46,057 nucleotides of DNA from Bacteroidota bacterium (GCA_014860565.1 JACZJN010000203.1:1-46057), one strand, 5' to 3'. Shown: positions 1 to 46,057, counted from the stretch's first letter. Translations and numbers: made by a program. The notes: a model not told the origin generated them from the letters alone.

Positions 1-3
1 TGA

Positions 4-1710
4 TCAAGGGAGATACGTCGTTGATCGTGCATACCAGGTTCCACCCATCGTCGATCGAAGCGAATAGGTATCAAGCCCGATGCCGAGACGCATGGTCATG
101 CTGGCGCGTGACGCACCATCATCCCAGTACAGAGAATATTCATCCAATCCCGTATCGGCGAAACGGTAAAGAGTGAGGTGCCCTGTGAACTCGTCAAAGA
201 TCCAGCCGCTCAGGCGATGCATCTCCGATGGATATTCGACGACCGTCTCGGAATTGACCGCGCCCGTGCGGGTCACCGTGCGGAACGTGTATTCAATGCG
301 GTCACCAGTCGGCTCGATCCTCTCGAGAGTTCCGGTAACGGTATCCCGATGGACATTTCCCTGACTGTCCGTCATGAACTCATACGTCAGCTTGTCACCC
401 GTTTTGAAGGTAACGAGAGGACGCGTGTTGTCGGTTACGAGATATGGCCCCAGGGTATCAGCGAAAAGTCGGGAGCCTCTCCATCCCTTTATCGCGTAGT
501 AGCATTGCTGACCCGGCGGAAGTGGGAACAGCCTCGTGCACGTTTCATATCCTTTGGTCGCGAACGCATTCATCTCGACCTTCATCCATGTTGTGCCTCC
601 GTCTGTCGACCAAAAATGCTCCGCTGAAGGACCGGTAGGATGCGACGCTCCACCGTACACAATAGTACCCCGTTTTATTGTTGCTCCCGGATTTGGACCG
701 CTAAGACGGAAATCGACGACCACGTAAATGGGTGAATACGTCCATGCCGTATCGTCTTGTGCTCGAATGCGAAATCTTCGCCGAGGGTTGAGATCCAGAT
801 GCTCCGCATCAGAAATGCTGATAAGATCACTTGGACGGAATTCCTTGGCTGAGACATCGAACCATTTTGGCGATTCCCAGCTGCGCCCGACGATCTGCTG
901 CTGCACATACACGCCATGTACTTCCTCTGCATGGTCCGGGAGTACATTCCAGCGCAGTAGATCACGATGATAGATCAATGTGTCCGAGGAGTTTGGAAGA
1001 AAAACAATGCTTCCGCGTACATCATCAGCAGCCACATGAATCTGTGCCGAGGTGGCGGAGATAGTGCCTCCTGTATTTCGAAGACGGAGGTAGAAATCAC
1101 CTGCCGGGATTTCAGCTGCAGGAATTTCGGTGCAAAATTCTCCGATCACGACATTTCGAAGGAACTGCCAGTCGGCTTCCTGAAAGGGTCTGTATTCCAT
1201 GATAAAAACTTCGTTTCGATCAAGATCGAGGGTGCTCCAGCATACCTGCAGTGTATCCCCCGCGCGAAGTACGCTGGCCTCCGTATACGTGGTGAACCAG
1301 AGCACCTTCAATTCGTATACTTCTATCCGAGCGGTCAGCGCCGCCTTCTCTGTTCCAGGCGTGCGAATGCGCAGGATGAATGCGGCCTTATTAATTTCAC
1401 GTACGGGGATATACAGGCAGCCAGTACTGCATGGTACGGATCGGAGAAAAGTCCAGGATCGTGACGCAGAGTCAACGGCCAGGTATTCAACAATCAGGGA
1501 ATCTGCATTGAGCTGACCTGCCACCTCCCAGCAGAAATGCAACGTATCATTGAGAGATACTTCAGCGCGAGCGGTCAATGACAGTAATCTGATTCCCTCC
1601 TGCACCGGGTCGGGCACCGGGTCGGGCTCCGGTTCAGTCGGTGTGTCCTTGCATCCCCAAAACGCGATCAAGAACACAGCCAGCAGGACGAATGTTCTCA
1701 TCATGAGCAT
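4..1710 (-). CDS. Putative lipoprotein with Ig-like repeats
   Basis: A 568-residue exported protein of unknown function. The start has a hydrophobic stretch ending in FWGC, followed by a Pro/Glu/Asp-rich linker (TEPEPDPVPDPV). This fits a lipoprotein tethered by a flexible spacer, although F at -3 and W at -2 are unusual for a lipobox. Two repeats with a shared pattern (LRAGDTLQVCW and VSLNDTLHFCW, each ending in FxLRxR plus T/G) suggest tandem immunoglobulin-like beta domains within residues 40-230. The last 140 residues are beta-rich and resemble no family I know. A GAGGGG Shine-Dalgarno lies just before three nearby ATGs (residues 1, 3 and 4), so the exact start is uncertain by a few codons. 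The stop codon is inside the window. Confidence 0.75.
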   Translation of the reverse strand: MLMMRTFVLLAVFLIAFWGCKDTPTEPEPDPVPDPVQEGIRLLSLTARAEVSLNDTLHFCWEVAGQLNADSLIVEYLAVDSASRSWTFLRSVPCSTGCLYIPVREINKAAFILRIRTPGTEKAALTARIEVYELKVLWFTTYTEASVLRAGDTLQVCWSTLDLDRNEVFIMEYRPFQEADWQFLRNVVIGEFCTEIPAAEIPAGDFYLRLRNTGGTISATSAQIHVAADDVRGSIVFLPNSSDTLIYHRDLLRWNVLPDHAEEVHGVYVQQQIVGRSWESPKWFDVSAKEFRPSDLISISDAEHLDLNPRRRFRIRAQDDTAWTYSPIYVVVDFRLSGPNPGATIKRGTIVYGGASHPTGPSAEHFWSTDGGTTWMKVEMNAFATKGYETCTRLFPLPPGQQCYYAIKGWRGSRLFADTLGPYLVTDNTRPLVTFKTGDKLTYEFMTDSQGNVHRDTVTGTLERIEPTGDRIEYTFRTVTRTGAVNSETVVEYPSEMHRLSGWIFDEFTGHLTLYRFADTGLDEYSLYWDDGASRASMTMRLGIGLDTYSLRSTMGGTWYARSTTYLP

Positions 1711-2443
1711 ACACCCCTCTGAAATACTACTGCGATGTCAAACGACTTCAAAACAGAGTCACCGGCAATGCCCACGGATGTTTGCATCGTGGTTCGCATT
1801 TACCAGGATTGCGAAGTATCACGCACTCGGACAATCTGCTTCCTTCCGCCTTCATAGTCAAGGACACTTGTACGTCCAACATGTTCCTTCGTGATGGACG
1901 CCGTTTTCTCGCTGAGGGAAGATGGTGCTGGTGCGGTAGGTGGAACAATCGCGGTTCGGGATTCCACTTCACATACAACCGATTATCGGAAGTCGATCGT
2001 CCTGTTCCCGGGCAGAATCAGCCCAAGAATCGATTCTAAACTCGATCTTTAGAAAAAGAACCGGGCCTTCAGGTTCCTCCGCCTTTTCGCAGGTGGGGCG
2101 GCCACGGGAAGGTCCTCGCACGTTCATACACCGACAGGGAACGTTTTCATCGCTGCCGTGTCTTTCGGACGTCGCCGTATGACTGACTCTTCCTGAGAGC
2201 GCAGCTATCTTGACAACAATTCCGGAAGCTTCCCGAATGGAGGGGAAAATGCTTTGGCCATGGGTGCTGTTTCAGTTCTTTCATGTACACGTCCGTCCAG
2301 TAGGTCGTCGACCGTTCCGGCGCGTTTGTACCACGGCTGTAAAGAGTTGATCCTCGATCATCTGTTTCGTAACGTACCCCGGAATCGGGATGGCCGATCG
2401 TCATCGGTTCATGCCATATCGTCTGACAAATCGAGGAGGGATC
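1711..2443. other. Intergenic region, divergent, no recognised gene
   Basis: This 733-bp gap separates the leftward lipoprotein gene from the rightward T9SS protein gene, so it should contain promoters for both. No conserved protein was recognised in any frame. The only notable item is a short frame at 2249-2350 with a good ribosome-binding site, listed separately. No RNA gene or long repeat was seen. Confidence 0.5.
2249..2350 (+). CDS. Possible 33-residue small protein
   Basis: A short open frame begins MLWPWVLFQFF and ends at a TGA at 2348-2350. It is preceded by a strong Shine-Dalgarno (GGAGGGGAAA directly before the ATG). The first eleven residues are hydrophobic and aromatic and the rest is basic. 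It sits about 90 bp ahead of the T9SS protein gene on the same strand, so it could be a leader peptide or a chance frame. No family is recognised, and the ribosome-binding site is the only support. Confidence 0.2.
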   Translation: MLWPWVLFQFFHVHVRPVGRRPFRRVCTTAVKS

Positions 2444-4045
2444 ATGCTGCTTCATCACACGTACCGTCGCCTGTTCGACTGGATGCTGATCTGTGTCTGT
2501 GGATTAACATCCGGACTGCATGCACAGATTGGCGGTATCGCCATGGAGTTTCCGAATGCTGATTCCATCACGGTCGCTGCCGGAGAACCGGTGTCGTTCG
2601 AACTTGTGGCGCGTGATGTGGCGGGAAATGTTATTACGAATTGGGATTCTGTCGGAACGAATGTTACGCTTGAGATAACGGGATCCGGCGCGATGAGCGA
2701 TTCGAGCATGCGAACGTGGAATGTCGATCCCGACGGGTATTCATGGACGCGCGTCCATGACGGACAGGGACCTTTGACTCCGGCCACGGACTACACGTAC
2801 CTCATCACGAAAGAACGGTTCCAGGACGGACGGTTGCCGCTCTGGTTTGTGGACACCCGTGTAGAGTACGGGGTGCGGCTGCGCGTACTGCCGGAATTTA
2901 CTGCACTCGAGCAGCACTCACCGCCTATCAGTATTCTACCGGCGCCGTTCACCAACCTGCTCGTCGAGGTCACCTACGCGTATTATGACGGATTCAAGCG
3001 CGTGTATCGCGATCGTCCATTTGAAATCGTCTGTTTCCCGCGGGATCGATACATGAACTGGGTCAACGACACCATTCCCGTATTCCTGCGGACACGCTTT
3101 CCGGAAACGGTGCTTGATCCGCCTCCCCATCCCGTCGGATACGCTCGTCCCTCTCTCGCCGACTCGCTTTCCACTCTCTATGGTCCCACTGCATTCTACG
3201 GATCTCTCACGGTCACGCGTATTGAGAACCGGGATCCCGGGCAATGGATTGAAGTGCTATGCATTGACGACACCACCGTCCGGGCGATGTCGGATACCCT
3301 TTTCGTCCATGACCATGCCCCGTATCCGTTCGAACAATACGATCCCCCCGATGGCGTGCATGTGAACCTCAACACCGCTTCTCCCGACAGCCTGATGACC
3401 TTCCGGTGGCACCCGGAACGGCCCGCTGATCCGTACTCGGGGGCATATCAGAGCCGATTTGATCCGGGGCTCTATTCTGACAGGGTGTTTTACCGCGTAA
3501 CGTTTTATGATCCGTCAACGCTGCGGTACGGCGGCAGCAGTGCGTGGACGACAGATACTCGGGACTCTTCCCTTTCCATCACCGCCGCGGAGTTCACCGT
3601 CTTTCTGCAGAATGCCCAGCCGCAATGGAGCGGTGGTCCGACCGAACTGTACTGGTACGCGGTTGCGACGGATACCACATACGAGACTCCCGCGGACTCG
3701 TTTACGCAGGATACCATACGCGGCTTCCGGATCCTGGTCAATGCACAAACAAGCGCGGCATCGCCCCTCCCCAGCGTGCGTACCCTCGTGCTTCAGCAGA
3801 ACTATCCCAATCCTTTTAATCCGACAACGACAATTCTCTACACGCTCACCCATCCCGAACGCGTCTCGCTGATCGTGACCGATCTCTACGGTCGTGAAGT
3901 GCGGCGGTTGCTGGATGGCAGTTTCGAGGAAGCAGGTTCCCATCAGGTGCATTTCGACGCCGCGGGTTTACCCTCCGGCGTGTACTTCTACATCATGGCT
4001 GCCGACGGGCAAAGACTGACGAAGAAGATGGTGGTGCTGCGGTAG
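2444..4045 (+). CDS. Secreted protein with T9SS type A sorting domain
   Basis: A 533-residue protein exported by Sec and then by the type IX secretion system. The ATG at 2444 is chosen because GAGGAGGG lies just before it and because it places a signal peptide (hydrophobic core ending in GLHAQ) at the N-terminus; the frame stays open for 18 codons upstream without such support. Residues 30-440 are beta-rich and of unknown function. The C-terminal 85 residues form a textbook sorting domain: QQNYPNPFNPTTTI, then DLYGREVRRL, then LPSGVYFY and a basic end KKMVVLR. This domain is normally cleaved or used for surface attachment after passage through the outer membrane. The biological cargo function cannot be read from the sequence. 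Confidence 0.85.
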   Translation: MLLHHTYRRLFDWMLICVCGLTSGLHAQIGGIAMEFPNADSITVAAGEPVSFELVARDVAGNVITNWDSVGTNVTLEITGSGAMSDSSMRTWNVDPDGYSWTRVHDGQGPLTPATDYTYLITKERFQDGRLPLWFVDTRVEYGVRLRVLPEFTALEQHSPPISILPAPFTNLLVEVTYAYYDGFKRVYRDRPFEIVCFPRDRYMNWVNDTIPVFLRTRFPETVLDPPPHPVGYARPSLADSLSTLYGPTAFYGSLTVTRIENRDPGQWIEVLCIDDTTVRAMSDTLFVHDHAPYPFEQYDPPDGVHVNLNTASPDSLMTFRWHPERPADPYSGAYQSRFDPGLYSDRVFYRVTFYDPSTLRYGGSSAWTTDTRDSSLSITAAEFTVFLQNAQPQWSGGPTELYWYAVATDTTYETPADSFTQDTIRGFRILVNAQTSAASPLPSVRTLVLQQNYPNPFNPTTTILYTLTHPERVSLIVTDLYGREVRRLLDGSFEEAGSHQVHFDAAGLPSGVYFYIMAADGQRLTKKMVVLR

Positions 4046-4156
4046 GTGCGCTCTGCAAGAGCCTCCACCCATGATCCTCCGAGGTTGCTTACGCGACGGA
4101 CGAAGCTTACTTTTCAGAATACTCGGTCTTATTATATCATAATCCCGGTGATCTGC

Positions 4157-5359
4157 ATGCTCACGCGCGTTCTTCCGATACTTGCCCTTCTTCTGTATTT
4201 CATTCAAAGCGCACAGCCCTGCTCCTCCCAGTCTGATGACGGTGAATTCAATCGCATTCTGCGAGAAGCCGCCGCACGTATCGATAGCGTGAACACAATA
4301 CGTTTGTCCATCGAGAGTCATTTCACGAGGGAAGGCGAAGCAGGACCTATTGCGTCGAAATATTCGATGAGCGCCGAAAGAGCAGACTCTCTCTGGACCG
4401 GCTGCAAGGTCTTCGGTACGACAACGGACGGTGACTGCGTTTTATTTGATGGCGTACGTCTTCTCGAAGGACGTCCTGCATCCGGTCGGATGACATCGTA
4501 CGCGGCAGCGCGTCAGCCGCAGCACCGCATCGCTGTTGTACTGAATGGCTGGGACCTCGCCCCCATTCCGATGAATAACACGTTGATGCGTCAGATCCTC
4601 AATGATGAGCATATCACGGAAAGAGTAATTTCCGCTGGTACATTGGGGCCAGATTCAGTGCTCATTCTTGCATGCGTAAGCTCCATCGGAGAGGGCATGA
4701 TAGAAACATTCACCGAGTGGCAGTTGCGCACATCCGACCTGATGCCTCTGAAAGTAACCCAACTCTATAAAATGGCAGAAATGCAGCAGTGGTCTAATGA
4801 AATCTACATAAAGGCGATTCTCGTCGATCCCGAGCTTGAGCCAGGACTCTTCTCCGGAGCGACGCTGCCGAAGAACATCGCTATTACGGAAGCACCAAAA
4901 CCCACGATCGACGGTCCAACACTGCTGAAGAAGGGAGACGCAGCCCCTGAGTTCGAAGCTGATGCTCTTCAAGGGGGATCAGTCAAGCTTTCTGATTGTA
5001 GAGGGAAAGTCGTTTTTCTTGATTTTTTCTATGTAGATTGCTTTCCTTGCCACCGCGCACTCCCCACTCTGGTGGAGCTGGCCAAGGAATTCCGCGACCA
5101 GGGTATCGTATTTCTTGGAATTGATTCTTTCGATGATCTGGGCAGCAGAAAACTGCACAAACTCATCGATTCCATGGGGATCAAATATCCTGTGTTGCTC
5201 ACGAACAAAGTCGTCGACCGGCTGTACGGCGTCGGGGGCTACCCCACGGCAATCATTATTGACCGTGAAGGTAAGATCAGCTACGCCGATTCTGGCTTCG
5301 ACAAGGAGTTTACACCCCAAGAGTGGCGCGAGGAGATCTTACGAGCTATTGAGCGGTGA
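4157..5359 (+). CDS. Exported TlpA/ResA-like thiol-disulfide oxidoreductase
   Basis: A 400-residue periplasmic protein in two parts. The ATG at 4157 is preferred to the frame opening at 4046 because it begins directly with a signal peptide (MLTRVLPILALLLYF). Residues about 25-250 resemble the LolA/MucB-type beta fold that binds lipid or sensor partners; this is inferred from pattern only. Residues about 258-400 are an AhpC/TSA-type thioredoxin domain, with GKVVFLDFFYVDCFPC (the redox pair is Cys295 and Cys298), the GVGGYPTAIIID cis-proline segment, and GIDSFDD. The usual WCxxC tryptophan is replaced by Asp. Such fusions are common in Bacteroidota, where the partner proteins are usually unknown. 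The gene follows the T9SS protein gene by about 110 bp and may be read with it. Confidence 0.8.
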   Translation: MLTRVLPILALLLYFIQSAQPCSSQSDDGEFNRILREAAARIDSVNTIRLSIESHFTREGEAGPIASKYSMSAERADSLWTGCKVFGTTTDGDCVLFDGVRLLEGRPASGRMTSYAAARQPQHRIAVVLNGWDLAPIPMNNTLMRQILNDEHITERVISAGTLGPDSVLILACVSSIGEGMIETFTEWQLRTSDLMPLKVTQLYKMAEMQQWSNEIYIKAILVDPELEPGLFSGATLPKNIAITEAPKPTIDGPTLLKKGDAAPEFEADALQGGSVKLSDCRGKVVFLDFFYVDCFPCHRALPTLVELAKEFRDQGIVFLGIDSFDDLGSRKLHKLIDSMGIKYPVLLTNKVVDRLYGVGGYPTAIIIDREGKISYADSGFDKEFTPQEWREEILRAIER

Positions 5360-5455
5360 GAAATTTGCCGGTGCATACTTTCTTACTTTCCCCCTCCTTA
5401 ACAACGATCCTAACTCGATTTTACCAAACGTGACCCTTAGTACCTACCCCTCCGT

Positions 5456-6292
5456 CTAATCGCAGGCGAGTCGGGCACGGGATGATCGAAGACAGCCAAA
5501 CGCACGTCGCCACGGCTCGGAATACTGACACCCTGGATTGAGGTTGCTGAAGTACAACGCATAATCGGGTCCGACATCCATCGTCCTGAAAGTGAACGTG
5601 GAATCGTCCGGCATTCGCCATTGCATCGCCCCCGTGGAATCGACGCGGAAGACGAGTTGCACTTGACTCTCATATCCTCCAGCCACGACGATCTCACCGT
5701 CGGAGGTCGTGTGAATCGACTGCAAACCCAGGTTTTTCTCGCTTGCGAACGCCTTCGACCAGATCTCATGTCCTGTCGGATCATATTTCGTGATCCAGGC
5801 CGCATTGATATTGTCACTGCCATCGACCTTTGACAGGAGGTGGAAATTTCCTGCGTCATCAGCGGTTATCCCGCATCCCTCCTCGGTGCGCCCCATAGGG
5901 CCACGCACCCAGTCGCTGCAAACAAGATTCCCATCGATATCGTACTTAAGGAAGAACACATCTCTCTCGTCCCACTCGACAGTCCCTGAGATTTGGATGT
6001 TTCCCTGCTGGTCCGCATATATTTCGGTGCGCGTTATGGACAGGTCCGGAACAAACAACGTATCCCTTCTCCACTTGTGATTACGCAACGTGTAGAACTG
6101 CACGATTGCGACCCCGCGATTCGTCCCAAGACCGCCGGTGTCCGGAAGCATACCGAACAGGAAGATGCGGTCCTGCGAAACTGTGATCTTGTCATACCAG
6201 CCAATCAAGGTCGTATCCCAGTTAGTTCCTGCCTCGGAAGCTCGTTTACTGAGAGCGGCTTTTCTGCCAGACGCGATTTCTGGACAGTCCAT
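5456..6292 (-). CDS. Beta-propeller protein fragment, probably decayed
   Basis: The 278-residue frame has repeating blade-like units, each with a DGNL/DAGNF/TSDGE turn followed by a small hydrophobic strand (IYADQQGNIQISG, ITADDAGNFHLLS, IHTTSDGEIVVAG). This is the pattern of SBBP or two-bladed propeller repeats found in secreted Bacteroidota proteins. The N-terminus is wrong for such a protein: there is no signal peptide, and an in-frame stop lies two codons ahead of the ATG. The C-terminus ends in a basic tail with no sorting domain, suggesting that both ends were lost or shifted. It lies directly beside a definite pseudogene. It is either a remnant or, less likely, a short cytoplasmic protein. 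Confidence 0.5.
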   Translation of the reverse strand: MDCPEIASGRKAALSKRASEAGTNWDTTLIGWYDKITVSQDRIFLFGMLPDTGGLGTNRGVAIVQFYTLRNHKWRRDTLFVPDLSITRTEIYADQQGNIQISGTVEWDERDVFFLKYDIDGNLVCSDWVRGPMGRTEEGCGITADDAGNFHLLSKVDGSDNINAAWITKYDPTGHEIWSKAFASEKNLGLQSIHTTSDGEIVVAGGYESQVQLVFRVDSTGAMQWRMPDDSTFTFRTMDVGPDYALYFSNLNPGCQYSEPWRRAFGCLRSSRARLACD

Positions 6293-6350
6293 ACTTGTCT
6301 ACATACGTCCCTGACTCGCGGACCGGCGGCGGTCGCCGGAGCGGCGACGG

Positions 6351-6765
6351 CTATCCTATCCGCAGCGAGGTCATCGCAATCGAGCCGCCGACGGCCGTAT
6401 CGTTTAATGATTGGATTCGTTCGTTCTTGTTCGCGAGCGCCAGCGCGTAGAGCAGCGGCAGGTAATGCTCACCTTCGCCTCGATGGCCCAGTCGTAGCCG
6501 AACTCCGCTTCGTCAAGACGGTCCCAGGTGCCATGATCGAGTCCCCATGACTGATCGAGACCGATCTCCACGCCTCCCACCCGTTCCCGCATGGTGCGCG
6601 CCAGCGCAGGATCGCCCGGCGCGGGATATTGCACCTCGTACAGCTCAAGGGGGAAACCGCTGAAGTCATGGATCGTGCGCGGCCGCTCCATCGCGGTCAC
6701 ACGCGTACTGCGGGTCTCCCAGTGCGCCGAGATGCACACGATGGCCTTCGGCCGGGGAAGTGCGT
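6351..6765 (-). pseudogene. 4,5-DOPA dioxygenase extradiol-type gene remnant
   Basis: Reading leftward from about 6765, one frame gives LPRPKAIVCISAHWETR, then RTIHDFSGFP, YEVQYPAPGDP and WGLDHGTW. These are the hallmark blocks of the YgiD/DODA family of class III ring-opening dioxygenases, including iron-binding histidines. After HGTW the frame jumps to EFGYDWAIE, a block that belongs more than 100 residues further on in the intact family, so the middle is deleted. One base later the frame shifts: GEHYLPLLYALAL through GGSIAMTSLRIG and the stop at 6351-6353 lie in the next frame. The N-terminal GHGSPMN segment is absent. The remnant has a truncation, an internal deletion and a frameshift, so it cannot make active enzyme. 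Confidence 0.88.
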
Positions 6766-6886
6766 GTACACGGATGCATGCATAGTCGAGTGTGTCCGTG
6801 CCAGGGAACGATCTGTCCACTCGTGTGGACTCGATAAAGTATTTCGCTTTCGAAACCGCGGATGCTTGAGCCGTCAATCGAACCAA

Positions 6887-7729
6887 TCAGATTTCCCAGC
6901 CATCGAAGCTCTTGATCGATTTCCACACGCCATCCACTTTGCGGCAGAGTCGCTTCTCCCCGAAGTAGCACCAGAGCGTTATGGTGACGACGGCCTCGGT
7001 CATATCATGGTTCAGTGCGATGAAGCCGATGACGGGATGTGCGTAGAGCGGGTAGCGGTCGCCACCGTGCGAGAAACAGATCGGAAAGAACCTGCACAGC
7101 CAATCGAACCGATCCGTGGTCGGTGAACGCTGTCTGCTGTACTCGGTTGCTGCCTTCTCCCCGTTGATGAAACAGTTCAATGCTTCATACTGCGTTTGAT
7201 CAATATGGATGATCCTGGCGGGCATTTCCAGATCGGGGTGGAATCTGCGCGTATCTGGATGCGAGTACAGAAGGGAGTTTCGCGCCCTGTGATCTCCGCT
7301 GCGTCCGCTGAGCGTCGCCCATGTCGACGAATCGGCAATAACAAGATACCGTACACTGTCGGGAATGAGGAGATATGGTGTTTTAACCGTCGACACCAGC
7401 CCACGCTTCTCCTCCGTGCGCACATTGGAATAGTACCTCGATCGGAAGACGTCCGAGTACACCTCCCTGCACACCTGCGCCGCGCTGCCGGCGGGCACCG
7501 CGGATGGCGTTCGATTCTCCTCCCACTCGTCCAGCAGCCACCTCATTCGGGTCTGTGCTGACGGGGTGCTGTCGACAACCACGTCATAGATGGCCCACAA
7601 CGAGTCGAGGTACACCTGCGCACGGACAAGGGCGGCAGAATTCAGCGTACGCGGCTGGCTGCGTACTCCATCCGTTGTCGCAAGCAGAAGGCTCGTGAGG
7701 AGCAGGAAGTATCCGACAGGACGAGTCAT
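6887..7729 (-). CDS. Exported protein of unknown function
   Basis: A 280-residue protein with a clear signal peptide (MTRPVGYFLLLTSLLLATTDG, cleavage near SQP). The ATG at 7729 is chosen over the GTG six bases earlier because GAGGGGA sits eight bases ahead of it. The mature part is a mixture of helix and strand with several aromatic residues and paired cysteines late in the chain (WCYFGEKRLCRK). No family is recognised. The C-terminal segment, ending in KVDGVWKSIKSFDGWEI, resembles the closing strand of a nuclear-transport-factor-2-like or lipocalin-like fold, which is only a guess. The gene stands alone, with the decayed dioxygenase downstream. Confidence 0.7.
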   Translation of the reverse strand: MTRPVGYFLLLTSLLLATTDGVRSQPRTLNSAALVRAQVYLDSLWAIYDVVVDSTPSAQTRMRWLLDEWEENRTPSAVPAGSAAQVCREVYSDVFRSRYYSNVRTEEKRGLVSTVKTPYLLIPDSVRYLVIADSSTWATLSGRSGDHRARNSLLYSHPDTRRFHPDLEMPARIIHIDQTQYEALNCFINGEKAATEYSRQRSPTTDRFDWLCRFFPICFSHGGDRYPLYAHPVIGFIALNHDMTEAVVTITLWCYFGEKRLCRKVDGVWKSIKSFDGWEI

Positions 7730-7780
7730 ATGCACATTCCCCTCAATATATCAGCAGTCATGCAAGTCTGGTTGAGACGA

Positions 7781-8455
7781 TTATTCTAAAGTGATGCGAA
7801 AGCTCGCAATCGTAATCGGAGGAGCGACACCAGCAATTGAAATCGATTCCAGCTCCTGTACTGGCATACTGCTGCTGATGACGATATTCCCGTTTTTAGC
7901 TGCGCGATCAGCAGCGGAAGCATGATAGAATACGATCGGAGACGCCAGCGCGGTTGTGATTCCCAGACCGAGCGACAGCCAGTCCGGTGCGTCGATGGCG
8001 GAAAATACTGTCGTCAGACCGCCACCGATGGCGAGTCCCACCGCCGAACCCAGCAGCGTGTACCCGCCACTTCCGTTGCCATCCCACATTTCGCCTCCGA
8101 GCATTACCCCGGCGTACTGTCCCAGCACACCCGCCGCGACCAGCATGATAACACTTGCGTTTTGTTCGGCAGTGGTCATTCCTGACCCATCCGCTATGTT
8201 GAACCGGAATGCAATCGCAGCAGCGGCTCCTGCGCAGGCCTCTGACAGGCCGATGAAAATAACCTCCGTTACTGCTTGCGTCGCAATCATGCCAGCCCCC
8301 CAGGTCTCATCATTCCCGCTCTGGGAGACCGTTTCATCAATACACAGGGAAAGAGCGGCGAGCGAAGACGGCGTATACTCATCCTCGAGATATTGCGCAT
8401 GCACTGAAGCGAAATACAGCGGTAAGCTCAGCGCAATCATCAATGCGGTTTTCAT
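7781..8455 (-). CDS. Exported or membrane protein, glycine-rich, unknown
   Basis: A 224-residue protein with a signal peptide (MKTALMIALSLPLYFASVHAQ). It is followed by three or four Gly/Ala-rich hydrophobic stretches (such as AAAIAFRFNIADG, LVAAGVLGQYAGVMLGG and LLGSAVGLAIGGGL), which could be membrane segments or a small glycine-zipper assembly. The C-terminal 50 residues are polar and beta-like (NIVISSSMPVQ, ITIASFRITLE). A Shine-Dalgarno-like AGGAG lies about 13 bases before the ATG, which is long. A TATAATAATG stretch about 40 bases further upstream could serve as a -10 box. No family is recognised. Confidence 0.65.
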   Translation of the reverse strand: MKTALMIALSLPLYFASVHAQYLEDEYTPSSLAALSLCIDETVSQSGNDETWGAGMIATQAVTEVIFIGLSEACAGAAAAIAFRFNIADGSGMTTAEQNASVIMLVAAGVLGQYAGVMLGGEMWDGNGSGGYTLLGSAVGLAIGGGLTTVFSAIDAPDWLSLGLGITTALASPIVFYHASAADRAAKNGNIVISSSMPVQELESISIAGVAPPITIASFRITLE

Positions 8456-8625
8456 TTTTGCTCATTTCTCCTGTTTGAAAAGGAATCATTATTATACTAC
8501 CTGCTATCGACTTATCGGATCATTCACTCTCTTTACGTTTGAACTTATCGAGATATCGGGCGGATGTCAAAGTTCTGTCTTTCCCACCATAATGGACGGT
8601 CCCGGGCACGTTCCCCCGTTTGTCC

Positions 8626-9168
8626 CTATTTTTCCTCACATCCGATCCACGCGCGGAGTTTCCTGAGCCAGGGCTTGAATCCGAAACGTCTCGCTTCACG
8701 ATACGCGTCACAGGGGGCAACGCCCTCCACTTCGACACGGTAGCGTGCAATGACCGCGCCCGTTCGGTCGGCACCGTGCGCGCAATGCAGGTACACTCCT
8801 CCGCGTGCAAGCAGATCACGGATATTCTGCCAGTTCTTTTCAGACGGCGGAGAATCCCCGAGATAGACGGGCACGTATTTGATACCGAGTTCCCTTGACC
8901 ACTCGATCTCACTCGGCCCTTTCTTCGGAAGCGCGTCCTTGGCCAGATTGATGACGGTCACGACTCCGTACATCCGGCGCATGGAATCCAGCTGCGCTCG
9001 CGAGGTGATGCGCGCACCTCGGTAGTTGCCGTTGACGGTTGTATCGAAATTCTTGGGAAGCCAGGGAAACGGCGACCGTACCTGGGCTTGGAGGCAGGAG
9101 AATGGAAACGAGCAAAGCACGCAAAGAAGCAACATGCCGTATCGCAGACTGCGCGTACGTAGTTTCAT
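8626..9168 (-). CDS. Exported tyrosine/dual-specificity phosphatase-like protein
   Basis: A 180-residue protein with the Cys-x5-Arg signature of protein tyrosine phosphatases: HCAHGADRTG, in which Cys129 would form the phosphocysteine intermediate and Arg135 binds phosphate. The region before it (VTVINLAKDALPKKG, LGIKYVPVYLGDSPPSEKNW) matches the spacing of atypical dual-specificity phosphatases, including the loop that carries the general acid. The start at 9168 gives a signal peptide (MKLRTRSLRYGMLLLCVLCSF, ending SCLQAQ), so the enzyme is probably periplasmic or lipid-linked. The frame extends upstream to 9357, but that extension has no sensible N-terminus. The substrate is unknown; in related exported enzymes, phospholipid or inositol-phosphate substrates are also possible. 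Confidence 0.75.
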   Translation of the reverse strand: MKLRTRSLRYGMLLLCVLCSFPFSCLQAQVRSPFPWLPKNFDTTVNGNYRGARITSRAQLDSMRRMYGVVTVINLAKDALPKKGPSEIEWSRELGIKYVPVYLGDSPPSEKNWQNIRDLLARGGVYLHCAHGADRTGAVIARYRVEVEGVAPCDAYREARRFGFKPWLRKLRAWIGCEEK

Positions 9169-9347
9169 GACGTCCTGACTGATTACGTGCAACAGCTCCC
9201 GCATTGGGATACACGCTAAGATACCACATCGCAGCATGAATATCCGCGTCAGTGAAAGTTCATCGCCCATTCGAATCCCGGCGGCTTTCCGATACTCCCC
9301 AAACCGGAATCGCGGCTGCATTCGCAAGGGCCCCCCCGGCATAGCGG

Positions 9348-9545
9348 TTATTTCCACCTGATATACATGTTTTTATCAATTGCCGTCTTCACATTTTGCG
9401 CCATGAAGCAGTGGAACACCTGAGACGGGCGGCTGTACGAACTGCATATCCAGGAGTCTTCGTTAGAATTATCGATGCGCGCTGGGGATGCGGTTTCCCC
9501 TGAGTTGACAGCTACACCCGCCCAACGACGAAATATTGATCTCAT
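9348..9545 (-). CDS. Possible 65-residue protein or 5' gene remnant
   Basis: The frame begins MRSIFRRWAGVAV and ends NMYIRWK. It is included only because AAAAGGAGGAAGA directly precedes its ATG, one of the strongest ribosome-binding sites in the window. The peptide is polar, has no signal peptide after the first dozen residues, and matches no family I know. Given the eroded surroundings, it may be the surviving start of a gene whose remainder is gone. Confidence 0.25.
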   Translation of the reverse strand: MRSIFRRWAGVAVNSGETASPARIDNSNEDSWICSSYSRPSQVFHCFMAQNVKTAIDKNMYIRWK

Positions 9546-9743
9546 TCTTCCTCCTTTTCAGCTTAAGACGATTAATGTTGTCAACTGCCCGGTATTCATT
9601 CATCCCCTAGACTGGGGATTGCAGCTTCCCCTTTCACGACAGAACCCACATGAGAATAAATTCGTGCAAGGCGGTGGATTCGTTACGCTCGATATGGTTT
9701 GTAGGGGGTTCATTACGGATGGCCAGTTTTATTTCTCGCAGCT

Positions 9744-9869
9744 ATGAGAACTTGGGAACTATCCAGCACACTCACTCTCTCCATCTTCGTTGCAGCTCTA
9801 CTTTTCGCTGCTTCCCCGATTACAGCCCAGCAGGCTCGCCTGCAGGTGATTCACAATGCCCCCGAGTAA
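9744..9869 (+). pseudogene. DUF4397 protein truncated after the signal peptide
   Basis: The 41-codon frame encodes a complete signal peptide (MRTWELSSTLTLSIFVAALL, ending in ASPITAQQ) followed by ARLQVIHNAPE and a TAA. ARLQVIHNAPDP is the normal opening strand of the DUF4397 beta-sandwich, which should run on for about 100 residues or more, often as tandem copies. I found no continuation in the other frames immediately downstream, so the rest was deleted, not merely frameshifted. A short exported peptide could still be made, but a functional DUF4397 domain cannot. Confidence 0.7.
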
Positions 9870-10004
9870 AACGCTGAACGCTGGCCGTTGATCTGCAACA
9901 ATGACGGTTGTTTGATGACACACAGCCCTGCTCCGCCTGCAAAAAAGCAATTACACAGGAGTTTAACGTCCGAAATAGCAGCACGGAAAGAACGTCGAGG
10001 CGCA

Positions 10005-10502
10005 CTACTTCCGCATGAAATTCTCCGGCATGCCCTGCGGGAAGCGGGCGAACATTCTCAGGTCCTGAAGGGATATTTCCTTCTCGGTGTAGCGAAAGGC
10101 TGTTTCTCCACCCACGGTCACGGCGATGGTGGTGATGAGATTGACGGGAAACGTGAGCACGAGAAACCAGCCGTGTGTGATGGTGAACAAGGAAAACAGC
10201 GGAATGGTCCACGTATAGTCGACGGGCTGCGCATAATGGAGGCGGTATCGGTACATGTGCTCGATCGCCATCGTTCGAAGCGTCTCCTTCGGCGTCGCGG
10301 GATCGACCAGAATGGTCACCTTCTCATCATCGATGGCGATCAGTTCTCCCTCGGCCGTTTGCCCCTGCGCGTTCGTGATCTCGAGGTAGCCGCCGTATGG
10401 ATTGACGTCGATATCCTCCACTTCCGGAATATACCCCGGTGCCCAGCAGCCGGCGGTCATGAGGAGCGGCAGGAGTGCGAATACCAGTGTTTTATTCTTC
10501 AT
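10005..10502 (-). CDS. Small lipoprotein, second gene of a pair
   Basis: A 165-residue protein starting at the ATG at 10502, chosen because it yields a lipoprotein signal (MKNKTLVFALLPLLMTAGC) and because it overlaps the end of the upstream gene by 11 bases, implying translational coupling. Residues 30-85 contain a short strand-rich segment (GELIAIDDEKVTILVD) like an Sm/SH3-type barrel. Two hydrophobic segments follow (YTWTIPLFSLFTITHGWFLV and LVLTFPVNLITTIAVTV). The gene has the same export mode as its partner, so the two probably act together at the envelope. The function is unknown. Confidence 0.7.
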   Translation of the reverse strand: MKNKTLVFALLPLLMTAGCWAPGYIPEVEDIDVNPYGGYLEITNAQGQTAEGELIAIDDEKVTILVDPATPKETLRTMAIEHMYRYRLHYAQPVDYTWTIPLFSLFTITHGWFLVLTFPVNLITTIAVTVGGETAFRYTEKEISLQDLRMFARFPQGMPENFMRK

Positions 10503-12108
10503 GATAGGATAGCGCTTTTGTGTCGATTCGGGAATCCCAGAACAACTGTTCCATCGTTTCTTCATAGACCTTGTACGCCGCGGCTTCTTCCCGTAGGTAG
10601 TTTCGCGGCGATGCCACCATCTGCGCGAGTTTCCGGAGATCTTTTTCCTGCAGCCATTTCTCGCGCATCCATTCCAGGTAATACCCTTTCGAGTACAGGA
10701 AGAGCTCATAATCCCTTCCGCCGACCGGCAAGGGGAAGGTGATGCGATACGCGCTCCCCGGCATCGATATCAGATGCCTGTCAGGCGCCAGCAGCGCTGC
10801 CAGCGCCGCATCGTCCACCACTCCTCTGCTGGTCACCATCGTCGGTTGGATGCGAACGGGATTGACCTTCGCCTTGATGCTGGCGAGGGCAACATGGTCG
10901 ATTCTCCAGAGCCCTTTGTTCATGACGAGCTTCAGCCGGACACGCGAATTCGACGGCGCGGTGACGAGCGGAAGGATCTGGAGATTCGATGCGATGGGGC
11001 CGGATTCGTATATGGCGCCCTGGCGCTGCCAGCTGTCCCGGTTCTCGTCCCACACGAAGACCTCGATTTCCCCGAGGAGCCGGGCCGCCGTGTCGAAGGT
11101 CTTCCTTGTCTCGCTCCGGGTTTCGAGAAGCGCGAACATGTCGCCGACTTCGTCACCCATGTACCCCATCGCGGAATAAAAAAGATAGGTGGTCATCAGC
11201 GTCTGGCGATAGGTCAGGACGAGACCGAGATTTTCGTGCTCCGCGACTCGATCGAAATTCACATACACTGCTTCCCTGCTGCAGAGATCGCTGCTGTCCG
11301 CGAGACTGAAGCGCTCGGTCCTGTCGCGATGCTTCAGCTTCGAGGAGACATCGCCCTCCGGTCCCGTGGCAGCGGACAGTGCGTATTGTGTGCCGCAGAG
11401 ATAGTATTCGTCATTCCTCGAATGATACACGCGTTCCCCCTTCTCCCTCGGGTAGGCGAGAAGCAAGACATCGCTGACGCAATGCGTTTCCCGGGCTTCG
11501 TTCTTCATCGTAAGGGAAAACTGGCTCCCCGTGATCACGTCATTGTGCAGGGCATCGACGTCGCCATATTCCATGGACGGCAGGATGGCGTGTGTGAACC
11601 CTTCCGCATCCGCAAAGTGGATGTTGTCGTTTTCATTCATGTAAAACGTCGGGCAGGAACCGAAGCAGGCTTTCGGGTTCGAGAGACAGGCGATCGCGAC
11701 CACCAGATCCACGCCGGCGACGATACTGAGCGCCGTGACCCTGTCAGACTCCGTCCCGAGGAGTTTCCTGTTCGTTTCAATGATGGCGATGCTGTCGATC
11801 GCGATCGTCATAGCGCCTTCGTGGAGAAGCAGGCGATGCATGTCGAAGCGCGTCCCTGTTCCGGACAGGACGGAGCGGCTCGTATCGATTTCCCAGGAAT
11901 CCCGCAGAATGCACACGTCGCCGTTCTTCAGATGCGCCTTCAGATACAGCTTCGCCCTGGGACCATGATCCAGATGCAGGAGTTGATTGACATCCCTGTA
12001 GTTGGCGCGAAAATAGTACGTTTCACAGGCGGCAATGGAAAGCGCACATGCGACAAGTACGATCAGCACGCGCGATGCACCATTGATTTTCACGGATGGC
12101 ATCGTCAT
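10492..12108 (-). CDS. Large lipoprotein of unknown function
   Basis: A 538-residue protein. The ATG at 12108 has GGAG six bases ahead and is preferred to an ATG four codons earlier that has no spacing for a ribosome-binding site. The N-terminus is a lipoprotein signal (VLIVLVACALSIAAC, a good lipobox). It begins with a beta-rich segment about handling of a displayed value (LYLKAHLKNGDVCILRDSW). It contains a compact cysteine cluster (CLSNPKACFGSCPTFY) near residue 175 that could hold a disulfide or metal, and ends in a helical tail. The ACFGSCPTFY block is one I associate with a conserved but uncharacterised Bacteroidota lipoprotein family. It forms a translationally coupled pair with the smaller downstream lipoprotein. 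Confidence 0.75.
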   Translation of the reverse strand: MTMPSVKINGASRVLIVLVACALSIAACETYYFRANYRDVNQLLHLDHGPRAKLYLKAHLKNGDVCILRDSWEIDTSRSVLSGTGTRFDMHRLLLHEGAMTIAIDSIAIIETNRKLLGTESDRVTALSIVAGVDLVVAIACLSNPKACFGSCPTFYMNENDNIHFADAEGFTHAILPSMEYGDVDALHNDVITGSQFSLTMKNEARETHCVSDVLLLAYPREKGERVYHSRNDEYYLCGTQYALSAATGPEGDVSSKLKHRDRTERFSLADSSDLCSREAVYVNFDRVAEHENLGLVLTYRQTLMTTYLFYSAMGYMGDEVGDMFALLETRSETRKTFDTAARLLGEIEVFVWDENRDSWQRQGAIYESGPIASNLQILPLVTAPSNSRVRLKLVMNKGLWRIDHVALASIKAKVNPVRIQPTMVTSRGVVDDAALAALLAPDRHLISMPGSAYRITFPLPVGGRDYELFLYSKGYYLEWMREKWLQEKDLRKLAQMVASPRNYLREEAAAYKVYEETMEQLFWDSRIDTKALSYHEE

Positions 12109-12348
12109 ACACTTCTCCATTCCCTCGGATAAGGTGGCATTCGATGGGATTCACATGTCTCTACCCGAGCCTATCACCCGGCTCATCGTCGCGGCGTCGG
12201 AGACCACTCCGCAGCCAGATGGATCAGCGCTGAAAAATGGGATGATGGTCTCGCGGATAATAAGTAATTACCATCTGATAAACAATGATACTGCGCAGCT
12301 CGCTGACACCGAAGTGCGGCTCGCTGCAGACTCCAATTCCAGACACGA

Positions 12349-12652
12349 TCACGGCACCACTTCTTTCGATCGCTCGCCTGTCAGATCCATTTTCATTACC
12401 AACGCTTCAAAGGGAACAACCGCTTCCGGGGCCGGTGGTCGGTACCCGAGACTGCTGTGCGGTCGTTGGTGATTGAATTGCTAGCTCCACCGCTCGGTCA
12501 ACACCTGCGCCTCGCCGCCATCGCGTATAGCTCTGATACGTGGCCCCGATCTGTCGGGCTGCCGCCTAAACCTTCATCCCTTTGGCGATGTGGATTTACA
12601 CTTCGCGAAGCTTTTGAATGATCTGCTCCGGTGAATGATTCTTCTTGCCCAT
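12349..12652 (-). mobile_element. IS3-family insertion sequence relic (OrfA-OrfB deletion fusion)
   Basis: From the ATG at 12652, preceded by AAAAGGAG, the frame reads MGKKNHSPEQIIQKLREV, a standard IS3-type OrfA helix-turn-helix start. It is followed by two in-frame stops where glutamates are expected, then AAARQIGATYQSYTRWRR. It then passes straight into the last part of OrfB in another frame: VLTERW, a stop, then QFNHQRPHSSLGYRPPAPEA, ending at 12349. The middle, including the entire DDE catalytic core, is missing. The element has three nonsense codons plus a large deletion and cannot move. Terminal inverted repeats could not be assigned with confidence; one end probably lies near 12695-12707, next to a broken PAP2 gene. 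Confidence 0.88.
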
Positions 12653-12701
12653 AGTGGACTCCTTTTCAGCTGAATGTATGAATTTTTCTAACATTTAGCA
12701 T

Positions 12702-13022
12702 GGAACATATTTCGGGGGCAAGATCGCCTCAGTCGCAGCATCCACATTTTTCATGATCAAAGTATACAGCGATTACCATCCCGATATCGGAAATAATAAA
12801 TATCTCCTCTACGGTGCAGCTGCGGTTCCGCCAATTGTGTTAGGTTATTTCAGAATAAAGTCGCTCCGGCATTTCCCATCCGATATCCTCGTGGGCATCG
12901 GCATCGGCGCGCTATGCGGCATTCTGGTTCCTGAACTTCACCGCTTGTCGGAAAACAATATTTCCATGGGATTATACACTTCGGTGGAAGGGTCCGGCCT
13001 CACCCTCCATTGGCAACCTTAG
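12702..13022 (+). pseudogene. PAP2-family phosphatase, 3' fragment
   Basis: About 105 codons ending at 13022 match the C-terminal third of the intact PAP2 gene at 13176-14015 on the other strand. They include KVYSDYHP, the SLRHFPSDIL active-site block, and GIGIGALCGILVPELHR; by eye about two thirds of residues agree. The homology begins in frame at 12702 (GTYFGGKIAS), just after a stop codon. The aligned SGH of the intact copy reads GGK here, so the catalytic histidine of that motif is gone. The N-terminal two thirds are missing and the break abuts the IS3 relic, which suggests that the insertion destroyed the gene. Confidence 0.8.
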
Positions 13023-13175
13023 CGCCACAGCATTCGGGACAGTGAGTGCGCTTTCCCTTGGGTCATTCAATGGTGATCTTGACACGTTGTTCAGCGATTT
13101 GTATGTCACTATCGGTGATGCGCCATGGGTTTGTCAGCCCATGCATTTCTTAAGCCCGTCGGCAGTCAAGTGACT

Positions 13176-14015
13176 TCAGGGCTTCCACTGAATGGCGAAT
13201 CCAGTGGCTTCTGGGCTCGTAAATAATCCCAGTGAGATGTTTTCCTGGGAGATGCGATGGAGTTCGGGAACCAGGATACCGCACAGCGCGCCGATCCCGA
13301 TACCCATGAGAATATCCGAAGGAAAGTGCCGCAGCGACAACAGGCGGAAATACCCGAGAAGAATCGGCGGAACAAGCGCTGCCGCGTAAAGATAATATTT
13401 GTCGTTTCCGAGGGATGGATGGTAATCGCTGTAAACTTTCGCGATGAAAAACGTCGACGCTGCCGCCGAAGCTACGTGCCCGCTGTAGAAGGAATTCCGG
13501 TTGTTCCCCGACCTTCTCGCGTCATAGTCGAGCTCGTCGTAGTATGTGACAGGCCGGTATCTGTTCAGGAAGGAAGGACCAATGGGGGTCCATTCATAAA
13601 TATTGGACGTGATCGACATCGTTTCCATATACATGAACAGAATGTCACACCAGTCCTTCCGAATCTGTCCGTCAAGCAGCAGGGCCACCGGAAGCAGAAC
13701 CGTAGGAGTCAGAACGTAATTCGAATAAGCGAGGTAGTCGTCAATGAGTGCAGGATCCTGATGCAGAGCCCAGCGATCGAAGCCATTGATGATATCGGGG
13801 TCCAGTGCCTCGATCTCCAACTGGGAGATGGCCTTCTTTTCCATGATTGCAGGGATCCCCAGATAGTTCGCCGTCACTCCCACGGCCAGGAGCGGCCCGG
13901 TCACCCAGTAGTTCACATGATACGGATGGAATGTGGAATCACGCGAAGCGGTTTGCGCCTGTATCTGCGTGAGGCAACACATTCCGAGGAACACGAAGAG
14001 AATTGAATTTCGCAT
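13176..14015 (-). CDS. Exported PAP2-family phosphatase
   Basis: A 279-residue protein of the type 2 phosphatidic acid phosphatase superfamily, which removes phosphate from lipid phosphates or undecaprenyl pyrophosphate-like substrates at the membrane. The three motifs are visible: LNRYRP (the RP of motif 1), FYSGHVAS (motif 2), and LLSLRHFPSD (motif 3, R-x5-H-x3-D). The ATG at 14015 is preferred over one four codons upstream because GGAAA is well spaced ahead of it and it begins a signal peptide (MRNSILFVFLGMCCLTQIQAQ). The long N-terminal half of about 130 residues before motif 1 is typical of Bacteroidota members. A broken paralogue faces it 150 bp away. Confidence 0.85.
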   Translation of the reverse strand: MRNSILFVFLGMCCLTQIQAQTASRDSTFHPYHVNYWVTGPLLAVGVTANYLGIPAIMEKKAISQLEIEALDPDIINGFDRWALHQDPALIDDYLAYSNYVLTPTVLLPVALLLDGQIRKDWCDILFMYMETMSITSNIYEWTPIGPSFLNRYRPVTYYDELDYDARRSGNNRNSFYSGHVASAAASTFFIAKVYSDYHPSLGNDKYYLYAAALVPPILLGYFRLLSLRHFPSDILMGIGIGALCGILVPELHRISQENISLGLFTSPEATGFAIQWKP

Positions 14016-14226
14016 AGCGGTTTCCATGATAGCGCATGCCGCCCGCGACGGAACTGCGGATAAAAAGCTCTGAGACGTTGCATTGGCAATGTATGCAGAA
14101 GATGGAGAGAAAGCTAGCCATAATGTGTTGCTTCCCCCTGAAAGATTTTATACGTTGAAGGAAACGCAGGTACTCAGACCCACTCCGGACGAACAGAGGA
14201 ACTTCCCTCATGCAACGCCACGTGAC

Positions 14227-14787
14227 GTGAAAATTTACATCAAATATATGGTCAGCATACGCTGTAAAATGGTGGTGAAGGCTGAGCTCGATAAATTGGG
14301 CCTGCTGTATGGCGCGGTTGATCTCGGTGAAGTAGAGATCAAGGGGAAAATCACGGCGGCCCAGCGCGTGAAGTTGAAAACGGAGCTGGCGAGATCCGGC
14401 CTTGAGCTGATGGATGATAAAAGAGCGGTGCTTATCGAAAGAATCAAGAATGTCATCGTCGAAATGGTGCATTATTCGGACGAAGTTCCACGAGTGAAGA
14501 ATTCCGAATATATAAGCATCAAGCTCAACCATGACTACACTTACCTTGCCAACATCTTTTCCGAGACCACGGGGGCCACGATTGAGCACTTCATCATCGC
14601 ACATAAGATCGAGCGTGTGAAGGAACTTCTGCTCTATGATGAACTCACATTGACGGAGATCGCGTACAGACTTAACTACAGCAGCGTCGCGCACCTGTCA
14701 AACCAGTTCAAGAAAGTCACGGGCCTGACACCGACGTTTTTCAAGCATCTCAAGTATAAAAAGCGGAAGGTGCTTGAAAGCTTCTGA
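14227..14787 (+). CDS. AraC-family regulator with HMA-like N-terminal domain
   Basis: A 186-residue regulator. Residues 1-70 (VKIYIKYMVSIRCKMVVKAE) resemble a heavy-metal-associated ferredoxin-like domain. In related Bacteroidota proteins the loop is a CxxC-like MVCxRC; here the first cysteine is replaced (SIRC), leaving a single Cys. Residues 95-185 form the double helix-turn-helix DNA-binding domain, with LTLTEIAYRLNYSSVAHLS and FKKVTGLTPTFFK. The GTG at 14227 is chosen because family similarity begins there; the frame is open for another 48 codons upstream, but no good ribosome-binding site or conserved sequence supports them. The target genes are unknown. Confidence 0.75.
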   Translation: MKIYIKYMVSIRCKMVVKAELDKLGLLYGAVDLGEVEIKGKITAAQRVKLKTELARSGLELMDDKRAVLIERIKNVIVEMVHYSDEVPRVKNSEYISIKLNHDYTYLANIFSETTGATIEHFIIAHKIERVKELLLYDELTLTEIAYRLNYSSVAHLSNQFKKVTGLTPTFFKHLKYKKRKVLESF

Positions 14788-15144
14788 CAGCTGAGCGCCT
14801 GCGGGGAACGATTTCCATAAGAGTAACAGGGACGAAAGGGACTGCCGCATGTTCTGGGGATATGGGACGATGTGTGAATCTTGCAAGCTAATTTCGGAGT
14901 TATGTAACGCTTCCAGGGTGCTGGGGATGTACCTTGCCATTGTCACTACATACGTGTAGAACTCGTTTCACTCACCGCTTTCGTCGTACGCAAAGTACCA
15001 GTGGAACGCTACTGAACCCTGCGGAGATGAAAAGGAAGCCGTCGGCACTCTGCCTTCGTGGGCTGTCCCTGATTCTGGAAGCATGAGCAGGTGAATGACA
15101 TCGCATGGGCGTCATTTATAAAACCGTAGTATAAGGTCGTAATA
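14788..15144. other. Intergenic region, nothing recognised
   Basis: This 357-bp gap between the AraC-type regulator and the cupin gene contains no recognisable gene, RNA or repeat. Its last 40 bases are AT-rich (ATTTATAAAACCGTAGTATAAG) and are the likely promoter of the cupin gene. Confidence 0.4.
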
Positions 15145-15483
15145 ATGGACAACAGTGATATCCATACAGCAACGCCGGTCATCATGGTAGAAATTATTGA
15201 ATATGAATCGCACTCTGTCGTCTGCAAAACCATCATCAATAAAACGACCGGTAACGTGAGCGTCATGTCATTCGATGATGGCGAGGCGCTTGTAGAAAAG
15301 ACGATCCCGTTCGATGCGTTCGCGCAAATCATCGACGGCCGAGCGGAGATCGTGATTGATGGCACTAGCCACTTTCTGGAAACCGGGCAATCCATCATAA
15401 TTCCAGCACACAGCGCGAACATCGTGAGAGCAAATGAGCGCTTTAAGATGGTGCTGACAGTAATCAAGAGCGGATATGAATAG
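15145..15483 (+). CDS. Cupin-domain protein
   Basis: A 112-residue single-domain beta-barrel protein. The cupin pattern is visible in VEKTIPFDAFAQIIDGRAEI and then HFLETGQSIIIPAHSANIV, which give the turn glycines and the second-motif PAHxxN. The first-motif histidines (HxH) are absent, so metal binding is likely reduced or uses other residues. Small stand-alone cupins of this kind are often binding or stability proteins; the ligand is unknown. A perfect hairpin 12 bases past the stop may end the transcript before the OmpA-type gene. Confidence 0.75.
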   Translation: MDNSDIHTATPVIMVEIIEYESHSVVCKTIINKTTGNVSVMSFDDGEALVEKTIPFDAFAQIIDGRAEIVIDGTSHFLETGQSIIIPAHSANIVRANERFKMVLTVIKSGYE

Positions 15484-15494
15484 TTCTGATGCAT

Positions 15495-15519
15495 TGGATC
15501 CTGCTACACGCAGGATCCA
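15495..15519 (+). terminator. Perfect 10-bp hairpin after the cupin gene
   Basis: The arms TGGATCCTGC and GCAGGATCCA pair perfectly around a 5-base loop. It starts 11 bases past the cupin stop codon. No T-run follows, so it may be a rho-assisted terminator, an mRNA-end stabiliser or a protein-binding palindrome instead of a classical intrinsic terminator. Confidence 0.5.
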
Positions 15520-15608
15520 TGTCAAAGTCGGTCTATGACCATTGGCAGCAACTAAATCCGAAGAATGAAATACGTTGAAGATGTTCAAATAATCCAAAGG
15601 ATATCGAA

Positions 15609-17588
15609 GTGAAAACCTTGACACAGAATTTCATCGCCGGTGCGCTGGCAATCGTGGTGCTCATATTGATGAGTAGCGCGGTAAATGCGCAAGACACTCC
15701 TTTCAGGGATCAGGCCTGGCGCTTTGGTCTCAATTTAGGACTCAACGACAATTCTGCTTCCCTGGGCTTCCAGGATCTGCATGTGCCATTCCATAATTTC
15801 GACAAACCCAACACCGACACCGAAGACAACATCAATGGAAGAGGATATGGAGCGTACGGTGGCGCGTTTATCGAATTTCTGTCCTCGAGCTGGTGGGGTA
15901 TTCAGTTGCGCGTTTCCTATGACATGCGTGATGCGGTTGTGACGGATGGCTATGCTACACCCAACACTGAGTTTGACACAAGAATGGCTTACATGTCATT
16001 CGAACCTTTATTCCGGGTCGATCAGCATCTGATCCCAAACCTGAGCTTCGTTGCCGGTCCGCTTATCGCAGCAAACATCCATGGTACATACTCTTTCAGA
16101 GCCGATGCCGCTGGACCCGTGACAGATGAAAACGTTAAAGTCCCGGATCGCCCGGTCGCGTCTCTAGGAGTGACCGGCGGTGTTGCTTATGATATCGAGA
16201 TCGGGAGCAGCGCAAATTCGTCAATGTATCTGTCTCCCTTCTTTGACTATTCCTGGATCGCTGCTCAAAGGAAATCCGTGATAACAAGAGCCCAGAATTC
16301 CAGCAATGATATCTGGTCGACACAAACATTCCGATTTGGCATCCGATTGTCATGGGGGCCAGGTAGTGCCCAGCCGCCAATGACGGAAATCCCTGTGCCG
16401 GTGAAGCAAAAAGTCGTCGCCGAAGTGCAGGTAGATCACGTCGGTATGGTCATGCCGACAAATAATGAGATCGCTACGAAAGACGTCACCGGATACTTTC
16501 CGATTCTCCCCTACGTCTTCTTCGACGAAGGGAACCAGGATATTCCTGGTCGATACATCCTGGTTGACAAATCCTCAGCGGTGGCATTCAACGAAGACGA
16601 TCTCGGAAAATTTGAAAAGGGAGAGCTGACAACGAAGGAAACAAACGTTGACCAGCTGCTCACGACTTATCGCAACGTCATTAACATATTCGCCATGCGG
16701 CTGAAAAAGCATCCCAGCGAGAAGCTCATTCTGCGTGGGAGCGATCCCGAAGGCAGGAATGGGAGAGCTTTCGCCGTGAAAGTCAAAAACTACATGGTGG
16801 ATGCATTCCAGATAGAGCCGAGCAGAATCAGTGCCGAGGAAGAAGCTCCACTCAAGCCCTCGGGCAGTTCGCTGAGTGATCCCGCTTTTGCCAGCTTGAT
16901 CGACGATGAAAACCGTCGGGTAGAATTTATTTTCACCAACCAGGACATGTACAAACCTGTCCCGTATACGACACGCGACGAGTCCGCCATCAAGAATGAC
17001 ATTGTGTTCTCTGTGGACAATATGCCTCAATTGAGGAGTTGGGAAGTGAATATCAGCAGCAATATGAAATCAGTGAAGTATGGTCCGTTCAGATCAAGCA
17101 GTGCCAGGATCAACGTCGTACCACTGATGCGGAACTCGGATAATGCCAAGTTCAAGGCGACTATCGTCATGACGCGTCTCGATGGCAAGACGATGACAGA
17201 AGTTCACGATTTCAAGCTCACGAAGAACACCGACGTCAAAATCGCCTCGCGCTATCTCATGATCTTTGATTATAACAAATCTCAGGCCGTGGCTTCCTAC
17301 GAGAAGAAGATACGCAAGGAAATAACCCCTGGAATGAATACAGGAAATACCGTGATTGTGCATGGCCATACGGATATCATCGGTGATGAAGCAGAAAATC
17401 AGAAATTGTCGCAGAACCGATCAGATGAAGCAAAGCGTATCGTTGATGACGAACTCAGGAATGAGAACAAAAAAGTGGATGTCCAATCCATCGGAGTCGG
17501 TCAGACAAACATGCAATACACCTTCAACAACACCAATCCTGAAGGACGAATGTACAACCGCAATGTCTTTGTCGAGATCATTCGATAA
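15609..17588 (+). CDS. OmpA-family outer-membrane protein with two OmpA-like regions
   Basis: A 659-residue envelope protein that probably links the outer membrane to peptidoglycan. It uses a GTG start with AAGG eight bases ahead. A signal peptide (AIVVLILMSSAVNAQ) is followed by a beta-barrel of about 220 residues (WRFGLNLGLND onward, ending FGIRLSWGPG). The C-terminal domain (about 555-659) shows the OmpA peptidoglycan-binding pattern: VIVHGHTDIIGDEAENQKLS then NRSDEAKRIVDDEL, and NRNVFVEI. A second, weaker OmpA-like unit sits near 350-455 (KLILRGSDPEGRNGRAFAVK, then DDENRRVEFIF), so the domain appears duplicated with an Ig-like segment between. Perfect hairpins lie before and after the gene. 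Confidence 0.82.
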   Translation: MKTLTQNFIAGALAIVVLILMSSAVNAQDTPFRDQAWRFGLNLGLNDNSASLGFQDLHVPFHNFDKPNTDTEDNINGRGYGAYGGAFIEFLSSSWWGIQLRVSYDMRDAVVTDGYATPNTEFDTRMAYMSFEPLFRVDQHLIPNLSFVAGPLIAANIHGTYSFRADAAGPVTDENVKVPDRPVASLGVTGGVAYDIEIGSSANSSMYLSPFFDYSWIAAQRKSVITRAQNSSNDIWSTQTFRFGIRLSWGPGSAQPPMTEIPVPVKQKVVAEVQVDHVGMVMPTNNEIATKDVTGYFPILPYVFFDEGNQDIPGRYILVDKSSAVAFNEDDLGKFEKGELTTKETNVDQLLTTYRNVINIFAMRLKKHPSEKLILRGSDPEGRNGRAFAVKVKNYMVDAFQIEPSRISAEEEAPLKPSGSSLSDPAFASLIDDENRRVEFIFTNQDMYKPVPYTTRDESAIKNDIVFSVDNMPQLRSWEVNISSNMKSVKYGPFRSSSARINVVPLMRNSDNAKFKATIVMTRLDGKTMTEVHDFKLTKNTDVKIASRYLMIFDYNKSQAVASYEKKIRKEITPGMNTGNTVIVHGHTDIIGDEAENQKLSQNRSDEAKRIVDDELRNENKKVDVQSIGVGQTNMQYTFNNTNPEGRMYNRNVFVEIIR

Positions 17589-17597
17589 TACGTAGAA

Positions 17598-17625
17598 TAG
17601 GATGCACGAGCAGTCGTGCATCCTA
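17598..17625 (+). terminator. Perfect 12-bp hairpin after the OmpA-family gene
   Basis: The arms TAGGATGCACGA and TCGTGCATCCTA are exactly complementary around a GCAG loop, starting 9 bases past the stop. There is no T-run. By position it is the 3' end of the OmpA-family transcript and the boundary before the small-protein operon. It resembles the hairpin at 15495-15519 in size and lack of a T-run. Confidence 0.55.
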
Positions 17626-17696
17626 GCATATTCCCATGTCGACTTGAACGAAGCACGTCAAGCTTATCCGGGTAGTAATAATAAATGGTGGATACA

Positions 17697-17846
17697 ATGT
17701 TGTACATGATAGCGGTAGTACTTTTGATCTTATGGATACTGGGTTTGCTGACCTCGTACACAATGAGCGGGTTCATACATATTCTATTAGTCGTGGCGAT
17801 TGTGATTGTGCTGGTGAGAGTTATCAGCGGTAGAAAGGTGGCGTAG
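17697..17846 (+). CDS. lmo0937-family small membrane protein
   Basis: A 49-residue protein with two membrane helices: MLYMIAVVLLILWILGLLTS, then the conserved YTMSGFIHILLVVAIVIVL, and a basic tail (RVISGRKVA). The WxLGLxTSYTxxGFIHxLLV pattern is diagnostic of the lmo0937 family (DUF5670), whose members are widespread, stress-associated in some bacteria and of unknown mechanism. GGTGGA precedes the ATG. The stop codon is separated by one base from the ATG of the DUF3943 gene, so the two are surely co-transcribed. The tail should face the cytoplasm by the positive-inside rule. Confidence 0.85.
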   Translation: MLYMIAVVLLILWILGLLTSYTMSGFIHILLVVAIVIVLVRVISGRKVA

Positions 17847-17847
17847 C

Positions 17848-19386
17848 ATGAGGTCGTTCGTTCTGTTCATCCTTTTGCTGCCTTTGTACCCACTTTCAGC
17901 CCAAAGTATCTATACTTCCGCTGCTCCCCTACAAGAGCCAGGCTGCGAGGTGGAAGGTTCCCGGCTTTTCCAAAGTGTGATACACGTCGGAAATGGAGCG
18001 TTCGAATCGGATGGAGTGGGTGGAATGGATGATTCGCTTCGCCACAATCAGTATGGCAACCTTCGGGATGACAATCCACTTTATAATAAAAAATCGTCGG
18101 TTGCCATGGTGGCACTGCGCGTTACACTGGCGAACGTTTCCACTTGGGCGGTGGACCGCTTCATTTTCAACTACGATTTCGCCCGTGTTGGACCCGATAC
18201 ATGGCAACGCAATATTGAATCCGCTCCGGTCTGGGACTCTGACCGCTTCGGCATGAACTACTTTTTCCATCCCTTCTCAGGCGGCATGTTTTTCAACGCG
18301 GCACGGGCAAACGGGTTCGATTTTTATGAGTCGATCCCCTTCGCCTTTCTCGGCAGCCTGGAATGGGAGTACCTTGGAGAGAATACCCATCCGTCATACA
18401 ACGACTTCATCAATACCCCCGTTAATGGTGTGTTTTTTGGAGAAATCCTGTATCGATTGGGCTCAAACATACTCGATGATGGTGCGACCGGCTGGAGCAG
18501 GTTCTTTAGGGAGACCGCTGTTGCGATTATGACGCCGACCCGATTTTTCAGCCGCCTTTTCAGCGGTGCGCTTGCACGCACGACGACGGACCTCGTGTAT
18601 CAGAAAGAACCTCTGAACATCACGCTTTCCGGCGGCTATCATCGCGTAAATGAGGGAAAAACCTGGGAATTCGGTACAAACAGTGTGAACGTCAATCTCC
18701 ATCTCGACTACGGAAATCCATTTGAAAAACGAACGCGAAAGCCATATGACTTTTTCAAATTGCGGACCGACCTTGACTTTGGTGTGGGGAGAAAAATCAT
18801 CGATAATATCACGGGATATGGTGTTCTCGTTGGACGGAACGTGGCGACGGCCAACTCGGACCTGTTTGTCGGTATTTTCCAGCATATGAACTTTTTTGAT
18901 AACAATACATTCGAACTTGGCACCATCGGCTTCGGTCCAGGTGTCATGTCGAAGCTACCGACATCAAAGAAGTCAAACCTTTATGCGAATCTCCACGTAG
19001 CACTGGTTCCCTTCGGCGGCCTGAGCGGACGATGGGGACCCGATACGACGCAGACAAGGGATTACAACTATAGCGGCGGCGCAGAACTCAAAGTGGAAGC
19101 GAGTTATGACTTTGGAGGTATTTGTGATCTCACACTGATCGGATACTACTGGGCCCTCCGCACATATGTCGGAACACCCGAGTCTAGCTACATCGCACTT
19201 GTCAAACCTCGCCTCACCTTTCACCTTTTCGATAATGTCAGTATTGGATTTGAGCATTTGATTTATTACAGTGACAGATACCCGACGAATTTTCCGTCCG
19301 TGCATTCCGTCAGAACCGAGCAAAAAGTATTTGTTTCGATATTCCTGGAAGAATTCAAGTTCAAACGGAACAGCGCAGCGAACTGA
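17848..19386 (+). CDS. DUF3943-domain exported protein
   Basis: A 512-residue protein with a signal peptide (MRSFVLFILLLPLYPLSAQ). The central region carries the DUF3943 signature: FFHPFSGGMFFNAARANGF and then the block around FLGSLEWEYLGE with NDFINTPVNGVFFGE. The second half consists of alternating beta strands (such as LNITLSGGYHRVNEG and VSIGFEHLIYYSD), as expected for an outer-membrane barrel. The family has no established function. It lies in a tight operon between a small membrane protein and a PAP2 phosphatase, which suggests a role in lipid or envelope handling. AAAGGTGG precedes the ATG. Confidence 0.82.
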   Translation: MRSFVLFILLLPLYPLSAQSIYTSAAPLQEPGCEVEGSRLFQSVIHVGNGAFESDGVGGMDDSLRHNQYGNLRDDNPLYNKKSSVAMVALRVTLANVSTWAVDRFIFNYDFARVGPDTWQRNIESAPVWDSDRFGMNYFFHPFSGGMFFNAARANGFDFYESIPFAFLGSLEWEYLGENTHPSYNDFINTPVNGVFFGEILYRLGSNILDDGATGWSRFFRETAVAIMTPTRFFSRLFSGALARTTTDLVYQKEPLNITLSGGYHRVNEGKTWEFGTNSVNVNLHLDYGNPFEKRTRKPYDFFKLRTDLDFGVGRKIIDNITGYGVLVGRNVATANSDLFVGIFQHMNFFDNNTFELGTIGFGPGVMSKLPTSKKSNLYANLHVALVPFGGLSGRWGPDTTQTRDYNYSGGAELKVEASYDFGGICDLTLIGYYWALRTYVGTPESSYIALVKPRLTFHLFDNVSIGFEHLIYYSDRYPTNFPSVHSVRTEQKVFVSIFLEEFKFKRNSAAN

Positions 19387-19421
19387 AGAAACGGAGACCG
19401 AATATATTAACCTAGTGAGGT

Positions 19422-20234
19422 ATGACTGTGAACAAGGCTCTGTGGCTGTTGATTGTTTTGGTATTCTTTCCTTATTCGATGATGGGGCAGTACTCTGATC
19501 CGCCACCTCCCGCTGAACCGCTTTCATATACATTTTCACAGTTCGGGAACGAAACCTGGTCGTTTGTCAAGCAGCCGGGAAACTGGGATGCGGGCGACGT
19601 GCTGAGAATGGGTCTGATCGCTGGTGGAGCCTATCTTATTATGGAAACCGCCGACCAGCCGATCCGGGATTTGGCGCAGAGGAATCAAGCATCCGCAAAG
19701 AACATCCCGATGGAGTTTGGCCGGTTGTGGGGGGATCTCTCCGCGCCTGTCGTGCTGTTTACCGGATTTGCCGTGCATTCCTTGCTGACAGGTGATCCGA
19801 AAACTCGGAAGATCGGGTATGAAATCGGCCAGGCTTCTCTGTACGCTGGAGCGGTCGCTTTTATCATGAAATCTGTCATCGGCAGAGGGAGGCCCTATCT
19901 CAACGAGGGCACCACATCGTTTCACCCATTCTCATCTATTTTCAATGATGACTACAAGTCTTTACCCGGAGGGCATACAACCGCGGGGTTTGTCCTCTCC
20001 ACAGTCCTTTCCAGAAACGTGGAGCCCACATGGCTCAAGATCGTCGCATACATCCCAGCCGCGCTGACCTTCATTTCACGGATTTATCAGGATAAGCATT
20101 GGACGTCCGATGACTTTACGGGAGCAGCGCTCGGCTACTTTATCGCTACCTGGGTGGTTGATCAGCATGAGATGAGCAGTACGACTGTTGGTATGTCATC
20201 GACGCTCCCTCTTTCGATTACGATCACATTCTGA
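19422..20234 (+). CDS. PAP2-family phosphatase, third gene of the operon
   Basis: A 270-residue exported or membrane-bound phosphatase. It has a signal peptide (LWLLIVLVFFPYSMMGQ) and all PAP2 motifs: KSVIGRGRP (K-x6-RP), LPGGHTTAGF (GGH in place of SGH), and SRIYQDKHWTSD (SR-x5-H-x3-D). The family hydrolyses lipid phosphates, polyprenyl pyrophosphates or sugar phosphates. It follows the DUF3943 gene by 35 bp on the same strand. The pairing of a probable outer-membrane barrel with a lipid phosphatase suggests a joint role in remodelling envelope lipids or lipid A; this is inference. Confidence 0.87.
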   Translation: MTVNKALWLLIVLVFFPYSMMGQYSDPPPPAEPLSYTFSQFGNETWSFVKQPGNWDAGDVLRMGLIAGGAYLIMETADQPIRDLAQRNQASAKNIPMEFGRLWGDLSAPVVLFTGFAVHSLLTGDPKTRKIGYEIGQASLYAGAVAFIMKSVIGRGRPYLNEGTTSFHPFSSIFNDDYKSLPGGHTTAGFVLSTVLSRNVEPTWLKIVAYIPAALTFISRIYQDKHWTSDDFTGAALGYFIATWVVDQHEMSSTTVGMSSTLPLSITITF

Positions 20235-20317
20235 TTTCCCCGATCAGGCCTTGAAGGACAGGAAGTGACTTCTTCCCGCATGACACTGATATTCGCAGGG
20301 AGTCCTTCCAGCGGGCA

Positions 20318-21715
20318 TCATTCTTCTTCCGGGAAGCCAACGATATCCGCCACGCCGCTGCGAAGCGAGAACCACAAATACTGCAGAAACAAGTCTTCCG
20401 TGTGTCTGCGGTAACGTACCTTTCCCTTCTTGAGCATCCCATCCCCGTCCCTCTGATTGTCCCCTCGAATAACAAAGAGATATCCGTAGAGCGACGCGAT
20501 CTGATCCCACAATCCGTTCGCGCTCCCGGTCTTTTTATCGAGTATCGACAGCTCCAGCTCATCGTAAATAACATCGATCTCACCACGGGCTCTCCCATTG
20601 ATGACCGAGACTGCATACCTGGCGGTCTTCACCTTTCCGGAAGTAATGCGGACATGTTCGCAAGGCTCGAGAAAGGCGTTGAGCACCGTTGCATCCATGC
20701 TGCCAAGAGAGCCGGAATAGTTCAAGGAAAAAGTATCAGATGTGAGAGGCATTGTCAGGGACAGCTTCATGGGAGCGGCATTCATGAATATTCCATCCGC
20801 GATCACCTGCATCGTGTCGGCTTCTTCCGATTGATTCGAAATCCCGCGCACGGAGACATTGACGGAATCGAAAGTAATGATTCCAGGAACGCCCCGGACC
20901 GTAACCCGTTCACCGTATTTCAGACGTCCATTTGTGATGGTAATACTCTCAATGGACAGGTCCTGCTGAATGGATACGAACACCTCATTCAGCATTTTTG
21001 GGGGAAGAGAGTCTGGTCTGTAGGGTTTGTCCATGTTCACCAGAATATCAGCGAACGCATCGCGCATCGCGATCGAGCGCACCTGATAGCTATCGCCCTT
21101 CAGAATCGATCGGAAGTTAATTCCGCTCATCACCGCGATGGGAATGCTGGCAGTGAAACGGGTTTGCCGGTCTGGACTCCTTGCAAAAAACTCCTCCGTC
21201 TCCAGGGTTGAAAAGAATTGGCTGGAATCCGCGGCAACAACAGAGTCGGGGATAGAAACGCGCATGCTCTGGCAGTGCCATTCATTCCCGGATGGATAAA
21301 AACGAAGCACCAGATTATCAATGTCCAGTCTGGACTGCGCAAAAATCTCCGACGTTGCCTCCTGATGCCAGAGGAGAGCGAGCCAGTCCATTCCCCGTAT
21401 GCTGACAGCGGTCAGGTTTCCTGTAACAGAGGAATCGACCGAAAGCATGGAAACGCTATCGCATACCAGACGATTCTCCCAGACACTGTAGTGCAGGTCT
21501 CCGAGTTGAATGGTGTGTCCCGGGTATGCTTTGGCAAATGCACTCGCAGCCGCATCCTTCGCATACCAATTAATCAGAGGATCGCGAAAGATGAGGAACA
21601 CGAAAAAGAAAAATACCAGAATCGCTCCGGTCACGATGCCGCTGTAAAGCGCGATTTTACGGAGAGAGCGTTTTTTTCGGGGATGCAATTTCATTTCGGG
21701 GTCTATCGTGTTCAT
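20318..21715 (-). CDS. AsmA-like membrane-anchored protein
   Basis: A 465-residue protein with a basic cytoplasmic start (KLHPRKKRSLRK) and one membrane helix near residues 22-43 (IVTGAILVFFFFVFLIF), followed by a long periplasmic beta-rich part. The order of features resembles the AsmA/DUF748 lipid-transport-associated family: an early strand with a short acidic motif (LGDLHYSVWENRLVCDSVSM), repeated strands of the form SIESITITNGRLKYGE, and a C-terminal helical segment. AsmA-like proteins are thought to bridge inner and outer membranes for phospholipid traffic. The usual N-terminal LxxDLPxG pattern is not exact, so assignment is by fold pattern only. AAGGA lies five bases before the ATG. 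Confidence 0.6.
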   Translation of the reverse strand: MNTIDPEMKLHPRKKRSLRKIALYSGIVTGAILVFFFFVFLIFRDPLINWYAKDAAASAFAKAYPGHTIQLGDLHYSVWENRLVCDSVSMLSVDSSVTGNLTAVSIRGMDWLALLWHQEATSEIFAQSRLDIDNLVLRFYPSGNEWHCQSMRVSIPDSVVAADSSQFFSTLETEEFFARSPDRQTRFTASIPIAVMSGINFRSILKGDSYQVRSIAMRDAFADILVNMDKPYRPDSLPPKMLNEVFVSIQQDLSIESITITNGRLKYGERVTVRGVPGIITFDSVNVSVRGISNQSEEADTMQVIADGIFMNAAPMKLSLTMPLTSDTFSLNYSGSLGSMDATVLNAFLEPCEHVRITSGKVKTARYAVSVINGRARGEIDVIYDELELSILDKKTGSANGLWDQIASLYGYLFVIRGDNQRDGDGMLKKGKVRYRRHTEDLFLQYLWFSLRSGVADIVGFPEEE

Positions 21716-21811
21716 TGGTATCCTTGCCTCCCCCTTGCGCGGATCACCGCATCAGGGGTATTTATGGCACATGCTGCCCGCACACGGTGGCCCAGCGCAG
21801 TGCGTTTCTGT

Positions 21812-22390
21812 TCATTTCTTGCGTTTCCCGCCGCCGTGCTTGCCGTTGCTGCTCTTGCCGTTGCCCTGTTTGCCACTGCTCCGCATCCGGGAACCGTTCT
21901 GTTTTCTGTCCTTGCTGGTCTTGTTGTAATGCCCGTTGTTGCCACCCTTCTGCTTCTGCTCACCCACCCACTTGCTGTGCTGGGGATGATGCTTATTGAC
22001 GAAGTACTTTGAATCATGACTATCGCGGATAAATGCCTGACCGTGGCGGCCCTTGTAGGAGGAATATTTGTCGCGATAGGTATAATGATGTCGCCATGGG
22101 TCACGATCATTCACCACGATCTTGTAGGAATTGTAATAATCATAGTGCGCGTAACGGCTCGGCAGGTGCGACCGGTAAATCCAATGACCGCCTTCATAAA
22201 AGTAGAACCGGTGCCTGGGAACATTGTAATACACTTCGATATCCGGCAGGTAATAGTACTCCGCATAGTCATAGCCGACGGGCCCCCACGCGGGCTGAAT
22301 ATCGAGATTGAAGCTTATACCCACCTGTAATTGCGCAGAAAGCGCGGGCGGCAGCATTAATGCTGCGAGTAATACCAATACGTATCGCAT
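21812..22390 (-). CDS. Exported basic protein with Tyr/His-rich domain
   Basis: A 192-residue protein of a type frequently seen in Bacteroidota. It has a signal peptide (MRYVLVLLAALMLPPALSAQ), then a compact Tyr/Pro/His-rich domain (QPAWGPVGYDYAEYYYLPDI, EGGHWIYRSHLPSRY, DPWRHHYTYRDKY), then a strongly basic Lys/Gly/Asn/Ser-rich tail of about 70 residues that is probably unstructured. The basic tail could bind nucleic acid, LPS or other polyanions at the cell surface. No enzymatic function is known for the family. AAGGAG sits well ahead of the ATG. The low-complexity tail explains the biased DNA at 21820-21960. Confidence 0.75.
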   Translation of the reverse strand: MRYVLVLLAALMLPPALSAQLQVGISFNLDIQPAWGPVGYDYAEYYYLPDIEVYYNVPRHRFYFYEGGHWIYRSHLPSRYAHYDYYNSYKIVVNDRDPWRHHYTYRDKYSSYKGRHGQAFIRDSHDSKYFVNKHHPQHSKWVGEQKQKGGNNGHYNKTSKDRKQNGSRMRSSGKQGNGKSSNGKHGGGKRKK

Positions 22391-22438
22391 GGGAATTCTC
22401 CTTTATCTTGCATCATTGAACGCGACTTCCCTTCTATA

Positions 22439-22861
22439 ATGTATGAAGGGCTGCCGCAGCAAGCGTTACACAACCCCAGCAAAGAGTTATACTATTCACA
22501 CGTCGGTCTCATGGTCGCTTCCCCGCAGTGCGCCCCTCGTGAGTGCGGCAGCAATAGAAACAGGATGCTGCATTCACGAGAGTCCCAGGCCGACATTCCC
22601 AGCGGGTCGTTCCGGATCCGAACGAACCTCGCGTGGGCAACGAACCTCATGAAGAAGGTGACGGATCAAAAACCCAAATGGGAATACATTGATACCTACG
22701 CGGCCCTGCTCTACAAGACCGGGAAGCTGAAAGAGGCGGAGAAGCAGGCGCTGCGGGCGATCGAGATCGGATCAAAAACCGGACAGGCGATGGATTCGAC
22801 GCGCGCGCTCCTCGCGCGGATTCGCAATGCGCGAGAGACGAGCAGACAGAGAAAACCGTGA
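22439..22861 (+). CDS. Tail fragment of a thioredoxin/TPR protein
   Basis: The 140-codon frame becomes protein-like only from about 22616: NLAWATNLMKK, then WEYIDTYAALLYKTGKLKEA and EKQALRAIEIGSKTGQ. This is a helical TPR pair with the YxDTYAxLLYKTG signature that ends many Bacteroidota thioredoxin-like exported proteins. The first 60 codons look like random sequence, with no signal peptide and no thioredoxin domain. The likely reading is that the 5' two thirds of a TlpA-like gene were lost and only the C-terminal repeats remain. It could still encode a small helical protein if a local start is used, but no convincing ribosome-binding site was seen. Confidence 0.45.
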   Translation: MYEGLPQQALHNPSKELYYSHVGLMVASPQCAPRECGSNRNRMLHSRESQADIPSGSFRIRTNLAWATNLMKKVTDQKPKWEYIDTYAALLYKTGKLKEAEKQALRAIEIGSKTGQAMDSTRALLARIRNARETSRQRKP

Positions 22862-22958
22862 TCAGACTTCTCTGCGAACGTGGCGTTCAATCCGCGACTG
22901 GACTGCCCTGCGGTTCCTCCTCTCGTCAATCCCCTCTGGACTCCCGGAGTGTCCACAG

Positions 22959-24662
22959 TTACCGACAAACGACAAACGTTCGCTTGATTATCCCTTGCCC
23001 ACCGACGATGCAAAGCAAATATATCCCGTTCCGCAGGTCCTGCGTCTCAATCTCCAGATGAGTATCCCCCGTTTCAGACACCGGCACGACGTTGGAGGCG
23101 ACGGACCGTCCTGTAAGGTCGGATACCCCTACTTCATACGTCCCAGGATGGGTAATCCAAAGGTTCATCGAGAGCGTTGACGCGGCAGGGCTGGGATACA
23201 GATCCGCGATCGCCATGCCACGATCAGCTGCAAGAACGGATGCGGTCGTTTCCGGGAACTTGCGGATAACGAAGGCGCCGAATTTCGGAAATTGCGAGAC
23301 GGGGGTTTTCTCGCCCCCGATAGGGCTTGCCGTGCTGTGCCCCGTCATCGGCACGATGATCTCACTTCCTGCCGGACACACGCCCGTAATGACATCGTTG
23401 TAATAATCGGTTACATTGATCAACTGGTAGCGGTCGCCAGGACGGTATTGCAGCTGAGAAATGTCGATTCGCACCTCATCTGCATTCTCCCAGTTGTAGA
23501 TGGCCACATGCGCGGTTCCCTGCTCGTATTTGTTCGGGAGCACGAAATACTCCACCCCTTCGGTCGGCACATCCTGTGATGCTTCCGTATTGCGCCACAA
23601 GGACCAATCAATGTCTCCAAATGTCGTAAGATATGGCAGCGCCGTGCCACCGTAGATCCTGTTGCCGTTTGCAGAAAAATCATCGAAAGGTGCGGTCAAT
23701 CGCAGCTGCCCGAGAAAATAGTTGCTGTCCAATGTCATGTGAATCGAGCCGTAGTTCGCACCGATATTATTGCAGAGGCCTTTCACGGATGCGGTTATCC
23801 CGGCGTATGTGTAATTGTGCTTCATGACCAGGTTTCGCGTCGGCCGATCGGGGTTGTTGTTGACAATATAGAAGTTGTGCATGCGAGAATCGTCAAACCT
23901 CGAACATGCGCCACCGTTGAACACAATATTGTTCCGGATGTCGTAGTTGTCGATGCCCTGGTTCGTCGACCAAAGCTTCACGTTAAACCCATACCCGCTG
24001 AAAAAAATGTTGTCATGGATGATGCGTGTATTCGTTGTATCGTTCTGCGTATAGATACCATGCCCATGCGCCAAGGTCCCGTCATCCCATCCATTATGGT
24101 AGATCAGACAACCGTACAGTTCCGCTCCTTTCGCCGCGTTCCAGAGGTCGATCCCATCCGCCATATCGTGGAGCACCATATTGATGAACTTGATATTCGG
24201 GGCAAGGCATTGAATATAGGAACGCCACGACGCCCGTACGGCTGCGGAACTCATGACTTCGATTCCCCAGAACCAGGTATTGCTGCAGCCGGACGTGAAC
24301 GAATTGGCCGCCCCCAGGTAGAGAACAATCTGATTCATCTCCCCATCCAACGTCGCCCGCTCGTTCCTGTAATTTCTGAATACGATCGGTGCATCGACGC
24401 TCCCGTTTGTATTGCAAACGAAGGAAATGTTGCCATAGGCCGGGTCCCACGTGACGGTGTTTGTGTATGTACCCCCTCGCAGCCATACCGTATCGCCCGG
24501 GAGCAGAGCGTCGGGCTGGTCCAGTGCCGTTTGCAGTGTCCAGGGACTGTCGATACTCCCCGTACCCATGGGTGCGGCCCCAGGTGCGACATAGAAACTG
24601 GACGCGATGCCGCTCCCGGTGTACAGCAGCATGATCAAGGCGCAGCAGAAAACAACATTCAT
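22959..24662 (-). CDS. Secreted right-handed beta-helix protein with T9SS tail
   Basis: A 567-residue protein with a signal peptide (MNVVFCCALIMLLYTGSGIA). The next segment, FYVAPGAAPMGTGSIDSPWT then LLPGDTVWLRGGTY, is the usual opening of secreted pectate-lyase-like parallel beta-helix proteins. Repeated NxIIHDNIFFSG and NNIVFNG turns (residues 130-330) support the helix fold. These folds typically bind or cleave polysaccharides, but the catalytic residues could not be identified. The C-terminus (LYPSPAASTLSMNLW, DLTGRSV, LRNGIYLLCI, TFVVCR) is a divergent type A sorting domain for type IX secretion. It is transcribed divergently from the acylase gene across about 170 bp. Confidence 0.82.
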   Translation of the reverse strand: MNVVFCCALIMLLYTGSGIASSFYVAPGAAPMGTGSIDSPWTLQTALDQPDALLPGDTVWLRGGTYTNTVTWDPAYGNISFVCNTNGSVDAPIVFRNYRNERATLDGEMNQIVLYLGAANSFTSGCSNTWFWGIEVMSSAAVRASWRSYIQCLAPNIKFINMVLHDMADGIDLWNAAKGAELYGCLIYHNGWDDGTLAHGHGIYTQNDTTNTRIIHDNIFFSGYGFNVKLWSTNQGIDNYDIRNNIVFNGGACSRFDDSRMHNFYIVNNNPDRPTRNLVMKHNYTYAGITASVKGLCNNIGANYGSIHMTLDSNYFLGQLRLTAPFDDFSANGNRIYGGTALPYLTTFGDIDWSLWRNTEASQDVPTEGVEYFVLPNKYEQGTAHVAIYNWENADEVRIDISQLQYRPGDRYQLINVTDYYNDVITGVCPAGSEIIVPMTGHSTASPIGGEKTPVSQFPKFGAFVIRKFPETTASVLAADRGMAIADLYPSPAASTLSMNLWITHPGTYEVGVSDLTGRSVASNVVPVSETGDTHLEIETQDLRNGIYLLCIVGGQGIIKRTFVVCR

Positions 24663-24830
24663 GGTTTGCTACCAAGAGTATGACGGATATAGTGCACGAT
24701 AAACTACAAGTCGCATGCATGTTTGTCAATCCATCCGGTCAGAATGGAGGGACGCGAAGCTGCCCATTCTTGCATCCGTTCCGGCGGTGAAGTAGTTTCC
24801 GGCACGTGCAATTCTTCAAAAGGTCCCGGA

Positions 24831-27464
24831 ATGCTCAATCGCCTTTTCCTCCCACTGTTTCTGTTCGTCATTGTATACAGCACCAGTGCCCAGACGTGGA
24901 AGGCCCGCGTCGTGACCGACCGATGGGGCGTCACGCATGCCATCGGCGTCGGCGAAGATAGCGAGCAGCTCAAGCTTCAGGCACAGGCGGCCTTTCATGC
25001 GGCGGGATATGCCGAAGCCGGGCAGCGGCTGATGCAGATGGTGCTGGCACGGCTGTCTGTCCAGGGTCGGCTGGCAGAGGTGTTCGGGAACAGCTTCCTC
25101 GATCATGACAAGCGGATGCGGACGCTCGGTCTGTACCTGCATGCGCAACAGGTCACTCCCGCACTCCCTGATTCCGTTCGCATTCTCCTCGACATGTATG
25201 CGAGCGGAGTGAATTACTTCGTCAGCGAACATCGCGCGGAGGTTTCCACGGTGGAGAGCGTGCTCGGCATCCCGTTCGATGCGTGGACTGCCGCTGATGC
25301 CGTGGCGTGCTTCTACCGCATCTCTGAGTATTTTGACCGCGGCTGGACGAACGAAGTGCAGGCCCTGCGAAAATTCGAGACCATGCTCGCGACGATGACA
25401 CGCGAAGAAGCGATCGCACAGTTGGAAGCCGCCAACCGGCAGGTGGACGACGCGGCTGCGATCGTGAGTCAAGACGAATACAACCGCTATGAGACGGAGT
25501 ATCAGAAACTGCTCAGCGGCATCGCACCGACATCCGGCGGAGCGTCGCTGAAAAAAGGCGCGGCGGACGAACCATGGGAGCCGCCGAAAATGAGTCACAA
25601 CTGGGTCGTGGGTCCTGCGAAATCGAGCACGGGGTATCCCATTCTCGAATCCGATCCGCAGATAACGGTGCAGTCGCCGGCGACATGGTACGAAACGCAT
25701 ATCTCCGGTGGTCCGTTCAACGTGCGCGGCATCTCCATGCCCGGCACGCCGGTCATGCTGCTGGGCTTCAATGAGCACGTTGCATGGGGACTCACCGCCC
25801 TGGGTTCCGACAACGCCGACCTCTTCCAGGAAGAATTGCGGCCAGGAACGCGAAACGAGTACAAGTGGAAAGGCGGTTGGGAGACGATGACGGAACGCAC
25901 GGAGGTGATCAAGGTGAAAGGCGCCCGCGACGTCACGATCAATGTCATGGCGACGCGGCATGGCCCGGTCGTCAATGACCTCGTCACCGGAGTCCGCGCA
26001 GGTGAAATTTTCGCGCTGCACTGGCTCGTGCTCGAAGAAGATGCCACGACTATCACGGGACTGATGAAAATGATGTCGGCACGTAACTGGCCCGAGTTCG
26101 CCGAAGGCGTCTCGCTGTATCAGTCCCCGGGCGTCCACCTCATTTACGCGGACGTAAAAAAAACCATCGCGTATTATACCATGGCGCGCATTCCACTGCG
26201 TGTCCACAATGCGGGCATCCCCTATCGCGGAGGGGACGGTGACGAGGAATGGCTGGGCGTGGTACCCTTCGACGAGATGCCACGGATGCTCAATCCCGTC
26301 GCGGGATATATCAGCACGGCGAACAATGCGCCTGTGGGTTCGTGGTATCCCTACGCCGTGGGCGGCGGTCTCGGCGACAACGCGCGCAGCTGGCGACTGA
26401 AGGAACTGATGGAAGAGACCGACATCTTTTCCCCCGACGATTTCCTGAACGTGCATCGCGACATGGTCGAACCCATCGCACGCGATTTCGTTCGCTACGC
26501 CATCATGGCGGTGGACGAGAACCCGGATGCGGAAGCAGACGCCAAGGCCGCCGCCGATTCGCTGCGGACCTGGGATTACACGCAGAACACGACGTGGTCC
26601 GTCTATCGCCTCACGTCAACTATCGGCGTGGTCATCAAGCGGACCCTGCGCGGCACGCCGCTTGAATCCCGCTATCTCGGCAGCGATGCCGGTCTGATTC
26701 AGCTCTTCCGCGACCTCGAGGCATACGAAACCACGCAAGGGGGACTCATACCCGATCCGGATATCCGCGCATGGCTGATCGCCCAGCTGGCGGAAGTGTA
26801 CCGGCGCAGTGGCATTGCAGATCCGGGCACACGTCCGCTCATCGTGCAGCACAGCATGCCGTGGCAGGATAATCTTGAGAAATTCGGTTCGCTGAACCGG
26901 AGCTTCGACCAGCAGTCGGGACCACTCACCTGCGGCGTGGTGGCGACCATCTGGTCGCAGTTGGGGAACAGTTACTCGCAGATCGTCGATCTTTCGTTGG
27001 TGGATTCCTCGCTCAGCGTTCTTCCCCCGGGCAATTCGGAAATCCCGACCAGCGCGCATTTCGGCGATATGATCCCGCTGTGGGAACAGGGCGGCATGCA
27101 TCCCGCGCCGCTGACCTGGACTGCGGTGGCGCCATACGAAGAGAACCGCGAAGAGTGGTTCTTCGCGGAGGTCTCCGTCGGGGCCGAGAATGCAGCCCCC
27201 GACGCATTTCGCATCACGAATGTCTGGCCGAATCCCGGGTCCGGGATATTCACCGTTTCCTGCTCAGGTGTTACATCCGATGCAGTGGATCTGATTGTCC
27301 GCGACATCCTTGGCCGGGAGATCAGCCGTTCGCGCCCCGCTGTCCGCCCGGGCAGCACTGTGCTGCAGTGGACACCGCCTTCCGGACTGCCAGCCGGTAT
27401 GTACCATGTCACCGTGCACGACGGAAAAACCCGAGCCACGGTGAAAGTCATGTATCAACCCTAG
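24831..27464 (+). CDS. Penicillin-acylase-family Ntn hydrolase with T9SS tail
   Basis: An 877-residue secreted hydrolase of the penicillin amidase family, which cleaves amide bonds of beta-lactams, N-acyl-homoserine lactones or other acyl amides. The signal peptide (LFLPLFLFVIVYSTSAQ) is followed by the alpha chain (VVTDRWGVTHAIG, AAFHAAGYAEAGQRL). The autocatalytic cleavage point is at MSHNWVVGPAKSSTG, making Ser255 the N-terminal nucleophile. Supporting blocks follow (SDPQITVQSPATWYE, TRHGPVV, ISTANNAP). The last 85 residues (VWPNPGSGIFTVS, DILGREISR, LPAGMYHVTV) are a T9SS sorting domain, so the enzyme works outside the cell. The ATG at 24831 has AAAAGG ahead of it. The substrate cannot be predicted from sequence. 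Confidence 0.88.
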   Translation: MLNRLFLPLFLFVIVYSTSAQTWKARVVTDRWGVTHAIGVGEDSEQLKLQAQAAFHAAGYAEAGQRLMQMVLARLSVQGRLAEVFGNSFLDHDKRMRTLGLYLHAQQVTPALPDSVRILLDMYASGVNYFVSEHRAEVSTVESVLGIPFDAWTAADAVACFYRISEYFDRGWTNEVQALRKFETMLATMTREEAIAQLEAANRQVDDAAAIVSQDEYNRYETEYQKLLSGIAPTSGGASLKKGAADEPWEPPKMSHNWVVGPAKSSTGYPILESDPQITVQSPATWYETHISGGPFNVRGISMPGTPVMLLGFNEHVAWGLTALGSDNADLFQEELRPGTRNEYKWKGGWETMTERTEVIKVKGARDVTINVMATRHGPVVNDLVTGVRAGEIFALHWLVLEEDATTITGLMKMMSARNWPEFAEGVSLYQSPGVHLIYADVKKTIAYYTMARIPLRVHNAGIPYRGGDGDEEWLGVVPFDEMPRMLNPVAGYISTANNAPVGSWYPYAVGGGLGDNARSWRLKELMEETDIFSPDDFLNVHRDMVEPIARDFVRYAIMAVDENPDAEADAKAAADSLRTWDYTQNTTWSVYRLTSTIGVVIKRTLRGTPLESRYLGSDAGLIQLFRDLEAYETTQGGLIPDPDIRAWLIAQLAEVYRRSGIADPGTRPLIVQHSMPWQDNLEKFGSLNRSFDQQSGPLTCGVVATIWSQLGNSYSQIVDLSLVDSSLSVLPPGNSEIPTSAHFGDMIPLWEQGGMHPAPLTWTAVAPYEENREEWFFAEVSVGAENAAPDAFRITNVWPNPGSGIFTVSCSGVTSDAVDLIVRDILGREISRSRPAVRPGSTVLQWTPPSGLPAGMYHVTVHDGKTRATVKVMYQP

Positions 27465-27614
27465 ACGACCGTCCGTTTGTTTTAAGTCAGCTGATCATGG
27501 AATCAGACGGAATGCACAGCGATTCCCAGGATGGCATGTTTGAACCGCTTTCATCCGAGTATCGTGGATTTCGCCCGGAATTTTTTACTTTAGGGAAATC
27601 CCTCCACTGCGGTA

Positions 27615-29720
27615 TTGCACACCTTGCAACGTATCCTGCGTAACACCATCATCCTCCTGCGAGATCTCCGCGACAAGCTGGAACTGTATTTCCATCGTTT
27701 CCGCGGGACCGAACACACATTCATGGTCATCGTCGCCGTGATTATCGGACTGCTGGGCGGATTCGGTGCGGTGGCGATACAGTGGCTGATTAAGCTGTTT
27801 CAGAAACTTTTCTGGGGAGATTGGGATCTGACACTACAGTATTTCGAGTCCGTTCCCGATTACTGGAAAATCGCCGTCCCTGTCATCGGCAGCGCCATCG
27901 TCGGACTCGTGGTCTACTACTTCTCCCGCGAGGCGAAGGGACATGGCGTGCCGGAAGTGATGGAAGCCATCGCGCTGCGCGATGGAAAAATCAGGCCGCG
28001 GGTCGTTCTCGCGAAGCTCTTCGCTTCGTCCGTCTACATCGGCGCAGGGGGGTCGGTCGGACGCGAAGGACCTGTGATCCAGATCGGTTCCTCGATCGGC
28101 TCCGCCATCGGTCAGCTGCTGCGCGTGAATCCGCGACGCACGAAAACGTTCGTCGCCTGCGGCGCGGCTTCGGGCATCGCCGCGGCGTTCAACGCACCCG
28201 TCGCGGGAGCGCTTTTCAGCGTCGAGATCATTCTCGGGGATTTCGGCGTCGCCCAGTTCAGCCCCATCGTCATCTCCTCGGTGGTCGCCACCGTGGTTTC
28301 ACGGCATTTCCTGGGTGATTTCCCCGCATTCATCATCCCGAAATATCATCTTGTCAGTCCGCTGGAACTCATCCCGTACGCGTTCCTCGGCGTGCTCGCC
28401 GGGGCGGTCGCCCTGCTCTTCACCAAGACTCTGTACAAGCTCGAAGATTTCTTCGACGACATGAAGCTCAACGGCGTACTGAAAACCATGATCGGCGGAT
28501 TGCTGCTCGGATGCATGGGCGTGTTCGTGCCCTATATTTTCGGAGTCGGCTACGACACGATGAATTTCGCGCTGCTGGGACAACTTTCCTGGCTGACCAT
28601 GCTCCTGCTGATTTTCGCCAAAATCTTCGCAACGAGCCTCAGTCTCGGATCGGGCGGATCGGGCGGCGTTTTCGCTCCTTCGCTGTTTCTCGGCACGATG
28701 ACCGGCGGCTTCTTCGGCGCCCTCGTGCACATGCTGATGCCCGAATACTCCGCCTCCTCGGGTGCATACTCCCTTGTCGGCATGGGCGCCGTCGTGGCGG
28801 GAGCGACGCATGCGCCGATCACGGCGATCCTGATCATCTTCGAGATGACCAACGATTACAAGATCATTCTTCCGCTGATGATCTCCTCGATCATCGCCAC
28901 GGTGTTTTCGATCAAGATGCAGAAGGAGTCGATCTACACGCTGAAGCTGATCCGCAAGGGTATCGATCTCTTCGGCGGCCGAGATATCAACCTCCTCCGG
29001 CAGCATACCGTGCGAAGCATCATTCGACGCGATCAGAACATCATTCTCAATACGACGTCCCTGCCCTCTCTCCTGAAGACCATGCTCGCGGGCAAGCATG
29101 AGGAATATTTCGTCGTCAACAGCGAAGGCGCGCTGCAGGGAATCGTCAATCTGCAGATGGCGAAGGAGTTCATCGAAGACCAGGACATTCCGCCCGAACT
29201 GATCCTGGCCTCCGACCTGATGCGCACGGAAATGCAATGCCTGCAGCCGGACGACAACCTGGATCTCGTCATGCATCATTTCGGCCGCATCGACAGCCGG
29301 CAGTTGCCCGTCGTCGAAAACGAGCAGACGCGAAAGCTGCTCGGGCGCGTGCGCGCGAAGGATGTCATCGACATGTACAACAAGGAAATTTTCAAGAAGG
29401 ACCTCGTCGGCGGCATGCATTCCATCGTTTCCGGAATGGAGCGCGACAGGACCATCGATGTATTCGACACGCATCAGATCGTGGAGACCACCATCCCCGG
29501 TCAGTTCGTGGGGCAATCGATCATCGAGCTGGACATCAGGAATCGCTATGGAGTGGAAGTCATCCTCGTCCGTAAAAAATCCGATGAAGGCGTCGACCCC
29601 TCCTCTCGTCCAGGCACCCTTCCCACCGGGCAATATCGTTTCGAAGAGGGAGACGATGTGCTGCTCATCGGGGAGAAGGACAACATCGAGCGCTTCCGGC
29701 ACAATAATCCGCTTATCTGA
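27615..29720 (+). CDS. ClC chloride channel/antiporter with CBS and TrkA-C domains
   Basis: A 701-residue membrane protein. The ClC filter motifs appear in order: GHGVPEV (near residue 110), GREGP (near 150, with the gating glutamate) and GGVFAP (near 350), amid about a dozen hydrophobic helices. The cytoplasmic part has two CBS domains (about 470-600), which usually sense adenine nucleotides. A terminal TrkA-C/RCK-C-like domain (about 610-700: ETTIPGQFVGQSIIELDIRN, EEGDDVLLIGEKD) is a further ligand-binding module. The start is a TTG at 27615; another TTG three codons on is possible, and no ATG lies before the first helix. Whether it is a channel or a Cl-/H+ antiporter is undecided. Confidence 0.9.
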   Translation: MHTLQRILRNTIILLRDLRDKLELYFHRFRGTEHTFMVIVAVIIGLLGGFGAVAIQWLIKLFQKLFWGDWDLTLQYFESVPDYWKIAVPVIGSAIVGLVVYYFSREAKGHGVPEVMEAIALRDGKIRPRVVLAKLFASSVYIGAGGSVGREGPVIQIGSSIGSAIGQLLRVNPRRTKTFVACGAASGIAAAFNAPVAGALFSVEIILGDFGVAQFSPIVISSVVATVVSRHFLGDFPAFIIPKYHLVSPLELIPYAFLGVLAGAVALLFTKTLYKLEDFFDDMKLNGVLKTMIGGLLLGCMGVFVPYIFGVGYDTMNFALLGQLSWLTMLLLIFAKIFATSLSLGSGGSGGVFAPSLFLGTMTGGFFGALVHMLMPEYSASSGAYSLVGMGAVVAGATHAPITAILIIFEMTNDYKIILPLMISSIIATVFSIKMQKESIYTLKLIRKGIDLFGGRDINLLRQHTVRSIIRRDQNIILNTTSLPSLLKTMLAGKHEEYFVVNSEGALQGIVNLQMAKEFIEDQDIPPELILASDLMRTEMQCLQPDDNLDLVMHHFGRIDSRQLPVVENEQTRKLLGRVRAKDVIDMYNKEIFKKDLVGGMHSIVSGMERDRTIDVFDTHQIVETTIPGQFVGQSIIELDIRNRYGVEVILVRKKSDEGVDPSSRPGTLPTGQYRFEEGDDVLLIGEKDNIERFRHNNPLI

Positions 29721-29789
29721 CCCGGCGACGGCACCGGGAGCGATGAGTCGCTTCGGCGAAGACGCGCAGCGCTTCGATGGCGAACGGTT

Positions 29790-30899
29790 TCACGGCACCC
29801 AGCGCAGGGTCGCGCTCATGGCGACAGGGTCGGTGTAGTTCAGCGCGTCACGCTCCAGGTCGTCTGTGCGCGTGAATTCGCTCCGCGCGTAATCGAACTG
29901 GATATCCAATCGCTGACCGAGATCGACGAATTCGCCCACGGGAATGATGACACCAAAGCCGTAGCGAAGAGTCGTCGGCACTTCCCACTTTGCAGCGGTG
30001 AGCTGTTCCTCATCCTCGCCGCCAACGCTGAACATCAGCATTTCGGCAACCGTGAACTCCAGCGCTGCAGAGTATTTCGCCCGGGTAAAATCATAGGAAC
30101 TGCCGACAAGTGTCAGATCGGAGGCCAACATGATGTGCAATGCGTCCCGCTCAAGCAGTGTTCCGACGGGCGCCCTCCAGATATAGGCAATGCCCGAGCG
30201 GAGGTACTGATGCAAGTGCTCAGTGAAAGTCCAACTGTCCCAGACAATAGCGCTCCCCTGGACGTTCTGCAGATTGATCCCGTAATTGAATTGGTCCGAT
30301 TTGTCGGAGAAGAACAGACCGGTATGGCGTCCGAACACGGATAGTCCCAAATCGATCGTATTTTTCGTCCCGAAGCGATACCCGTCCTCTCGGCTCGGTC
30401 CATCGCTTGTGCGTTCTGCCGAGTAATTGTAGAGGGATGCCCCCACGGAAAACAGGTGTCCGACCTTGACGGCAACGTGCGCGGTAGTCAACCGGGAATC
30501 CCACCGCGTCGGAGGATGATACGCGGTATCCATGTTCGCCCATACTTCCGCCTGCTGAAAATCGACACGCGAATGGGTTACGGCAATCGTCGTTCCCCAG
30601 GATTCGATATGTCCCGCTGCGGCAGCATTGTAGATATTTTCGAAGTTATATCGAAAAAGGAGTGCACCGGTATTCGAAGAGAAGGTCCCGGCGAAACCGG
30701 ACTGAAACGCCAGTCCCGCCGGATTGTGCTGCACGGCCGCCAATCCCCGCGCGACCCCGGTATAGCTGCTCGCGAGACGAATGGACTCCGCGTACCGCGG
30801 TGCATCGAATTCGACGAACGACTGGGAGATGGCCGTATTCCCCACGAACAGGAGCAGAATCGCAACGGTGTATACCAGCCTCACCATGCGTGCATTCAT
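29790..30899 (-). CDS. PorV/PorQ-like outer-membrane beta-barrel
   Basis: A 369-residue outer-membrane protein. AAAGGAG lies five bases before the ATG at 30899, which gives a signal peptide (VYTVAILLLFVGNTAISQ). The opening ASSYTGVARGLAAVQHNPAGLAFQ contains the NPAGLA block typical of the FadL-like PorV/PorQ family; PorV shuttles T9SS cargo to the surface attachment machinery. The rest alternates strands and turns and ends in an aromatic-rich strand (SATLRWVP) suited to barrel assembly. It lies 10 bp after the 1301-residue T9SS cargo gene and its ribosome-binding site overlaps that gene's stop codon, so the two are coupled. It is probably the cargo's dedicated outer-membrane partner. Confidence 0.8.
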   Translation of the reverse strand: MNARMVRLVYTVAILLLFVGNTAISQSFVEFDAPRYAESIRLASSYTGVARGLAAVQHNPAGLAFQSGFAGTFSSNTGALLFRYNFENIYNAAAAGHIESWGTTIAVTHSRVDFQQAEVWANMDTAYHPPTRWDSRLTTAHVAVKVGHLFSVGASLYNYSAERTSDGPSREDGYRFGTKNTIDLGLSVFGRHTGLFFSDKSDQFNYGINLQNVQGSAIVWDSWTFTEHLHQYLRSGIAYIWRAPVGTLLERDALHIMLASDLTLVGSSYDFTRAKYSAALEFTVAEMLMFSVGGEDEEQLTAAKWEVPTTLRYGFGVIIPVGEFVDLGQRLDIQFDYARSEFTRTDDLERDALNYTDPVAMSATLRWVP

Positions 30900-30909
30900 G
30901 TCTACTCCT

Positions 30910-33900
30910 TTAATGGGAAATGATGAAGGAACGTGTGCGCCGGACTCCGGCCCCCTGCACTGAAAGCAGATAGATACCTGATGCGAATCCGGTTGTGGAA
31001 AGTGGAACGATGCGCCGCGCTGCGGCGTCGGCCGGGAGCGAAATCCGCCACCGTTCGCGGCCGAGTAAATCGTGCACAGTGACGAGCAGCGATTGTGCGG
31101 GCGGTGCGACGATCTCCGCGATGAGCATGCCACCCGCTCCGATGGGATTCGGATGTATGGATCTGATATATGGGACATCGGGAGACGGGACGTTTTCGAC
31201 ACCGAGTACGCCGCTGATGTGATACGAGATACGCACCGTGCCGGGATGCAGCGCCGCGGGAGCGAGCACGAGGCTGTCGACATGCTGCCCCGGAACCAGC
31301 ATGCTGCTGTTCGGTCCCGCTTGCGTGCGGACGTGTCCCCGACCCCACGCGGGCTGAACGTCGAACCACGGCGGCGCCGCGGCAATGCTCCATAGTGGAT
31401 CCACTCCACCGCCGGTCCAGACCTGCAGTTCGCGCGAAGGAGGAGGCGCCTCCCCGCGTTCGCCTTCAAAACGCAGAAGCCAGGGCGTGAGAACAATGCC
31501 TGCCGGAGCCTCGTCGGCAGCGCCGATACCATGTGCGCAGGAAACGTCGAGAAGGCTGTCGCCGCTGCGGACCTCCCAGCGCACAACCCATTCGCCCGCA
31601 TACGCTTGTGCATCGTTTATCTCAAGCAGCCATTCGGCGGACCACTGTTCGCCGGGCTGCAGCACGGGAACGATGCGCACGCTGTCTTCCCCAGCCGCAC
31701 AGCGCAGCATCGGGGGCAGAATGATCGCGATGTCGCATGAGGGCATGACGACTTCACCGGTATTGGCCAGGGTATACTGCAGCTGCAGCGGATTCGGGAT
31801 GAAGCGTCCGTAATACGGGTCGTACCACACGGAGTCGTGTCCCGCCGTCGCGCACGCGTACGTGTAGCGTCCCCCTGCAGCCAGGACATGCAGCGTATGC
31901 GCGCAGCGCGTGGCTTCACTGTCATCCGCACGAAGCGCGATGGCCTCGAACAACAGATCATGCGCCTTCGCCTGCCGTGGAACTTCGAGATGCCACGTGA
32001 CCGTGTCGCTTTGTCCCGGTTCGAGCGATGCGAGCGGCCGACGAAGCGATTCGCTGACGCCGACACTGTCGGGCGGACGTAGCCACGCTGTCGCCAGTTC
32101 CTGCCGCAGATCGCCCGTGTTGGTGAAGACGGCGGATATCTTCACGGTATCATCCAGCGCCGGCGTTTTTCCCGGAACAAGCGTGTCGGACGCGATCCAC
32201 ATGCATGCGAGCTGCGCGCGTCGCGGCATCAGCCGAATCACCGCCGTGCCGGTGTGCGTCGCGCCGTCCGAATCCGTGATGTACCGGATCCGGAGCGTAT
32301 CGGTCACCTCCGAGTCGATACCGGGCATTGCTGCCAGACGCCAGTCAGTGATGCGGCGAAAGCGCTCCCGTACATAGAACGCGCCACGATGGAGCGTCTC
32401 ACCATCGGCGGCGCGCAAATGCGGGGCGCTCGAGAGATCGAGAACCAGGTCGGAATAAAACCGCACGGTATCCGTCTCGTTCTCGACACGCAGGTGTACC
32501 GCGATAGTATCGAATTGCGTCATTCCGTCGCCGCGCAATAGCAGTGTCGCGGGCGCCTGAAGGTGATGAAAGGAACCCGATACGCCCGGCACGAACAGTT
32601 CCGCGACGCATGAGCGCTGTTCATACCCGAAGGTGTCGACGATCACGACCTGAGCGTAAACCTCCCGGTCGTACTGCCAGGTCTGCGCATGTATTGTCCA
32701 CCCGAGTTCGACGGTGTCGCGCGGCGTGATCGGTGCGATTCCTCGCCACATGGTGTCGGGTGCGATGGGTGAAAGACCGCTGTTGGGAGGGAAACGCAAT
32801 GCCAGTCCCTGAAGCGGTGCGTCGTTGTCGGAGTGGTTGATGATACGGACGCGCAGCGTCACTGAATCCGTTGCCAGTGTGGTTCTGTTCGCATCGGACT
32901 CGAACAGATTCATCTGATCCACCGAACAGCGTACGTCTGCGTACGTGAGATCCGTATAAATGACCTTGATGCTCTTGACGACCGAAGCGCCCATGGGACA
33001 GGGGTCCTCGGTACGCGCGGAGACGACGAGATACACATCCCCGCGCGGATAGATGCGATCGAAATCCGTCAGTACTGTCCAGTCACCTCCCACATCGCCG
33101 AGAGGTGAAAGAGCCGCATATTGCGTATCCGTACCTGCGCCAAACCCGTCGAGTTCAATGCCCCCTTCAACGTGGAGATGCATTTGCACTGTGCCGGTGG
33201 TGTCCGTCGCGGATTGGTTGCGGACGCGCAGCGATATCGGGAAGCGCGCGGGCTTGACAAGCTTGCGGGGAACGTCGATCAGCAGCGTATCCGGTGCGGT
33301 GAGTTCCAGCGCGATCTTCCGCATGCTGCTGTCTCCGAGGGCGGGACGCCCGCAGAGAGAACCCATCGCAAACGCGGCGATAAAGGCATCGCTGTTGTAT
33401 CTCACGTTCCACGGACCCGGCAATCCCGGAGTCGGAGGCAGACCCGACGTATCGGCGACGCCGCTGAGAAAGAGCGCGTTTCCGTCGAGGCACAGCTGAC
33501 CCTGGTCCGACTGCGGTCCTCTGATCCGCGTCGTCATTCGCACCGCGCCGGCGCGTGTATCGAACGCGGAGACGAAAGTACCGCCCGACGTCATCAGGGG
33601 GTTCGTCAGAATAAGTTCCTGTCCCGACACCCACCCGGTACACAGGACGAGCCCGCAGCCGTCCACCTCGATGTCGGAAATCCTGATGCCGTTTGGGTAC
33701 CCCAGCAGACTCACGCGGCGGAGCGTGCCGTCTGGCTCGATGACACCGAGGAGCGTGGAACCGTAGCTCCCCATGAAGGGCATTATCTGCAGCGTGTCAG
33801 CGTGTGGAAATGGAGATGATGACGTCGTGCCGATGAAATACATGGTACCGGCGCTGTCGAGCTGCAGCAGATTGCCTGCCGATGTGGATTTGTCAATGGA

Positions 33901-34815
33901 CTCGTATCTGGCGCCACCGAGATAACTTGAGAACAGAATATGTTTGGCGTCCGGATCCAGGCGCATGAGAATGAAATCCCTTGCACCCGCGATGGTGTCC
34001 TGCAGGGCATGGACGGCCGGGAAGCCGCCCGAGCCCGAAGAATAACCGATCAAAGCCACGCCGCTGCTGTTCACCGCGAGATCCTGGAAATCGTCATCGT
34101 CCGGTCCCCCGAGAAAGGTCGCGTATTCGAGACGATAATCCGAAGCGGAAAAGCGCATCAGGTAGCCGTCCCTCTTCCCCTGCTTGACGGGGAACAGGGC
34201 GTCCGGCGTCGTCATGGGTGGCGTTCCCGTTGTGCTGGAAAGCAGCCAGATCTCTCCCTCCGGACTCACCTCGAAATCCGTGATGCCGTTCAGACCGGAC
34301 ATCGGCACATACGACGCGTAGGCGACATTCCCCTGGCAATCCAATACCAGGAAGCCATAGTGTGAACGCGTGGAGTCGGCGGCATCGGCGGTCAACAGGG
34401 TATCAAGGCTCAGACCATTATAACAATCGACCAGCAACACCACAGCGTCGTTGGCGCCGATCGCGGCGTCCACCAGCCGAAGGTTTGAGCCGAAACGACG
34501 GCTGTAGAGCAGCGTCGCACCCTCACGGTCATGCTTGGCAATGAAGACCGAATAGTCGTTTTTCATGAACACGGGTCCGGCGGGCAGCTGCGGGAAATCG
34601 ATGGACGAAGTCGTCCCGCAGAGTACGACGTTCCCTGCCCTGTCCACCAATGGTATAGGTGTGCTTTCCCCTGCCGACCCGCCATGGTAGTAGGTCAGAT
34701 ACAAATGCGCGTCAAACGGTGCCGGTACGCCCTGCGCGAGCAGTCCCCGTGAAGCAGACAGCGCCAGAAACAGCATCAGCAGCAGAATCGAATGAAAACT
34801 CCTTCGCCACGGCAC
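30910..34815 (-). CDS. Giant T9SS cargo protein with SBBP-type propeller
   Basis: A 1301-residue surface or secreted protein. It starts at GTG 34815 with GGAGG six bases ahead; the signal peptide is SILLLMLFLALSASRGLLAQ. Residues about 35-490 form a beta-propeller of SBBP-like blades (ATFLGGPDDDDFQDLAVNSS, SSYLGGARYESIDK). Residues about 500-1200 are a chain of CARDB/Ig-like beta sandwiches whose sequences speak of repeated strands (LRVRIINHSDND, VHLRVENETDT, ISAVFTNTGD). The end (IHPNPIGAGGMLIA, DLLGRERWR, FASGIYLLSVQ) is a type A sorting domain. It is the fourth gene of a tightly packed run that begins with a headgroup-synthesis trio and ends with the PorV/PorQ-like barrel. Confidence 0.85.
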   Translation of the reverse strand: MPWRRSFHSILLLMLFLALSASRGLLAQGVPAPFDAHLYLTYYHGGSAGESTPIPLVDRAGNVVLCGTTSSIDFPQLPAGPVFMKNDYSVFIAKHDREGATLLYSRRFGSNLRLVDAAIGANDAVVLLVDCYNGLSLDTLLTADAADSTRSHYGFLVLDCQGNVAYASYVPMSGLNGITDFEVSPEGEIWLLSSTTGTPPMTTPDALFPVKQGKRDGYLMRFSASDYRLEYATFLGGPDDDDFQDLAVNSSGVALIGYSSGSGGFPAVHALQDTIAGARDFILMRLDPDAKHILFSSYLGGARYESIDKSTSAGNLLQLDSAGTMYFIGTTSSSPFPHADTLQIMPFMGSYGSTLLGVIEPDGTLRRVSLLGYPNGIRISDIEVDGCGLVLCTGWVSGQELILTNPLMTSGGTFVSAFDTRAGAVRMTTRIRGPQSDQGQLCLDGNALFLSGVADTSGLPPTPGLPGPWNVRYNSDAFIAAFAMGSLCGRPALGDSSMRKIALELTAPDTLLIDVPRKLVKPARFPISLRVRNQSATDTTGTVQMHLHVEGGIELDGFGAGTDTQYAALSPLGDVGGDWTVLTDFDRIYPRGDVYLVVSARTEDPCPMGASVVKSIKVIYTDLTYADVRCSVDQMNLFESDANRTTLATDSVTLRVRIINHSDNDAPLQGLALRFPPNSGLSPIAPDTMWRGIAPITPRDTVELGWTIHAQTWQYDREVYAQVVIVDTFGYEQRSCVAELFVPGVSGSFHHLQAPATLLLRGDGMTQFDTIAVHLRVENETDTVRFYSDLVLDLSSAPHLRAADGETLHRGAFYVRERFRRITDWRLAAMPGIDSEVTDTLRIRYITDSDGATHTGTAVIRLMPRRAQLACMWIASDTLVPGKTPALDDTVKISAVFTNTGDLRQELATAWLRPPDSVGVSESLRRPLASLEPGQSDTVTWHLEVPRQAKAHDLLFEAIALRADDSEATRCAHTLHVLAAGGRYTYACATAGHDSVWYDPYYGRFIPNPLQLQYTLANTGEVVMPSCDIAIILPPMLRCAAGEDSVRIVPVLQPGEQWSAEWLLEINDAQAYAGEWVVRWEVRSGDSLLDVSCAHGIGAADEAPAGIVLTPWLLRFEGERGEAPPPSRELQVWTGGGVDPLWSIAAAPPWFDVQPAWGRGHVRTQAGPNSSMLVPGQHVDSLVLAPAALHPGTVRISYHISGVLGVENVPSPDVPYIRSIHPNPIGAGGMLIAEIVAPPAQSLLVTVHDLLGRERWRISLPADAAARRIVPLSTTGFASGIYLLSVQGAGVRRTRSFIISH

Positions 34816-34839
34816 AAACCACCTCCGTTCCTAGGGTGT

Positions 34840-35577
34840 TTAGCAATCCAGCAAGGGGATGAGTTCCTGTTCGGCACGGCGTAAATCCTCGACGGTGTCG
34901 AGCTCCATGCAGGGATACGCGCTGATGTCCACGGCGTACAGCGCGCGACCTTCACGAATGACCTCCTCGAAGGCGGCTTCGTAGAAAATGTCCACCCTTC
35001 CGTCGGCGACGATCATGCGTTCGAGCACTTCGTACAGATGCGCGGTGAATGGCGCGGAGAAGCGCTCGATGCCGATGGATTCCCCGACCGCATCGGCGAC
35101 GGACACGACCTTGCTGATTTCGCGAATCCTTCCATCCCCGTCAAGGCGTACCTTGATTTCTTCCTCGCCGACATTGATCGCACAATTGAGGGCAATACAA
35201 TCCGCATACGGTGATGCGAGCAGTGCACCGACGATGCGGTGGTCGAACAGGATGTCGCTGTCGAGCAGCAGCATGTCTCCCCCTGCGACGGCATCCTTCG
35301 CGAGCCACAGCGAATAAATGTTGTTTGTCGCGTCATACACCGGGTTATGGATGAATACGGCATCGAGTCCGGGCCATTGATTGGCGACGAAATCCTCGAT
35401 CTGTTCGCGCAGATAGCCGGTGACGAAGACGAAGCGGCCGATACCATTGGCTAGCAGGTTGTCTACCGTGCGCTGGAGTATGGTTTTCTCCCCCAGCGTG
35501 AGCAGACACTTGGGTGTCGTGTCGGTCAGAGGACGCATACGCGAGGCGACACCGGCGGCGAGGATGAGTGCGGTCAT
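34840..35577 (-). CDS. LicC-type sugar/choline-phosphate nucleotidyltransferase
   Basis: A 245-residue cytoplasmic enzyme that should join a nucleotide, probably CMP, to a small phosphorylated alcohol, amine or sugar. The N-terminal signature ALILAAGVASRMRPLT and PKCLL is the nucleotide-binding loop and lysine motif. TNNIYSLWLAKD and DMLLLDSDILFD provide the metal-binding Asp residues. The TNNIYSLW block is characteristic of the LicC/PntC-like group (phosphocholine or aminoethylphosphonate cytidylyltransferases). The ATG at 35577 overlaps the stop of the CDP-alcohol phosphotransferase gene by four bases (ATGA). The next gene begins 24 bp downstream. The substrate is not fixed by sequence. Confidence 0.83.
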   Translation of the reverse strand: MTALILAAGVASRMRPLTDTTPKCLLTLGEKTILQRTVDNLLANGIGRFVFVTGYLREQIEDFVANQWPGLDAVFIHNPVYDATNNIYSLWLAKDAVAGGDMLLLDSDILFDHRIVGALLASPYADCIALNCAINVGEEEIKVRLDGDGRIREISKVVSVADAVGESIGIERFSAPFTAHLYEVLERMIVADGRVDIFYEAAFEEVIREGRALYAVDISAYPCMELDTVEDLRRAEQELIPLLDC

Positions 35578-36455
35578 GGGCGTGCCGTGTTTTTCAGTCG
35601 ATGATTGATGATGCTCTGGAATGGGTACAGGACCAGGGCCCAGAGATTCGCCGCGATGACAAGTCCGTAGATGTAGAGGTCCATGCGGTTGAGAAGGGCG
35701 CATACCACAAGGAAGGTGATCTGCGTCGTCGGTCCAAGCAACAGCCAGAGCCGGATGATCACGCGATTGAGGCGATAATATTTCTTCGGATCCGCCTCCG
35801 CCAGATGGCTGTGTTCTCTGCTGCCGGACGTAATGCGGCTTTGCAGGCGCGAATATCCGACGTAGATGCCGATGAGAATGCGATCGAAGTAGTGGTCCCC
35901 TTGCCTGCGCATCTCCTCGCGCTCGGCTTCGAAGGCCTGAAGATCCTCCTCGAACGTGCTCACACGCCGCAGCACGACGTCGAGAAAGCGGTTTCGGTAG
36001 TAATCGACGATGATCGCATGCACGGCGTTGCTGAGTCCCGCGGCCACGAGCATCAGCCACCAGAATCCCGGATCGTCGGACGCATTGGCGAAGCCGATGC
36101 CGATGCCGATGTACACGGTGATGTCGACGACGTAATCAGAGACGCCGTCGAGAATGCGTCCGGTGCGCGTCCCGTTTTTCTTGAGCCGCGCGAGTTGCCC
36201 GTCGCTGCAGTCAAGCACATCGTAAATGATAAGAAGGACGGCGGCGGCAACGAGGGTGGTCGGAGTGCCGACAGCGAAGGCCGCCCCGGCGATGATGCCG
36301 AGAATCATCGAGACGACGGTGATCTGGTTCGGCGTGATGTCGGTGGCGTAGATCGCCTTGACGAAGAGAAATGCGAGGGGACGGTAGAAGACGAGATCGA
36401 AAAACTCTTCCACTTCCCGCATTTTCAGGGAGGATTGGTACTCTTCACGCAGCAT
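35574..36455 (-). CDS. CDP-alcohol phosphotransferase
   Basis: A 293-residue integral membrane enzyme that transfers a phospho-alcohol from a CDP-activated donor to a lipid or polyol acceptor. The full CDP-AP signature, D-x2-DG-x2-AR-x8-G-x3-D-x3-D, is present at residues 82-107 (DCSDGQLAR, then G, then RILDGVSD), with all four metal-binding aspartates. About six hydrophobic helices surround it. A soluble insert between helices (about 150-205) has many charged residues. The ATG overlaps the aminotransferase stop (TGATG), and an alternative GTG lies one codon upstream. Its 3' end overlaps the nucleotidyltransferase gene, so the three are one translational unit. Confidence 0.88.
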   Translation of the reverse strand: MLREEYQSSLKMREVEEFFDLVFYRPLAFLFVKAIYATDITPNQITVVSMILGIIAGAAFAVGTPTTLVAAAVLLIIYDVLDCSDGQLARLKKNGTRTGRILDGVSDYVVDITVYIGIGIGFANASDDPGFWWLMLVAAGLSNAVHAIIVDYYRNRFLDVVLRRVSTFEEDLQAFEAEREEMRRQGDHYFDRILIGIYVGYSRLQSRITSGSREHSHLAEADPKKYYRLNRVIIRLWLLLGPTTQITFLVVCALLNRMDLYIYGLVIAANLWALVLYPFQSIINHRLKNTARP

Positions 36456-37504
36456 CACGCAGGCACCCGTTCCTGAACAAAGGCACGAATCGCGTCAGCG
36501 AGGATACGGTTCTGTTCCTGCGTTCCGAGAGTGATGCGCATATGTGTGTGCAGTTCGTCTTCGTTCATGAACTTGACGATCAGTCCGCGCGCGGTAAGAT
36601 CCTGCTTCAGCGGAGCGCAAAGCTCCTCCGGCATTTTCACCAGCACGAAATTCGCAACGGATTCGAACACTGTGAATCCCGGCAGCGCCCCGAGTGTGCG
36701 GCGGAACATGTCCCGATCCTCTTCCATCTTCGCGGTGATGTTCGTGTAATACTCGATGGAATCGAGCGCCGCCAGGGCGATCAGCTCCGAGAGTCTGCTG
36801 TATCCAAGATAGCGCGCACTGAAATGTTCAAGCGCGGTGAGATTGCTCCCCATCACTGCGTAGCCGATGCGTACTCCGGCAAGGGCGTAGTACTTGGAGA
36901 ATGTCCGCACGATAAGGAGATTCGGGAACTCCGCACGCAGATCCCCGACGAGGTTGTTGTCCTGCGAGGCGTACGACCAGTATGCCTGATCGAGTACGAT
37001 GATTCCTTCGCGCATATGCCGCAGCACCCGCAGCAGGTCATCATGCGCAAGCGCGTTGCCCGTGGGATTGTTGGGTGAACTGATCAGCACGACTGCGGGT
37101 TTGTGCTCGTCATAGATGCGAAGCATGGCGGGGATATCGTATGAGTAGGATTCCCCGCCTTCGACGATCGGATACTCCACCGACACGCCATTCACTTCCT
37201 CGGCGATGGTCTTGTAATACCACCACGAGTGCGAGGGGATCATGATGCGATCACCCGCGCCGAGATAGCAGTGCACGGTTTGCTTGAGAATGTCCTCCGC
37301 TCCGTAGCCCAGGAGAATGTCGCGTTCCGCGACTCCGAAATCGCCGGCGAGGCGCTCGGAAAGGATGGATTTCACCCCGCGAGAAAAATCGCGGGAATAG
37401 ACGCTCATTTGTTCGATGCCGACGCCGCGGAGCACGTCGAAACATGCGGGAGCGGGACCGTACTGATTTTCATTCCGGTCGAAATAAAGCAGTTGAGATG
37501 ACAC
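36455..37504 (-). CDS. HisC/CobD-like PLP-dependent aminotransferase or decarboxylase
   Basis: A 349-residue fold-type I PLP enzyme. SSPNNPTGN (the Asn contacting PLP), LDQAYWSYA (the Asp pairing with the pyridine nitrogen), and TFSKYYALAGVRIGY (the Schiff-base Lys in SK) are visible. The family includes histidinol-phosphate aminotransferase and CobD-type amino-acid-phosphate decarboxylases, which differ by few residues. It does not lie among histidine or cobalamin genes here, so a role in making an aminoalcohol phosphate or amino-sugar precursor for its partners is more likely. The GTG at 37504 has AGGAG six bases ahead. It opens the five-gene minus-strand run. Confidence 0.8.
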   Translation of the reverse strand: MSSQLLYFDRNENQYGPAPACFDVLRGVGIEQMSVYSRDFSRGVKSILSERLAGDFGVAERDILLGYGAEDILKQTVHCYLGAGDRIMIPSHSWWYYKTIAEEVNGVSVEYPIVEGGESYSYDIPAMLRIYDEHKPAVVLISSPNNPTGNALAHDDLLRVLRHMREGIIVLDQAYWSYASQDNNLVGDLRAEFPNLLIVRTFSKYYALAGVRIGYAVMGSNLTALEHFSARYLGYSRLSELIALAALDSIEYYTNITAKMEEDRDMFRRTLGALPGFTVFESVANFVLVKMPEELCAPLKQDLTARGLIVKFMNEDELHTHMRITLGTQEQNRILADAIRAFVQERVPA

Positions 37505-37790
37505 TTCGGTCTCCTGATGCTGTGATAGTTCCCCAGGTACGGCGGATCATCCATGAAGGTGATCCGTCCATTCACATCCGTAATGGTATTCATAATCGAG
37601 AAATATTTCAAGCCGGAACGCCGTCCGGAATTTCTCATCCGAAACGGACGATCGGGGGTCGACACGAAGACAGATGGCTATAAATATTGACAGCGCCGGC
37701 TCCCCCGTCCCGAACAGGGCAGCGGCGACATCTTCCGCATGAGTGCCGGAATCATCGACGAACCACACGCGAAGGCGATGTGATAAATGG
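37505..37790. other. Upstream region of the five-gene operon
   Basis: The 286 bp between the beta-helix gene stop and the aminotransferase start must hold the operon promoter. One minus-strand frame (37547-37768) opens with FVDDSGTHAEDVAAAL, which looks protein-like, but it has no ribosome-binding site and no family I can name. It may be a decayed gene end. No convincing promoter motif was identified. Confidence 0.4.
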
Positions 37791-38756
37791 TCAGGGGGTT
37801 ATTGACGTCATCAGCAGGTGCGCGAGTGTCGGCGGAAAAGCCACGGCTTTGCTGCGGGAGAATGGAAATTTTCCCGGCGGCGAAGCGTGACGTGCGATGG
37901 AAGGCACATGAATGCGCTGGCGATAGCGTTCCGCGATCGTCTCGCTGCTCATGTTGGTGATGAAGGAATTGACGATGGTTAAACTCGGACCGCAAAACGA
38001 TCCCTCGGACGCGGAACCCGATGGAGCCCTATTTCCGTAGATCGAACTGTTTGAAATCCGACCTGTTGCATTGAAAATGTAAAATCCCCCCGAATGTGAT
38101 TGTGAGACATTCTCATAGATCCGTGATGAATGAATGATCGCGGTTCCGAATGATACGTAGAGTCCTCCTCCACATGCCTCTCCCTCGCATATGACTGCCT
38201 CGTTCTGAGTTATTTCACAATCCCTGAGCGCAATGACGCCTCGGTTGAATCGTCCCCCGGCATAGATGCCCCCTCCGTTCCGCGCGCGTCCGTTCCGGAT
38301 ATCACAGCGGGAGACGGTCAGCATGCCGTCCTTGCACAAAAGGATGACCCCTCCGTCGGACTCCGTCTCCAGGCTGGAGACATCGCCACCTCGCAGCAGC
38401 AGGTTGGATATCGTCACAAGACGGCGAAATCCCGGATCGATGCGAAATACGCGCCAGGGTGATCGGCCAGGGTCTTGCACTTGTATGGTGACGTTGAAAC
38501 CGCTCCCCGGTTCCTTGTTGCTGCCATCGATAATCAGGGATTTTCCCCGGATGTACAGTTCCGATTCGATAGTGATGATCTCGCTTCCCGAAGGGAGCGC
38601 GAAGACGATATGGTCACCGTCCTTTGCATGGTGGAGCGCAGCGCGCAATGTACCCGGACCGCTGTCCGCATTCGATGTGACGACCAGGGGGCTGGCGGCT
38701 ATAGACGTGACCGACATGAAAAACAGAAATAGAAGAAGAAAACGTGTCGTTTTCAT
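37791..38756 (-). CDS. Beta-helix (Pmp-like) exported protein, probably truncated
   Basis: A 321-residue protein with a signal peptide (FLLLFLFFMSVTSIAAS) followed by VVTSNADSGPGTLRAALHHA. This is the standard opening of large exported right-handed beta-helix proteins related to chlamydial Pmp and adhesin families. Helix rungs follow (GGGIYAGG, GGGLYVSFG, SGGFYIFNATG). After about residue 255 the chain turns basic and irregular (RQRIHVPSIARHASPPGKF) and ends without a sorting domain. Intact members usually run for 500-1000 residues and end in a T9SS domain. A frameshift or deletion near 37990 probably removed the rest. AAGG precedes the ATG. Confidence 0.65.
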   Translation of the reverse strand: MKTTRFLLLFLFFMSVTSIAASPLVVTSNADSGPGTLRAALHHAKDGDHIVFALPSGSEIITIESELYIRGKSLIIDGSNKEPGSGFNVTIQVQDPGRSPWRVFRIDPGFRRLVTISNLLLRGGDVSSLETESDGGVILLCKDGMLTVSRCDIRNGRARNGGGIYAGGRFNRGVIALRDCEITQNEAVICEGEACGGGLYVSFGTAIIHSSRIYENVSQSHSGGFYIFNATGRISNSSIYGNRAPSGSASEGSFCGPSLTIVNSFITNMSSETIAERYRQRIHVPSIARHASPPGKFPFSRSKAVAFPPTLAHLLMTSITP

Positions 38757-39212
38757 GACCTTGCCTCATACTTATCTAGGTGCGAAACGCCGTCCTCGTC
38801 GTTAGGCGATTTCCGAGACGACACCCGCAATGTATGGCGGCAACCTTTCGGTGGGCTGAATCGAAGATGAAAATAGTGTAGGGAAAACAAGCAGGCCCTG
38901 CCGGAGCGAGATCGCAGCTTCCATCCAGCCGAGATGATCTCTTCCGACAGGGTCTGACGCCCTCGTCTCCACCGGTCCTCCTTCCCCTGAAACCCTCACT
39001 CCTCCAGAACAGCCCTCACTCCCGACCTCCTTTCTCTCGCGCCTGAGCGGCGCCTCCTGCATTGAACCCCATGGGCCATTGATCCCCGTTGCGTCGGAAT
39101 CTTCTGCGGAGCCCCCCGGCACCCGCGGCACTGCGATTGAAACGAAGCACCGGATCCTCTTGCAGCGTGCAGCATCGGAGCTGCGCGATCAGCGAGTACA
39201 AATAAACGAAAA
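38757..39212. other. Intergenic region, no gene recognised
   Basis: This stretch lies upstream of the beta-helix gene and downstream of the cupin. No conserved frame was found. A nearly perfect inverted repeat (CCCTGCCGGA at 38896-38905 and TCCGACAGGG at 38943-38952, one mismatch) could fold into a hairpin with a 37-base loop. The strand bias around 38960-39060, rich in C and T on the plus strand, is not explained by a recognised gene. Confidence 0.4.
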
Positions 39213-39246
39213 AACGACCCGTCTTATCTTTCAAATGCGGGTCGTT
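39213..39246 (-). terminator. Intrinsic terminator after the cupin gene
   Basis: The arms AACGACCCG and CGGGTCGTT pair exactly. Read on the minus strand, the stem is followed by a T-rich run (TTTTTTCGTTTATTTG), the classical intrinsic form. It lies about 150 bp past the end of the leftward cupin gene at 39395-39754. The other side also has T residues, so it may work in both directions. Confidence 0.8.
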
Positions 39247-39341
39247 TTCTATCAATATCTGCCAAATTGGGAGAATTTCAACAATTTCGTCATCTCGACA
39301 CCCGAATATCATCCGCCCCGATCCCCGGCATGAAAGCCAAA

Positions 39342-39376
39342 GTCCTATGTCCTATGTCCTATGTCCAAAGTCCTAC
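39342..39376. repeat. Tandem 7-bp repeat (GTCCTAT-type), 5 units
   Basis: Five consecutive heptamers follow the pattern GTCCTAT, GTCCTAT, GTCCTAT, GTCCAAA, GTCCTAC. A degenerate half-unit flanks each side. It lies about 20 bp past the cupin stop codon and before the terminator, so it would be in the 3' untranslated RNA. Confidence 0.9.
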
Positions 39377-39394
39377 GTCGACGCCGAAGGCGTC

Positions 39395-39754
39395 TCACAC
39401 CCAGACATCGTTCTGCGCGGTGAGCTCGCCGCCTGCATCGCCGGTATTCCGTACGCCGCGAGGTTCGATCAGCAGCACGTGACATTCTTCCCTGGCATGG
39501 GGACGATGATCGACGTTTTTGGCCACGACGATCAGTTCGCCTTCTCCCAGCACGACCGACCGATCTCGAAATTCGATCTCGAGCTCGCCTTTCATGACGA
39601 AAAACAGTTCGTCCGTATCCTCATGCCGATGCCATACGAAATCACCCTTCAGCTTCGCCAGCTTCACCTGATAGTCATTGAGTTCGGCGATCACCCGCGG
39701 CGACCAGTGATCGTCGAAAAGGGTGAGTTTGTCGATCAGATTGACAGGGTCCAT
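39395..39754 (-). CDS. Cupin-domain protein with intact metal site
   Basis: A 119-residue cytoplasmic beta-barrel. The first cupin motif is complete: GDFVWHRHEDTDELFFVMKG gives His-x-His, Glu and Gly. The second (GEGELIVVAKNVDHRPHA) supplies the last histidine, so it should bind a divalent metal. It is close to a widespread family annotated as mannose-6-phosphate-isomerase-like cupins; enzymatic activity is generally unproven. AGGAGG is well placed ahead of the ATG, and an intrinsic terminator follows. The gene is therefore a compact single-gene unit. Its 5' region begins directly at a tandem-repeat tract, which could affect its expression. Confidence 0.85.
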   Translation of the reverse strand: MDPVNLIDKLTLFDDHWSPRVIAELNDYQVKLAKLKGDFVWHRHEDTDELFFVMKGELEIEFRDRSVVLGEGELIVVAKNVDHRPHAREECHVLLIEPRGVRNTGDAGGELTAQNDVWV

Positions 39755-39772
39755 GTTTCCTCCTGCGTCTTT

Positions 39773-39841
39773 CGTGCTCGTGCTCGTCCTTCGTGCTCGT
39801 GCTCGTGCTCGTGCTTCGTGCTCGTGCTTCGTGCTCGTGCT
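39773..39841. repeat. Tandem CGTGCT(T) repeat, 11 units of 6-7 bp
   Basis: Eleven head-to-tail units, eight of CGTGCT and three seven-base variants (CGTCCTT, CGTGCTT, CGTGCTT). The tract starts 19 bp upstream of the cupin start codon on the minus strand, immediately beyond its ribosome-binding site. Two further units reappear at 39991-40002, on the other side of a palindromic block. Confidence 0.92.
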
Positions 39842-39858
39842 CGATACCGCATTGCGCC

Positions 39859-39985
39859 GCCCTTTCAGGGCTGAGGGGGGAGAGAGATGCCCGCCCTACC
39901 CCAGGGCTGAGCCGTCTCCGCTCCGCTGCGCGGAGCTCCGCCGCGCTCTGCGCCCTGGGCTGCAATGGAACGCGCTTTCAGCGCG
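39859..39985. repeat. Composite palindromic intergenic element
   Basis: Three hairpins lie in a row: GCCCT-TTC-AGGGC at 39859-39871; a large stem with CCCAGGGC at 39900-39907 and GCCCTGGG at 39952-39959, enclosing GCTCCG-CTGCG-CGGAGC at 39920-39936; and CGCGCT-TTC-AGCGCG at 39971-39985. The first and third share a CT-TTC-AG tip. It resembles mobile or REP-like palindromic repeats that decorate intergenic DNA, here bracketed by CGTGCT repeats. Confidence 0.7.
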
Positions 39986-39990
39986 AATAC

Positions 39991-40002
39991 CGTGCTCGTG
40001 CT
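39991..40002. repeat. Two CGTGCT units flanking the palindromic element
   Basis: CGTGCT CGTGCT, followed by a degenerate third unit CGTGAT. It has the same orientation and sequence as the tract at 39773-39841, and sits just before the 3' end of the hybrid sensor gene at 40012. The palindromic element may have been inserted into, or grown within, one longer tract. Confidence 0.8.
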
Positions 40003-40011
40003 CGTGATTCC

Positions 40012-43000
40012 TCATCCTTCCCGGATCGCCTCTCCGGGCGTCATGCCGAATTCCTCGCGGAAGCAGGTCGTGAAATATGACTGGCTTCCGAACCCGACGC
40101 CGTAGGCGATCTCGGCGATGCTTCCTGCGCCCTGTTCGAGCATCTCCTTGGCGCGCCGGAGACGGATCGTACGAATGAATCGGGCCGGGGACATATCGGT
40201 GAGCGCCTTGAGTTTGCGCTGGAAATTGCTGCGGCTCATGCCGATTTCCTCGAACAGTGCGGCGGGATTTAGATCTTCGTCGGCCAGATGCTCGTCGACG
40301 AGCGTGATGACACGGTCGAGGAATTCCTGATCCTTCGATACATACTGCCGTGGATCCAGACGGAAGTTTTCGAGCGAGGCAAATCGCGCTGCCTGCGCGC
40401 GCCGCACGGTGATCAGGTTGCGCACCCGCAGCTGCAGTTCCTCCGGATCGAAGGGCTTTGTCAGATAATCGTTCGCACCCTCCTCCAGGCCCGTCATCCG
40501 GCTGCGGTCGTCACCACGTGCGGTCAGGAGAATGACCGGGATGTGGCTGGTTTCGGCATCCGCACGAATCGCGCGGCATAGAGCGAAGCCGTCCATCACC
40601 GGCATCATCACGTCGCTGATGATCAGGTCCGGAGCCTCGGCGATAGCGGACGCCACGCCCTGCTCTCCGTCGGCGGCCTCGATCACGCGATAGGAGGAAG
40701 TGAGAATGTCGTGCATGTATTCGCGCAGATCCGCATGATCGTCCACCAGCAGCACCAGGGGTAAATCCTCCCGGCGTCCGCCTCTCTCACTCTCGACGGA
40801 GGACGCTGAGTCGAGACGTTTCCGTCCCTCCGCGGCTGCCGGGGCGAGAATTTCTTCCTGAGGTTCCGCTGCGTTCATGGAGTCGATGCCCATTCCCGTA
40901 GGAATCGTCACGGTAAATGCGCTCCCTTCTCCTTCGTGGCTGTGGACGCTGATTTCGCCTCCATGCATGGCGACGAGTTCGCGGACGAGCGCGAGTCCAA
41001 TCCCTGTGCCGCCGCTCGTTTGCTCATGCGCCCGGTAGAAGCGGTCGAAGACCAGCGCCAGCCGGTCGGCGGGAATGCCGCAACCGGTGTCGCTTACTTC
41101 GAGGGACATCATCGCTCCCCGCCCAGGAGCATCCTTCATGGACACCGTCACCGTCACGGCGCCGAGGGAATCGGTGAAGCGGAATGCGTTGGAGAGCAGA
41201 TTGACGAGGATATGCTCGACGGCCTCGCGGTCGTATGGCAGCACACAGCGCTCCACGCGCGTGCTGAATCGCAGAAGAATGCCGCGCTCCTCGGCATGCG
41301 AGGCGAACGAGGCCGTGATCCCACGCAGCAATGGGACGATGTCTTCTTCGCGCAGCGACAATTCCATTTTCCCCGCATCGATGCGCGAGAGATCGAGGAT
41401 CTGGTTGACGAGCTGAAGCAGTCGGCGCGCGTGCACAGTGATGACCCCGGATTTTTTCAGAAGCCATGGATCCTCGGAACGTTCGCTGATCTGTGCGGCA
41501 GGGCCAAGGATCAGTGTGAGCGGCGTCCGGAACTCATGCGAGATGTTCGAAAAGAATCGGGATTTCAACTGATCGATTTCCTGCAGCTGCTCGGCCTGAA
41601 CCCGTTCGCGTTCGAGCTGCTCCTGCAGACGGACCCGGTTGACGCGGATGCGCAGCAGCAGCCAGAACAAACCAAGAATCACCAGCGCATACAGCGCGTA
41701 GGCCCAGGTGGTGCGCCAGAGCGGCGGTGTGATGCGGATGATCAGCGACGCTCCCTCCTCGTTCCACACGCCGGCGGGGTTTGCCGCGGCGACGTGGAAG
41801 ACGTACTCGCCCGGACTCATGTTCGTAAATGTGGCCGTTCGTGAATTCCCCGCATCGATCCACTGGTCCTGATGCCCTTCGAGATTGTAGCGGTAGCGGT
41901 TTCTCGCGGGCGAGGTGAAGTCGAGCGCCGCGAATGATATGGTGATCATGTTTTGATCGTACGGCAGCTCGATGCGACGCGCGATCGAGAGCGGACGCTG
42001 CAGCGGACTGCCCGCTGCGCCGACCTGCACGGGCGTATTCCAGATACGCAATTCCGTGAGGACCACGGGCGGAGGCTTGCGTTGTGCGGTAGGTGGCGAC
42101 GAGGGACGCACCGTAAAGCCGTTCGTTCCACCGAAATACATCGTACCGTCGGAAGACAGCAATGTGGCGCCCGGATTGAACTGGATGTTAATGAGTCCGT
42201 CGCGGGCATCGAAGCGGCGTATGCGGCCACTGCGCAAATCAAGTGCGCTCAGCCCTCCGTGCGTAGTGATCCACAGCTGATGCCGACGGTCGAGAAAAAG
42301 TCCGCAAACAGCGTCGCTCGACAACCCCTGCCGCACCGTGTAGCGCCGCCACTTTCCGCTGATCGGATCGAGCTGGTACAGTCCCGCACCCAGCGTGCCG
42401 ATCCAGAGCTGTCCGTCATCGCCCTTGATGATGGAGGTGACATGTTGTCGGAACGGTGCACCGGGCGTCATCACAGCGCTGACGAAATTGCGGATGATCA
42501 TTCCATCGGGAAGAATGCGGTACAGACCGCCCACGCTTCCCACCCACAGCACACCGCCGTCGTGATACAGGGCACGCACCTGATGCTGCAGCAGGGTGAG
42601 GGAATCGCTTATATAGCGCGTGAATTGTCCCGTCGCGGGATCGATGCGATTGACGCCGTAGTTGCTGCCGATCCAGATGCGTCCGCGATCGTCCTGCAGG
42701 AGCGTGTGAATATCGTTATGCGTGAGTCCCTTCGGATCTTCGAAGCGGGCGTGGTACACCGTCCATTTCCCTGTCGTAGGGTCATAGCGATTCAGTCCCC
42801 CGCCGTAGGTTCCCGCCCAGAGCATGCCGCTGCGATCCTCGAGCAGCGAATAGATGCGCTTCTCGCTGGGCCCTTTCCCGCGTACCGGAGTGAAGGCATT
42901 GCTCCGCGGATTGAAACGGCAGATGCCTCCGCCGAAGGTACCGACCCAGATGTTGCCATCGCGGCTCTCCGAGAGAGCGCTCACGTCGTCGTGCACGAGA

Positions 43001-44088
43001 CTGCCCGCGGCAAGCGTGTGACGGAAATGCTGGAATTCAAGGTTGCGCGAGGTCATGACGCTTATGCCGCGCTGCGTGCCCACCCAGATATTGCCGCCGC
43101 GGTCCTCCCGTATCACATACACCATGTTGTCGGCGATGCTGTACGGATCGAGCGGATCGTGATAATAATGGGTGAAGCGGTCGCTGACCGGATCGTACAG
43201 ATCGAGCCCTGCGCCAGTCCCGATCCAGATCAGCCCCTTGCTGTCCTCGAAGATATCGTACACGTTGCGGTCGCTGATGCCGGCGTTGTCACCGGGAGCG
43301 ACGGGATAACGGATGAACGACGAGGTTTCGGGCACGAGCCGCACGAGCCCTTCGGAGGTAGCGAACCAGAATCCCCCACGCGAATCACGCAGCGCGTCGA
43401 GAATGTTGGGACAGCCGATCAGATCGATGTTCGTTCCGAGAAAATCGCGCGTGGCGCAAGAGGTCTGCGGATCGAGGATGGCGGCGCCCGCGCCGACACT
43501 GGTGAGCAGGAAACGCCCGTCGGCGAGCGGGAGCACGGTGCGCTGGTAGATGCCCCAGCCGCAGGGATAGGGCTGCCGGTCGCCGTACAGATGGGAAAAC
43601 GTCCCGCTGGTGGAATCGAAGCGATCGAGTCCGCCGCCGCTCGTGGCGACCCAGAGATTCTGCTCCAGGTCCTCAAAAATATAGCTGACACGATCCTGGG
43701 ACAGCGTGCTCGAGTCTTGCGGATTATTGGTGAATCGCTGGAAGCGGTCGGTGCGCGCGTCGTAGCGGTTGAGTCCGCCTCCCTCGGTGCCGATCCACAT
43801 GATGCCGTTGTGATCCTCGAACAGCGCCCATATGTTGGTGTTGGACAGCGTCGTGTTGTCTTCCGGATTGGAGCGGAACACCGTCATGTTGTAGCCGTCC
43901 CACCGCCCGAGTCCCGCCCGTGTCCCGATCCACATATACCCCTGCCGGTCCTGCAGCAGGCAGATGACGCGGCTGTACGGCAGCCCCTGCTCGAGACCGA
44001 TGCGGTCGAAGCGCGCCTGCGCCCGCACGGACACGGGCAGCGCTCCCAGCACCCCAAGGGCGAGAAATATCAGAAGGAATCGTCTCAC
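40012..44088 (-). CDS. Hybrid two-component system sensor-regulator (HTCS)
   Basis: A 1358-residue one-protein signalling system. The signal peptide (FLLIFLALGVLGALPVSVRAQ) is followed by about fourteen Reg_prop propeller repeats (LLQDRQGYMWIGTRAGLGRW, LLQDDRGRIWIGSNYGVNR; residues 30-690). Next come a Y_Y_Y domain (RYRYNLEGHQDQW, to about 790), a membrane helix near 796 (YALVILGLFWLLLRI), the kinase with His in ISHEFRTPLT (near 848), ATPase boxes (NLLSNAFRFT, DTGCGI, GGTGIGLALV), a receiver with Asp in IISDVMMPVMDG (near 1158), and a C-terminal AraC helix-turn-helix (AEIAYGVGFGSQSYFTTCFR). In Bacteroidota such proteins sense glycan fragments in the periplasm and regulate neighbouring genes. 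It starts at GTG 44088 with GGAGG three bases ahead. Confidence 0.93.
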   Translation of the reverse strand: MRRFLLIFLALGVLGALPVSVRAQARFDRIGLEQGLPYSRVICLLQDRQGYMWIGTRAGLGRWDGYNMTVFRSNPEDNTTLSNTNIWALFEDHNGIMWIGTEGGGLNRYDARTDRFQRFTNNPQDSSTLSQDRVSYIFEDLEQNLWVATSGGGLDRFDSTSGTFSHLYGDRQPYPCGWGIYQRTVLPLADGRFLLTSVGAGAAILDPQTSCATRDFLGTNIDLIGCPNILDALRDSRGGFWFATSEGLVRLVPETSSFIRYPVAPGDNAGISDRNVYDIFEDSKGLIWIGTGAGLDLYDPVSDRFTHYYHDPLDPYSIADNMVYVIREDRGGNIWVGTQRGISVMTSRNLEFQHFRHTLAAGSLVHDDVSALSESRDGNIWVGTFGGGICRFNPRSNAFTPVRGKGPSEKRIYSLLEDRSGMLWAGTYGGGLNRYDPTTGKWTVYHARFEDPKGLTHNDIHTLLQDDRGRIWIGSNYGVNRIDPATGQFTRYISDSLTLLQHQVRALYHDGGVLWVGSVGGLYRILPDGMIIRNFVSAVMTPGAPFRQHVTSIIKGDDGQLWIGTLGAGLYQLDPISGKWRRYTVRQGLSSDAVCGLFLDRRHQLWITTHGGLSALDLRSGRIRRFDARDGLINIQFNPGATLLSSDGTMYFGGTNGFTVRPSSPPTAQRKPPPVVLTELRIWNTPVQVGAAGSPLQRPLSIARRIELPYDQNMITISFAALDFTSPARNRYRYNLEGHQDQWIDAGNSRTATFTNMSPGEYVFHVAAANPAGVWNEEGASLIIRITPPLWRTTWAYALYALVILGLFWLLLRIRVNRVRLQEQLERERVQAEQLQEIDQLKSRFFSNISHEFRTPLTLILGPAAQISERSEDPWLLKKSGVITVHARRLLQLVNQILDLSRIDAGKMELSLREEDIVPLLRGITASFASHAEERGILLRFSTRVERCVLPYDREAVEHILVNLLSNAFRFTDSLGAVTVTVSMKDAPGRGAMMSLEVSDTGCGIPADRLALVFDRFYRAHEQTSGGTGIGLALVRELVAMHGGEISVHSHEGEGSAFTVTIPTGMGIDSMNAAEPQEEILAPAAAEGRKRLDSASSVESERGGRREDLPLVLLVDDHADLREYMHDILTSSYRVIEAADGEQGVASAIAEAPDLIISDVMMPVMDGFALCRAIRADAETSHIPVILLTARGDDRSRMTGLEEGANDYLTKPFDPEELQLRVRNLITVRRAQAARFASLENFRLDPRQYVSKDQEFLDRVITLVDEHLADEDLNPAALFEEIGMSRSNFQRKLKALTDMSPARFIRTIRLRRAKEMLEQGAGSIAEIAYGVGFGSQSYFTTCFREEFGMTPGEAIREG

Positions 44089-44145
44089 CGGCCTCCAGCC
44101 ACGAATCGGACTTGTCGGAATGAAATTACGGCATTGCTCACTGGA

Positions 44146-46014
44146 TCACAACGGGCGCACGGACTCCAGCACCCCGTTACCCGATATCCGGACCCGGTTT
44201 TCTTCTATACCAAAAGCCGGCGCCGCGTCGCCGAAGGCGATTTCCGTCACCAGCATGGCAGGGAATGCGGCCTCGCATTCCACTACGAGACTCCGCCGTG
44301 GCAGTTTTTCACCGAAGGCGGGATAATACTCGGTTTCGAGAATGCCAGCGCGTGCGCCAGCATGAAGACGCAGTTTCGCGCGGCTCTCGCCACGAGACGC
44401 GGCGAATTCCATCGGTCCGTCTTGGTGCAGATCTACCTCCGGATGAAAATGGAGAAAGCTGCGCATCCGATGCGTCCCGCTTCCGTGCAGCCAGTCCACG
44501 ATCAGCAGCACGTCCTCGCAGAGCAGCATCGCCCGTTCGTGCAGCAGGTCTCCCTGCAGCCGCGTATAGCCGTCATGCATGCCGCGGAGGAGACGGGAAC
44601 CGTCGCGTTGCTCCGAAGACAGATGACGTACCTTCGCACGGCGACCGACACGGAAGCTTTTCCACACCTCCGACTGCTCGGCGCCGTCGATTTCGATGGT
44701 ATTGTGCGCGGCGGTGCAGCGCGCGTACGTGCGCTCCGGTGACTCGCGGTAATGATACACACCGGTGTCGGTGATGAAGCGCGCACCATCGAGAGAAAGC
44801 TCGAAACTCAGCGTATCGCAATGCGCGTGCCCCGGCTGATAATCCGGACCGACGAGTCCGGCATCCATCACCAGCCAGATGCGCTCCGTTTCCGCCGTCA
44901 GCAATCCGGAGACACGCCGCGGATCAACCCCTGCTCCCGCCTCCTGCATCCCGCTTCCCGCCTCCTGCTTCCCGCTTCCCGCCTCCTGCTTCCCGCTTCC
45001 TGCTTCCTGCAGTTCCGTCGCGAGACGAATGCCGCGTGCAAGCACCTCTGCCGTGCGCAGGAAAAAACTGCCGGTGGAATCGTTGAAGAACGGGATTTCT
45101 CCGTCGGGATGGCGCATATGCGTGAGGAATTCCGTCATGCGCGCGACGGCACTTGTGAGTCGCTCCGGCACCGTGCTGCCACAGAGCAGGATTGCCTCCG
45201 CCATGTCGAGGACGTCGTTCATCATCGAGACATGGTACATGGGACTCCGCTCGAAGTGGCAGCCATCGTCAAGAATCTGCTCTTCGAGTTCACGATCAAG
45301 TAGCTTCATGCCGATGCGCCTCGCCTGCGCTCCGGCGGGCGTATCGAGATACAGTCCGGCAAATACCAGCGCCTTGATATTACGCAGCAGGTGATTCGCC
45401 ATCGTGCCCTTCTCCAGATTGCGCTGGAGCACGCGGGTCATGCGTTCGATCCCCTCCGCGAGACGCATGAGACGGACGTCCGTTTCGTTGATGCCCGCCG
45501 CGAGCAGCAGTGCGTGCAGACGCACCCAGCTTTCAATGCGAATCGAAAGCACGTACGGGTGCCATGCGCTGTGCCGCGCTCCCGCGGCATGCAGCGGGAA
45601 CACTTCGCTCCATTCCACGATGAAATCCAGCACCGCCCCTGCCAGACGTGTGCGTTTGTGTGCGGACTCCGCCTCGGCTTCCAGCAGGGCGAGCAGATAG
45701 TCGTGATACCCGAAGTGAAACTGCCAGAGCAGGGGCTTTCGTGCCACCGCCGCACGCATCGCGGATGGAGCCACAGGCAGTGTCTCGACGTCGAGGAGAA
45801 AGCTGAATCGCCGTGCCGCGAGATCGATGTCCTCACAGTGGTACCGGCCGGAAAGCGGCGGAACAAGCGAGACGGGTACGTCGCCGATCTTCCGGTCGTA
45901 AAGCTTCGATGCCAGCCCCGCTTTCTCGATCGCAGCGATCGCAGCGCCTTTCACCGTTCGATGCACGCGCCAGTAGATCATCGACATCCGCAGATGGCGC
46001 AGGGAGTGCAGCAC
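44146..46014 (-). CDS. Heparinase II/III-family protein with in-frame 7-bp repeats
   Basis: At least 622 residues. The N-terminal alpha/alpha toroid (LAEGIERMTRVLQRNLEKG, MANHLLRNIKALVFAGLYL) and the C-terminal beta domain with PGHAHCDTLSFELSLDG, AHNTIEIDGAEQSEVW and the DTGVYHYRESPERTYAR block match the heparinase II/III family of polysaccharide lyases. These cleave uronic-acid-containing glycans or occur in exopolysaccharide loci. Between the two domains (residues about 336-359) ten 7-bp repeats encode three QEAGSGK-like units. GTG 46014 is a weak start with no ribosome-binding site, and the frame stays open to the window edge, so the true start may be outside. No signal peptide is visible. 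It lies 57 bp upstream of the HTCS gene on the same strand. Confidence 0.8.
   Translation of the reverse strand: MLHSLRHLRMSMIYWRVHRTVKGAAIAAIEKAGLASKLYDRKIGDVPVSLVPPLSGRYHCEDIDLAARRFSFLLDVETLPVAPSAMRAAVARKPLLWQFHFGYHDYLLALLEAEAESAHKRTRLAGAVLDFIVEWSEVFPLHAAGARHSAWHPYVLSIRIESWVRLHALLLAAGINETDVRLMRLAEGIERMTRVLQRNLEKGTMANHLLRNIKALVFAGLYLDTPAGAQARRIGMKLLDRELEEQILDDGCHFERSPMYHVSMMNDVLDMAEAILLCGSTVPERLTSAVARMTEFLTHMRHPDGEIPFFNDSTGSFFLRTAEVLARGIRLATELQEAGSGKQEAGSGKQEAGSGMQEAGAGVDPRRVSGLLTAETERIWLVMDAGLVGPDYQPGHAHCDTLSFELSLDGARFITDTGVYHYRESPERTYARCTAAHNTIEIDGAEQSEVWKSFRVGRRAKVRHLSSEQRDGSRLLRGMHDGYTRLQGDLLHERAMLLCEDVLLIVDWLHGSGTHRMRSFLHFHPEVDLHQDGPMEFAASRGESRAKLRLHAGARAGILETEYYPAFGEKLPRRSLVVECEAAFPAMLVTEIAFGDAAPAFGIEENRVRISGNGVLESVRPL
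44938..45007. repeat. Ten tandem 7-bp repeats inside the heparinase-family gene
   Basis: The heptamers, written on the plus strand, alternate among CGCCTCC, TGCATCC, CGCTTCC and TGCTTCC (consensus YGCHTCC) for exactly ten units. Three units make 21 bases, encoding the seven-residue repeat QEAGSGK on the minus strand. Gain or loss of one unit would shift the frame for the remaining C-terminal 290 or so residues. Confidence 0.92.
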
Positions 46015-46057
46015 GACGATCCACGGCGCAGACTGCGCGTGGGGGATGTGCCTGGAG

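Follow-up and report, generated by a model that had tools for sequence, protein, structure and literature searches.

Three putative headgroup-synthesis genes beside a T9SS cargo gene in a Bacteroidota bacterium: probably a module of their own

Three consecutive genes at 34840-37504 of the window, the whole stretch of 46,057 nucleotides of Bacteroidota DNA that was analysed, probably form a module that stands on its own, is spread through the class and makes an amino-alcohol-phosphate headgroup by the logic of the Kennedy and Pnt pathways. The trio encodes a PLP enzyme, a CDP-alcohol phosphotransferase and a cytidylyltransferase; the genes for a T9SS cargo protein and an outer-membrane barrel that come next would be its neighbours only. 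The searches covered the genome of the window (G000) and as many as 395 of its phylum, with a closer set of 61 relatives; no published description of the trio was found in the open-access literature.

All five genes lie on the minus strand between 29790 and 37504: the PLP enzyme comes first, followed by the phosphotransferase, the cytidylyltransferase, the cargo and the barrel (Table 1). The first two genes meet at TGATG, the second and third at ATGA; then come a gap of 24 bp, with a GGAGG, before the cargo, and a gap of 10 bp before the barrel, where an AAGGAG overlaps the stop of the cargo gene. The cytidylyltransferase is listed as an ORF of 406 amino acids, which includes an upstream extension: its domain starts from an ATG inside that ORF, at 35577. 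As far as the sequence goes, the spacing of the five genes in the window is compatible with a single transcript. The initial annotation described five minus-strand genes with this order and these junctions, and all were found as written; its family assignments for the trio and the cargo also hold (TIGR01141/Aminotran_1_2, PF01066, NTP_transf_3 with the LicC structure 1jyk, and TIGR04183). Elsewhere in the window, at 40012-46014 on the minus strand, a hybrid two-component regulator with a propeller and an AraC-type domain adjoins a heparinase II/III-like lyase, and the two resemble a polysaccharide-sensing pair.

Table 1. The five genes along the minus strand, with positions counted on the window.
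Feature	Position	Strand	Length	Remarks
HisC-like fold-type-I PLP enzyme	36455-37504	-	349 aa	GTG start; TIGR01141/Aminotran_1_2
CDP-alcohol phosphotransferase, integral membrane	about 35574-36458	-	293-294 aa	PF01066
LicC/PntC-like CTP:amino-alcohol-phosphate cytidylyltransferase	34840-35577	-	245 aa	NTP_transf_3; predicted activity
T9SS cargo, secreted, type A sorting domain	30910-34815	-	1301 aa	GTG start; TIGR04183
PorV/FadL-superfamily outer-membrane barrel paralogue	29790-30899	-	369 aa	class from homologues and model

The best named family for the PLP enzyme is HisC, and one could take the protein for a plain histidinol-phosphate aminotransferase that joined the operon by chance. We give this almost no credence: in a profile search the enzyme scores 213 bits against TIGR01141, under the curated cut-off of 276.55; HisD is found neither in the host genome nor in any of the 15 genomes, among the 61, that carry this PLP subfamily, against 15 of the 46 remaining genomes that do have it; and throughout the class its gene accompanies the other two of the trio. 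A HisC of histidine synthesis is rejected on its score and on the absence of HisD. Seen on its own, the lack of histidinol dehydrogenase throughout the genomes of family f1 suggests histidine auxotrophy or an unusual pathway.

The lysine K204 of the PLP enzyme, together with Asp172, Tyr175, Arg212 and Arg323, is invariant in 12 relatives. The reaction catalysed by HisC converts a keto-phosphate into a 2-amino-alcohol phosphate, and the enzyme of the trio is predicted to form a 2-amino-alcohol-1-phosphate. In Campylobacter jejuni, Cj1436 and Cj1437 produce ethanolamine-phosphate, from serine-phosphate, and serinol-phosphate, which feed a surface polymer (PMC12409886). Because of the HisC chemistry and this precedent, the predicted product of the PLP enzyme is ethanolamine-phosphate or serinol-phosphate. 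The likeness to the two Campylobacter enzymes, which are candidate precedents for the first step, is one of reaction: unlike what we propose for the trio, the serinol-phosphate of C. jejuni is amidated to the glucuronic acid of the capsule, and neither CDP activation nor a CDP-alcohol phosphotransferase step is described there (PMC12409886).

The best solved relative of the cytidylyltransferase is LicC (1jyk, 2.6e-21), and the second is PntC (6pd1, 7.2e-13). Its residues R13, K23 and K156, invariant in 14 relatives, align with Arg15, Lys25 and Lys153 of PntC, whose alanine mutants have less than 10% activity (PMC6697681). At the amine site, E200 corresponds to Glu196 of PntC, which contacts the amine (PMC6697681), and D106 to Asp105 of LicC; neither the SK nor the YE position is kept in the phylum's NTP transferases of inositol type. 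As for the phosphotransferase, the motif D82xxD85G86xxA89R90x8G99xxxD103xxxD107, an instance of DX2DGX2ARX8GX3DX3D, is complete and invariant in 18 sequences. Its AF2 model is helical (pLDDT 86), with AF2299 (4o6m) as the best PDB match; the closest solved relatives are of inositol type or have no known substrate, which counts against the reading proposed here.

These elements suggest a pathway in three steps. The PLP enzyme would convert phosphoserine into ethanolamine-phosphate, or dihydroxyacetone phosphate into serinol-phosphate; the LicC/PntC-like enzyme, which has the residues for it, would join the amino-alcohol phosphate to CTP; and the phosphotransferase, with its motif and fold, would move the aminoalkyl-phosphate to a lipid alcohol, possibly diacylglycerol or ceramide. 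Phosphatidylserine decarboxylase (Psd) is present in 57 of the 61 relatives, the host included, which weakens the idea that the trio substitutes for the usual route to PE. Since Psd already provides that route, ordinary PE from the trio would be redundant, and the product may be another headgroup, or may go to another lipid.

An operon of genome G347 (locus L133, G347:C2, 4526-10130) bears directly on the kind of headgroup. It is a complete 2-aminoethylphosphonate operon that contains a phosphotransferase of the trio type, 38% identical to that of the trio. Its PepM scores 400 bits against TIGR02320 (cut-off 320) and has a C-terminal nucleotidyltransferase-like domain; its phosphonopyruvate decarboxylase (Ppd) scores 406 bits against TIGR03297 (cut-off 312); and a fusion of a PntC-type cytidylyltransferase with a PhnW aminotransferase scores 406 bits against TIGR03301 (cut-off 361). 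No PLP enzyme of the trio type was found in the G347 genome. In a maximum-likelihood tree, the G347 phosphotransferase is the sister of a 12-row trio clade that contains the window, with less than full support (92/80) and on a long branch (1.19); other trio phosphotransferases branch outside this grouping, which places G347 within the wider trio group. From the PepM/Ppd/PntC-PhnW operon and the position in the tree, we infer that in G347 the same phosphotransferase subfamily receives CMP-aminoethylphosphonate.

None of the 12 genomes of family f1 has a PF13714 match for PEP mutase (PepM), and a phosphonate route in the host is rejected on the absence of that enzyme. Since the window family is without PepM, the probable product of the trio is the phosphate analogue, ethanolamine-phosphate or serinol-phosphate, and the HisC-like enzyme and the cytidylyltransferase would occupy, in that family, the place of the PEP-mutase pathway. 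Genome G044 was considered as a second case of such a swap and left unused: its PF13714 match lies outside any phosphonate context, and its opening sequence is unlike that of PepM. Three loci, L049 (G035), L134 (G214) and L135 (G295), each hold two phosphotransferases of different clades, in tandem or flanking the PLP and cytidylyltransferase genes.

The trio is contiguous in 21 genomes. The order of the window is found in G000, G001, G007-G011, G022, G191, G363, G382, G390 and G421, and at loci L033 and L034; a rearranged order is found in G016, G035, G141, G164, G268 and G291. Among the 395 genomes of the phylum, the phosphotransferase is present in 16 of the 17 that have the PLP enzyme, versus 14 of the 378 that do not. 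The neighbours vary. Four genomes of the same family continue after the trio with a gene for a lipoprotein of about 620 amino acids, identified as an L,D-transpeptidase. One genus has the PLP-phosphotransferase pair behind two genes that were read by eye as gap and pgk, and its cytidylyltransferase elsewhere. The apparent gap and pgk genes lie directly upstream of the pair at L043, L044, L045 and L047 (G038, G029, G056 and G047), and, with the same caution on their assignment, hint at a substrate derived from triose-phosphate or phosphoglycerate.

The initial annotation went further and read the five genes as one unit, a dedicated surface-anchoring system: the trio would make a lipid or headgroup to which the cargo is joined, and the barrel would hand the cargo over. 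The tight same-strand spacing in the window speaks for it, as do the presence of the trio-cargo order in the congener G001 and the resemblance of the barrel model to the barrel chain of a T9SS assembly; we nevertheless consider it very improbable. The cargo adjoins the trio in only two of the 21 genomes with a contiguous trio, G000 and G001, and the other 19 are without it. In favour of a link, it is 74% identical between these two species, and their common neighbourhood probably goes back to the ancestor of the genus. G002, another congener, has a cargo that is 50% identical over residues 32-505 and lies directly downstream of a scar of the PLP gene (G002:C103, locus L104, 1756-1950), in which N-terminal residues are joined to residues 190-225, approximately, before a stop; the contig that holds the scar is 3.6 kb long and the genome is a draft, in which the other trio genes were not found. 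In G001, some 218 bp separate trio and cargo, and within them lies a TTGACA-17-TACTAT site that matches 10 of 12 positions where 0.1 such sites are expected, sigma-70 consensus matches being weak evidence in the phylum of the host; this promoter-like site runs against the claim of a single unit.

Nor does the cargo itself single out the trio. It belongs to a large family with many paralogues in the genome, mostly at other sites, and its TIGR04183 match, over residues 1220-1299, scores 24.0 bits, just above the cut-off of 23. At least 150 sorting-domain matches were scored in G000, out of 323 candidates, and four of the approximately 25 genes of the window carry such a domain. If 150 to 323 of some 4,300 genes encode cargo, at 1.1 kb per gene and with an even spread, the chance of finding one on a flank is about 7 to 14% per gene. 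A sorting-domain gene beside the trio is unremarkable because at least 150 such domains are scattered in the genome and four lie in the window. One of them, at 24744-27464 on the plus strand, is a penicillin amidase/PvdQ-like acylase with a C-terminal type A domain, probably secreted or displayed at the surface.

The last gene, claimed to be a PorV/PorQ-like barrel, has the FadL-like fold that this implies, but it matches no curated PorV or PorQ family. It has no Pfam or NCBIfam match, NF033709, NF033710 and NF033711 included; its homologues L072 and L074 score 53 and 36 bits against NF033709, whose cut-off is 90, and a third homologue, L071, also has a match to it under the cut-off. The AF2 model, of moderate confidence (pLDDT 74.6), has as its top match chain F of 8gl6, a T9SS assembly (E 3e-10), which may be favoured by the PorV sequences included in the model alignment, and the next matches are FadL chains, from 5e-9. 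The genome has a true PorV on contig C71 (4440-5042, 264 bits, cut-off 250). Judging by the model and by distant sequence similarity, the barrel is a remote PorV/FadL-superfamily paralogue with a FadL-like fold, and not PorV. In G001 the pairing of cargo and barrel is not kept: the gene right after the cargo is a homologue of the protein at 4085-5359 of the window, and the barrel is on a separate contig, where 5.9 kb lie between it and the ClC gene, which in the window stands right beside it.

The known mode of T9SS attachment also stands against an anchoring role, since it uses A-LPS, attached by PorU (PMC5445135). The dedicated system is rejected on the comparative evidence, and what is left of the original claim is its first half. 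The trio as maker of an amino-alcohol-phosphate headgroup is upheld by the conserved catalytic residues and by the relative of its phosphotransferase in a 2-aminoethylphosphonate operon; the trio as servant of the cargo is not, the trio being mostly found without the cargo, which the initial annotation itself had named as a sign of accidental adjacency, the cargo having been kept without the trio in G002, and the relatives of the cargo lying mostly elsewhere. The cargo and the barrel are most likely genomic neighbours of the trio rather than functional partners, because most relatives have the trio without them and a close relative keeps the cargo after losing the trio; in the host species, they are possibly on its transcript.

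Two other roles for the trio deserve to be weighed. Its product could serve many T9SS cargo or envelope proteins, with no tie to a particular one, and the T9SS core protein SprA is indeed present in 60 of the 61 relatives, including all those that carry the trio. However, genomes that lack the trio have SprA just as often, which leaves no association, and a protein that is nearly universal among the 61 makes co-occurrence with T9SS uninformative as a test; elsewhere, the neighbours include the L,D-transpeptidase lipoprotein and, for the PLP-phosphotransferase pair, the apparent gap-pgk genes, none of them anchoring genes. We regard such a general role as improbable, if slightly less so than the dedicated system. 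Decoration of a surface glycan or lipopolysaccharide, in the manner of the phosphocholine and phosphonate tailoring by Lic and Pnt pathways, in place of a glycerolipid or ceramide, fares somewhat better and is still unlikely. The cytidylyltransferase is of LicC/PntC type, and the LicC and PntC pathways often tailor surface glycans (PMC6697681); on the other hand, the transferase belongs to the CDP-alcohol phosphotransferases, which act on lipid or inositol-phosphate alcohols, and is not a LicD-type enzyme, and no recognised glycan genes accompany the trio.

The gene cluster is real and had been over-read as a system; the trio is probably a variant of a Kennedy/Pnt-type headgroup pathway. With the Pnt pathway, which runs through PepM, Ppd and PntC/AEPT, as in Treponema Tde1415 (PMC6697681), it shares an aminotransferase and a PntC/LicC-like cytidylyltransferase whose catalytic residues are the same, and its phosphotransferase subfamily appears in the Pnt-type operon of G347; it differs in that the window genome has no PepM, that the PLP enzyme is HisC-like and not a class V PhnW, and that the predicted product is a phosphate ester and not a phosphonate. 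The pair formed by a cytidylyltransferase and a CDP-alcohol phosphotransferase is common to the trio, to Kennedy-type pathways and to a putative alternative inositol-lipid cluster of Bacteroides vulgatus, which combines an NTP transferase, a CDP-alcohol phosphatidyltransferase and a HAD protein (PMC9246714); clusters of this inositol type, with paralogous phosphotransferases, are found in G041 and G231 of the same phylum. The trio differs from them in having a PLP enzyme where they have an inositol-phosphate synthase, and in a cytidylyltransferase that retains residues for an amino substrate, absent from the inositol type.

As a tentative proposal, which we hold to be less probable than the module itself, this class of Bacteroidota-related bacteria may have a full Kennedy pathway, working de novo, that leads to an undescribed membrane aminophospholipid, for example a serinol-phosphate lipid or one with separately made ethanolamine-phosphate. 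In the course of evolution, the HisC-like PLP source would be exchangeable for a 2-aminoethylphosphonate pathway that feeds the same phosphotransferase. A subfamily that stands behind either a phosphonate pathway or a PLP enzyme predicts matching phosphono- and phospho-headgroups. Where a genome carries 150 sorting domains or more, a place next to a T9SS cargo gene means little, and an operon over-read as an anchoring system becomes a testable lipid pathway, with defined enzymes to assay.
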